64,000 nucleotides of DNA. It comes from Brachyhypopomus gauderio. Lineage: Eukaryota; Chordata; Actinopteri; Gymnotiformes; Hypopomidae. Shown here piece by piece: positions 1-64,000 of the stretch. The position numbers and the translations under genes are program-made. A model generated the notes under the pieces. That model was given only the letters and a program-made list of their open reading frames with translations. It ran no database searches and was not told the origin of the DNA. The stretch lies in contig NC_135223.1 of assembly GCF_052324685.1 (NCBI RefSeq), positions 19,537,822 through 19,601,821 of the forward strand, read 5' to 3'. Positions within the stretch are counted from its first letter, which is position 1, and each line of letters opens with the position of its first letter.

Positions 1-331
1 AGTAAAATTCAAGAAACTCCAGTAAACACACTATTCATATTTAATTAATGATTATTTTATTTATTCATAATTAGCATTTTTGGAGTTTTTGTTTGTTAAT
101 TCTTAAAATATATGAATTATTAATTGATCAAGGTTTGTTATATTCAGGATTTTTCAGTCAATGAACTCTAGTTCATTAATAAATAAATAAACATTAAGAT
201 TTAGTTAAGAATGCAAAATGTTTAAAGTTCATCTCCTGTAATAGAATTGCATGATACTGAAAACATAAAGAGTATATAATATTCAAGGGGAACAAGGCCA
301 TCGTTATTGTTTGGTTTGTATTGTCTTCTAG
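1..331 (+). other. cfap418: intron of cfap418, AT-rich
   Basis: AT-rich sequence upstream of the first recognisable cfap418 exon. It ends in a usable 3' splice site (TTGTCTTCTAG, AG at 330-331). I see no coding exon in it; the earlier exons of the gene lie left of the window. Confidence 0.6.
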
Positions 332-1725
332 GGCATGTGACCAACTAAGATGTACCTCTTGTGACTTCCGTGTAGCCATGTTTGACGATCATGAGTGGCA
401 TTCATCTTGTGACTATCTGTTTTTCAGGTATGCTAATGGTGGATGGAGCATTTTAGCTAAGACAGCACAACTGTGGAGTACGCTCACTATCTTGAGACGT
501 TACATGTCTCCCCAAAAAATGGGGACATTACCAAAGTTAATATTCGGTTATTATTTTATATTAGTCATTTTGTTTCATATCTATGCATTACTTTTAGATG
601 ATGCTGTTTTAAGGAATCTGAGTGAGAGATGTCTGTGCTTTTTACAAAGAATATTAGCTCAGTGAAGGAAGCACAGGAATCGTCCATGGTGATGTATAAA
701 AGAGGCGAGTGAATGTCTGAAACGCTTTTCAACTTTGTTGCAGAGAATTACGTAATGTAGCTATGTGCATTTTCACAGTCTGCAGTTTCTTTCTATTAGG
801 CTTAGTGTTTGAATGCTCTGCATTTTGGTTTCACCATCAAACAGGCAGTGACTAATTTTTCCATTTATGTTGAGATCTCAGTTGTATTTATTACACAATG
901 CACTTCACTGTTCAAGATGAGCTAGAGTGTTACAGGGGCTTTATAGTGATCTGCTAATATTGATTTGTCAGTGTCCAATGCAAGGCACTATGAGGACTCT
1001 GTGAAATCTGAGTTTCTTTTCAGGGTGTCCTTAGATCCAAACATATTGGTGAGTGGTGTTCAAATCTGGACCTCAAGTCCAAATGTGATCCTGGATTTTG
1101 TAATCCCTTGTAGTTGATTAAATGATTAATGTAACTGGCTGGCAACTGTATCTTCACACCTGACATGTAGATAAAGGGAATTTGGAAAACTTGTAAGACC
1201 TGGACAGTTAGGTCAGTTACCTTAGTTATGACACAGTATTTCATTTTGTTGGTTTTTCTACAGCAGATTTGGTTTTAAGCAGATGATAATTTTTTTAAAA
1301 CTTTGGGACAGAGTTGAATCTCCATCCAGATTGAACCCTATCAGGTCAAGTTACAGAAGAAGGAGAAAAGTACACGCAGCATATTTACAAAGCCAATAAC
1401 AAACTGTGTTTCTAGTAATGCAAAGTAGAACTTCAAGGCTAATTGCTTCTAATGATATACATGGAGGTGCTAGACGTTAATTGGAGATAGTGGTGTATGT
1501 GTGACTGAGTGAGAATGTTTATACCAAAACAAAAAATCTGGTTTTACCTTCTTACCATGTAGGAACAACATGCCGGACCATACCAAGCTGCGCTCCAAGC
1601 TGAGGAGGAGACGTGGCGTGCGGGCGTACGCCTGCCAGTGCAGCTGGCACTCCGCTAGCAGCCTCTCTGAAGTGAGACATTTACAGCAACTCAAGTGGGT
1701 CTGCGGCCAACACAAACAGTGCTAA
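332..1725 (+). CDS. cfap418: cfap418 (C8orf37), last two coding exons
   Basis: Two coding exons, 332-427 and 1563-1725 (stop TAA at 1723-1725), joined by a GT-AG intron that splits an Arg codon (AG|G). The first exon reads [12 protein letters not shown] and ends CDYLFFR. The second begins [13 protein letters not shown], continues RAYACQCSW and ends [11 protein letters not shown]. This is the conserved Cys-rich C-terminal region of CFAP418 (C8orf37), with matching Cys/Trp spacing and the same FFR-NNMP join. Family knowledge: the protein sits at the base of the primary cilium and in photoreceptors, and human variants cause cone-rod dystrophy, retinitis pigmentosa or Bardet-Biedl syndrome. The 5' exons are outside the window. 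The continuous frame through 428-665 is intron read-through. The gene converges on cd6. Confidence 0.93.
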
Positions 1726-2613
1726 TGCTGTTTATCTGCCTCCTCCACCACGCCAAAGAGCTCGCTTAAACACTGATATACAGATGCGCTTCTCACTTGC
1801 AAGAAGATGAAGGCAGTTTTCAATATTCTTCCTCTCAATATTCTTATTTCTGTTGTAGGATAGAGACACCGGATCATGATAGGGTGTTTAATGTAGCGTT
1901 AAGTTCTGATATTTATAGCACATCAACGTTGCACATCTTTCTAAATGTTTTTTACATTTTTTTGAATGGTTTCGTCAAGGTTTTCTTACCAGTCCCTTGA
2001 GACTTGACTACAGGTTTTTCTTTATTGTACAGCTGAAACTGTTAATCCTGTATTCTTTTAAAATGCAATTTCTTTCACGCCAGCCACAAAGCTCATGGTT
2101 TATGTAAAATGTCTTATTTCAGCAAAGCTAAGACCACTCAATAGCAGAATAAATTATTGGCTCTGTGTGAAAATGTTATTCACATTTAATCAGTTTAAGT
2201 TTAGGTGCTGTATACCGAGATGGATCAAAGAATAAGAGTAAGGCAAGCACAATCAGATGTGATTGTCGTACTGAGAATGCTGACACATTGATGAGAGTTC
2301 ATATTTTGCAAATCATAATATTCCTTATTGAGACACGGGTGAATACCTCAAGAAGTATAGGTATATTTAAACTTGTCTTCATTTGTTGTAAATGTACATT
2401 GTTGTAAATCTGTTCTGAAAAAATATTACAGAAATTAATCTGGTGTATATAATGTATTTGAATAAAAATTATATTTTTAAAACTGCAGCATTTCATCACC
2501 ACCAAGTCCAGAGATGGAATAAATAAGACAGTAGCAATCCTAGCTGGGGAACTGATTTGATTGAGGTTCGTAGTACTTTCCGTAGTGATAAAGAAGCATT
2601 TCATGCTCAAAGT
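1726..2613. other. convergent 3' UTR zone of cfap418 (+) and cd6 (-)
   Basis: No coding exon is seen here. On + there are AATAAA signals at 2148-2153 and 2461-2466, suitable for cfap418. On - the nearest AATAAA is the complement of TTTATT at 2021-2026, suitable for cd6. If these signals are used, the two 3' UTRs overlap. Which signals are used is inference. Confidence 0.5.
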
Positions 2614-5600
2614 TCACCAGTTTGCAACATCGTCATAGTCACTGTCGGAGGAGGACTGGTTCAGTTGTTGTGCACCAAAGCCACTCTCATTGTCTACATT
2701 TTCATATGTTTCCCCAGATGATGTGCTGCTGTTATCTACAGACAAAAGGAAAGCAATTACAGCCCATTCCAAATACACCTGACAGTGTTGAGTAGATTGA
2801 GTAGAAGAGTCACTTTACACATGCACAGGCAAAACACCAGTCAGACATTTTTGCAGAATTAGTACATTTACTGATTTTGCCAGTGGCTCACCAGGTATCT
2901 TCCTGGTTCTGATTCTTTGGTACTGGTCAAGTTCAAGTTGTGCTAGAATCAAGTTTTGACTGGACTGTCAATTAAATCATTTATGGTAAGGGACATTTGA
3001 TCAGAGAAGTTGATGCATTTAAGAATACCTTGGTTTGGAGAGCTTGGATGGACAAGACTGTTGTTTCCTGTTGGTTGAGGTGTGTGGTGGTTCAGGAGGG
3101 GCTGCACATGCAGTGATGGGCTTTGCTCCACTTTCAAAGATAAACAAGAGGTCATGTCTGAGGTTAGAATGGAATTCCTTTAGGTTTCTCCCATGCACAT
3201 AGATTTATTTTTTTCCCTCATTTAAGAATATTTGAGCTCACATGTCTCAAGAAGGTTCGTGACGTCAGCTATGTTTGCATAGCATTCACCAGAGGATGTA
3301 CTTCCTGAATCAGTCGAGTCCTCTACTCCACAAAGGAAAGACATTTTATGGATACGATCATATGGTCATATTTTATGGTTTATGGTTACATTTTATCCAT
3401 ATACTACCAACTTAACAAAAAAAGTTAAGAGACCAATTTATTTTAGATTACTGTGCAATGGCATCTGCAGTGAGTTTAACAAAGATAAACAGACCATAAT
3501 AATAATAAGTTTGATCTTGGTTGTTAAACTGACCTGGAATCTCAAGTTTCGCCTCTTCAAGAGGAGGATTTTCGTAACATTCCCCTGATGATGTACTCTC
3601 CAAATCAAAATCACCTTTATACCACAATAAAACATTTTGTCCTTACTTTTGACCTCCACAGAGCATTCTCGAATGTAGAGACATTACAGTACGTATGGAG
3701 TGACTACAACCTCCCCAAAGGGCCAAATACGAAGCAGCTTACAACTTCTTGTGCTTTTCGGAGCATTTCCCTCAGTGCAGATTCTTTCTTGTGCTTGAGA
3801 ACACTCGCCAACCACAGCCGCATTATCTAAGGCTGCAAATTGAAAGTTAGTTAGTGTGTATTCGTGTGGTTGATACATCCTTGCCAAACTGATAATCACA
3901 GCCCACTGACATGAATTATAGTCATCAATTATCAACTATAGTATGACTATAGTTCAACTATAGTATCAAATATGATGATCTTGAATTCTTATTGCACCAA
4001 TTACATTGGTTAATATCAGTTTGTTGTTTTGATGGACAATTACATCTGCTGACCTTTGTTTAAAAGTTTCTCCCTTTCAGGTTGTGTTTTTGTCAAATTC
4101 CCATGAAGATGTGCTATCTGATATGATCATATGGTCATATTTTATGGTTTATGGTTACATTTTATCCATATACTACCAACTTAACAAAAAAAGTTAAGAG
4201 ACCAATTTATTTTAGATTACTGTGCAATGGCATCTGCAGTGAGTGCTCAATGTAAATCCAGTTAACATTTTTAACAAAGATAAACAGACCATAATATAAT
4301 ACAAGTTTGATCTTGGTTGTTAAACTGACCTGGAATCTCAAGTTTCGCCTCTTCAAGAGGAGGATTTTCGTAACATTCCCCTGATGATGTGCTCTCCAAA
4401 TCAAAATCACCTTTATACCACAATAAAACATTTTGTCCTTACTTTTGACCTCCACAGAGCATTCTCGAATGTAGAGACATTACAGTACGTATGGAGTGAC
4501 TACAACCTCCCCAAAGGGCCAAATACGAAGCAGCTTACAACTTCTTGTGCTTTTCGGAGCATTTCCCTCAGTGCAGATTCTTTCTTGTGCTTGAGAACAC
4601 TCGCCAACCACAGCCGCATTATCTATGGCTGCAAATTGAAAGTTAGTTAGTGTGTATTTGTGTGGTTGATACATCCTTGCCAAACTGATAATCACAGCCC
4701 ACTGACATGAATTATAGTAATCAATTATCAACTATAGTATGACTACCAATTACATTGGTTAATATCAGTTTGTTGTTTTGATGGACAATTACATCTGCTG
4801 ACCTTTGTTTAAAAGTTTCTCCCTTTCAGGTTGTGTGTTTTTGTCGAATTCCCATGAAGATGTGCTATCTGAATCGACGTCACCTATAAACAACAGGGAA
4901 ACGGATTATTTGTACTTTGACTTCTTCACTTCTCCACTCTCCTGACTCCAAAAGGAAAAATATGATGTAACTTACAATTTGTCGTGTTTTGCGGAGCATT
5001 TCCATCAGTGCAGATTGTTTCGTGTGCTTGAGAACACTCAGCAACCACAGCTGCATCACCTAGGATTGTAACATCTACAGTTCCTGTCAGTTTGCATTGA
5101 AGATGATCTTGCCTTGCCAGCCTTATGATGGACGATGGTTTATAAAATACATTTGGCACTTGGTCAGTTCAGTCTTGCAGTGAATACTATGTTGAATGTT
5201 TTGGAACTATCTGGACGACATCATTTTAAACATATTTGTTTTGAATATCAGGCTTTTTTTGCAGAAGATATTTAACAGCTTACTGGGGAAGTTCACAGCA
5301 GCAGGTGACTGGACGTTACATTGGTAATACTGGTGGTAATCAAAGTCACTTGAGGTATCAGAACTGTCGTCCTGTGAGTATCTCCTGACTGTAGGTTCTC
5401 CTGTGGAGAAGGCAGGAGGAATGTCTTACCTGGTGTCCATCATCAGAAGTAAAAAATGACAAGCAAACAACAACAAAAAAACACTGTAAGAAAGCACTAG
5501 TTGAACTAAACTTGTCCAGAGTAAATATCAGCTCAGCAGGAAATGCTGTGGTTCCTGTACGTTTATTGTCTATTGTCAGTTTCAAATCTTGTCTGAGGTG

Positions 5601-8600
5601 CTTTAGGTGCTGAACAGACTTGAGGCCACAGACCATCCACAGCTGCTGGTGTAGGGAGGCTGTTGCTATTGTCCAGTTCCAGTGTCTGGATCCCCACGGT
5701 TGTGTAAGAGTTAGAGTTAGACTGTCTTTGGTAGATCACAAATGCTGTAAACACAAACAATGAAAACAGTTATACGTTTCAGTGCATTTTTGTACACTGT
5801 GCAGAATGAAAAACCTGATTGCTCATTATTGCTCTTTTCAATGAAAAAAAGGTAATAACGAATTATGAAATATTAAATTAGCTCTTGTCAAGAATGTGTT
5901 TTGGCCTGTAGTGCTGCATCATGCTGATTCAAAATATCTAAATAATCAACACATATAATCTATATATGTGTGTTGTGCGCATATCTTTACGCATGCTTAA
6001 CATGATCCTAATCAAAGTGAATCATTGTTTGGAGGCTCATAACAGCAGAATGACAACCGACCCCAAAGACATGAATATATCAGGAGCTTTTATGCATTCA
6101 CCATTTTGTTTTCCTCTGTAGTATTTGCAAGTGCCAATGTTTGAAATCAACAGCAAGAGCAGAACACTGGACAGACCAACACAGATCAGTGTTAGAGTTG
6201 AAATCCTGCCGCCGTGGGCCGTCACAGTCGCATTGCTTTGAGACTCTATATAGAAACACAGCAGTGAGCATCTGTCATATCACCTTGTGCATCTCTGAAT
6301 CTGCACAGAAACGCACAGAGACAGAGAGGCTTTCACAGTCAAATACTTTTTTTCTTTTCACTGTTAAATGAAAAAATAAAGTATTGTTTTTTGTCATGTT
6401 TTACATAGAAGGCAGGCTTTACCTGTTGTCCAGTTTGTGTTATTTAATTCAGTTGGTTTCATAGTAGTACCAGTAACATTTCCTGTTGGACATGAAATGC
6501 TGATGATTAGCATTAATTGTCCGAGTTTATCTGACCTTTATTTAGCCATTACCTTTTAGCTTTAGATCTGTCTGTCTTTCTGTCTATGTTATTCATGAAG
6601 CTATTCAATGAATGGGGGAAAAAAACATCCATGTTGTTGTATTGGCACTGGTGCTTTGAATATGTGCGGTACCTGAACACACTACTCCAGCGTCCTCCTT
6701 ATGGCCACAGAGGTCCGTGCGGTTGGTCGTCTGGGTGCTGCATTGCCACAGATTGCTCTCTGTCCCAGTGCAGTTCAGACTGCTGATGTGAATGGGACCT
6801 CTGCCGGGTCCAAACCCAACAGCGCCAGACATCACCTTCACAGCGGTACCACAGCGCAACTGCATACACACTACATTTCCTCCTCTCCAGTCCCAATCGT
6901 CATCGCACACCGAGCCCCACTGTCCAGCGTGCCACACCTCCACTCGCCCCGCACAGCTGTCGTTGCCTGCTGCCAAACGGATCGCCTGGTGCTCTGAGGG
7001 ACACAGTCTCATTATTTCAGCAAGGCTAAGACAAGCCTGGCCCGGTGGTAAGGGCGTGGCTGTTTCTAAAAGCAGAACCCTACGGTGTCTGCAGGAGCTG
7101 CAGATTACTTACCGCAGACGACGTCTGCTGTGTGCATGCAGTTGCTCAGTGGATCTACTGTGCAGTGGTGCACCGTGGAGTTTCTGATGATGCAGTCACT
7201 CAGGCAAGAGTTAGTGGGTGCTGTCCCGTTGTCCGTGAGATTGAAGAATCCCCCACAGCCAAGGTTCTCACACACTTGTTGGGCCAAAGGTCTGATGTCT
7301 TCAGTGGACAGATGTTTAAAGCTTAAAGCTACCCATCTGCCTCGGTGAAGGGTCATCAGAGTTCCAGAACAAGCCGCAGAGAGGTTGAGACTGGAGGACC
7401 CACCTTCAATGTATGAGGAGAAATGTTAGATGAAATGGTCTATTGGTTATAGTAGCTGATTTCTGTTATGAAATTGCTTGTTCATGTATGAAAAATGTGC
7501 ATGTTTGTTTTGAGTCAGATTTGATTGTTGGCTGTGCTTTTGCATTTGCTATAAATCAGTCAACAGGCTTTTGTCAAGACTCATACAATAGAGATAATGT
7601 TGCTATGTTGCAAGAGCTCAAGGTAAACTGCACACACAGCCACATCCCGTGAGTCACTTCCTGTGGAAATGTCAAACTGTGGCATGGAGGACACTGGGGA
7701 AAACTTTTTTTTTTGAAGGCAAAAAGGCAACAGTACAACTGTGGTTAGAGCTCATGAAGTTGTATAGTAAGATAGGCAGCTGTGGAATACTGGAGGAATA
7801 TTAGTGCAGAAGACCCTACAAGTTCAATGGTCACTATTTTGAATGGGAATACCATGAGATTTAATAGAGTTCTGCAGAGGTGGCGATCCATGCAGGAGGA
7901 ATCCCTTTAGATCAGGCCTTTAGATCCCTTTAGATCAGGCCCTTCAGATTAGGCCTTGTCTTACTCCTTCCGCTCTCTCTACGTCTACCATTGTGGTGTT
8001 GCCCCTTCATGCGTATCACTGGTCCTCAGACTTGTGTTCTCTTGTTCCATTGTCAAAGACTTTGTGCGCTGTGGCAGTACTGTTCTCCAAACCTGTCTTA
8101 CAGACTTTAATAAAAGTCCTTTAATAAAATCAGTTTCCTGATTGCTCCTTACCTTTGCAGAGTGTAGTGATTCTGAGGCAGCGTTGCCATGTTGTGATAT
8201 ATCTCGGATTATGCAGAGGACTGACAGTTAATATGATGCGGGCAGTTACAAAGACTCTTGAATCACCCAAACAAACAAAGAAAACTCACTGTGCTTGAAT
8301 GCAGGCTTGCCGTTCGTGACAGGCTCGGTCCTATGAGAGGAATCGGTGGCTCCCTGGAGTCCTGAAGGTAAACAGGGAGGAACACTGGTCTATGTCCTGA
8401 CTGTAATGTGCAGTACAGAAAGAGGCTATGACATTCATTTCCATAGAATTAATGTATGTTTAGCAACATACATGTATGAGACAATTATGACTGGTATCTG
8501 CTTGAGCAGATTACTGTGCAGCCTTGTAGATGTCAGAGATACGTTTACTGCACCGACACAAATGTACTGAGGTTTAGCATGCACATACAGTCGCTCACAT

Positions 8601-8779
8601 CTTTAGATCGTATCTCTCTGTATGTGTCTCAGTACAGAGGTCCAGTGGAGTTCTCGTACTGAAATATTCTCTTCTTAGAAAAAAATGAACTGATGTGTTA
8701 ATGGAGGTATTCAAGGAACCATTGAACTGCAAGATCTAATCTAACCTAGAATGATGGTGAACATGGTAAGGATTTCCAT
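2614..8779 (-). CDS. cd6: cd6, T-cell differentiation antigen CD6 (SRCR receptor), complete, two SRCR domains
   Basis: Seventeen exons, every junction phase 1, giving 662 aa (human CD6 is 668): 8746-8779, 8290-8361, 7113-7403, 6673-6993, 6423-6482, 6102-6245, 5634-5744, 5284-5400, 4976-5059, 4803-4883, 4539-4628, 4330-4410, 3743-3832, 3534-3614, 3242-3322, 3029-3157, 2614-2735. Order: signal peptide MEILTMFTIILGLQGA; short linker; SRCR D1 (residues 36-132); SRCR D2 (133-239, containing WGSVCDDDW and CGHKEDAGVVC); Asn/Thr-rich stalk; one membrane span (about 271-291); 370-residue tail. The tail carries CD6-type STSSGExYxN motifs (YENP twice, YANI, YENV) and ends SSSDSDYDDVANW. Family knowledge: CD6 is a lymphocyte co-receptor whose phosphotyrosines dock SH2 adaptors. 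The third SRCR domain of mammalian CD6 is absent. The donor of the 5634-5744 exon is weak (GTCTGT), so that boundary is uncertain. Confidence 0.9.
3352..4872. repeat. cd6: tandem duplication (about 0.77 kb x 2) inside the cd6 tail region
   Basis: Two direct copies, about 3352-4121 and 4122-4872, are nearly identical over long stretches. They differ by a few substitutions and two short indels: about 27 bp extra in the right copy near 4243, and about 45 bp extra in the left copy near 3950. Each copy carries one pair of cd6 tail exons (3743-3832 with 3534-3614, and 4539-4628 with 4330-4410). All these exons are phase 1-1 with lengths divisible by 3, so the duplication keeps the frame. The near identity points to a recent event, or to homogenisation by gene conversion. 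Confidence 0.9.
4054..4121 (-). pseudogene. cd6: truncated pseudo-exon left at the cd6 duplication breakpoint
   Basis: This is the left-copy counterpart of cd6 exon 4803-4883. It keeps the donor side and most of the codons for DSTSSWEFDKN. The duplication junction falls near its 5' end and removes the acceptor (TATAG in the intact copy). A small deletion relative to the intact copy also puts TGA in the reading frame. It is therefore left out of the cd6 model. Confidence 0.75.
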
Positions 8780-9573
8780 ATTTGCACATTTTGGTTTTCC
8801 AGAAGTGAAAATGGTTATTTACCATCAAATGGTAAAATAATAATTAACTAAATTAATAAAACCCCAGAGGTGGGGGGAGGGGGACAGGTTATATAGTATG
8901 TATATAGAATGTCTCTGTATATTTTAAAACGCAGGTTACTATGGATATTCTGTTTGTTGAACTGTTTATTTTTCCAGAAGTATTTATTGAAATTGTTGAT
9001 ACTATTAAAAATCTTAGCTTTTTATTTTTCTTTATATTTTTTGTTTTTAAAAAATTGTGGTCACATACACTTAAGGGAACACTGGTAAAATTGTAAAACT
9101 TGATATACCTTTAAGCAACATAGCAGGGATTTCATAGAATGATTTTTTTAAATCATTAAAAATCAATAAAAACTCCTGTGGTGTTCACACATTAAAATTC
9201 AAATGTTTGTAAAATTTGATGACCATGCCTAGAAACTTTTATGAAACACAAACTTAGCATACATTGTTGTTAGGCAAATTTAGACAAACTGCCACTAGAA
9301 TTCACATTGTTTTTTACAGCACCTTGTGCAATAAGTTTTTCACTGCGCAATTGCTGGTTTATTTTTTTGATTATCAAAACTTCCTACAGTATATTGAAGT
9401 GTTTATTTTCGCTTTGCATTCTGAAACTAGTACCACCTGCTAACTATGGAAACTAAACAATGTCTTTAAACAGGAAAATCCTTCTATGAAGATCATGGAT
9501 TTTAATTCCAATGTCTTCATATGAGGACTCATAGTCTCACAAGGACAACGCAACAAAGCATTTCTATGGTACA
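8780..9573. other. spacer between cd6 and the divergent + strand gene
   Basis: About 800 bp of AT-rich DNA upstream of the cd6 start codon (8779) and before the first exon of the gene on +. It should contain the cd6 promoter. I see no TATA box, CpG-rich stretch or repeat I can name. Confidence 0.35.
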
Positions 9574-9585
9574 GTGAGTAATTTC

Positions 9586-11464
9586 ATGTTTACCATTCTA
9601 CAAAGACTCACTCTGCCTTTTAAGTTGCATGAGCTGGTGGAAACCTTGGCACAGTTAACTGAACACAGAAAGGCAACTGAAAACGTGTTCCTGGATTATT
9701 ATGGAACTTTAAAAGTTATTCAAAGAGATTATTGCTACAGATTTGAGGTTTTAAATCATACATCACACATCTTAATCTACCAGATAGATGTCAGACAGGG
9801 ACCATTTTACCTTGACACAGACACAGAATATGGAGAGCAGCCGCCATCAGCACAGATTCCATTTCACAGCAGACAGATGAACCGGTACAAATGTCTCAGG
9901 TCTCTTCATGCAATATTACTTTGAGAGCTCATGCAAACCTTATAATATAGAAGATGATCTTTCATATCTCATCTAAAATACTGTCAGCAGCAGCAAAAGT
10001 GTGACCCAGTACCTTCAAATAGCATCTGCACCCTTGCAACATGTGGTTTCCACTGTGAGGATGAGATGCACACAGTGACGTTCACACCCTGCTCTCATTC
10101 TGCATGGGTCAACAGTGCATTTATCAGCATTCGTTTACTGACGAACTAAAAATGTTGATTTCTGCATGTGTATTAGTTTGGGAGATGATTAGAATAACTA
10201 AGATGTGTATTTCCTGTATGCTTTTAAACTTTTAACTTTTACATAAAATGTTTGGGTTAGGACCCTGATAGTAAAGCTTATCAAAGGAAAAAATGCATCA
10301 CAAAACACTGAAATTATGCGGTAGTTATGAGTTAATTGACATCCGTGCAGAATACTGAGTTGCTGTTTGGAGAGAAAGCAAATTTGCTTATCAAAGCTGC
10401 AAATTCTGCCTTAGTCTTCACAGTGGCTCTACCAACTGCAGTATTAATACTAGTACTAATCCCCATCGTATTTGCTCTCTGCATGCAGTCGCTATGCACC
10501 ACAAGAGACAGCCACATTAAAGTCATACGCGTTGTGAGTAATTCTTAATGTCTTCTTATAATCATCAATAATTTTGTTTAACCAACACATCACTTGGAGC
10601 CGTATGCCTCTAATAAGTTATTTAAAATCTATTGAATCATCATTGTGATTGTTTATACTTACTATGTCTTCTTTTAATGAATAAAAGAAGAAATTAATAG
10701 GTGGTTATGCAACATAAAAGCCATTTTCCGCAGCATATTTTCCGCTTATTAAAATCAGTCCTGGAATCAGGCATTTGTTGAATGTAAATTTAAGATGAAA
10801 TTGAGATTGAAATTATGCATTTTGCTAATTAAATAAATTATAATAGAGTATATTAAAATTCTAACAAATACACACAAAAAGGTTTTCCTCTTTCAATCAG
10901 GCTTGCATTGACCAATAGTTTATGATTGTTCATCATTTATCAAATAGAAGTTAGCATGCTCACTGATATTTTATGAGACTACAGAATATTAAAAGCTGGT
11001 ATGAATAATATAACTTTTACTACTGTGTGGGTAGAACAAAATAATGGCTTCCCTCATTCTGTTTCATTGACTTTGTGCTAAGTTGGAGAATTCTCGACTA
11101 ACAGAAGATTTTGGATTTCTTTCTTTGGTGTCTCAGTGCTCAGGTGTTCGGTGTGTTTTTAGACATGCATTGGAGGTCACATTACGAGGTTGCAGCGTTG
11201 GTCACCTCGTGTGAGTGTACATTTGTCACGTTTGGAACATAGCACCAAGCTAGAAAGCACTCTTCTCAGAAAGCACAGACATTGTACAGGACATGTGCAG
11301 ACAAGAGCAACTGATCATCTCTTGTATTAAAGGAGAAGGGCTAGTTTGTAACTGCTTGTAGTTTCTGCTATGTTAAGTATTGTAATTAATTTGGTTGTTA
11401 TTGACAGACAACTGCGAGAAAAGTTGTGGTGGAAATTACTGACAGATCTACACCACAGTTTCTG
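9586..11464 (+). CDS. unrecognised single-pass membrane protein, partial model
   Basis: Four exons fit in phase: about 9586-9899 (open from 9574, no upstream acceptor settled), 9988-10054, 10351-10533 and 11408-11464. Donors are CAG|GTCTCT, ACT|GTGAGG, GTT|GTGAGT and CTG|GTAATT. The first exon reads VIQRDYCYRFEVLNHTSHI and has an N-glycosylation sequon. The third carries a roughly 27-residue hydrophobic span (ALVFTVALPTAVLILVLIP and on) followed by a basic segment, as in a type I membrane protein. The fourth adds TTARKVVVEITDRS. I do not recognise the family and find neither a convincing signal peptide nor the final exon. It lies head to head with cd6. It could be a teleost-specific receptor or a decaying gene; the phase agreement and membrane span argue for a real gene. 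Confidence 0.42.
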
Positions 11465-11819
11465 GTAATTTGTTGTTAACTGAGAGCTCTGTTATAGTCA
11501 GAACTCTGTCAAATTAAAGGAATCAACTTTAAATGCATAAAATATCAAATCTAATCTTACCATCAAAATCATATTGAGTGTGTATGTATGTATACATAAA
11601 ACCCACAAAATCGTAATTGATGGATAGAGTATGAAGTAGTCCAAGGAATCAGATTGATTTTGTAATGAAAAACTCAGGCAGTCCATAAAACATCATTCAC
11701 ACAGAAATGCACCCAAAGGCTCTTTCTCACACTGCAAATAGGTTTTGTCACCACAGCTACATTGGCACAACCACCGAAGGCAAAATGTCATGTTAGATAT
11801 CCTCATACGTCGGGTCATT
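11465..11819. other. AT-rich sequence after the unknown gene's last identified exon
   Basis: Possibly intron of the unknown + strand gene. A possible acceptor (GTCACCACAG, near 11746-11755) leads into repeat-derived sequence. I cannot support an exon here. Confidence 0.3.
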
Positions 11820-12115
11820 CATGTTGTGCAATGTCAACCCACTTCCCTGGCCCCTCTCACCACCCCAAATTCTCCCTTACTATGGCTGAATCTGCATGGC
11901 CCTGGACTGCTATTACCAACCATCAAGAAGATTAGGACTGAATAGGAATTACATAGAGAACACATGCATATAAATCCATGCTCTTAGGGAGTTTTTCCTT
12001 GCCACTGTCGGCTTTGGCTTGCTCACTGGGGGCTTGGACTCAAACACTTATAAAGCTGCTTGGTGACATCAACTGTTGTAAAAAGTGTTATATAAATATA
12101 TTTTGATTGATTGAA
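11820..12115 (+). mobile_element. V-SINE-like retroposon
   Basis: It contains the widely shared fish segment around GGGAGTTTTTCCTTGCCACT, then GGCTTGCTCACTGGGGG. It ends in the LINE-like tail TTGTAAAAAGTGTTATATAA plus TTTTGATTGATTGA. This combination is typical of V-SINE and related elements mobilised by LINEs. The 5' limit is approximate. Confidence 0.7.
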
Positions 12116-12185
12116 TGTCAGAGGAGTGCAAGATGCAAAATGCACATCACCAAAGTGATCTATGCACACTGGGCAGCCGGTCTGC

Positions 12186-12237
12186 AGGCCCTGACCCTAA
12201 CCCTAACCTTAACCCTGACCCTAACCCTAACCCTCAG
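12186..12237 (+). repeat. interstitial telomere-like repeat
   Basis: About eight units of CCCTAA and close variants (CCCTGA, CCTTAA) in an otherwise ordinary sequence between two repeats. The right edge runs into CCCTCAG. It is far too short and too variant to be a functional telomere. Confidence 0.85.
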
Positions 12238-12574
12238 ACAAGAAGAAGCTTGTCAAGCCAGCCAGTTGTTACTCTTATCACAGCACCATCTTCTGGACGA
12301 CATACAAAACAGAACTAAAGTTGACATACAAAAAAACTAAAGTTAAAATAAATTAATTATAAAACTACTCTAAATCGACTGTAACAAAGTCTTACTTACT
12401 ATATTACCAATCATATCTGGGATTACATGAAGAGATGGAAGTGATGGATGCCTACATCAACAGAAGATTGTTGTAACTATGGTTAGTGCGCTCCAAACCA
12501 TCTGGAACAATGTCTTTGCCGACTTCCTCCAAAAATGTGATCAAGTGTATCGTACTTAGAAAAATCTATATAGA

Positions 12575-12896
12575 CTGTGTTCGAAATAGCCTACTACATA
12601 CTACTGGCGTACTGATCGAGCCCCAAATCAGTATGCCGTATGCAGTATGTGACCAAAATCAAAATTTCCAGTACACGAAACATACCCGGATGACCTACTA
12701 CTTCCGCAAAATACTTCGTGGTGTACTGCATCGCATCATGCAACGCTACGTTCACATGACCCCGTAGTATGCTTTGCTTTTGTTGCATACTGGAAACTGT
12801 ACTACATACTACTACGAGGACCAGTATTCAGTATCCAGTATATACTGAGTCCAGTATGCAGTATCCAGTATGTAGTAGTCTATTTCGAACAGAGCC
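12575..12896. mobile_element. MITE with terminal inverted repeats
   Basis: The left end TGTTCGAAATAG followed by CTACTACATACT is mirrored at the right end by AGTATGTAGTAG and CTATTTCGAACA. The interior is rich in AGTATGCAGTATCCAGT-like subrepeats. It has no coding capacity. The length (about 320 bp) and ends fit a non-autonomous DNA element. I could not settle the target-site duplication. Confidence 0.75.
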
Positions 12897-14135
12897 CTTG
12901 TCTGGGTAGTAAGGGTAGTAACACCAATAACACCAAAGTATTAACACTTTTGTTTAAACGCATTTGAAAATGCATTATGACCAAAACCACATATCTCTGG
13001 TAATATCTTAGCCAAACAATAATATCTTGTAATATCTTTAGCCAAAAGTGCCTTTGAAGCTTTGACATCTCAATACACAAGTTCTTATGCCAGTCTAGCA
13101 TTGCACAGAGGAGGACAAGCTTAAAATGTGTGGCATACTTAATAAATATAGGAAGCTAATTTTAACTAATTAACATCAGTTATTTAACCATCGACTCCTC
13201 TGCATCTGTGACAAGTTTATAACATGATTGTGTGTTGTACATTTAATAGAGGGTAACAAAGTCATAGCAGACACAGAAGCAGGATCCTTTTGCAGGATAA
13301 TTTAATAGGTATAACAGGGACAGGAGTAAAAGAGGAGTATGTAACCAGTGGTCAAGGATTCCAAACAGATAGCAACAGCAAAAAAGCGTAAGGCAAATTT
13401 CACAGATCTTAATAACAGGCAGAAGTCGGTACACTAGAGGATAATGTATGAATAGAGAAACGCTTGGTCTGCAGACAACAATGCTGGCAATACTTCGCAA
13501 TGCCAGATAGGTTTCAGGACGTTTATGTATGTGTGATTATACAATACAGGTGAAAGCAGGCGCTCGTCGTGGAGACACTAGTATTCTGGGGAGTGTGACC
13601 TCTGGTGGCGGGTTGTGTGCATAGCAGGGCCATCACTGACAGTGCAAATGGACGGTGGGTTTTGTTAAAACTATGCAGTAATAAAGTAGTAGCTGCGTGA
13701 AACTTAAGAGTGTTCACCAATGGGAGTAGAGAATTACAGCATTACATTATGCCTAAGAACAGTAGGCATGGAGTGCTTGTTATAAATAAATGTGTGTAGA
13801 CATGACAGACTGTTGAATTCCATAGAGCCTACCCTCAAAGACATACATTCCTTTACCTTCATAGGTCACATTTCTCAAACAGAATTGCAACAAAAACAAT
13901 TAAATATTAAACAGCCAAATATTGAGGCAATGCAATGTTGTGCTTAAGACTATTGAATGTTGATTCACTGCAAAAGGAAAGGATGAGTTGTGATGTCTTC
14001 ACATGTTCCTGTTTCCACGGCATCTGCCTACACCATGCTGTTTCACTCATCCATAATACTAGAGAACACATAAAATGTATCAAAAATATAACATTGTAAT
14101 ACAATTATGTTGATCTGGCTAACATCCCCACCCAC
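12897..14135. other. unassigned AT-rich interval
   Basis: I see no supported exon. The interval probably holds the 3' UTR of the PIM-like gene at its right end (stop at 14136). A short GC-richer patch at about 13550-13640 looks repeat-derived, but I cannot name it. Confidence 0.3.
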
Positions 14136-17064
14136 TCACTGGAACCACGGGTGGAGTTCTATCTCTTCCAAACTGGGCCGGTCTGCTGCTTTAGTACTCA
14201 AACACCAGCTGATCAGCTGACGACACTCTGTTACACGACACCAAGTTAACACTCATTAGCATAATGCAACCTAAGATTATGGCTGGATCATAGTTTAAAA
14301 TTACTCCCATGCCGTCTTTAAATGTAAATGTCTTTGGACTGCTCAGAAGTTTTCTTGCCTGCAGACAGGTCCTTGGTGAAGCGTAAATTGCCTTTTATGG
14401 TGTCTTGTCTGGTTTTGAAAGGCAGAAAGCCACACACTAATCTGAACAGTGTCACGCCTACAGACCACACAGTGGCTGGGTCAGCCAGGTACTTTTGCTG
14501 CAGAAACCACTCTGGAGGGGTATAGTGAACTGTGCCTATGAACACACAGACAGGAAATGTACATTAAATGTTAAAGCAGCAAATCAGCAAATTAGTGAAT
14601 TACAGCTGTCATTAAACTCAAACTCCAAGGGTAATATATATATACTGTTGTTCATGCAGACCTGTCGCAGGGGTTGTTGGGTTGGGTGGGGGGGACCAGA
14701 GACAATTTAAACTAGGTGCTGAGAGCATTTTAAGGGGGGGTGGGGGTCATGTTTCAAACAGAGGTCCTTCATCAGCTCAGTTTCTCTGCAGTTATTATAT
14801 ATTTCCAGAGAAACAGGACGTTATAGTCAGAGGTCCTTCATTAACTGTGCAAGCAAAGTGCTTTGAAAGTGCAAAGTGCAAAGAACCACTTTGCTTGCAC
14901 AACTCTAGACCTCTGTCTGAAAGGACCTGGATCTACACACACAAAAAAAACCAAATACACAAAACTCTAAATTAAGAACAGATGTTTCCTAAAATCTTTT
15001 AGATAGCTTGATATTAGGCTGACATCAGATACCTGCAAAGTCCTTGTATGCAGAGTTCTTGTGGAAGTCCCCACAGCCAAAGTCACATAGTTTAACATGA
15101 TGGGTGTCTGTCTGAATCAGAAGGTTCTCTGGCTTGACATCTCGATGCAGGATTCTGCTTCTCTTACAATGGTGCAGTGCCTTCATGAGCTGCACCATTA
15201 CCTTTCGGGCAATGCTCTCACTCAGCGAGCCGCCTTGGTCTTTACAGAAGGCGTCCAGGTCCTGACATGGTTCTGGCCGTTCTAGGATCATGATGTAACG
15301 TGTGGGCTGATCATACCAATCCAGCATACGCAGGACATTGGGACACTGTGGGTCAACATTTGCCTTGGTCATCAGACCCACCTCCAGAGGCACAGTACCC
15401 TGCCCTGGCTGAAAGGAGAGGTTCAAGTGTTCAAGGAAAGTTCTAATAACTGGGTGGAAATGCACCAAAACATGATAAACGTATGATAACTGATAAAAGT
15501 ATGATAAACTTACAATAACTATATTCTCCTCTGCCTTGGCTTTGGAAACATATTTGATTGCTACCTGAGGGAACAATTCAGTTGTGTTGATCGATGATTT
15601 TTTCAAGTTTAATTACATGCAATCGCTTACATAAAAGCAAACAAAACAGGTTCTAGGTGCAGTGGCGATTTTGTTGTTGTAAATAATAACTTTGCTGGGT
15701 GAGTTCAGTTCTGCAGCAATACAGTGGTGCTAACATCAAGGCCAGGAGCAAATAGCTCCTGAGATAAAGTATGCTTATGGGATTTTGCCAATTAATCTTA
15801 AAGAATTACAAAAATCCTGAAACTTAAAAAAAAAAATGATAGAAAGAGAATGTATTGGTCATTAGCGCTTGTTAAATTGAATACATCGTTTAAAGATTGT
15901 CTAAGATGTTAACTGAGCTTGAACACACTCGTTTACAGTGAGAGGAGAGATGACGTGTCTTACTGGTGCTCCGTCTTCTTTGCGTGTCCCAGCAAACACA
16001 GAGCCATATCCTCCCTTGCCCAGCAGATCCCCCTTCTCATACAGTTTCACAAGACGACCTAAAACACACTCCAGACATGAGTACCTCATACACCTAGTTC
16101 CATTACTTCTCATATGAGCTCAGCCTCACCTTTACGAATGCGCTTAGCGTGGGTCTCAGAGTTCTCCTCTCCTGGCTTCTTCTGCAGGAGCCAAACCTTC
16201 TCTCTCAGATTACTGGAATCCTCTTGGTCTCTGTTGCTGTCTTGACTGCGCCGGCGCTTCTTAGCTCTAGGACATGCAGGATGCCCCAGAGGGGAGCAGG
16301 AGCTTGGCACAGGGGGCAAAGGGGGCACAGGTGCTACGCTCGCCCCTCTCACCTCTCCCAAGTTCCTGGAGGGCACAGCTACCCGTCTTGGTGGGGCTTG
16401 CGGGTGACCCTGGGAGGAAGCCCCCGGTGACGGGAGGGGTGGGGATGAAGTGGAGGTGGTGGAGCAGCTCTGCGCCTTCACACCACCTGAGAGCGAGTGA
16501 TGGGAGGTGCTGGGCTGTTTTCTTTTACCCCTCCCTCTACGCCTGCCGCCTCTCCGCCGGGTCCTGCTTGGGCCTGAAATGCACCAGTAGGTAAGGATTA
16601 CGCTGTAGCTTTTCAGTAAAGTTGTTTACAGCCATACTAATCATCTGATTAATGTGTAATTGTAATAACCTAGCAGTATAAGATAAAATACAGAGTAGTT
16701 ACATATCTTTTTTTCCTTGATTTGTGTTTGATTTATATATGCAAATTTGAGCAATTAAAATGTTAAACTGTTATTATTATTCATGAGCATTATGACACAT
16801 CATGTTAAGAGTGGAGTTTGTTTTTTGCAACACAATACCACTACAAATTACTCCATTATTTAGCAGATTGAACAGATTGATATGTTTTATAGATTTGAAT
16901 AGAGCCTTCGTTTTTTTTTTTACTAGAAATCTTCTAGCCTAGCTTATCTCAGACTACATTATGTAGTCTAATAAAGTTTCTAACAACGTTCCCAGTAACT
17001 CGATTCAAGACGTTCCTTAAAAAAAGAGAAACTTGTACTCACCTGATTTTTTGCGGTAACCCAT
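14136..17064 (-). CDS. PIM-family serine/threonine kinase (pim-like), complete
   Basis: Seven coding exons give 418 aa: 17043-17064, 16130-16573, 15964-16058, 15514-15564, 15033-15408, 14359-14535, 14136-14227. Residues 1-155 form a low-complexity leader: MGYRKKSG, an Arg/Gly-rich block, Pro/Ser-rich sequence, then a second basic stretch. The kinase domain follows: glycine loop GKGGYGSV (169-176), Lys191 in VAIK, Glu213 in VPLEVGL, the PIM-type hinge ERPEPCQD, HRDVKPEN (292-299), DFG (313-315), PPEW, and the final HPWFQ before the stop. All catalytic residues are present. PIM kinases are constitutively active survival kinases with a Pro-containing hinge, and fish genomes carry many pim-like copies. 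Intron 6 has a GC donor (CAG|GCAAGA). The long basic leader is not found in the short mammalian PIM isoforms. It is not assignable to pim1, pim2 or pim3. Confidence 0.9.
14815..14930. repeat. hairpin-forming repeat in the pim-like intron
   Basis: TGTGCAAGCAAAGTG and its inverse CACTTTGCTTGCACA face each other about 20 bp apart. They are flanked by inverted AGAGGTCCTT / GACCTCTGTCTG segments. A related direct copy of GAGGTCCTTCATCAGCT lies at about 14760. A similar block (GCACTTTGCTTGCACAGCTG) is in the first nagpa intron near 46090, so this is a dispersed family. Confidence 0.6.
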
Positions 17065-17300
17065 TCTTCTATCTAATATCACAAGGGTCTTCGGCCACTG
17101 GACACCAAATATGATTATCTCGAAATTGAAATACATCTAATAAAAATGTAGTTTTATGACGTAACCTAGAACGAAGGCCGAACGCTACGGTGACGTCACT
17201 TGGTTCCGTGGCAGTCGTGAAATTGGGGGGTGGGGGGTGGTTCTGTCCTTGTGTCGGGGTGTGGTAGTCGTGAATTAGCCCAGGGCTTGACCTGCTATAG
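17065..17300 (-). promoter_or_regulatory. probable promoter of the pim-like gene with a full CRE
   Basis: A perfect palindromic cAMP-response element, TGACGTCA, lies at 17191-17198, about 130 bp upstream of the start codon. It is inside a locally GC-richer stretch with a G-run (about 17224-17238). Promoter assignment is inferred from position. Confidence 0.55.
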
Positions 17301-19362
17301 TCCACTTTATATGACAGAATTCTGGCATGTGCGCACGGAGGCTTAGGCGTCCTACAAAAACATTAATAGCGATTTCATTGTAACGCCGCGAATTATACTT
17401 TAATCGTTATTTTAATTTTTTAACTGAGCTACATTTTTCTAATGACATTGTATAATTTTCACGACAAATTTTAGTTGTGTCTGGTTAATTACGGTCCTTT
17501 ATTATTGTAGCATAGGCCTATTTTATTATCTTCTTTGTGTTTGGGTGTAATTCCCGTTTTCAGCAGACTTGGAACAAATAGGCTACATGAGATAGAAATA
17601 ATCTCTCCTCTCACAGTCAGAATAACATCGTAATTCCAGTCAAGTGTTTATAATGATTTTCTGCAGATTTGCAGTGAATGTTAGCTACTCACGTATTTAA
17701 TAAAAACTACATTTAGTATCAGTATAACAATCAGCAATAGATGAACAAAACTTGTCTCACATATTAGAATAAAATTACTGCAAAAGAAATACGTACTGTT
17801 TGACCCAAGATAGAGGTTATTATTGTTCCCTAGAGTCACTGATAACAATTTAAACGCTTGTATCAATTTATATGGGTGTGCTTCCAAAATGGAGAGATCA
17901 CTCAATCTATAAACCATACTCCTTATTCCTTACTGCATAAAAGAAAGAGTGAATGATGTTTGGATACATGCAGTTATGACAAACCGAGCTGTGGACACAG
18001 ACAGCAGAGGGCGCACAATACTGTAACTATAGCATTACAAGTGTATTTCTTGCCAATTTTGCCCTGACGTATAATACAGTACATAAATACACTATTTCGA
18101 TCTCAAACACATTCATTCCTTGCAACAATATTTTTCCTGTGATTGTTACATTTTGATTTCATTTTCCCAAGGTTTCCATTTATTTAACAAATCTGTTCTT
18201 CCATGTAGAATTAGTTTATTCCAAAATTTTCCAACTGCACCGTTTACACACCACACAGAGCCCACTTTAGAACAAGCTACTCTGTACCTTGGTAAGATAT
18301 AAACCTGAAAGTGTGTAAAAAATATGCCTGAAATCAGTACTTTCCTGAAGACTAGCAGTGCATAATAAAAGCCTGGCATTTTAAAAAGCCTGTGCCATGC
18401 CTCAGGCATACCCTTACACAGCTTTTTATGACAAGGGTGCACCTGTCTAGAACAAAGATAGTGACATTCAAGATCAGGATTTTAACAACTAGGTAACACC
18501 TATATATAACTATAAGTATACGGTAGCCAGCTTTGTGAGATTGGGACTTACTACTGATAGTAACAGAAACACAAGTGTGACGTAGGGTCAATTTCACAAT
18601 ATGTCTAAGAAAGAAAACTGTAATGTGACACAATGGATCTGGTTTAGTAATCAACATTGATTAGTGCTCGTGTTTTTCATTTCCTTACTATTGGAAAAAC
18701 TTTTTTCCATTCAATGTCTCATTTTGGCCTGTTCTGTATGGGCACATTTAAGGCAGAGATTACCCAAAACACAATCCCCAGATTAAAAGCTTTCTACATT
18801 CTTTGAAAACTGGAATGGGAACAAGGCTTGTAACCTGGCAACAGCAAACAGCTCTTCAGAGGCAAGTCAGCATCAAATATTAGACTAATCCTTAACCAAA
18901 AACTGTAATCTGTAATTTCCATATCTGGCCACTGTATAGCATCACAGCACAGGATTAGCAATGATATGATAGTGGAGTGTTTCACAAATAGACAGTTGCT
19001 CACAGATTAGCTGCAGGCTTACTAAGTCAAGGTCACCCTCCTCTCAGGTAGCTCCTCCCTGTCCTCAGCAAGCTCCCCCCCCCCACCACTTCCCTTTTGC
19101 TCACAGCACTATACCAGCTGCCTGTTTGCCAGTCTGTGTGGTATTAAAGACAAGAGACATAGATATATTATTTCAACTTAGATATATTCTTTCTGGAAAT
19201 TAGTATCCAACAAAGATATGATGGATTACATTCAGCATTAAGCCCTTTTAGTTAAAAATACAATGACAAGATGGTTGGAGAGGGGTGGAGGTGGGGTATT
19301 TGGAAAAAAAAAAAATCAATATCACATGATCAAAAGGGGTGGGGTTTTTTTTTTTGTGAGTA
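17301..19362. other. gene-poor AT-rich interval
   Basis: I see no supported exon in roughly 2 kb between the pim-like promoter and the GC-rich patch at 19.4 kb. Several moderate open frames lack splice-site or composition support. Confidence 0.35.
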
Positions 19363-19363
19363 A

Positions 19364-19740
19364 TCAAGTCAAGTTTTTTCCTCCATGTTTACGTTTGACA
19401 CTGTAGCCCATCTTATAATGTGCGCTCATCACATACATCACCACACGCGTATGTTCTGATGCTGATGTAGCAGAGGGAGTGATCCAGATGGAGCAGCCAG
19501 GCAGCCTGTAGAAGCTGCAGGGTCTGGGGGCGTAGACGGGTGACGCAGCTAGCCGGCTTGTGGCGGGGGATCCAGCAAGTTCTCCCATCCTCGAAGGTGG
19601 CTTGCTCCTCTCCTGGAGCCTCATTACCCAACACCACGGTCATGGTTCTACATGCAAGACCCCCCCCCTCCCTCATCCGTACTAACGGAGGACGGACAAA
19701 AGTGCGGAAAGCTGAAGTGTCACCTGCACACAGCCACACA
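19364..19740 (-). other. GC-rich island with open frames and a 3' splice acceptor, unassigned
   Basis: This patch is clearly richer in GC than its surroundings. On the - strand it begins after a plausible acceptor (GGCTGTGTGCAG, then GTGACACTTCAG). It stays open for about 105 codons in one frame and, over part of its length, in a second frame. An ATG in good context opens MTVVLGNEAPGEEQATFEDG. I do not recognise the protein. It could be an exon of an uncharacterised transcript, a repeat remnant, or part of the plekhf2 3' region. Confidence 0.25.
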
Positions 19741-20415
19741 CACATACATGCAGAACTGCAGGTCAACACAATCAACCCCCCCGCCCATAACACATACACA
19801 CCTCATAATGAACAACACAGGCAGGATTAAATTCTCAGTATTACAGAGTTGAAAGAACAATACACAATAATCTGTACTTGCCGAAGCAACTGTTATTCAG
19901 GAGAAAAAAAAGTTAGACATTGATAAGAACACGCACAAACAGGGGGAGGGTATTGATCACACTGCTCAGGAATTTTATAAATGAACATAAGAAATCGCTT
20001 GGCATTTTAAGCTCGCGTCACATGTTAAATGACTCAGCACAGTTAGGACCCTTTACTAGATCCAAGCTCAATTTCCCTTTTGAATGTCAGTTCCGTAGAT
20101 GTGAATACATACAACCTCAAAAGATCAAGTAACCATGGCCTTATGGAGATGCAAAGTTCTCAAAATTTACAAAAGCAGATTTATCTTGCATGTTCAATAA
20201 CTGTAAACCTCACCTGAATAGCAGTCAGTGAAACATTAGCATAGCTAGATCAGAACAGTATTGCAATATTATACATGAAACAAAACCAAAGTGTTAGTGC
20301 ATTTAATCACGTGTGATTCAAACACAGAACAAGGCAAGGTCGTGAGGCAACTTCCTCATAATGCTCCACATCTCAATTCTCATTCTGAGACATGTGGCAA
20401 TGACCACCAAGATTA

Positions 20416-20450
<35 letters not shown>

Positions 20451-21687
20451 TCATTGTAATACAAAGCCCTCCTTCAACAAGGAGTTGAGAATAAGGAGGT
20501 TGGTGTCTTGGTCCCTGTAGATGGACAGTGAAAGCTCCATGCAGGGCCAGTATTGCCTCAGGATTGGTTTGGACCATAACCGCAAAGGACAGGTCCAACA
20601 AGGTCTACCTTAAAGCACCCTCAGGACGCCAAGAAACACTAGACCGTGCATAGTGATATCTGGACTGTACTAAAGTATATTTTGCATTTGGGCCAAGTGA
20701 AAAATAATTAATAAAAATAAAGTTTTTAAACACACCTATATACATGTTAAGACATCAGACTTTGCTATATCCATATTCTAGTGTCAGCTCTACCAGTTAG
20801 TTGCTTAAAAAAAGGGTAGAGCTGGTAAGAAAGTCATTCATGTCTGATTGCTGATGAGTTCAATAATTTTCTACAGAAAAATATTTAAGAAGGCACTATG
20901 GCAAGAAAGGCCTTTGTCAGACAACATCCGGGACCAACCAAATTCAACATTATATACATTTAAGAAAGCTTCCAAGTGATTTGTCATTAGCAGGAATCTT
21001 ATGGGGTCAATTATATATAGACCTAACAAAATATGCATCTGTCTCTTATTGGTTTCCTATTCCCACTGTGTAAAATATGGTTCCTTTCAAGGGTATGACT
21101 AGAAAAATACAGTTCCCAAAAAACCTCATAACATGCACCAGATGGGTTTACCTGAAGAATTTACAGTCAGTACACATACAATCAGCACTGACATAGCTGA
21201 ACACACTATTCCCTGCAGAAACATTAAAGACGTGTCCATTGCAGACATGCTTTACGTAGATTCATTGGTAACATAATTCAAAAAGAAACCGAGAAAGAAA
21301 TTGGGAAGGAGAAAAAAGTAAGAGCAGCTAGAGGGTGAAATTAGCAAACAGGGTTAGCATGTTAATGCCACCATTATCTCCTGTAGTGGGCTGTTACAAT
21401 GTGCCAAATGGAGTCTGCGAAATGCAGAGTAAACCTGCAAGTTATCCAAGTGTACACAGGAATTCTGGATTCCTTTTGTTCATTTCATCCATATTCACAT
21501 GCTAGTCTATACACTCTGGGCAACGTTACGTTACTTCACCAGTACTGTAGCCTATGGAATAAAATCACAGCAAAAGATTATGAAATCTTTGCTAATTTCA
21601 AACTCTTATGGAAAAAGGAGATACAAATACACGGGCCTAAACAGAAGAGAGGAAATATTCCTAAACGCGCGGGGGGGCTGGGGTCCC
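19741..21687. other. probable plekhf2 3' UTR and spacer
   Basis: AT-rich sequence downstream of the plekhf2 stop codon (21688, - strand). Its right part is probably the 3' UTR. It includes a (GT)15 run at 20419-20448. I could not choose a polyadenylation signal. Confidence 0.4.
20419..20448. repeat. (GT)n microsatellite
   Basis: About 15 uninterrupted GT units. Confidence 0.95.
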
Positions 21688-22422
21688 TCAGTCACTGCTG
21701 TCGTCCTCGTCCTCGTCGTCCGACATGTTGGTGCCGCAAGGCGGCCGACTGTAGGAGTTCGAGCGGGGGGGCAGGGTCGCCCCCGTGGAGAGCTGCTCGA
21801 AGCAGAACTCGCACACGCGCACCGGCTTGGACGACTGGCTGGGCAGCAGGAACTTCTTGTCGGAGCAGGGCCCACACACGACGAAGCCGCACTTCCTGCA
21901 GTGGTGGCGCCTGCTGACGGGCGTGAACTTCACCTTCTGGCAACGCATGCACACCGAGGCCTCCGAGTCGGGCACCCACACGGCCGCGTGCTCGCCGCTC
22001 GGCGCCTTCCCGCTCTTCTCCAGCAGGTCCGACACGCACTTGTTGATGTGGCTCATCCACTCGGACTTCTCGGTGGCCGTGGCGGCGTAGACGGCGAAGG
22101 ACTTGGTGGGCGTCTTGATGAGCCAGCCGTTGCGCAGGTCGCCCTCGTCGGCCACCGTGTCGATGGTCACGCTCTCCAGCGGGATGATGTGCTGCTTGTT
22201 GTACTTCTTCTTCTGGATGACGATGTTGCCGTACACCAGGATGTCGTTGAAGAGGAAGAACTGGCGGGCCTTGGGCTTTTTACGGCACAGCTTGGTGAGC
22301 ACGCCCTCGCCGATCAGCACGCGGCCCGGGATGGCCAGCGGCTGGCCCGCGGTGCCGAAGCAACCCTCCACAACGCCGATGCGCTTCGAGTTAGCCTCGC
22401 TGTTTGCCAAGCGGTCCACCAT
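21688..22422 (-). CDS. plekhf2: plekhf2 (phafin-2), PH and FYVE domain protein, single coding exon
   Basis: Intronless 244-aa coding region (human PLEKHF2 is 249 aa). It starts MVDRLANSEANSKRI. The PH domain spans about residues 30-130 (KARQFFLFNDILVYGNIV, NGWLIKTPTKSFAVYAAT, WMSHINKC). A FYVE zinc finger spans about 150-212, with WVPDSEASVCMRC, the phosphoinositide-binding RRHHCRKCG and the remaining Cys pairs in place. The acidic tail ends DDEDEDDSSD. The start is fixed by a consensus ATG just inside a 3' splice site (TTTCCCAG, exon from 22433), so the 5' UTR is spliced. Family knowledge: phafin-2 binds PI3P on early endosomes and contributes to receptor trafficking, macropinocytosis and autophagy. 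The GC-rich coding region stands out from its AT-rich surroundings. Confidence 0.97.
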   Translation of the reverse strand: MVDRLANSEANSKRIGVVEGCFGTAGQPLAIPGRVLIGEGVLTKLCRKKPKARQFFLFNDILVYGNIVIQKKKYNKQHIIPLESVTIDTVADEGDLRNGWLIKTPTKSFAVYAATATEKSEWMSHINKCVSDLLEKSGKAPSGEHAAVWVPDSEASVCMRCQKVKFTPVSRRHHCRKCGFVVCGPCSDKKFLLPSQSSKPVRVCEFCFEQLSTGATLPPRSNSYSRPPCGTNMSDDEDEDDSSD

Positions 22423-25400
22423 GTTTCAGTAACCTGGGAAATTGAGGACAAAAGAGCCCAAGTTTGGTCACGGAACACGAGGTCTACACATGCGGTTCTT
22501 TACTTCAGAAACACAGGGTGATTTTGTGTTTTTGTAAATAAGAGCTACTGTCACAAAGCAGCTTTACAAGAACTTAGGTTCCAACACTTAAACAAGCAGA
22601 ACTGAAGAAAGCCTCTTCAATTTGGAGAAAGGAAACTACAAGCAAATTAAGCCTTCTGTCACCAATGCTCAGATTTACAGTGAAACTAGAGCCATCTTAC
22701 TGAAGCATAAGAAAGAATTAAAGTTGTGCTAATATGAAAAAAACTACTGGAAAACAAGAACTCCCCTCTGTAAAATATGAAACCCAATATTTTCAATAAA
22801 GTTTTCACCCAATATTATGAGGTGATCACTAGTTAAAAAGTAGCATATCTTCATATGTATGTTAAACAGGCATGGGTTATAACATTTTGTAATTTAAAAA
22901 AATCATGCATTATATATTTTACTGTCATAATTCAGGAAGTCTCCATTTGCTTGTGTGCATGCATGGGCACACAGTTGACACATGAACGTATATGAAAATC
23001 TCTTCTTATGTCCACGCGCACGACTTTAAAACTGTCTTTTTTTAATTAATAGAACAGAAACCATTTTTATGTCTTGCCTTTTTCAACGCAGCACAGGCAG
23101 ACAGACCAATTCTCTATCAGCAGCATGCAGTACCTTATCACAAAGCAGCCATACCAAACCCTTTACCATACCTCTAGAAATAGCAGCATGTTGCCTAAAC
23201 AGGTCCATGCAATGTACCGTGAGAGACACTGAAAGATCTCTGTGGAATCATTTATGGAAGCCCTTCAAATCACTTCACCGACATGGCAAAAGTCATTTCC
23301 CCAATGGCACAGTCCAGACCGCCTTATCCATTGCAGCCAAGAAAAAGCTTCCAAGATTAAAGTTACACAAGCCTCGAAACAGGAGCGGACACAATCCAGT
23401 CAAAAATATAGGTTGAGACTTCCAGTAAAGACACTATAAAATAAAAACTCAAAGGAATAAAACTGCTTGTGATGAATTGAGTCTTCCCAAAATACCGACA
23501 AAATATGTTTAATCCGTCAGCTCTTTAAGAGCTTGCAAGGGTGAAAGCTATACTTCCTGTTTTGAGTCAACAGCCTCTTAGCATTTCAACATGTTGCATA
23601 AGTACAAATCACTGCAAAGATGTGAAAGTCGGCTGAACCCGACACAAACAAACCAATTCAATTGTTGTAACCTGTTCTATATTTAAATATGGTCCACCCA
23701 CTTTACAATCATAGGACAACCCTTCACTATCGTCACTGATACTCGTACACTGATACTCTCATAATCCCAGTGCATATCATGCTAATCATCGCCTTAATAT
23801 TACAAGAGCTGGTAATGCAGAATTATGATTTAAAAATCCAAACAGGTTTCAGTAACAGGTTTTCAGTCCTGCCTTGTGATTCTCACCTCAGATGTTTATA
23901 GCTAATGTATCTTGGTACACCATCAACAATAATGTGGTGAACGAGTTTGTGAGGACAACCCCTTGCCGAGAGGCACACACTTAACCGACAACCATACAAT
24001 CTGGCTATCCCCACACCCACACACACATGTGCAAACTTGCTCACACACTCAATATTAAAGCCTGGATTCTACTCTTTTCAGAGGCCAGGTCACAGTAGGC
24101 CCAAGATATCCCCACCATTACTGTGATAACTGGAAATTAGCTGAAGACACTGGATACGGACGACAGGCACAGAGACACCGGATTTCATTAACCTACTTGG
24201 CCCTTCATGCCCAACACTGTGCTAATTCAACTGTGGGTATCAGCACACACAGAGTCCTCATTTTAACAGGAAGGCGTCTAAACAGACGAGCCAGAGGTAC
24301 AAAACTGAGAATGTTAAATCAAGCCCAAAAAATTGAGAGATCCAAATGCTCGATCCCAAATATATGTACAAAACATGAGTGCAGAAAGATGATAAACCCA
24401 AGAACTTCACAAGTGCAACATTACTGGCTATAACAGCATTGTGTGCAGATTCCTTTTAAAGCCCTTCTTGTTGAAACCACATTTGTGCTAAAATACTTCT
24501 GCCATTTTAGTCTCATCTAATAAAATGTTTAATACATATGATACTAGGAAGTGTGCTCGGCCATGTTTCATATTCTTGATATGCTGGGAGCTGATTTCAG
24601 CCACAACTCCTGAAGACTTAAAAGACTTCTTTAAGGACAAGCCAACTAACAGTCATGTTTAACAGTCATTTAAACTTTGACATTTGTACATATTTACATA
24701 TTTGTAACATCTAATAAATTAGTCTTTCCATCTCCTTATAATATGTGAATAAATAAAGTAGCATGCAACTTCGCATGGCAAAAAACACAAACAACATAAT
24801 TCTTCCATAAAATAGAACACCAAGTCAATTCCACGGTATACAGAAAACGTTTCCTGGCTGCCAATACCCTGTCAGTACAGGGCAGCTGTACTTACAAAAA
24901 CTAGACATGTGGTAACAAGAACCCTCACAGCAGAGCTGGCCTTGTGACTCACTTCCTTCTCTCTAAAGAAATGAAAGTAACAAACAATATATCAGTCAGG
25001 AGGAGGCAAGAGAACTGGACTAATTAGTCATGGACATAGTTGAAGTTGTACATTCTTGCATTTAAGCATTAAAATGTTCCAAGATTCATAAAATATATCC
25101 ATTAATGGAAAAGATCATTAAAGGCATGTTCCAATGAGACAAAATCTGAGTAAATTTAAAGCAAAAATTCTAATGTTGATACAAGAAATGGTACAGTTCT
25201 TTGGTACAGGTACAGTGTGGTAATTGTGTATGGGTGTGCAAGGATATGCTGGCATGAATATGTATGTAGATATTTAAATAATGGCTATATTTGTCTCCAT
25301 TATGTTGTTTATGTGCACGAATGCAGGTCTGCATTGGCTGAATCTATTATTAAACCGAGTGATGCCCAACAGTGAGAGTTTGTTCTCAATTAGCCTACAT

Positions 25401-26163
25401 CCACATATTTTACCAATAGCTACAGAGACAGGAGGTAGCAGTGCTAAAATAGCACCATTCTGTAAAACTCTTACGTGTTATGAAGAGATACAAAGACATA
25501 TTAGCATATGGATGCTTTAATAGCTTCATCTGGCCATATTTATCCAAAGCCTTATGCTATTTACTTAGGTAATGTACATTTTACACACAGCTTGCAACAT
25601 AGCTATATAGTCACATTTCAAAAGCCCATTATTAGCTAATTTCCAGGCATATTTATGTAATATGCTATGTAATATGAAAGATTAGTCACATTTTAACATG
25701 TTAATGATCTCAGACACAAAATACTCCAGACATGATTACTCCAGTTTGGCTTTCTGCTACTTTATTTACTACCACTTTACTGTAGTACCCAATGCTTTAA
25801 AACAACTAGTCTGAATGTTTGGGTCCACTTCATATTAAGTGGTACCAAATGTATTACTTATTACAGGGTTACGCAAAAACCAAAATGCCATTTACATACA
25901 TTTGAACTGTCATAGTATATATTACTACTGTATAAGTGGGTATACAGTACTTTCATATGATAGGACTAGTTTTTATTGTTGTATGATGACCAAAAACAAT
26001 GTCTAGCCAATCTTTAGCTAACAGGAGAAATACAGTAACTACTAAGGAACTGTCTATATATCTTAAATGCATCATTTATGTACTTATGTAATTACTCTAC
26101 AATATTTTCAGTCACCTGTTGACAGGACAGGTGGGTTAAGACCAGATAATGAACCCCTCCTAT

Positions 26164-27347
26164 TAGGGCTGCACGATGAATCGTATTTTTATCGTTATCG
26201 CGATGTGAAGTTTCACGATAAACACATCGAAAGAGCCACGATAACTCCTTGAATAACAGCAAACTCAAATTGCATTATCCTCGTCCAGCAATAGAGGGAG
26301 CTATTCACGCTGCAGACTATGATCACGTGACGTAAGTAGGCAAGAGGCAGAGTGAGGTGAACACGCTCATCAGACACGCGATTTGGTTTAAGCCTGGTTT
26401 ACACTTGATGCAGCGCGAGGGTCCGCAAGGCGAAAATAACGTAATCACGGTGGCTTCGCCCGTGCGCGATGGTCTCGCGCGCTGTCGATTCACGAGGTCG
26501 GCACCTCTCGAATTTTGTAAGTTCTCGCGCGCCGCGTCTCAGCGCAATGAGAACAGTCATGTTTACCGGGTTCATACACCTATACAAGGTGGAATTAAAG
26601 CACTTGTACGTCACTTTCAAGGTCCATTTCAATAATTCCCAGCTCGTTAAACTTAATTGAGTTAAATATGTATACATATACTGTACTCTAAATGATTCGA
26701 AATAATTCGCTTTTTTTTTATCACATTATTTAATGGTTGTTTATTTTCAAAACGCCCAATCTTAACGTCTTCACGTTCTTTCATGTTTCGTCCTGGAATT
26801 ACAAGAGGCTCGTATTTGTTAATGTAATTACAAGAGAACTGTTCAGTCAGACAGATATTTGTTGTGAAACGAAGTAGTTACAATTTCAAGTACTTTAGCC
26901 TAAATTCCAGCACTTTTCAAACCTGATACACAAAGCAACATTAAAATTGGTCAGGTAAATGTTCATTCCCCTGTATTTGAGGGGTGTTTTTTCTATACTA
27001 CTAGGCCTACATATCGTTTCGGACAACACTGCAAAGAATGTGACACGGCAAGATTAAACACTTCCGTCGTTCGCGGAGGTTTACGCGAGGTGTGTGGAGT
27101 CGCGCTACGGTCACTCGTGAAAGTATAAACCTAGATTGAATCTATTGTTGAATAAACCTGCAAAATATTTGGAATTATTCTGGATTCATTACACAGTAAA
27201 AAAAAAAAAAACTAATTAATGTGCTGCTGTTCAGAGAGACACTACATCTCTGTATTTTAATCTTAATTTATCGTGGTTCACATCGATATCGGGATATCCA
27301 ACAATGTTATCGCACATCGTAATTTTAGTCCATATCGTGCACCCCTA
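26164..27347. mobile_element. hAT-like DNA element 1, non-autonomous
   Basis: The termini TAGGGCTGCACGAT and ATCGTGCACCCCTA are inverted near-copies. They are flanked by a perfect 8-bp target-site duplication, CCTCCTAT (26156-26163 and 27348-27355), the hallmark of the hAT superfamily. The element is about 1.18 kb long and shows no transposase frame, so it depended on an enzyme supplied elsewhere. It contains the module shared with element 3. Confidence 0.92.
26392..27135 (+). repeat. internal module of hAT element 1, shared with element 3
   Basis: Begins GGTTTACACTTGATGCAGCG and ends near CACTCGTGAAAGTATAAACC, so it has its own imperfect inverted ends. The same module occurs in reverse orientation in hAT element 3 (32715-33365). 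Segments such as GTACGTCACTTTCAAGGTCC and TGGAATTACAAGAGGCTCGT are almost unchanged between copies. Confidence 0.8.
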
Positions 27348-28260
27348 CCTCCTATACTCTCAGACAAATGTTAGGCAAGCTGATGTTTCCTGGACATCAT
27401 CAGTATAAAATACTCATAATATAGGTAAATATATATGTTGGCACAGAGACAAAGGAGTCTCCTGCTGCAGTAATCATGATAACGTAGTGTAGACAGTAGT
27501 GTACCTATTGTAACGATGCACAGGCTTATAGTTGGTCTTTTTGTGTGCAACTACAAAGGCCAAACAAGATTTCATACAAATGTGATGAATATTTCTTAAA
27601 TCAGGACAGTTAGGAATTTTTATTCCAGAGTTCAGCTGTTTTTCCTGAGTTTGCCAAATGCCAAAAGAGACACAATACACCATGAACAAAATATTAACAA
27701 ACTAGACAAGCTCATTAGGAGTTGGCTCAAACTAATTAAAGAATTTCTATTTATGGGCAATACAAAAAATAATTCTGTTTATGGGTAATCCACAGAACTT
27801 TTATTTCTATAGCACTTTCCATTCACAGTGACTGAATGTGACAAAAAGGATGTTACATAGATAAATAAAACTTTTCAAGTAGCTACAAGTAATTAGAAGA
27901 CACCAAGGCAGATGCTTTTAAACTACAGGGCACACTAATGGATTCTAATGGATCTCAATTGGTGAATAACATTCAGTAAACATCTATTAGCTTTATTAAA
28001 CTGAATTGAAACTGATGGGATTTTTTTTATAAAACCAGACACCAAACTGCTTGACATGCTGATAGCGATAAAGAAATCACCTCTGTCTTGGGGTCTATAA
28101 TAAGCTTCATAAAATGTCAAGTGTGTGGTTAATGCTACTTACCAAACAGGAAACTTCCCTGCGAGGAGGCAGACCTCCTGGCCTGTCAGTTACTTTGCAT
28201 TAGCACAAAACATACAGAAGAGTTGGCTATGCATCAAGCATGCATGTCTAGGTAGGGACT

Positions 28261-28322
28261 CTGAAGGTGAGGTGAGGTGGGGTGAGGTTGAGTTGGGTTT
28301 GGTGGGATGAGGTGGGGTTTGG
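28261..28322 (+). repeat. G-rich minisatellite (GAGGTGGGGT-like)
   Basis: Imperfect short tandem units of GAGGTGAGGTGGGGTGAGGT type with many GG/GGG runs on +. It could form a quadruplex; this is a composition-based inference. Confidence 0.7.
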
Positions 28323-30641
28323 CTCTGAAGCAGGTAGGAGTTCTCCCATTTCATTATACACCTACACCAATGAACAGGCAAAGCAATTAAACATATGCTT
28401 CCAATTCATTATATGTTGGACCATCAGGAAAAGCAAGTCCTGGTGTGATTAAACGGACTGCCTGGAGCCATGCCCCCGGGACTAGGCCAAGACGCTTTTG
28501 AAATCTGTAAACAAGTGTTTGTCTCTCTTCCAGGGTGAGAAGAACACAGGTTCAAAACAAATGAACACCTCTGAAACCCTGATATCAGTGCTGCAATCAC
28601 CACAGTCACCATGCCTGAATCAAGGCTTAGCATTCATACTACTGCGGCCATAATCAGGCACGTGGGGAAAAGGTTAATTGGTCATGCTCACTCTCCCAGA
28701 ACAGCCCTGCGATGGTTATCAAAAAGGGGTGGATAGCCGTGCTGGGGATCTATCCCCATTAATGTGTGATGAAACAAAAAGAAACAGACAATGACAACTA
28801 CCATAATGGGATCACCTGTACAAACTGTATGTTTAGACACTTCAAATGCAGATGCTCACCGATATGCTCAAATCTAAGTAAGATGTTTCTAAATTAATCT
28901 GAGATGTCGACTTGCAACCAATGAGTGAGTTGGAAGAATATAACAATCCTCAAGTGGGTGAGGTCCATGAGTAATAATACTAACCCTGTCACAATGATGT
29001 AAAAAAGTAGACATGTATTTCTCTACCAGTAGACCACAGTACAGATAAACTGTTAACCTTCTACAACCTCCATCTCTACATTTCAAATACCCGAATGACT
29101 TCTCCTCAATACACAAGCAGGACGTAAAACATTAATTGGTCACTAGTCTCGCTGTTGGGATTTCTGTCTGTAAGTCACCAGTTATTTCTAGCTTTTGTTT
29201 GAACTTTTTCTGCTTCTCACTTTCTGTTCATGGCACTATATTTCTGTGTAATGGCATGGGGTAGGAGGACAGGGGGTGGAACTGAGGAAGTAGTGTGAAC
29301 AATTCTCTCTATGTGCGAGTATTGCTCGGTATGCATAACCTCACTGGCTCTGCTAATATATCACACCTAACCAGTCGAAACCCACCATCCACCCTCCAAA
29401 AGACACATACCCTTAAACTGAAAGTAATCAATTAGTTTCAATCAATTATTATATGCAGAATAACCTGCATATGGTCAGAACCTGATTTTTCACATCAAAC
29501 TAACAGCAAGTGCCATATGATGCATGTGAAGCATTCATGTCTTCGAGTTCTGCAGGCTGTGTGTGGAGCTCAGAGTTCAGAACAAAGTGGGAGAGCAGCT
29601 GCACCACCCTCTCCACGTAGAATGCTGATGTACCAGGAACAGAAGCAGGTCCTGCTGAAACACCTTTAACCTGCACTTTACCAGCAGAGAACCAGCCAAA
29701 GTCATTTATAGTCAGATCAGCCGTTATAGACTGGCCATGATCACGTCAGTAAAATGTTCTTTAAGGACTTGCCTCTTTATTATGGTTATTTAAAAAAGAA
29801 CGTACATGCAGATATGCTGGGGTCTGCTTGCTACTTTGATATTTAATTTTCACATTGGTGAAATATGTGACCCACGTGCAAAAGATGAAGTCACATAAAC
29901 AAGGAGGAATATGACACAGCCTGGATCCTCCCACACATACATAAGGTGGGGGTAATTCTGCAGAGCTGGAGAGACAGAGGCCATGTCTGATACTCCTACA
30001 CACCCAGTCAGGGTGAGGTGCTGGGACAAGGATATGAGAGTGTCAATATACACCCATGATATCTGATGAAAGTGACATTCATGCCATGTGTCTAGTGAAC
30101 ACTGCCGTATACTTAAAAAAAATAATAATAAAAAAATGCATTTATACAGTATTGTAAATAGATGTCTGTATAGAAGGTATGTGGCATTGGTCAGGGCGGA
30201 AAAGGTTGTACACACCTATTTACAACACTTTGATTTGCCCCAGAATGAAACAAGCAGTTACCCCTTTTTTTGGTGAAATCATGATGTGTTCTGGTCTGAC
30301 CAAATATATATGAGCCGATGCCAGAGGATTTTCCAGTTCTCAAACAAAACTGATTTTGATAGATTGATGTCTTATCAAATGAGTCTACTACAGTGGAGGA
30401 GAGACTAATGTTAGCTAGAAGAAGCAGGTTAGACATAGAGTGGAAATCTCCAAGCAAGCAAACAATTAACTTGTAAATAAACTATTATTAATAATGTGAT
30501 TAAAGATAAATTAGAAATTTATCTCGCAAAAGTACCGATAAAGACACACCTTAGATCATAGATGTACATGACATGGGACATGTGGGACATGTATCTTAGG
30601 GACACACTAACCTAAGGAAGACCATCTGATGATCACCTGTC

Positions 30642-31692
30642 TAGGGCTGAACGATTTTGGAAAATAATCTAATTGCGATTTTTTATCTATAAATTGCGAT
30701 TGCATTTCGGCATTTTTTATACAGCTCAGATACAGGGTTGCCAACTTTTCAAGATCGCTTGGAGTGAGACTTGTTGTTATGGGGGGGGGGGGGGGGGGTA
30801 AATGGACTAAATTTAAGTATTATTATTATATCGTGATCGATCGATCGCCTGTGGTTGGCGCCAGAGCGAACTAGTAACTCAACCCTGCAGGTATAGCAAC
30901 TTCGCTAAAATATGTGCGTGAGGGCATTTGGTAGCGCATATCCAGTGTGTTTAACAAAGCCATGAAGCCGGGCTTGTTCACTATATTAACGGACATCATG
31001 TCTTTCACTATGAACTCCGTTACTGCCCGAGTTATTTCAGCGTGCCGCTTCGAATTATATCCATAAGGAGTTACACTTTCAAACGGTTCGGTCAGTGAAC
31101 CCTGTCTGCTGGACCGCGGTCAAGCTATCCGCGCTTTTGCGATTCATCCGTGCTTTAAATCTTATTGCGCCTATATGCGTGATTTTACGGTATTTCGCTG
31201 CTCACCGCATACTAAACCTGTATAAGCGCAGAGAAACACTTTTACGTATTTGAAGATGCAGCACTGGTCGTTGGCATTTTAGCCTTACAAATATCATACG
31301 AGGCTTTGTGGAGTTTTTTTTTTATGCTGAAGAAGGTTTGTAGTGTTACCTCGCGTCGTAGCGACAGTAGCAAGGCACGTTTTGCAGGGTACCTGATGTT
31401 AAGCAGCATCTTTTTTAAAGCAAAAGTAATTTCACACAACTTATGTGCTGCCCCTCTTTGGTATTAGACTTTTAGTTGTGTCATCTTCTGTGGAGCCTGA
31501 AGCCATTGTGCAACAAGTTAAAGTGCGCTGTGTTAACTTCACTTCTCCACCTCCCTGCCTCCTGCTCGGGTTTGCTCCGTTCGTCCTCGGCTCGGTGCGC
31601 TCCCAAGTCACGTGACCAGTTTAAATCACAGCCTGTGCGATTAGAGAATCGCGTTTTAAAATATCGCAAATGCAATTAATCGTTCAGCCCTA
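30642..31692. mobile_element. hAT-like DNA element 2, non-autonomous
   Basis: The termini TAGGGCTGAACGATT and AATCGTTCAGCCCTA are perfect inverses. They are flanked by a perfect 8-bp duplication, CACCTGTC (30634-30641 and 31693-31700). The element is about 1.05 kb with no transposase frame. It contains an 18-base G run at 30781-30798. The ends resemble those of element 1 but differ in sequence, so it belongs to a related subfamily. Confidence 0.92.
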
Positions 31693-32458
31693 CACCTGTC
31701 ACACCATCTCCCCTCACCACCTCCATGTATTTACACTTGTAAAGCAGGTAAATGAACAACACGCACATACATGCTGCACCTGCTCAAAACTCCTCGAAAA
31801 CCTCATTTAAAATGCTCCTTATACTGGTAAGTATGCTGATTCACTGACTGATTGATTCACCAATACCTTGAATTGCATACAATAACATAATAATCATCAT
31901 CATTGTCATTCAGAATACCTGCAGACATGCTGTGTTCATGTTAATAATGTCCAGGTTAAACATGTGCTGGTGTATGCAAATTTTGGCATCATTAATGAGT
32001 AAAAATGTTAAGTGACAGTATAGGATTTTAGAAATGACCAAATTATGCAACGCTGCTTAGTTGGGATTTGCATTTGAAGTAGGGCAACAGTGAAGTTCAC
32101 AGCATATCTATTCCACAGGATAATAAGCAGTACTAAACACTGCCTATTCAACTATGCCAAGGTAAATACAGGCGTTCAATGGAGGCTATGATCCCCAAAA
32201 CTCACAAAGCAATCTAGTCAATGGATGTACTCAAATGTAAGAACACAGAGCTGTTACTTGACTAGTTGTACGGTCACCATCCATATACTTAATTTGCTCA
32301 ATAAAAGTGTTTTTATTCAGTGAGAATGTTAGCAGTGTAGGCTACCTGTTAACATGGAAAGACAAAAGGTACTGTTGTATAGATAATATGTGCACGTAAT
32401 TATGTTTATTCGTTTATTCAGCTCAGGTCACATCATTGTGGTAAACATTGCTACAGCA

Positions 32459-33763
32459 TAGTGCTGGGCAGCATGACCTAAATTCTGTATCACGGTATTT
32501 TTCAAAATGATATCGGTTTCACTGTATTTGACAGTTTTTTCCCCCCATGCATGATGTTTTAACTGCATTGATTACGAAAAGAATTAATGCAGTAGAGTGG
32601 TTAAGAGTGCCCTATTCCACTGTTAGAAAAATGTCTCCACCTAAGTATTACATGTAATACAGATTTGCATGGCCCCACATGATCAGTTTTCAAATGGTAG
32701 CTCTAAAGTAGTGAAGGCACACCTCGTGTGAACCTGCGCGAACGGTGGAGGCATTTATACTTGGGGCATCACATTCTTTGCAGTGTTCTCCGAAATGATA
32801 TGTGGTAGTATAAAGAAACACCCTCAAAAACTGGGGAAGGAACATTTACCTGATGGATTTTAATGTTGCATTGTGTTCCAGGTTTGAAAAGTGCTGGAAT
32901 TTAGGCTAAAGTACTTAAAAATGCTTGTAACTATTTCAGTTCTCTCAAATACGAGCCTCTTGTAATTCCAGGGCGAAACATGAGAACGTGAAAATGTTAA
33001 GATTGGGCATTTTGAAAATAAACGACCATTAAATAATGTGATTAAAAAGCTAATTATTTTGAATCATTTCGAGTATATGTATAAATATTTAACTTAAGTT
33101 TAACATGCTGGGAAATATTGAAATGGACCTTGAAAGTGACGTACAAGTGCTTGAATTCCACCTTGTAGGTGTAACACTGCAAACATGACTTTGTTCATTG
33201 CGCTGAAGCGCGGTGCGCGAGAAGTTACAAAATTCGATAGGTGCGCAACCTCGCCAAGTGACAGTGCGTGAGAACCTTGTGCAAAGGCGGAGCCACCGCA
33301 ATTACGCCGGTTTAGGCGCGCAGACCCTCGCGCCGGTCGCAACGCATCAAGTATAAATCTAGCTATACACTTAGCAAGCTTTAGCTTTATGGGTGGTGCA
33401 GCAGATTGCTCGTTACCACCAGCCATGACAACTTTTGCTCAACAACATTTGCAGTAGGCTAAGTGACTGTTTGGTCCATGTCCGTCCTTTAAACCCCATT
33501 TTCTTCCTGACAACAGACACGGCTCCTTTCTTTGGCAAAAGTTCCTTTGGGGCATCATCTTTTACTTCAATGTTTGCGCTCTGTTGCATGTGTGCTTAGC
33601 AGCGCAGCAATAAAAAGCATCCCTTGAGAAACAATTTATGACCGTGTTACGTTCCGGAGAGGTGAAGGTTATTTAAACCGGTGTTGCCGGTATATGAAAA
33701 ATTCTTATGGTAACAAAAATAAACACCGGTTTCCGGTGTGTACCGGTATACCGCCCAGCACTA
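32459..33763. mobile_element. hAT-like DNA element 3, non-autonomous
   Basis: The termini TAGTGCTGGGC and GCCCAGCACTA are inverted. They are flanked by 8-bp direct repeats with 7 of 8 bases equal (CTACAGCA 32451-32458, TTACAGCA 33764-33771). CGGTAT / accGGTaTACCG subterminal motifs occur at both ends. The element is about 1.3 kb with no transposase frame. It contains the element-1 module in reverse. Confidence 0.85.
32715..33365 (-). repeat. internal module of hAT element 3, reverse copy of the element 1 module
   Basis: Read on -, this stretch follows the 26392-27135 module from TTTATACTTGATGCGTTGCG through TACAAGGTGGAATTCAAGCA to the G-rich end. Divergence is moderate and several short deletions are present. 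The host elements have different termini, so the module was inserted or captured independently, or is itself a transposable unit. Confidence 0.8.
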
Positions 33764-34115
33764 TTACAGCATGTTTTGTGCATATCATGTAGACTTAATA
33801 ATAATACAATTTAACTGTGAACTTTAACACAGCTGATAACTGCAATGGCCTCCTAATGGGACAACCAAATAGATAATCTAGAGTTGACTCAAGATCCATC
33901 GGACATCTCTCATTAGGAGCATCAGCCCCATTCTTAAGTCTACTAGTTATTACAGAGTTGACTTTAAGGTATTATTGGTCTAAAGATCACTTCATGGCAT
34001 AGGACCAGTGCATCTTTCTAAAACTTATGAGCCAAGCAGAACTCTCCGATCAAAAAGAACTTGTCAGTCCTGCCAAAGATAAAGCTACGAATGGAGAGTC
34101 AGTGTTTGTTTTCCA

Positions 34116-34754
34116 GTGCACCTTACAGTGTGGATTGTTTGATTCTCACCCTACAACCTATTTTGATATCTAAAATGCCAAAGATTATCTTCTCATGTGT
34201 AGTAGATTGTGTCAATGTTTTACAAAATTCACAAAATTAATTAACTGGCACATCACATCTAATTCTCAATACAACTGATGAGAATCATAATCAAAGCATG
34301 TTGACTTTCAAACAAAACATGCATGGTTAATCAGACAACTGCCCTATCCCTTTCTACCGTAAAAGCAGGTAGGCCTAGTGGGTAAAACTGAATAAACTGA
34401 TAAACATTAAATACAAAAATGGCTGTAATTTCTCCAGCAGAGCACAGAAACTTTCACGATAAAAAAAAAAAAAAAAAAAAAAAAAAACCCACACATAAAA
34501 TATTTCCCTCATAACAGCAGTGAGTCTTGGTTTACCATCAGCAGCAAGAAAACATTAATATACTGATTCTAAATAAAGTGTCCACAAAATTAGATAAAGC
34601 AAACTCTTGAATGCATACACGATAAGACACACCAAACATCCTGTTAAACTAGCACAACGTACTACACAAGAGATAAGATCATCTTTGGCATTTTAGATAT
34701 CAAGAGAGGGGTTGTAGGGTGAGAACCAAGTTATATCTCCACACTGTAAGGTGC
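34116..34754. repeat. fold-back repeat: two inverted arms of about 90 bp
   Basis: The left arm 34116-34204 and right arm 34660-34754 are inverted copies. Shared motifs are GTGCACCTTACAGTGTGGA, TTCTCACCCTACAACC, TTGATATCTAAAATGCCAAA and the TACTACACAAGAG ends, with small gaps. They are separated by about 455 bp that includes a poly(A) run at 34461-34487. It fits a fold-back or MITE-like element; the transcribed strand could also form a long hairpin. Confidence 0.75.
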
Positions 34755-35289
34755 AATGTAAAACATCAGGTTGAAATACAACTACAGCATATTTGTAACA
34801 GTGTCAATACAGACACACAGGAAAATTGTTGCTAGTTGTCCTAGATACAAATTTGTTTTTCATTTACTAATGTATCCATGTAACATACCGCAAAGTATTT
34901 CAGAAATGTATTCCTTCATCTTCTGAAGCACTTAATCCAAGTCAGGGACACAGTGTCGGAGCCTGTACTAACAGCACAGGGGACAACCATGGGCAGTCCA
35001 CCTCTCCCCTCCCCACTGGACCCCTTCAGAGACTATTAAACACACTTTAAAACATTCTAAAATAAAAAAAAAAATAGGTACATTGCTTGTTCATCATATT
35101 CATGTAATTTCCCACCTTAATAAAGATTATCATTAAACGCGTGTTTATAATAGCAATATTCATTTTACTAGACAGAGGTAATTTACCCAATGCTTGACAG
35201 TGCAACCATCTAGCATCAGTGACTCACTTACAAGGTGAGGAACTTGTATGACAAACATAAATTTGGGCATCTATGGCCTAAAGATTAGA

Positions 35290-35440
35290 GACATGGGCCT
35301 GGGCCTGTAAAGTCTGCAGTTCAAGCTGAAGTGCCCTTGAGCAAAGCACATAATACCCCCCTCCCCCCGTGTGCCCCTGCAGGTGGCAGCCCACTGCTAT
35401 GTGTATGTGTGCGTTCACTCCAGATGGGTAAAACGCAGAA
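35290..35440 (+). mobile_element. degenerate tRNA-derived SINE fragment
   Basis: The segment with AAGTGCCCTTGAGCAAAGCA, GTGGCAGCCCACTGCT and TTCACTCCAGATGGGTAAA matches, in diverged form, the body of the better-preserved SINE at 39.65-39.92 kb. The ends are approximate. Confidence 0.6.
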
Positions 35441-37490
35441 AAGAATTAATAATAGGCACTTCTTCAAATGCACAGATTACAAATGCATAACAAAAATCTG
35501 GGAAATAGCAGACACGTTTATAAACATCAAAATACAGTGTGGGATTCAGCAAGACATGATTACAAGTAAAGACCTAACAGAGATAATAGGAATGACCAGC
35601 AGCACTCCATTTGATGTTTTTTTGGGTTTTATGGCAACTAAATGCTAACATCTGACTATTAGCCACAGTCTTGCATTGTAATACTCTATTTTATGATATA
35701 CATTATTCCTCCCAGTTGTTACATTTAAATGGAAAACACTACTCATTGTAATGTAAAAAGGCCTTTCTTCCTTGAAACGTATGAAACCGCACTGGTGATA
35801 CTACTAGAAAAGCTATTCAAAGGAATGTATTACAACATCTGTTTCCCTCATTCACAATCCCTTCCAATTCCTCCACAGGGTCCCAAGCAACAGCAAAACA
35901 GCAGATATCTCCATATAGACAAACAACTGTAAAAATGTATTTATATGGAGGCTTATAGACCATATTTCTAACTCCTATACAAAGCATTTATTTTACGTAC
36001 GAATTGTTTTTAATAATATATTGGTAAAAGCAAGCAGGAGAGATAGACAGCAGGGAGGAACACAAACCTGCATGCAAGATGCATGCTAAATTGAAATTGA
36101 GACTAAATTGTTTCTTTCATTCATAACCATGCTAACAATATTAAAACAATATTAGGGTAGAACTGTGAATTACTTATTTTATATGTTTAATCATTTAAAA
36201 AGCACCTCATATGCAATGGGTCTGTATCATATTGCAATTCTGCAGTTCTTGCATAACCGTTTAGGAATCACATATCCAACCACTGTTATGGTCATCTTCA
36301 CCAAGTAAAAGGTACAACAAAACTAAACAGCTAAAACTTACTGGGGCAAAAAGCCTAAAATATCATACATAATGCATTACAAAGACGAATGCTGGTTTGG
36401 TGTAGCCACATTTTGCGTTATTTGAGTTATTTTCCTTGCTATAACAGATCCAATTAAACTCTTTCACGCTTGACTTAATTGTGATCACTTAAAGCAAGCT
36501 CGTGTTGGCAAAATGAGTCCTGGAGTCCACTGTAATGCTAAATTTGTAGAGCTCTAATAAACCAAATCATTTAGTTAAAATAATCAAATCCAACCTGACA
36601 AGTTTATGCCCTTGCTCTAAAGTGCTTCATAACTTGTAGAAGGCAGAAAAAAACGAGCATGCACACTGCAGCTAGACTACCGTGCAATAATATGCATCAG
36701 TATATTCCACTTTGACCTGAAGTAGTATTAATGTTGTAAACGCCCACATGTGTAAACTAGTAAAATAGTTTCCTCCTCTTTCAAGGTTGTCCTGTGATCT
36801 TGGTTGAGAACCGTCCTAATTATTATATCTAGATGATTCCCCGGAAACATGGCCAACAAGTTATTCCAAAAGCCAGTGATACTCGCTAAGGCTTCGGAGT
36901 TTGCCACAAAAAAAACTTTTTTTTAAGGAGATATCCAGCACCTCTCCTGAACTCCAGAAAGAAAGCTAGCTAAGCTGACCTCTCAAGAAGAAGTGCAAAT
37001 CTGTGATTATTAGCAGTAGTAGTTACATTTATATAACATAACTAGCTACTTAGCGCCTTTCCCAAACCCAGTGACGCTTTACAAGTTGATGGCAAGTGTT
37101 TAAGATCAGTTCGTACAGTTATAACGTCCACACAGGCGTCTAGTTGATGTGTTAATGTGGCTAATATTACATGTAATATAACATGTAATATTACATATAA
37201 ACAGTGTCGATATTAACCAGCCAAGTTAACAGTTGACGGCCGAACTAGCCAGCTAGCTAAAAACAACTCGCCCAAAACTTGCTATAGACAACCGAGAAAC
37301 TTGTGCGAGACACATTTCAGGAGTTTGTTCTAGTGAAACCGGAGCAGGTTAGAAGGTTAAGCCATTAGTCTGGGGGCTAGTTGGCCTTCCCGGCCGATTA
37401 GCAGCACCTTCCCCCGGGGTGAACGTTAGCTAGCGAGGCTAGCCAAGCCGCCTCAAACACGGTAGAACCGCGTGAACGTCGCGGACTCAC

Positions 37491-37740
37491 CCAGCGCAGC
37501 GACCGTGTGAGGATCCCAAACTTCCTACGACGATAATTATAAAGTATAAAATACTAGTTACTACTCTTTTAAGTAGTCTGTCCCCTGTTTTTACCCCCCT
37601 TCCAACTTCTCCGCCCCTGTCCGTGAAACCAGGGGTAGTCGGTCCAAGGCGAGCGGCGACAATATGGCTGAGCGCGGCGGAGTGGAAGGAGCGCTGGCGT
37701 CACCCCGCCACACGGCTGCTGTGGGAGAACCGCCATCCTT
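37491..37740 (-). promoter_or_regulatory. plekhf2: plekhf2 promoter and 5' UTR exon
   Basis: This is a GC- and CpG-rich stretch in an AT-rich region. On -, a consensus donor (GCTGG|GTGAGT) at 37491/37490 closes an untranslated exon. Further upstream, AAGGATGGCGG (complement of 37731-37741) resembles a YY1 site. Linking it to plekhf2 is inference from orientation and from the spliced acceptor next to the plekhf2 start codon. The TSS is not determined. Confidence 0.65.
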
Positions 37741-38118
37741 ATAGTTGTCCTGTTTAACTACACCGCCACTTGTTCAACAACTTTGTTTTAAAAGATAATA
37801 AAAAAAATAATAGCTTCTATTGTGATTATTATTATGTTTGAAACTTTCCGAAATTTGTTGTGAAATTAAGTTTTTTTTATTTTTTTTGCTACTAAAAACT
37901 GAAGTTTCTATAAGATCATCCCTGGGTTTCTGTAGGCTTTAGTTTAGTTGGGCTTTAATAATCATTTATAAAATAAAATTTCTCTCTCTAATATACATAC
38001 ACACACACACATTATATATATATATGTGTATAACTAGCCTATAAAACTAAAAAAGAAAGAAAAAGCTTAACAGTATCACAATCCAAAAAAGGTATGAGAT
38101 GAATATTCCTTCCATTCA

Positions 38119-38272
38119 CGGACGTAATTTGGGGGGGGGACTGGGGGGACATGTCCCCCCCCCTTTTTCAAAAGCTGGGTTTGGTCCCCCCCAGTTTTTA
38201 CGGTTAAAACCAAATATTTAAATAGCGACAAATCCATGTCCCCCCACTTTTGAAATCAAAATTACGTCCATG
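38119..38272. mobile_element. short MITE with a 10-bp target duplication
   Basis: The ends CGGACGTAATTT and AAATTACGTCCATG are inverted. G-run/C-run inner arms (GGGGGGACATGTCCCCCCCC) make it strongly self-complementary. Flanking direct repeats CTTCCATTCA are at 38109-38118 and 38273-38282. It is about 154 bp with no coding capacity. Confidence 0.8.
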
Positions 38273-38282
38273 CTTCCATTCA

Positions 38283-39640
38283 GTGTTAGATTAGTACAGA
38301 TAAAGTCTTGGTCTGAAAAATTATGTTATAATTAGCCTTACATATTTTTAGATGTGAGTGCTCATCTCGAATACATTGAGGGATTTGATTGTCATGAAGG
38401 TTTCTATGTTATATCCCATATTGTAATGTAACTGCTGAACCGACACTGCAGCTGTGGTCTTGTTTATCTTCAAGCCTAAATGACTAAATTAATTGACGTA
38501 TTTTGCTATGTTATGCAATTGACAACACCTAACGGCAGTTTAACTGCGAAGGTTATTTTTGCTTTAGCTTTTTTCCCCAGTGTCACAATTCCCAATATCA
38601 GACAAAGTGAAGATAAATAGAAACAGCAGTAGGCTAGTGATAATGACCAGCGATGAATGTCAACAGAACTCGTTTGGATTCATGATTTCATGTGAAATGT
38701 ACGGAATCATACTTTGATAGCAACCCGGGCGGTTGGTCGTTTCTTACTAAAAATACTCCAACACTCCCTTGACCATAATATGCCAAAGATCACAAAAAAC
38801 TAAATATTGTCATGCACTTTTTAAGTTACAGGGTGATTATTTTAGTTTGACTCCTTGTCGCCCCCATGTGTCGGACAGGTCAGGTTGAGAATTATTGACA
38901 CAACATAAACAACTGGGCCATATGTAAAATAAACAATGAAACAAACTCGTAGTTTACAATCGAACCTGTTTGTTTATAAGACATACAATTATTTGTATGT
39001 ATTTTTGTTTAACATTAATAAAGTCCTTGTGATGGGTTTTGGGGTCAGCACATTCAGGCCCTAACCTTTCAACTTCTTTATGGAATTTGCACCTTAGTTA
39101 CAAATGGATCTTCCAGCATATCAGTGCACCCAAACACCTCATAAAATCAATGAGAAAAATTGACAGAAAATAAAATCAACATTTTCAGTCTCTGGACTGT
39201 AACCCTAAGAAATACCTTAAGAGTGTGCAATCACAATGACATTAATGTTTGTACATAAAAGATTATTCACAACATATAGATACGTTTTCATATAGCCTAA
39301 ATATTACATTATGACGATTGAGTGGGGCATTGCTGTTTTAAAGCCTCTGCACAAGCAATCCTTTAGCCAATCAGAACCAACCTTTTCTGGAGCCTTTTCT
39401 CAAGGCTGCAGACTATGCTCACGTAGGTTTTCAGAGCGTCTTGCACTCCTATAGCAGTCTTTGGAGTCGGAACTAGGCAACGTTGACTGTGATAATTGTG
39501 ATAATCTCTCCAGCTTAATGGCCCCTCCTCCTCCACACCTCCATGGGTTCTGGACAGGGCGATGGTGAGTTAGCATGCACTCCTGACCTGGGTGCCCGTG
39601 GAGACTCCTCCATGTAAAATGTGTGCCGTGCCATATTTTT
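38283..39640. other. AT-rich interval upstream of plekhf2, downstream of ndufaf6
   Basis: I see no supported exon, RNA gene or named repeat in this stretch. Confidence 0.4.
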
Positions 39641-39654
39641 GTCAATTGTGATTT

Positions 39655-39706
39655 TTACACCCCAATCGAAATTTGTCCTCCGCATTTAACCCATCTGTGC
39701 AGTGAG

Positions 39707-39741
<35 letters not shown>

Positions 39742-39920
39742 GATTACTAGGGGGCTGTGGATCACACGTACCCAGAGCGGTGGGCAGCCCGGCGCCCGGG
39801 GAGCAGTTGGGGTTAGATGCCTTGCTCAAGGGCACCTCAGTCATGGCCTGCCTGGGAATCGAACCCATGACCCTCCGGTCACAAGACCAGTTCCCTAACC
39901 GCCAGGCCATGACTGCCCCA
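39655..39920 (-). mobile_element. tRNA-derived SINE
   Basis: Read on -, it starts GGGGCAGTCATGGCCTGGCG, with A-box-like TGGCGGTTAGGGAACTGG and B-box GGGTTCGATTCCC, as in a tRNA-related promoter. It continues through a body ending in a (GT)n run and GCACAGATGGGTTAAATG. This is a widespread fish SINE. The (CA)n at 39708-39738 (+) lies inside it. Confidence 0.85.
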
Positions 39921-40726
39921 TGTAGAAGCCCATGGAGGGCGTAGCACTGTATAGGTCCTGTTATATACCCCACTACTGTTCTGCCATGTGCTGCCCATTT
40001 TTGGCCTCTATTCCTTTGCATACAACCTGCCCACAGGTTCATTCTGACCCACTGTGCACCATAGTCCTTGTTTGGTCTTATTCAAACTGCTTTTTGAGCT
40101 GAATAACTCAAAAATTCTGAGCTGACAACTTTGATAATAAGTATAGAACAGACCACATGGAAAACGTATACCAACATGTTCCTCCAGGTAACCAAATGGG
40201 ATATGTTCTCTGTGATGAGATACAGGGGCATACAGGCTCACCTGATAGAGCATAAGTCTTGAGCGCATGTTTACTGTTTCATGTAAACAAATTGCAAAGT
40301 AAGATTGTGATAGAATTAGAGTGTTTCTGTATGTTCCAACAGAGAGTACTGCTATGTTCAATATAACCCAAGACAGAGTAAGGCTGGCTGCCATGGTTAC
40401 TTCAGTGGATCACCATGGTAGCATTGAGGCTCTGAAGGAACTGTAAAAGAAAATATCACTAATTACTAATAATTGCTAATATTAGCAGAACAATTTTATT
40501 CACACAGCTTTTCATCAATAGTACAAAAACAGACTGGGTTCTTAAATTCTTTATGTCACTGCGACTAGTTTCTTGTATAGAGAGCATTGTGTGTCAATCT
40601 TGGCAGTGAATTCATCCTTTCACCAAAAAAGTGGACAGAACTGATATTTTTGTCCACATTATGCAGAGACAAAAACAAAAATATACAAATTTTTGCTTGT
40701 CAACAAAAAATCAATAATAATAAGAA

Positions 40727-40732
40727 TTTATT
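40727..40732 (-). terminator. ndufaf6: candidate polyadenylation signal of ndufaf6
   Basis: TTTATT on + reads AATAAA on -, about 350 bp after the ndufaf6 stop codon. It is the nearest well-placed signal I see. Confidence 0.5.
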
Positions 40733-41077
40733 CTTAAGAATTAAGAATTGTGGAATACAAATGACACATTATCCATCAGGTGCTCATATGCTTTCAATAC
40801 TTCAGTTTACCGTATGTTTTACACTTAAAACAGTCAAAAATGTGATTTTTGTTGAAAATCCAAAAGTACACACATCAGTATCAAATAAATTCTCCTTTCT
40901 TTCTATGTACAATAACATGTAGTATGTTTTTCCATCTGAGATGTTTTTGTTGATTTTCTAGGAATTTTCTAATCATTCCCAGATAAGTTATTCAGAACCT
41001 AGTGATTTCATCTTGATGCAAAAAAACTGAAGAATAGGAGAAAACTAGTACCAGTATACCGCACAAGTGTGTGAAGA

Positions 41078-44000
41078 TCAATACGCCTTCTTCCAAGACT
41101 GAATATATAATCGAATGGGCAGAAGTGGGTTCCTTCTCTGTAGGCTTTGATGGAACACATTAAAGTCCACCTTCCTTACTCTCTCCAGATAATCCTCAAT
41201 AGCAACCTGCAATGCACAATCACAAAAGGTATCATTCCAAATTATTAGTTTTTGGTGATTTGAATTGTGGTGTTGTTTAGGTGTAATAGTTTAGTTTTGG
41301 TGATTAGGGCATTTAGAAGGCACAAATTGGAAATTGATGACTTATGAGTGACTTTCTGCTCCATAATGAACTCTAGGAGATCACCAGAAGCTGACCTGAA
41401 TGTCCTGTCTCTTCCCATGTTACAAAGGAAAGTCAGAACCTTTCCAAGCACTTATTTAAAGCTGAGAACTAAAAATAAATACATAAAAGCCTTAGAACGA
41501 ACGTGAAGAGCCTTTTAAAATTGACTGCTTACATAAATAGGTTTCTAGAGACAAGCGCAAACAATAAAAAGGAGAGAAAATAATGTTCTTGGCTGTTTGT
41601 GAAACTTGTTGTGAGGTATGCCGGGTGGCTGGAAACTGGCACGCTGCTTTGCGTGAGTGTTTTACTCTGCTGAACTCACACTTGTTTTGGAGGCTTGATT
41701 AAACAGTTGATAACAGCTAAAGTATGAGGAGAAACCTGGCTACATTGTTTCTGTACAAGAGAGAGAGAGAGAGAGAGATTATAACACTTACTGTGTTCAG
41801 GAAAGCTGGCATGGCAGCAGTTGGAACCTTTTTTCTGAATGATCTAGCCTGTATAAAAAAAGAAAATGGTTAAGAAATGTATGCAACATCACTAACTAAT
41901 GTAGCAACAGTATTGAGTCTATCATTAAAGACAACATTATGCCAATTTTATTATTCATAACAAATGCATTATGCAAATGCACCCCCCCCAATCACTTAAT
42001 TACCTGGAGTTAATCTGACGCGATTATATTTATGCAGTCCAATTAAGTATGCACAGCAGGCTCAAGAAATACTGAAAAATGTATATTGTCATATTGGAAA
42101 AATGTCATATTGGACTCCTCCATATTTTACTCCCAAATATTCAAAGGTTAAGAATACAATTCAAAGGTTGTGAAGAATACAAAATAAAACTGAACACAGA
42201 GAGAGCACTAGAGAGATTGTCAGAGTGTTGAGACGAAGCCTGACCCGACTGCACACGAGCTTACGTGCTGGAGATGAACATGGGCTTGGCTGGCAATGTC
42301 ATACACAGCATCCCTGACATTCTGCTCCCTGCTCCCACGAATGAAGTCCTCTTGGGACACACCATGCTGGAAAGACATCGTGGAGTTATGACTGGAGTTA
42401 CTGACCCTCAGGATGACTGGAGTTACTGACCCTCAGGATGAGACTTTTTAAAGTACACCTTTACACACATGGTACAGCCAGGTGAAAAGGACAATAAGAA
42501 CCCTATTTGCAGCTGGCAGATACAAACACAAGCTTAAATACACTTGAGGCACCATCCAATAAAACCTTAAAGTTTTATAAAAGCAACAGACATTAGTGGT
42601 ATTCATCTAACATATAGTCCCTAGAGCCAGAGAGTCAAATACTGCTCCAGACAGGCACTCGCACCTTCATGCAGACGTCCATGGGGAGGTAGACCTTGTG
42701 TTTCTGGCTGTGGTGCGGTGTGGCTCGTAGGCACGTCGCAATCCCCTGCGCTTTACCAATGTGGCTGGCTGCATGGTCTGCATTGAGATCCTTAACTCCT
42801 TTATGAATACACATTTAAAGCACATTTGATTAATTGAAAGCAGCACATTAAGTCTCCAATGACATTTTAAAAAGATGTGATCTGTCTTCAACTCAAATAT
42901 ATATTTAGATCGGTCTGTCTGCTAGTAACTATGACCTACCTTACAAAAAGTGTTTTAGTGTGCTTTATTGCAACAGATTAAACATTTATATTTATAAAGC
43001 AAATTCCTTTGTAATGCACAGAATGTCTAATATCAAATGATTATAAAAATATTGAAAAAGGACATTGAAATAATTAAATTAATACACCTTGCTCAATAAA
43101 ATATGTTTAATTGCTGAAGTAATTAATTAATTCGTTTTGCTGTATGGGAAATGGAACTGTTCAGTGAAATTGCTACTAGCAAGCATATCTCTATATCTAA
43201 CATTCAGTCTCTTTGGAACAGCTATGTCATTTCAAAATGGAGGCTCACCCAGTGTCTCCAATAGGAGATAGAGGAGAGAAGACTGAGTGTTCTCTGCATA
43301 GGTTTCCAAATCCTGAAGATTCCTGTAAGCTCGATCGTCCATGTCCTTCTCCTTCAAAACCAAGCAGACAACAGCTTCATGACATGCATTTTGATGGTTG
43401 TAATGCCCCCCTTAGCTTCTCTCACAACAGGCTATCATCCACATGAAAATGAAAAACTCAACGCGCTGTAAAACACTTCTAAATGACAGATGGGAATTTA
43501 ATTAAAACTTATTTTTTGCAAAATATCTAAAATGTAATAGCTCCCTGCAGCTCCAGAGGCTTGCAGTAGTGTGATTCATATTTTACACAACAAAGCTCAA
43601 TAATTCAAGAACATTCGGCAGCAAGTGTAATACAGTATAGGCCAGCATAAGGCGACCTACAATCTGACTTGGTGATTGGTGATGTAAACAATTTTAGAAC
43701 AAATTCATTAAATCAATTCATTTAGGCGTGAGATTGCCAAAAACACAAAACACTATATATTTATCATAAGCAAAAGTCACTTTATGAAAAAACTTCTACC
43801 ATGAATTACCATGGTAAGATCATTAAAGATTAAAGATGATGCAGTGCTTAGCTCACAGTTAGCACACAAAGGCAGAATTTACCCTTTCAGCTACTATCCT
43901 CTGCAGCCATCTTCTTGACAGTGTGTGCCTCCTTACTGCCTTTTAAATAAAATAAGCATTGTTATCTTTACATTAAAGTCTATACACTAAATGCATTAAT

Positions 44001-45413
44001 TTCAAGTGTTCACGTATGGATTCAAAATATATAGAAAATCATATACGCTCACTAGTAAAGAAGATAAAGTTCAGTGTATGATGGTGTGTTTTTTGTTTTT
44101 TTCACAGTTTGAGCTCAGTTGCACTGATATCACCACAGACCTTCCACAGCTCCACAGAGACAGGCTGAACCGGAGGGTCGTCTCTGTAGATGTCCTCCAC
44201 TGCAGCCTTCCAAAACTGCATGCGCATTAAACCAATGGTTTTCTGAGACACAGAGTCCTTCACCTAAAATAGATGGTGCACAATATGTAAAAGACTATTA
44301 ACAGAGAACACGTAATTTGGGTTTTATTTTGTTTTTTCTGTGCCCACTACACCCTGGGGCACTGCTTCATAATTAAATGACATGAATTCTTTATTTGTGC
44401 TGAAAGTTACCTTGAGATGTGATGTACAAAAAAAGTGTCACATTTTTACAATATCACCCCCATTCCCCCAACTCCACCCTAAACATACACAGGGACAAAA
44501 GAGCCAAACATGTATAATAGCGTCATCTATCAGTGTTAAATTTGCTTACATTTTACAGTACAAAATAAAAGTGTTCTGTAAATGTAAGAGTTCTGACCGT
44601 TTTTTTTCACATCTTTTCAGAACTGACTGACTCATGGACATGAGTATAGACTGAATAAAAATAATCAACAATATGAACACTGTATATGTATATCAGCAAT
44701 TCAGGCCATGTGCATTTGTTATTATATTTCAGCACAGACACAATGATGGATGATCCTGCTTTCTCTCTTCTATCCAAAAAAGTTTAACTCAACCTATCAG
44801 AAAGTGGTTTACATTTTTTTTGCATGCAAAACTTACAAACAATGTAAGAAATTGCCAGGAACACTGAGTTACCTGATCATATTTCTTCCCTTTCAGTTCA
44901 CTGCAAATAACTCGAAATGATCAGAACTCTCCACAAATATGTGAACCCTTTCAAAGCACCATCTTCATTGTCACACTCTTTTACAGCTGCATGTCTGGAG
45001 CAGGTTGTGCATCAGCACGACTGCACCGATTATGTATTACGAACACCTGCCTGTGCCAGTTCCACATTGAAAGCCCTCAGTGCCAAGGAGGAACGACGAG
45101 CAGCCTCAGGAAGCAGCAGTGAACACATGAACCCTTCATAATCTCGTGATCTAACAGTAAAACACACGATGGCCTTTTCATCAAATGTTTGTATACATTT
45201 TCACTTTTCCCTACAACGGTGTGCACTAGCTGGGATATCTTACCTTACAAGTTCAATACAATATTTTTCGTCGTGTTTCAAGGATGAGTTTGTTGACGTT
45301 CCCAAGCATTTGATTTCTGTTGGCCTTTGTATACATTCAATATATGGGAAGGTCCTATTAAGAAATAAATTCCTAGTTAAAATTCTATATTTTATACTAA
45401 TACTTTGTGCCAT
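41078..45413 (-). CDS. ndufaf6: ndufaf6, complex I assembly factor 6, complete
   Basis: Nine coding exons give 324 aa (human 333): 45244-45413, 45051-45150, 44141-44263, 43883-43939, 43249-43351, 42665-42798, 42265-42366, 41792-41848, 41078-41206. The start [20 protein letters not shown] is basic and amphipathic, as expected of a mitochondrial presequence. The rest is a phytoene/squalene-synthase-like fold, recognised from [89 protein letters not shown] and the end [10 protein letters not shown]. Family knowledge: NDUFAF6 is needed for an early step of complex I assembly (ND1 module), and human mutations cause Leigh syndrome. Intron 2 appears to use a GC donor (CAG|GCAGGT); the only nearby GT option breaks the frame. 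The gene is head to head with nagpa. Confidence 0.95.
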
Positions 45414-45761
45414 ATTAATATGTAGACAGAGCCAAAGACATGAGCACCCTGCACTGCGACCTTGTGCAGCCTGACTCGCTCCCCTGAATCTATACACCAC
45501 GTTTTGCGTTCCGCTTGTCTCAATAACGCAGTGAAGCCGACAACGCTAGTTTTGCTCATTCGTATCAATGTGTTACTGTATAAAATATATTTAACTACCA
45601 CATAAGTTAAGAAAAAATAAATAAAAATGAATGTTTTATGTGACGTGGCGTGACAGGTCGGCGAATTGATGCCCGTCACGTGATAGTCTTTCCAGGAAGT
45701 TGGAGAATGTTGCCCTGCTGTATTTTTCATTTAGTTGAATAGCCAGATAAGTATTTGTCAT
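45414..45761. promoter_or_regulatory. bidirectional promoter of ndufaf6 (-) and nagpa (+)
   Basis: Only about 350 bp separate the two start codons (45413 and 45762). The stretch holds an extended E-box, GTCACGTGAT, at 45675-45684, one base off the CLEAR/TFEB consensus GTCACGTGAC. An ETS-type site, CCAGGAAGT, is at 45692-45700. I see no TATA box. Shared-promoter status is inferred from spacing and orientation. Confidence 0.7.
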
Positions 45762-48700
45762 ATGGCAACACTGATCAAAAGTTTAGGACATATTTTGTTC
45801 TTCGTGATATGGGTTGCCATGTGTTTTACGGAAAGTATAAATATTCGGTAAGGTGCTTTTTAAACTATTTTTTATTAGCTAGCTAAGCTGGCTAGATTGC
45901 CTTCTAAAAGAGAAACGTTGACTTGTACAACACTAGATAAAAGCTTTTAGTGTTGCATATTGGAATTTGGGTGCGTGTTTAAGTATATTTAAATTTGGCC
46001 CTTGTGCAAGAATACTTCTTTGTTAACAATAAGAATCCATTATATATACGCTGTGAGACTAATAAAGGATGATGTAGTATATATCTTGTGCACTTTGCTT
46101 GCACAGCTGATGAAGGACTTCTCTCTGTCCTGTTTCTATGAACACTTTGTGTACTTTGCTACAATTTATATATAATCTCATTCCATGAGGTTCTAAAGTT
46201 CATTGCTTTTAAAGTTTTTTGTCATCGTTGCTGTTGAGTTCTCTATTTTTGTTCTTCTAGTGTAGACAAACACACAATGGCTATTAATGGATCTTGCTAT
46301 AAAACACAAACCATTAACAATGGTAACTCAATAAATCAATCTTAGAAATGTAAAAAGCTCTCACTCGGAACTGAAAACTGGGCTATTAGTGATTGTGCAA
46401 GTCTGCAACCAAAATATTTTGATTAGTTAAGCAATAATAAAATAGTGAATAGCAATCACATTATGACTCAGTATTAATATTTGCATGATATCTCCCTCTG
46501 TACAGAGACTCTAAGAATGATAATATCTGTCAGACCATCGTTCATGGCAAACTAACACATGAAGCCTGTCCGGCCAGCAACCACTTCACATCACCAGTGG
46601 TGGAATCCAAGGTCTTTGTGTCAGACTTGAGCAAACTCTTGAGCAATTCAAAGCCTACTAAATGGGTGAGTGGCCACATCACAGTGGTTCATGACCCTCT
46701 GAGAACACTGTCTGTCCTGGAACCAGGGGGCTCTGGTGGATGTGCCAAATCTCACAGAGAGCTGGTGGAGAACACAGCTAGAACGAGGAAGTGTGTGGTG
46801 GCTCAGAACGGTGGCTTTTTCAACATGGACAAAGGACAGTGCTTAGGGAACATTGTGAGTGATGGCAGACTGGTGCAGAGCAGCCCAGGAGTGCAGAACG
46901 CCCAGTTTGGCATTCGGGAGGATGGCACACTGGTGTTTGGGTAAGTGTGCTGCACTGCTGTCTGAGCTAGTAGGATGAGTGATCAGAGAATGGGAATGAG
47001 AGCTTTGCATATCATTTAAAAGTAGCAGTTATATTTTATGGATAATAACTGAAATTCCAACCAGTAAAATTAGGTGACCACAAATAATTCATGAGAACTG
47101 TTATCATCTGAGTGCTCCAGCAAAATAAATTGGCAGATTGAGATAAAAAGTACACTTGAGATTAAAAAGTTCACTTTCTCTCTAAATAATTAGAACAGTT
47201 GTCAATGCACAACAGTAATAATGAGGAATTATTATAAACACGCAGGAAATTATTGTGATTTTCTTCAAACCTGATTGTAATGTTTGAGAAACACATTCTA
47301 GATTAATACAAAGGAAAAAAACTAGGGGGAGCTATTTGACCTGGCCTTAGAAAATTCCACTTATAGATTTAATAATGTAGTTGGATTTTGTAACATATTT
47401 TACATAATTACATACTGTTTAGGTCTTGAAATAAAGAAATAAATAAATGACCATTGAAAGGAAAGCAATCTAAATATTTTGTTTTTGAAGCCTATATGCG
47501 ATACAAATGTTGCTAACAAATATTCCCACTACTGGAAGCCTAGTCCTGAAAAAGAGGTATGGAGGGCACTTTTTATTATGAAGAATAAATAAACTACAGC
47601 TCTGTTCAATAAGTTTTGGATCCACCTCTTCCTTAGCTGATCGAGCAGTGATTGGCTGCTGCAGCATCAGCTGATTGGTCAGGGTAAATGTAGGATACTC
47701 ACATTAACATAGCAGATTCAGGATGAAAATAAAAATTGAGCCATGAAAGTCCTGGGAATTCAGAGGCCCCAAAACATCTGTTTCTCAAAATTGCAGTGCT
47801 ACAAATACAGAACTATGGCGTAATTGTCCACTACTCACAAATAATAATTACAAGTTAGGAACTTTGTGTGCTTATATTGGCACAGTCTGTCATTCATTTT
47901 GAAGTTATGGGTTTATGTGGAATTTTCCACTATGAGTTAAAGGTTTTTTTCCTCCCATGTGTGTACCCACCAGGACAAAAGTTGTGACAGTTATCTTCCA
48001 TAGTTACTGTGTTTAGAAAAAAAGACACATAATCTGTTTTGCCATTTGATTGATTTTATGGGGTTGTTTATATGCTTCTGTGATACCACAATAACACAAA
48101 ACGTCTCTTACAGACACAGCTCTGCCTGCCCGCTTATGATCTCTGTCTCTCTTTCCCCCTCCTGTGGTGGTAGTTATCTATCTGAGGAAGATGTTCTGGA
48201 TAAGGTAAACCCCTTTGTGCAGCTGGTCAGTGGGGTGGTGTGGCTTCTGAGGAAAGGTGAAGTTTACATCAAGGAGAGCATGCAGGCTGAAAACGAGACG
48301 ACTCAGAACACAGGTAGGAAGCCCCACCTGGCCCGGCAAGAGCTCTATCCCTGCAGCAGTACTGACTAGTGCTCCCTGTCACATAAAGTCCAAACTAATT
48401 AGTGCAAGCACTTTCTTAACCAATCGTTCTGAAGAATGTCGATCCTGTGGTATGTTTCAGGATCATTCCAGAGGTTTGTTGATGTGACATCTGCCCGAAC
48501 GTCAGTGGGCTATGATAAAGAAGGCAGGCTGATTCTGTTTCATGTCGATGGACAGACAGATTACAGGGGGTGAGAATGGACACTGAATTTTCAAAGCAGG
48601 GACCTCAAAAATCTAGCAGAATCCTAAACCTACCCAGAGTATGATTGCTTTAGGTCCATCATTTCTTTTGTAGGTTTAGTCTCAGACCTACGGTACCTTT

Positions 48701-48986
48701 TTAATTTTTTCTAAGCAAAAGCAAACTGTGTATTTTCAAAGATCAGCAAGTAGTAGTGACTCATGTCTGTTGCTTGGTAATTGTCCAGTTGAATTGCACA
48801 GAACAAATGTTACAAGCGTCCAATGTTTGGCATAAATATTCCCAATGGCAAGCACCTATCATAACTAAAGGTTATTTGAAGAACTCATTTACCTTAGACG
48901 ACACTTCCAATTACTGTCATGAGTAAATGAGTTGTCGTACAAACTTATGTATCCATTGTTACCTGCTGTACAAATTAACCAATCAA

Positions 48987-49043
<57 letters not shown>

Positions 49044-52000
49044 GCACACATGCAGTATGAGCTTGTGGGAGGTGGCGGAGTTTCTGAAGAAGCAAGGCGT
49101 CATCAATGCCATTAATCTGGATGGAGGCGGCTCCTCCACTTATGTCCTTAATGGTTCTCTGGCCAATTTCCCTTCAGATGACTGGTGTGTAAACCCTTGG
49201 TGTTATTTTTGACTATTAACAAATGTGTTTACCATAGTCGGTACAAAGCAGACTTCCTATAAAACAGACACTTATTAGAAACATTTTAAACCTAATTATT
49301 CATGTATTTATCCAATCAGTCAATGCAAAAAAAAAATCATGCAGACAGGTCACATCAAGCATCAGAATGGGGGAAAACTGACATTATCATTGTTGTCATA
49401 CAAAGTGGTTTTGGAATTTAGATACTCCTGATCTCCCAGGATTTTATCCCAGTCTCAGAGTGATGCAAAAAACAAATTAATTAGCAGTTCAGCTGGAGGA
49501 AATGCTTTGTTTGTTAATGAGGGAGGTCAGAGGGGAATGTCCAGACTGCTTTTAGGTGACAGGAAGGCTACAATATATGAACCACGCTTCATAATGGTAC
49601 TGAGCCTAAAGGTGCCTCAGAACATATAACACATTGAACCCTGAGGCAGCTGGGCTTCAAGACCAGAAAAATCTGAATCTATTTATTCACCAAAGGACTT
49701 CAGTACATATGAATAACAGCATAATGTACAACAAGCAAATGTGCAAATCCCAATGTGCAGACGATATGATTCATTAAATACTATGCGAAAAGTACAATAC
49801 ACATTCAGAGATCACACATTAAGGGAAGGTCTGTTCATGTCATTGCCATTGGTGGAAAAAACTATTCGTCTTCTGTCTACTTCTGGTTTTGATGGAGTGG
49901 TGCCATCTACCTGTTTTTTGCAAAACATGAAGTTCCCTGGGTGTGTGTGGGGGGGTCCAGGTTGCTTTTTTATGCATCTTGAGCTGCTGTTAACCAGTTA
50001 GCTTTTCTCCTGCTCACAGGGTACAGTAGCTAACACCAAGATCATTGGTTTGATTCCCCAGGTGTACACGTTGCCATACTGATAAATATTTAAGTTGCCC
50101 TGGGTAAGAGCATCTGCCAAATGTTGTGCACCTGATCCGCTGCAGTCTGGCCTTTGCGCAGGAACAGACTGAACCACACAGTTATGAATGAGGCTAGGAT
50201 GCTTTTGATAATGGATCTGTAGACCTGAGACAGGGCTGCTTCAGAGTTGGTGAGTTTCCACAACTACGTGACAAAAGGATTTACTGATGAGGACTGTTGT
50301 GCTCATCTCTCATATGAGATATTTGGAGATTTGGGTAGAATTTAAATGACTTCACCTTCCTCACTGCGCCATTTGTAGAGACAGATGCAAGGGACAGTTC
50401 TTATGGAAATCAGCGGTTCAACTATTTTTCTGTGTTGAGACTCAAGCCGCTTTCAGGCACACAGGACTGCTTCACTCCTGTAGAAGGCCTCATCATTGCT
50501 TCTATTGAAGCTTCTGAGGCTGGAGTGTCCAGATGATTGAGGACATGGTGTTTTCAGGTTGATCGATCGGCTGAGAAGTTTGGACCACAGGCAAACTTTG
50601 CTCGAGGAGGAATTGTGTGACGGACCGCTGATGTTAAGGCTACTGGCCTATAGTCAGGCAGATTTTATTGACCTGCTTTGGAACATAGAGGTTTAAGATG
50701 CGTGTGGATGCTTCATGTAATGTAATGGAGTACGGTAGTTGGAAATTTAAGTGAAGACAGAGGCGAGCTGGCTCGCACTACTTTTCAGCTTGCGATATTC
50801 CATCTCCTCCCCCATTTGAATGACATGTAAATGCACTTCTTTCAAATGTGAGCAGGGAGAGGGAGCAGACCTTGAGTGGGGTGAAGGGTGGCTTTAGTCT
50901 TTTGTTATTCAAAGAGGACAGAAATGCTGTTGAGTTGATTAGCCAGTTTGGATGATGGGGTTACCTTTTTCCATATAGGCAGTAATGGGTTTTAAGTGGC
51001 TACCCCATTGTGTTGTGGTTTTCACAGTCTGGTTTCAGTATGTCCTAATACTTGGATTGTGCTGCGTTATTTGCTTGGCGTGCCAGTACCCTTCTGTTTT
51101 CCTCCTCTGTAAGCCTGCTCTTTGGTCCCTCTTCATTGTGAAGTAAGGTTTGTAGTTGTCAAATGTTCCTACCACAGTTTTGGTAGGAAGGCATGTGCAC
51201 AATACTGAAAACAGAGCAGTATCGGTATAAAAGCACATCGGGTTTCTCTTCTGTCAGTCAACAGCAGTAATCTAAAGCTACAGTGAATACAGGCTCACTG
51301 ACAGTTGCATGTCAGAAATCATTGCCTGTTCGATTAACGTTGGTTTCTGCTGCAGATGATAAGGTCAAAAATTGGCATAAACAGTATAAATACATGGACC
51401 AACATTCCTTGTGTCAATAGTTCTGGCTGGTGGTTGTGTTGTAATAGTGAAATGAATGTTTTTCTGGCACAAACTGGGTTCCCGAATTGTAATCAAGTGT
51501 CATTTGATTGCCACAGCTTATACAAGTATTGTTGCTGACCACAGACAACCTTTTAGTGCCACGATTTACCCCTCATAACGACTATTCTATCATAATAATG
51601 TGCCATGCCCCAAAGCACAAAACATAGTAAATTGGTTCAGATTCAATGACACTAAGTTCACTGTGTGCAGCAACAGCCTGCCCAGTCACCAGATCTAATT
51701 CCAGGAGAGCTTTGGTGTGTGGAATCATGAAAGATTCACATGTTCCACAGAAAAATCTGCAGCAAAACATGATGTAGTCACGTCAGAATGGACCAAAACC
51801 ATGAAGGAATATTTGTGGAATCCACGCTACTGCATAGAATTAATGCCTGATCCTATGCTGTGTTCACTGTGGCTAGTGAGTTTGAGGCAACAATCTAAAT
51901 ACTTAATAAAAAGCCTTCAAATTCGAAAGCGTCATCAAACCAGTGTGTGTCCTTGATGTTTGCAGTTATGTGCAGTATGAATGGTCTGCTGCTTGCTGTG

Positions 52001-53917
52001 TGTGCAGTGCGGAGAAGATGTGGCGGTGTCCACGAGCTATCTCCACCGTCATGTGTGTTCACGAGCGCCAGTGCCAACCCGACGACTGCAGCCAGCACGG
52101 TGCCTGCGTGGACGGACGGTGTGTGTGCCAGCCCGGCTGGGCCGAGCCCACGTGTGCCAATCTGACGTGCCAGCCGCCGGCCTGTGGGGCCCACGGTATC
52201 TGCACCCCGGGTGAGTAATCACGTCTGTGTGCTCCACTTTCCCGAGTGCATGTGTGAACGTCCTGGACCTGTATCCTGTGTGGAGAACAGGGGTCTGTGT
52301 GTGCATAACATCGGGCAGTGAGTCAGCTGCATCTATTTTGTTCATTGTTATTTAGTTTAATGAAGGATAGAGCTGCCCCTCTGACCCTGTCACTTGAAGT
52401 AGTCTGAAGCAGAGACTCACTCACAAGTCATGTTAATGAAGACATCATTCAAGAGCTGTAATCTTCTCCCTGTCCAATTATTTATCAGGTGTTCAGTGCT
52501 TTAAATAGTGAATTGTTAACACTGTGATATACAGGAGGCATGTCCACCATGCAGCACATGAACTAGTCTAGTGTTAGAAGGTCAAATTTATATATTTTTT
52601 TTTTCCAAAATTAAAATGTTTGTAACTATTATTGTTTATGCAGATGCATCATGATTTTGGTAAAATTCTAGATATATGATACAGAATACAGTAGATTTTT
52701 CTGAGGAGTAATGTTGTTGTTTGGGGGACTAGGCTGCTAATACTGTGATAAACACAGTAATACTGCGGTAATTTTTAAAATCATCATTCTATAAAATAAC
52801 ATTAAAGTTTCTGCTTCTTGAATTTAATAAGGATGGTGTTTTAGCTAGAAATGTGCATGAAGTACTGTTCTCTCTGTTCCATCTCACTCTGGACAGATGG
52901 CTGTGTCTGTGATGCAGGGTGGATGGGTGCCAATTGCAGTCAAGGTAAACATAGCCAAAGTCTACTCTGTAGTTGCACAGAAACTGGATTATTTAAGATG
53001 ATGATAAAGGATACGAAACACATAAAAAATGGCTTCAAGCTTAAAGGATTAAGGAAATATGACTTTCCTTTCCCTGAGATGTATGTTGCCTATTGAAAGT
53101 TGTGATAGGTAGTTTTACAGTTCAATTGAAAAAGTAACAGCAGTCTTAATACCCTGCATTGAAAAATGCTATAACCACAAACACTTCACCCAGGCTTGAC
53201 GTGTAGGCTGTTGTCATGTATTTTTTACAAAAAACGAAGTCTTTCTGAAAAAACATATCTTGCTGTGTCCCCCATTCTAGAGTGTTCAGCAGGTTTCTAT
53301 GGTGACGGTTGTAATCAGTCATGCACATGCGTAAATGGAGGGTCCTGTGACCCCATCCATGGGCGATGCACCTGTCCAGCTGGATTTCAAGGAGACTCCT
53401 GTGAACAAGGTGCATACAAGCAGCATTCGCCAGATCAGAAGTCATAGCTAGTCTTAACTTTAAAATGTCTCTTAACTATATTTAACTGTAGTGTACATGG
53501 TCCTATTTTAATATTCTGGTTAACCCAAAAGTAGTTCAAAAAAATGCCACATGTCGCAGCACGTGCTGACACGCTGTCTCTTCCCAGAATGTGCGCTGGG
53601 CTTCTATGGGCTGGGCTGTGGTCAGCCGTGCCAGTGTGGTGACCTCTGCCCATGCGATCCGGTCACTGGCAGCTGCAATACCACGTTTCATGGCCAGAGG
53701 AACAGCAGCCTGCATGCAGGTACACATCCGTATGTCATCTTAGACGTGAGCATTCAGTAGATCTCGGTTTGCTGTTTTGTTTATTCATTTTTGCTGTTTT
53801 CTTTTAGCTTATTTCGTTTTTTGTCCTTGACCATGCCTTGGTATATATTCAGTTCTATGTAAACTATCATGGTTTGGTCCCTTGTGCTGTCTGTGTTTAA
53901 CTTCCAAGTGATGCCTT

Positions 53918-53999
<82 letters not shown>

Positions 54000-55325
54000 T
54001 CATGTGTGCAGATGAGCAACATGTAGGGATGTTTGTGCAGTGCTGTGGGTGTGAGGTGGCGGTCTCACAGCACTGAATCGCACTGAGGCAGTGACCCAGC
54101 CTGCAGTGACCCAGCCTGCAGTGACTCCGCCCCTGCTCAAAGCGCACTGTGCGCTAGTCTGTCCCGGTCCTGTCTGCTGAGTGTCTAGTCTGCCTGGTCT
54201 CTCGTGGGTCCTAACTTGGGCCTGGCCGTCTGCCTCTGTCTGCCTGCTGCACTTGTCCTTCCATGTGTGAAGTTAAAATTAGCCTCCATCATGCACCATT
54301 GCCCTCCCCTTTTATTTTTTTTAAAGCTTCGTGTGAGCGTGTCTCAAACACGTGACTGTCCTTAATTGACCTCACTAACCCTTGCTAATGCATGTGTGCT
54401 GCACAGCTTTTCCAACCCCTTTCAGAATATGTGCACACTCTGCCCTGTCAGCAAAAAAAAAAAAAAAAACCTAAACCTGCCTTTGCTTCCATTGTACATC
54501 CAAACTGAGAGAGATGTGTGTGTGAGAGTGTCATGTCGGAGGTGTGACCCTGCTGAGGATTGGCGGTGTTTATCTTTTCCCTCTCAGCTGGTCACTGCCT
54601 GGCCACCCACATGTGGAGAGAGTGGAAAGATCAGGAGGAGATGAACGCACCAAGGCCTTATCTGTCTGAGTAAGTGTGGACACACATGCATGAACAACAC
54701 CTCTGCCTTAGTCACCCGAACACAGACTGCAACAGGACTCCTAATACTGAATCCTCATGGACCTGCCCCTGTGCTAAAGGCCATTCTTCAGCCAAGTCTT
54801 CAGTCAGAATGCCATGTCATGTTTTTAGAAAGTTCACATAATAAATAGATTTTTTTCCATGGAAAAAGACATAAATTTCCCAGACAGTTGTTGACGAGGC
54901 TAGACTTTGCAACAGATCCCCACTGTGCCTTTAAATAACAATGGTGAAGCAAATGCGCATGTTTAGCCAAGCCTGCCTTTCAAATGCAAGTGAGCAATTG
55001 TTTAGAGCCGCTATGCTATTGTGTTGATTCTGGGATGTAGTGATAAGTTCATAGGTTAAAATGTCTCTCTCCCTGTCTCTGTTTGTGTTTGTGTAGGCAT
55101 AACTGGATGGTGATCACCAGTGCCTTGGCTGCTCTCCTGCTGACCAGTCTCGTTGGAAACCTGATTCAAGTGTGCAGAAAATGCAAAGGGCGTGAGCAGC
55201 AGAAGTACTCTTACGTGCCACTGAGAGAGATGGACCACCCCACAGCGGCACACACAGCACAGAGGACCCGGACCAGCAATAACCTCTTTCAGGAAAATGA
55301 CTCAGACTCTCAAGACTCCTTGTGA
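45762..55325 (+). CDS. nagpa: nagpa, mannose-6-phosphate uncovering enzyme, complete
   Basis: Eleven exons give 573 aa (human 515): 45762-45847, 46506-46940, 48174-48313, 48461-48569, 49056-49184, 52008-52210, 52897-52944, 53281-53409, 53588-53719, 54588-54669, 55097-55325. It has a signal peptide (LGHILFFVIWVAMCF). The phosphodiester glycosidase domain follows, with RTLSVLEPGGSGGCA, VAQNGGFFNMDKGQCLGN, FVQLVSGVVWLLRKG and AINLDGGGSSTYVLNG. Then come Cys-rich EGF-like repeats, a membrane span (about 501-522) and a short tail with KYSYVPL. Family knowledge: this trans-Golgi enzyme removes GlcNAc from GlcNAc-P-Man on lysosomal hydrolases and exposes mannose-6-phosphate. Exon 53281-53409 adds a complete EGF-like repeat I do not know from human NAGPA. 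The furin-type RARLPR site of human is not visible. The tail keeps a YxxPhi motif but has NLF where human has NPF. Confidence 0.96.
48989..49042 (+). repeat. nagpa: (GT)27 microsatellite next to a nagpa 3' splice site
   Basis: An uninterrupted GT run ends 13 bp before the first base of nagpa exon 5 (49056). It occupies the place where the polypyrimidine tract would be; only TTGCACACATGCAG separates run and exon. Confidence 0.95.
50015..50125 (+). mobile_element. tRNA-derived SINE fragment in nagpa intron 5
   Basis: A B-box-like GGTTTGATTCCCCAGG is followed by TTGCCCTGGGTAAGAGCATC and TGCCAAATG, a tail shared by many fish SINEs and their partner LINEs. The 5' part is truncated. Confidence 0.7.
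50130..50700 (-). mobile_element. decayed LINE reverse-transcriptase remnant
   Basis: On -, a broken frame contains DYRPVALTS, a conserved block of LINE reverse transcriptases. Further 3' comes YRSIIKSILASFITVWF, matching the familiar (I/V)ESxLTxxITxW(Y/F) block near the RT C-terminus. Stop codons and frame breaks run throughout. It sits inside nagpa intron 5, antisense to the gene. Family not resolved; the motifs occur in the L2/CR1/Rex1-like groups. Confidence 0.75.
53919..53998. repeat. (CA)39 microsatellite
   Basis: An uninterrupted CA run in nagpa intron 9. It explains the long Cys/Val open frame on the opposite strand. Confidence 0.97.
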
Positions 55326-55337
55326 ACTGAGCATTAA

Positions 55338-55376
<39 letters not shown>

Positions 55377-58300
55377 GCTTGTCTGAATGGATTTGTATGT
55401 GTGTGCATCACCAACAAAGATGGGTGTGAGTTTGTGCGGATGGCTAATCTGTGTGGACCCTGCTTCAGTTGGCTGTCTGACTTCATCCTCAGTGGCTTTG
55501 CTCTTTATTCGTCATACAGGTACAGGGGGTTTGAACTAAACATTTCACTCCTGATTTCATTCACTGATAAATAATCCACAGTGACCAAACTAAAAGTCTC
55601 AGGCACAAGCCATGGGAGTGAATACATGGAGAAAACGCATAGGAGTGTGTACACAGAAGTGAGTACACATACATCACACGCATCATCAATTGTGTGCCAT
55701 GATTTCTGAGTAAGCGTTTTGCCATAATTATTTATTTGATACCTCAGAGACGTCCATTTTGTCTGTCTGGCTTGAATATAACTGCAGACCGTATTGTTAG
55801 GTCACTTGTAGAGTTCTTCATGTTCCTAAAGCTGCATCTGTTGCCATGGGAGCAGACGAGGGTCGAACTGTAAGTGTTCTAAGAAGGTCTGCAATATTGA
55901 CTTTTTTCCCCTTTTTCACTTTGAAAACATGGTCAGACCATTTGGCTTTTATAATGCTTACAAACTGCATGTTGTCTTAAGCAGTTTCCTTGGTTATACA
56001 TTGTAAAGTCGTGCACTAATTTGCTTTTGCATGCTCTCCGGAGGCAAAACAAGGAAATTTAATGTACTTTGAACTTGACACTCATTTTGTTTGTCAGTGA
56101 ATCTGTGAACCAGAGGGAGGATCATCCTCACACAAGACGTGTTACCTAATATGTTGGGGCATCAAACCTAAGTAATTAGTTCTCCAAGATAAAGCAATTT
56201 TCTGGTGTTACTAGCTTTTTTGTACAATGTTGGTACACGTACATACAGTCTGTGTGTTAGTCTCAGTATTGCAAATGAATTCATGTGTCAAAATAGCACA
56301 GCTACAAATGAACTACAGCAAAGTAAACTACTGTAGTCTTTATCTGTTTGATATGATGACACACGTTCCTGATGACGATCAACATGGGTGGCTCCATGTT
56401 TGTTGTTTCACCTTTTGCAAGTGTCCGTATTACACCCTGAACTGAACTCCACTCTGACGTATCTGCCCTGCCCAAGGCTTTACTACACAACAAAGCTGTT
56501 GAAGCTACCATAGTGTCTGCTTTGAATGATCAGTATTTAGACTCATAGCAAGAGGTCAACAGTATGCTGATTTATAAAACAGGTGGAAGGAGAGGCCATT
56601 GCTGATGGCAGTTTGTGTCCACTTTATTTATGTGGCTAGGTGTTTTTCAGTAAGACCAGAAACTGTTTACAGTTCTCTTGAACATGCAGTAGAGAGTACT
56701 GCTTAGAGTTGCTCAAGTTAACTTTGTGTTTAAATGTTCTAATGTTTAGTTTTTGCAGTTGATTAATTGGGTTCACAGTTCTTTTTCCCCCTCAATCCAC
56801 TGATCAGAATGTCAAGCCAACTCCTTATCAGAAGAATGGTGCCATGTACATTCTGTGCCTTGGTAGATCTTAATGCTTTGGGAGTGACGTATCAGTTGTT
56901 TTTTTTTTTGTGTTGACCTGTTTCAGTATTAAAACAGGTCTAATGCTGGAAGGCTCCATTCTTTGGGTTATCTGTCTTCCTGCGAGTTAAGCTCCAGCTC
57001 TCATCACGCTTGGTTTTAAGCTCTTGGTTACCTGAAGAAGGTGTTATCACATCTTCGTGAGGCTGGGCCCAACACTGAGCAGAAGGGATGGGTGTGGGGA
57101 AAGGGAAGGCCAATACCCTCCACCATAGCTTCCTGTACAATCCTCACCAAGCCGTGCCAATATCCTTATATGATAAGGATATACCCGTTTCCTCATTTTT
57201 CATCTTCTGCTTAATGAGCAGCCGTAGATTTCACTCTCATAAGCTGAGATCCAGTTCCAGAACTACTTTTGGGTTAGCCAGAATATAAAAAATAAGTATA
57301 TATGTAGTATACATGGTCAAGAGACATTTTTAAGCTATGACTTCTGATCTGGAGAATACTGCTTGTATACACCTAGCTCACAGGAGTCTACTGCACATCC
57401 AGATTACTGATGGTGATATACAGTTGAAATTCTATGTAAAATGTGAGATTTTATACATCTTGTTAAGTATTGCATAATTCATGCACTTCTGCATATAGGA
57501 ATTTAATATAAATTAATGAATTGAATCTGTGATTTGTCAAGTATAACTGTGTGCAATGTATTTGCTGTTATACATTGTGCATTTCAACCCATTTGATTTT
57601 TCCATTATCATTTCAATTCACAAAGAAACTTTTGATAAACGTATTTGTATTAATAAATGACAAAAAATAAACATTTTGGAATCAGATAAATGAATAAATC
57701 AAGTACTGTATGTTCAACACAGCTCATTTGGTTATTGCTAATACATATACATTAAGCACAAGCCATGACTTCCAAGTCTTTTCAGAGTTCTGGCATTGTA
57801 GCTTGATGGCACTGAACATATTTTGGCCCTTAGACATATTGTATTTCCTATTATCTTCTGTGGTTTAAACCAGATATTTGCTTCTTTTCATTGATAAGTG
57901 ACACGTTGGTGTCTCTTTGTGGAGCTGTACTGTCATGCCCATGCTATTAAGTGGCAGGACGCTCCACCTGTTAGTTTCTGATTGCCTGAGGCTGCCCCCT
58001 CCCAGCTCTTTATCTGATGCAATCCTCCACCAGGATGTCAGTTTCTAGGCTCTTTTACATAATCGTGGACACACTCCAGCTTTGTTTTACAGTATTTTTT
58101 TTTTTCATTCAGGGATGGTATAATAATCTGACCTAGTTAGTGAACTGTTTGTATTGTAGATTATCGTGCATTGCAAATGATATTATCTACCGCAGCTGGC
58201 TTATCTAATTATTTTATCCAATGCTAGCTGTTCTTTGTTCATGTCTATCCAGACAATGAGAAAGTAATCTTGGTATGCTTTAATCAAGAACATTCTTTGT

Positions 58301-59550
58301 GTACTTTGTGACTTTTAGATGAATTTCTATGTACTTTAGTTGTACAAATTAGTATAGGCCACTCAGGAAATTAAACATGTCAGTTATCTGGGAAAACAAA
58401 ACAAAAGCATTTTGTTTAGACACTACAGACTACCCCTCTGGTCTATGATGAAGGCACCTGATTGCAGAAATTGATTACACTTTTCCATAGTCACTGTACC
58501 CTCTTCACAGCCTTAGCACAAGAAGTTCTGAACATGCTCTAAACATTAACAAAATTGCATAATCCAGGAAATAAACAGCTGACATGTGCTGTATGGTCTA
58601 CCTGATGTTGGTGTTGTTCTCATAAAATGGTATAGCATAAATTAAAGAAAGCCATGTATTTTGGTTTGTAAAAGAGCCTTTGCATGCCAAAAAAATCGAA
58701 TGTTGTGGTAGGAACGCAGGTAGTAAGAAAATATTTGCTTAGTAGGAAGATCATGGCCTTAAACAAACACTGATGGTGCTATGACGTGAAAGAATAAAGG
58801 TGGACATGTAGGTGGTGGAAGCGCAGAGTTAATGAGACACACCGACACCAAATGTTCCTGACATAAGGAATGCATTTGAGCCTCGATCCACTAGCCAACT
58901 CCCTTTCATCAACAGGAAATGACACAGCAGAGCGCACAAAGAACATGACTCTGTGTATCACTCCACCCGTGTTTCCCTCCCTGACACAAACAGCTTTGAC
59001 TTTTTTTTCCCTTTTTCATGATTCCTCTTGTAAGGGGATGGCCATTTTGAACTGTGAAATATATCCACATTAAATTATGTTTCAGAAACAGCAGAGAATT
59101 ATATGTACATTCGACATCAGATTTAGATGTAGAATTATAATCCAAATTTCAGACACTCCCTTCCAAAGTAGGCAGTTCACTCCCATCTGCCTGGAGGCAG
59201 TCCTTTGTCACCCATCCCCCCTTTAGTGACCTACATCTTAAGCAGTGATGCATCTTTTTTTTTCTATCTCTAAGGCATAGGCCTTAGAGAATCACCAAGT
59301 CCCCCACATCAATTTGCATCGAATATGGCACGACATTTCATGAACTGCATTTAACCTACATTAGACTAACGAGACTGCTGACGACATGACTAGAACTGAA
59401 TATTCTGCTACAAGGCACTTTCGTAAGTCCATGCAAACAGCACGAAATGTCGCCGCTGATTTAAATCCATATCCTGCTACACTGTCTACCATTACTTCCA
59501 CCATCTCCACGAAGTTGGAGTAAAAGTGCTTTGCCCAGTCTTGCCTTTCT
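55326..59550. other. nagpa 3' UTR and intergenic sequence
   Basis: AT-rich, no supported exon. Candidate nagpa polyadenylation signals (AATAAA) are at 57652-57657 and 57666-57671; an earlier one may be used. A GC-richer patch at about 56940-57140 is unassigned. Confidence 0.4.
55340..55375 (+). repeat. nagpa: (GT)n run in the nagpa 3' UTR
   Basis: About 17 GT units start 15 bp after the nagpa stop codon, so they should be transcribed in the 3' UTR. Confidence 0.9.
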
Positions 59551-59556
59551 TCGGTC

Positions 59557-59770
59557 GATCACGTGCGTTGGTGACATGCTGTCGTAGCAGAGTGCTGCCC
59601 TTCATTGGCTGTCAGGAATTAACCAAGGCCCTCCCATTGGCTGTCAGGGTTTGAACAGGGCCCGCCCACAAGCTGTCAGGGTTTGAACAAGGCCCTCCCA
59701 TTGGCTGTCCAGAGTTACGTCACGAGTGATCAGCTGTTAATGCTCCACAACAATAACAAAGGGAGCAGTT
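59557..59770 (+). promoter_or_regulatory. tp53inp1: tp53inp1 proximal promoter with a 32-bp tandem repeat and ATTGG boxes
   Basis: Four units of exactly 32 bp start at 59604, 59636, 59668 and 59700 (consensus ATTGGCTGTCAGGGTTTGAA plus CAAGGCCCTCCC). Three of the four carry ATTGG, an inverted CCAAT box of the NF-Y type; the third reads ACAAG. Upstream is an E-box, CACGTG (59560-59565). Downstream is a CRE-like TTACGTCA (59715-59722). Target gene inferred from position and orientation. Confidence 0.7.
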
Positions 59771-59989
59771 CAGAGCTCGCAGGGGCTGCTGGAAAGGAGC
59801 CTCCTAAGTGATTTAAGGGTCCACGAACTGTTACTTTCTTCATAGAAAAAAGTATATTTATATATTTTTATATTGGCTTACATAATCTACCTCAACCTTT
59901 CGTCGACGTGTCGTCTTTGTTTTGTTGAAATTAGGCTACCTTCCTGTTTACAATAGTCTTGGGCTATTTCTCCGCTTTCTTTGCCGCAG
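59771..59989 (+). other. tp53inp1: tp53inp1 5' UTR exon 1
   Basis: The strong donor CCGCAG|GTGAGTC (exon end 59989) follows the promoter. The next acceptor (TTTTGTCCTTAG, exon start 61518) precedes the coding ATG by 196 bp. The TSS is not determined, so the left edge is approximate. Confidence 0.6.
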
Positions 59990-61517
59990 GTGAGTCTTTG
60001 TTTACCGCTTTTTGCCTTTTTTCGTTAAATTTTTCTAGCAAACATCGATATTAACAACGTAGAGTGAATCCGAAGTAGTTGTTGCGACATAATTTTAGAA
60101 GTAGTCTAAAACTTTTATTTATTTATTTATTTTTTGGTATGCTGGAAAGTTGTAAAATATGTTTTGCCGTCTTTTTGGAAGGCTTGGCCGTCATGGGCCG
60201 TATATACGAACGTGTGGGCCCGTGGTTCGGTAGGTGAAGTGATCAGTTATCTGCCGGGTTTATGATGCAGTCTGTGCTCAGAAGGCCCAGCGCTCCGTGT
60301 GCAGTTGCAGTCCGCCCTGTTGGTGTTGAGTTTCGCTCTGGACCCTGTGTCGCCCTCCCCCACCCGAACATCATCTACACCGGTCCAAAGAAGGCTGCAT
60401 CATTATACATTTAGTGTTCAATACCATTTAAACGGGCCGGCATCCTATACCTGTGGTGTATTCCACTCGTACGTTTGCTGTTAAGCGTTTATTAAACGTA
60501 CCTTGCAATATCGCTGTTCATACGATAATCCCGTAGGATACTGAACTGTGTTTATTGTGTTTGTAGGATCTCGTAGTTCGGTTTTTAGACCCAAATGGGC
60601 TGATACTGCGGTATATTCATGTTTGTTCGAGACAATGTGCTGTTACATCAGACTTTAACTGACGATTTGAACACTTTACGCTCGGTTGAACGTAACACTG
60701 AGGATTTTCCTCTAACCTGTAGGCCTATTATGTTTTGGATTTGGACTATTTGCAGTACTTAAATCATTCATAACAAAAGCTGTGTGGTCTTGGACTATTG
60801 TTGTCTTGTTGTTTGGGTCTCATCCTGCCTGACCCCAAATAATCCCTTTTAAACGGACAAAGCACGACGAGCAGGTGCAAAAGATCGTTTTATGAATCGT
60901 TAGATTATTAGATAAAGACACAGAAGGTTGTGGTATAGGGCTATGTGTTTCATTGCATAGCTGTCTTGCATGGTTATCTTTTACATGCAAAACAGCAGGT
61001 AAGAGCTCACTCACACCATGAGTCACAGGTCTGAACAAAGTGAAGAGTAGTGAAGAAAATTAGAATACAGAGAGTGCTGTGGTAAAGCAGTGGCTGTAAT
61101 TCAGGGGTGTGTGGCATGCTTTTGACTTTATTAAATGTACTAAGAGTTTATCGGTGAGTAAAACATTTAAACAATTCTGCCTGTGTAGTTCTTTGGGGGG
61201 GAGGGGGTGTGAGGAACTGCCACATAACAGAACCGGTTTATACAGCATGCTGGTCTACATAGCATTTTTAATCAGAATACCACAGCTGACTCTAAAGAAT
61301 CTAAAAATGTGTCCATAATGCCGACCCACTGCAAACTCTGATGTCAATTGTACAATTGATGTCAAGCGTAGTGTAATGCTGTTTATAATATACTTTATGC
61401 ACTCATTTGGATTTTAAAAATTCAGCTTTTTTTTTTTTACTAATTATTACTTTTCTTGACTGATGGTGTACTTGTGTGTTTGATGGATTCTCTTTTTCCC
61501 CCATGTTTTGTCCTTAG
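59990..61517 (+). other. tp53inp1: tp53inp1 intron 1
   Basis: Intron inferred from the flanking splice sites. It starts GC-richer near the promoter and becomes AT-rich. No other feature is supported. Confidence 0.6.
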
Positions 61518-61713
61518 TGCCTTCCATTTTTGCACAACTGATGAAGACCATGATGAACCATTAGGTGTTCTTCATGCACGAAGGAGAAACGAATGCACTT
61601 AAGCACCTTTCCGGAGGTTTCTGCTAGCGGCTCCAGCAGCTGATGACCAAAGAGCTTCAACCTCAGCCGACGCTAGGACTGACCCAGCCTGCTCCACATC
61701 CAGCGTCCCCACC

Positions 61714-64000
61714 ATGTTCCAGAGGTTCACCAGCATCCTGTTTGGAGACTCCATGGATGAGGCCAGCCGAACCCCTGTGGAGGTGGGCTTCAGTGAAAAT
61801 GAAGACGGTGAACAATGGATCCTTGTCGATTACCTTGGTGAGTGAAATTTCATGTAGTCTTTTCATATTATGTTACAGAGTAGTTTGTTTAACAGTTGAA
61901 CCTAGTTTTTAGGTTTTCTGGCACAACATCAAAAGTCTTTTTTCAAGACTAATGAGTATCAGGACCTGTGATGACCCCCAGCCCACTTGAACTAATGGCA
62001 CTGTGATGTTAATTTACCAGTAAGAGGCGTAGTACAGGCCCCTGAAACCCACACCCTGAGGGGGCACAGAGCAGAGATGCTTACCATATGCTAGCTGTTC
62101 AAATGAAGCTCTGCATCATGTTGGTTGTGAATCCTTCAGGAACAAGGAAATCAGACTAGCAAGGATAAGTCAGATATCAGTCAATGGACAGTTAATCTTT
62201 TGATGCATATTTAATTGGATCTGGTGTTGGTGTGAATTACACACATACATGGTCTCTGGAACAGCAGGGAGAGAGGAAGACAGAGTATCTGGTAAAGTTC
62301 TTTTGCCCAGGACTAAGGACTAGGAAAAGTTTTGAAAAGACCAAAACATTGGTTGATGCCAGATCAGCTGAGTAGGACAATTAGGACAAGACTCTTTGGA
62401 GGCTCAGATATCTTTAGATCTTTCCACTTGGATTGATTGCTGCCATCATTGCATAATGATGACTGGATAAAAGTTTCATTGCTGTCATGAGGAGAGTAAG
62501 GAGTGATGTATGATGGGTAAGAACCTGTTGTTAAAACAACTGATCAGAAACGCCACCTGGATGTTTTCTGTCAGCAAGAAGGCTTTTGTCCAGCTTTGGA
62601 TGGAAGGTTTGCAGAATTAATGGTTTGGCTATATAAAGGCTTTCTGTTTAAGTGCTCATGCTTTAAGCATTTACAGTATTATGTTGTGCAGTATCTTTTG
62701 TGAATTTTTCAATAATTTGTAGATTCGGTTTTTTTACATGGAATAATGGATACCGGTGGCTCACGACAGAATGTGTGTTGTTTATTGATGTGAACTATTG
62801 GATATAGCTATTTCTGGGAAAAGGTTGAATACATGATTAAATGCTTATAATTTGCCCTGGATAAAACAAAATCAGCAAATGTTTCCTGCATTTATTCTAC
62901 AAATGGAATAGGTTTTTAATAAGTAGCTTTTAAATTGGTGATCGTGTCTCATCTTTTGTTGTTTATTCTTACAATAGCCTACTCATCATTTTATGATCTC
63001 GATTGTAAAGCAGTGCCACCTAGAGGCCTTTTCTTGTTCTGCACCAAAAAGGCTCTTCGCAGTTCTATTGTTTACACCTTTTTGATGACGTGCCAAGAGC
63101 CACTCAATGTAAAAATAGCATTGAACTATGAAAACATATCTCTCCAATAGGTTTTGCTGCCAAAAACAAAATTCTGAGCCAGTGTTGCAACAAAAGATAT
63201 AATTGATCCTTTCTTCTCTTTCAGATTATTTGACAATTGTCACTTTGTGGAATGGAATTTAAAAAACAAAAACAGCTTCTAAATGTAGTTTTTCCATGCT
63301 TTGTGGTTTTTCTTTTTTCCAACATTTTTTTTTGCAGGGGAATGTAAATGCTGACTTGTCTCTGTGTTTCTGTAGCGGAGGCCTGCTCTGGAGACTGTGG
63401 AGATGGGCTGTTGGACGTGTGTCCGGAGGACGTGGCTGTCCCTGACTGCCCCCTGCGGTGTTCCTCCTGTTCGTCCCTCGAGTCGGTGCCAGACACGGAC
63501 CCTGAGGATGGGGGATTTCTGCGGCTGGATAGGGCATGTGATCTGGAGGAGAGTTGGTTCATCACACCCCCACCCTGCTTCACGGCTGGGGGGAGGGCTC
63601 CAGTGCTGGAGACCAGTCCCCTGGAGAACCTGCTGATCGAACACCCCAGCATGTCTGTCTATGCCGTGTACAGCTCCAGTGGCCCCAAGGACCGTCCTCG
63701 CGAACCCACTATCCTCAGGTAGCACGCTTTGCTTTAGCACGTCTTTACTCGGTGTCATGTTAGATTGTTCAAAACTGGCGAGGTCTAAGTGGTACTGTGC
63801 CGGGCTCTCTCCAGGGCTGAAGTTCAGCGCGGGCCGGAACATGCTACTGGCTGCTGTGCAGCCGCGCTCGCCGCCAGCCGTGCGGGGCTCCTGGAGCAGG
63901 CCAAGAGCGGCCGCCTAGCCCGGAAGGTCCGGGACGGCGCGGAGCGTCAGCAGCTGTCCCGCAACGCCCTCCGCCGCCTTAACCTGCTCCGTGCCAGGAG
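61714..64000 (+). CDS. tp53inp1: tp53inp1, tumour protein p53-inducible nuclear protein 1, 3' end missing
   Basis: Coding exons are 61714-61837, 63376-63718 and 63815 to beyond the window edge. The start ATG has a good context (CACCATG) and opens MFQRFTSILFG. GEQWILVDYL is the LC3-interacting motif (W-I-L-V). ESWFITPPPCFTAGG and ENLLIEHPSMSVYAV are the family's conserved central blocks. The last exon reads HATGCCAAALAA, LLEQAKSG and LSRNALRRLNLLR, matching the conserved C-terminal block. Family knowledge: TP53INP1 is a p53/p73 target that promotes apoptosis in the nucleus and binds ATG8 proteins during autophagy. In the last exon the composition shifts strongly to GC. The stop codon is outside the window. 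Confidence 0.96.
61838..63375 (+). other. tp53inp1: tp53inp1 intron 2
   Basis: Phase-1 intron between GTGAGT and TTTCTGTAG. AT-rich; no other feature seen. Confidence 0.8.

Follow-up and report, generated by a model that had tools for sequence, protein, structure and literature searches.

Tandem copies of an X-Y exon pair in the predicted cytoplasmic tail of a cd6-like gene of Brachyhypopomus gauderio

The window, that is, the whole stretch of 64,000 nucleotides of Brachyhypopomus gauderio DNA that was analysed, carries on its minus strand a gene that, judged from its sequence, is cd6-like. In the predicted transcript, a linker, two SRCR, a stalk and a transmembrane exon were modelled, in falling coordinates, ahead of a cytoplasmic tail of the predicted order c1-c2-X3-Yf-X2-Y2-X1-Y1-Yr-P-last, where X and Y denote two types of short exon; the first exon of the gene was not found. 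Splice scores were calculated with approximate vertebrate weights, not with a trained program. The features were assigned as follows.

7403-7113 and 7059-6673, minus strand: two SRCR exons, by the Pfam SRCR profile
6102-6245, minus strand: transmembrane exon, with the hydrophobic run LICVGLSSVLLLLLI
5634-5744, minus strand: predicted first cytoplasmic exon, c1, with a weak donor (score 3.4)
5284-5400, minus strand: membrane-proximal tail exon, c2, containing SSDFDYHQYY
4976-5059, minus strand: exon X3, DAAVVAECSQAHETICTDGNAPQNTTN, the older X copy, 84 bp, by translation
4803-4883, minus strand: exon Yf, DVDSDSTSSWEFDKNTQPEREKLLNK, Y-type without tyrosine, 81 bp, by translation
4120-4868, minus strand: upstream copy of the putative young tandem duplication (most of Yf, X2, Y2), by repeat finder, alignment and self-BLAST
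4539-4628, minus strand: exon X2, like X1 except that the optional first six bases encode I in place of L, by alignment
4330-4410, minus strand: exon Y2, protein identical to Y1 with one silent difference, YxN site, 81 bp, by alignment
3351-4119, minus strand: downstream copy of the putative young tandem duplication (Yps, X1, Y1), by alignment with 4120-4868
4054-4117, minus strand: Yps, a 5′-truncated Y-type exon at the duplication breakpoint, STSSWEFDKNTT then stop, by alignment and translation
3743-3832, minus strand: exon X1, (LD)NAAVVGECSQAQERICTEGNAPKSTRS, without tyrosine, by translation and splice scores
3534-3614, minus strand: exon Y1, DFDLESTSSGECYENPPLEEAKLEIP, YxN site, 81 bp, by translation, alignment and splice scores
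3242-3322, minus strand: exon Yr, DSTDSGSTSSGECYANIADVTNLLET, YxN site, 81 bp, by translation and splice scores
3029-3130, minus strand: predicted proline-rich exon P of 102 bp, by its open frame and splice scores (6.2 and 4.2)
2612-2735, minus strand: last exon, NSSTSSGETYENVDNESGFGAQQLNQSSSDSDYDDVANW then stop (at 2612), by translation, acceptor score 12.1

The SRCR assignment was strong for exon 7059-6673 (Pfam E 3.8e-30, 104.6 bits), while exon 7403-7113 scored slightly below the cut-off of 26.1 bits (E 4.4e-05, 24.2 bits). A third SRCR exon was found neither by tblastn of the window with both SRCR exons nor by scanning four frames of at least 75 aa, upstream on the minus strand, against Pfam, searches that a divergent or split exon could escape; human CD6 has three, according to the available part of PMC3195340. 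With the strong SRCR exon as query, phmmer listed CD163, CD5-like, CD6 and other SRCR chains, a result that does not decide orthology by itself. Otherwise the layout resembles that of human CD6, with an SRCR ectodomain, one transmembrane exon and a multi-exon tail.

The cd6 identity proposed by an earlier sequence-only reading was supported, in the form of a cd6-like gene, by the last exon. This exon encodes STSSGETYEN...SDSDYDDVANW and aligns with the human CD6 C-terminal peptide STSSGEWYQN...DNDDYDDISAA, as printed in the available part of PMC5440646, with a score of 56 that was reached by 1 of 5000 shuffles. As in human CD6, STSSGExYxN is followed by DYDD near the C terminus, and the two motifs are the counterparts of human Y629 (YxN) and Y662 (DYDD). 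Y1 and Yr aligned equally well with the Y629 part of the peptide (1 of 5000 shuffles each), and the match of Yf was weaker (13 of 5000 shuffles as good). In contrast, the human peptide, which covers the 47 C-terminal residues, was not matched by c2 (1066 of 5000 shuffles as good) or by X1 and X3 (3501 and 2154 of 5000, respectively). Across all six frames, the window contains the string STSS 12 times, six in the cd6-like gene and six elsewhere, and the latter were never followed by GE. Further, the SSDFDYHQYY of c2 is similar, by eye only, to the SDSDY-type (ERM-binding) sequence of CD5 and CD6, for which SDSDYEHY is quoted for comparison (PMC6376265). The 355-residue predicted tail matched no Pfam family up to E 1, and a PDB search with a 298-residue version returned a single match, cytochrome c3 (E 0.68), that was taken as chance. 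For fish CD6, a figure legend in PMC3195340 names the fish protein 14d8 a CD6 orthologue; PMC9276791 and PMC8818700 mention CD6 once each and do not treat the tail. Searches by title and abstract gave no study of a fish CD6 tail and, among the matches listed, no CD6 exon duplication, a weak absence as subscription papers lie mostly outside the coverage.

All three X exons described in the sequence-only reading were borne out, at 5059-4976, 4628-4539 and 3832-3743, each bordered by AG/GT and open in phase 1-1. The sizes and borders of the Y exons also held (4883-4803, 4410-4330, 3614-3534 and 3322-3242), but of the supposed three copies of STSSGExYEN only two exist, both reading STSSGECYEN; the third Y exon of the array, Yf, encodes STSSWEFDKN, with Asp in place of Tyr, and a fourth Y-type remnant, Yps, had been left uncounted. 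The likeness to the CD6 motif STSSGExYxN consequently stands for the Y exons that keep the tyrosine (compare human STSSGEWYQN; PMC5440646, available part) and fails for Yf. A tyrosine with Asn at +2 was present in Y1, Y2, Yr and the last exon and absent from Yf, Yps, X1, X2 and X3. As the X exons lack tyrosine, Yf has lost it and Yps is broken, the array is not uniformly one of phosphotyrosine exons, as it had been called. Counted from CKYYRG, the predicted tail is 355 residues long and includes 13 tyrosines and four YxN sites, one each in Y2, Y1, Yr and the last exon. It also holds 14 cysteines, 12 of them between X3 and Yr, in a partly regular pattern with two per X exon, one in the X-Y junction codon and one directly before the Tyr.

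Some splice borders allow more than one choice. X1 and X2 each have two candidate acceptors six bases apart, giving exons of 90 or 84 bp (for X1, first base 3832 or 3826), and X3, with 85% DNA identity to X1/X2, has a weak acceptor (score 2.4, 77th percentile). Yr starts with AG, and a second acceptor AG lies three bases upstream (scores 5.4 for first base 3322 and 4.8 for the alternative, 3325). Exon P, absent from the earlier reading, has a low donor score of 4.2, and near c1 a candidate exon outside the model, 5483-5430, competes with high scores in other phases. Descent of X from a degenerate Y exon was considered, given the common GEC and the similar size and phase, but this homology was unsupported by shuffles: of 1000 shuffles, 12-18% did as well as the protein alignments of X1/X2 with Y1, Y2 and Yr, 71-74% as well as X3 with the same exons, and 73-78% as well as any X with Yf.

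The exon repeat was real and far beyond chance. In detail, the repeat finder reported a 300-base stretch of the array duplicated at 100%, and the longest of 12 matches in a self-BLAST of the window (matches of at least 60 bases with E up to 1e-5 counted) fell on the same repeat, with 627 bases at 94.6% including indels. Alignment of 3351-4119 with 4120-4868 showed 9 substitutions in 720 aligned bases together with indels of up to 47 bases, the next largest being 26. The substitutions were spread over introns (6/501), X (1/90), Y (1/81) and the truncated exon (1/48). The most likely explanation of these data is a tandem duplication, young and about 750-770 bases long, in which an exon pair was copied. 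One of its breakpoints lies inside Yf, so the downstream copy starts with a 5′-truncated exon, Yps, which has kept the donor, has lost the original acceptor and carries a 2-base deletion that shifts the frame into a TGA.

The same 1.25% divergence and few indels would also fit two alleles of a single unit set head to tail by the assembly, since an allelic difference of that order is compatible with a fish. Such an artefact is quite improbable in our judgement. No run of N separates the copies, and the junction between the Yf interior and the intron, with about 2-5 shared bases (by eye), fits a mutational breakpoint better than an overlap join. Moreover, the frame-breaking difference between the copies sits in the exon that lost its acceptor, whereas, were the copies alleles, Yf would be damaged in one of them. 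Elsewhere in the window, self-BLAST gave no match of at least 95% over at least 100 bases, the only such match belonging to the young duplication. As for Yps itself, the AG at its junction scored 1.9, which places it at the 74th percentile among the 3926 AGs on the minus strand of the window. A regulated poison exon was conceivable here (a junction AG, phase 1 and an end at TGA) but, given this 74th-percentile acceptor, Yps was treated as dead and is probably not spliced in; the acceptor of X3 stands only at the 77th percentile, so that the acceptor score by itself cannot decide the fate of Yps.

An older event was apparent upstream. X3-Yf could be aligned with X2-Y2 across both exons (X, 71/84 bases identical; Y, 53/81) and across parts of the intervening intron, indicating that the X-Y pair was copied as one. 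By these alignments the pair is duplicated at least twice, with X3-Yf as the older copy. Identity was higher in the exons than in their flanks, both for X3 vs. X2 (71/84 against 22/30 and 12/30) and for Yf vs. Y2 (53/81 against 9/30 and 17/30), a weak hint of constraint on both X and Y.

Substitution counts were then compared for five pairs of exon copies, with rounded counts and without correction of the p values. Y1 and Yf differed by 10.5 silent and 18.5 amino-acid changes on 15.6 and 62.4 sites, respectively, a deficit of amino-acid changes (one-sided p 0.009), and Y2 vs. Yf, a comparison not independent of the former, gave the same direction (p 0.015). No deficit was found for X1 vs. X3 (3 silent and 9 amino-acid changes on 18.8 and 62.2 sites, p 0.57), nor for the highly diverged pairs Y1 vs. 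Yr and Yf vs. Yr (p 0.90 and 0.89). With no tyrosine in Yf and no indication of purifying selection on X, the array may be neutral in part. It is in fact conceivable, if rather unlikely, that the whole duplication is genuine but essentially neutral, an in-frame pair without any selected change in signalling and perhaps a polymorphic allele. The neutral-looking X1 vs. X3 comparison and the lost tyrosine of Yf agree with this, as do the young copies, which differ about equally in exons (2/171, X and Y together) and introns (6/501); the phase 1-1 of all modelled internal exons would also make an added pair harmless to the frame. Against neutrality stand the copying of the pair at least twice, the retention of YxN in four exons (Y1, Y2, Yr and last), and the deficit of amino-acid changes in Y1 or Y2 vs. 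Yf.

The phase 1-1 frame and the sizes of 81-90 bp were as previously described, but the phase is not special to the array, as all 15 internal exons modelled were open in it, 9 of them in this phase exclusively; this uniformity arises partly by construction, most exons having been sought as 1-1. When any phase was allowed, 28 candidate exons were obtained, 17 with a length divisible by three, and some of those outside the model, e.g. 5483-5430 and 6360-6284, scored like modelled exons. With every modelled internal exon open in phase 1-1, an extra X-Y pair keeps the frame. The stronger claim that any subset of exons can be spliced in frame held for 856 of the 1024 subsets of ten tail exons and failed for 168. 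The only stop-making junction among the tail exons was X followed by Yr (T+AG gives TAG), and the failing subsets equal in number those with an X-Yr join (128+32+8). This stop lies 181 bases (79+102) ahead of the last exon junction, from which mRNA decay would be expected, following the general rule for transcripts with a stop well before the last junction. The alternative Yr acceptor avoids the TAG, so the restriction is confined to the better acceptor.

The number of YxN sites ranged from one to four over all 1024 subsets. In principle, the number of docking sites could be set by the X-Y pairs included during splicing, which is the tunable array imagined in the earlier reading. The 856 open subsets, the one-to-four range, the two candidate acceptors of X1/X2 and the weak one of X3 are all consistent with it, and human CD6 transcripts lacking tail exons (8, 8-9, 8+12 and 9+12) are reported in the available part of PMC3195340. 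The same part of that paper, however, gives full-length human CD6 as the predominant form, and here X-Yr joins give a stop, avoided if splicing takes the alternative Yr acceptor. Regulation by splicing is plausible, yet a splicing-tuned array as the explanation of the locus is unlikely in our estimation, although it is compatible with the explanation by extra docking sites that follows.

We favour, with confidence slightly better than even, the explanation that two tandem duplications of the X-Y pair enlarged the tail of the cd6-like protein, the recent one raising its predicted GADS/GRB2 valency from three to four. An older duplication would have produced X3-Yf beside a further X-Y pair, with Yf now devoid of tyrosine, and the recent one, of about 750-770 bases, would have copied X-Y again, its breakpoint in Yf leaving the broken 5′-truncated exon. 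If the open copies are spliced into mRNA, the tail would present four YxN sites (Y2, Y1, Yr and last) and an SLP-76-type SDYDDV. Because an X-Yr join makes a stop, the Y exon before Yr should not be skipped alone, and X and Y are expected to be included as a pair. The low scores of the X3 acceptor, the P donor and the c1 donor (2.4, 4.2 and 3.4, respectively) weigh against this explanation. The X exons may act mainly as cysteine-bearing spacers.

By homology with human CD6, each YxN exon is a putative GADS/GRB2 site. In one assay, the phosphorylated human Y629 (YxN) bound GADS at 1-3 micromolar and GRB2 at 2-4 micromolar. SLP-76 is the partner of Y662, and mutation of both sites abolished costimulation; in cells, GADS but not GRB2 was significantly enriched with CD6 (PMC5440646, available part). 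Upon T-cell stimulation, the tail sites would then be phosphorylated and GADS/GRB2 with their partners docked, and a higher number of sites would give higher valency and avidity, as in LAT with its several GRB2 sites. In the modelling of LAT, as given in the available part of PMC3291652, bivalent molecules had no gel phase while trivalent ones could have one; on this model we conjecture that three or four sites might let a tail cluster in a manner that a single site would not. The comparison with LAT, which like the predicted tail carries several GRB2-binding sites on a membrane-anchored tail (PMC3291652, same part), concerns mechanism and claims no kinship.

Compared with human CD6, eleven exons are predicted after the transmembrane exon vs. 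six (8-13; PMC3195340, available part), the predicted tail has 355 vs. 244 residues, and four YxN sites are predicted vs. one characterised (PMC5440646, available part). Extra tail exons also vary the tail of a T-cell receptor in bovine WC1, a group B SRCR co-receptor (types II and III); type III, with six tail exons, is longer by about 80 residues and has one more motif for tyrosine phosphorylation (PMC2681482, available part). However, WC1 varies between paralogous genes, and near-identical tandem exons within one gene are not described in the available part of PMC2681482. Tandem exon duplications, e.g. of SNAP25 exon 5, resemble the present case in that neighbouring exons were copied within a gene. 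Among the matches listed, and judged by title and abstract, several of these are mutually exclusive alternatives, whereas here a pair was copied and an additive outcome is expected. The locus most likely carries a young exon-pair duplication and belongs with known kinds, namely CD6 tails with optional exons, variable-length SRCR receptor tails and tandem exon duplication, and at present, as far as the sequence allows, it is best described as a young structural variant in a known receptor gene.

Human CD6 is reported to send positive as well as negative signals in T cells. With a natural CD6 that has three or four YxN sites, the effect of docking valency on the sign and strength of such signals could be studied, and evolution would be seen to alter signalling dose by copying an exon pair instead of a gene. 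A bolder version, which we regard as highly doubtful, is that X-Y is an actively expanding, copy-number-variable unit, with YxN number varying among individuals or related species and CD6 becoming a LAT-like, cluster-nucleating scaffold. If so, three or four sites would lift CD6 above a bivalent GADS/SLP-76 co-receptor to a self-sufficient nucleator of signalling clusters.

Several further features were observed elsewhere in the window. The nearest gene noticed upstream of the cd6-like gene consists of two minus-strand open frames at 14321-15612 with Pfam Pkinase matches (E 7.1e-10 and 1e-23), which we take by eye to be PIM-like. A minus-strand frame at 21691-22425 combines a PH domain (Pfam E 2.6e-11) with a FYVE domain (2.5e-20) and resembles a PLEKHF/phafin gene. 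On the plus strand, 46489-46941 matches the NAGPA phosphodiester glycosidase slightly below the cut-off (E 3.5e-05) and 53175-53444 gives EGF-like matches; both are perhaps parts of one NAGPA gene. A 70-base EGF-encoding stretch is repeated in inverted orientation at 53380-53449 and 57333-57402 (87%, about 4 kb apart). The segments 26440-27094 and 32718-33306 match in opposite orientation at 82-84% and are perhaps copies of a mobile element. At 12189-12234, CCCTAA is repeated 7.7 times with 87% matches, resembling an interstitial vertebrate telomere repeat.
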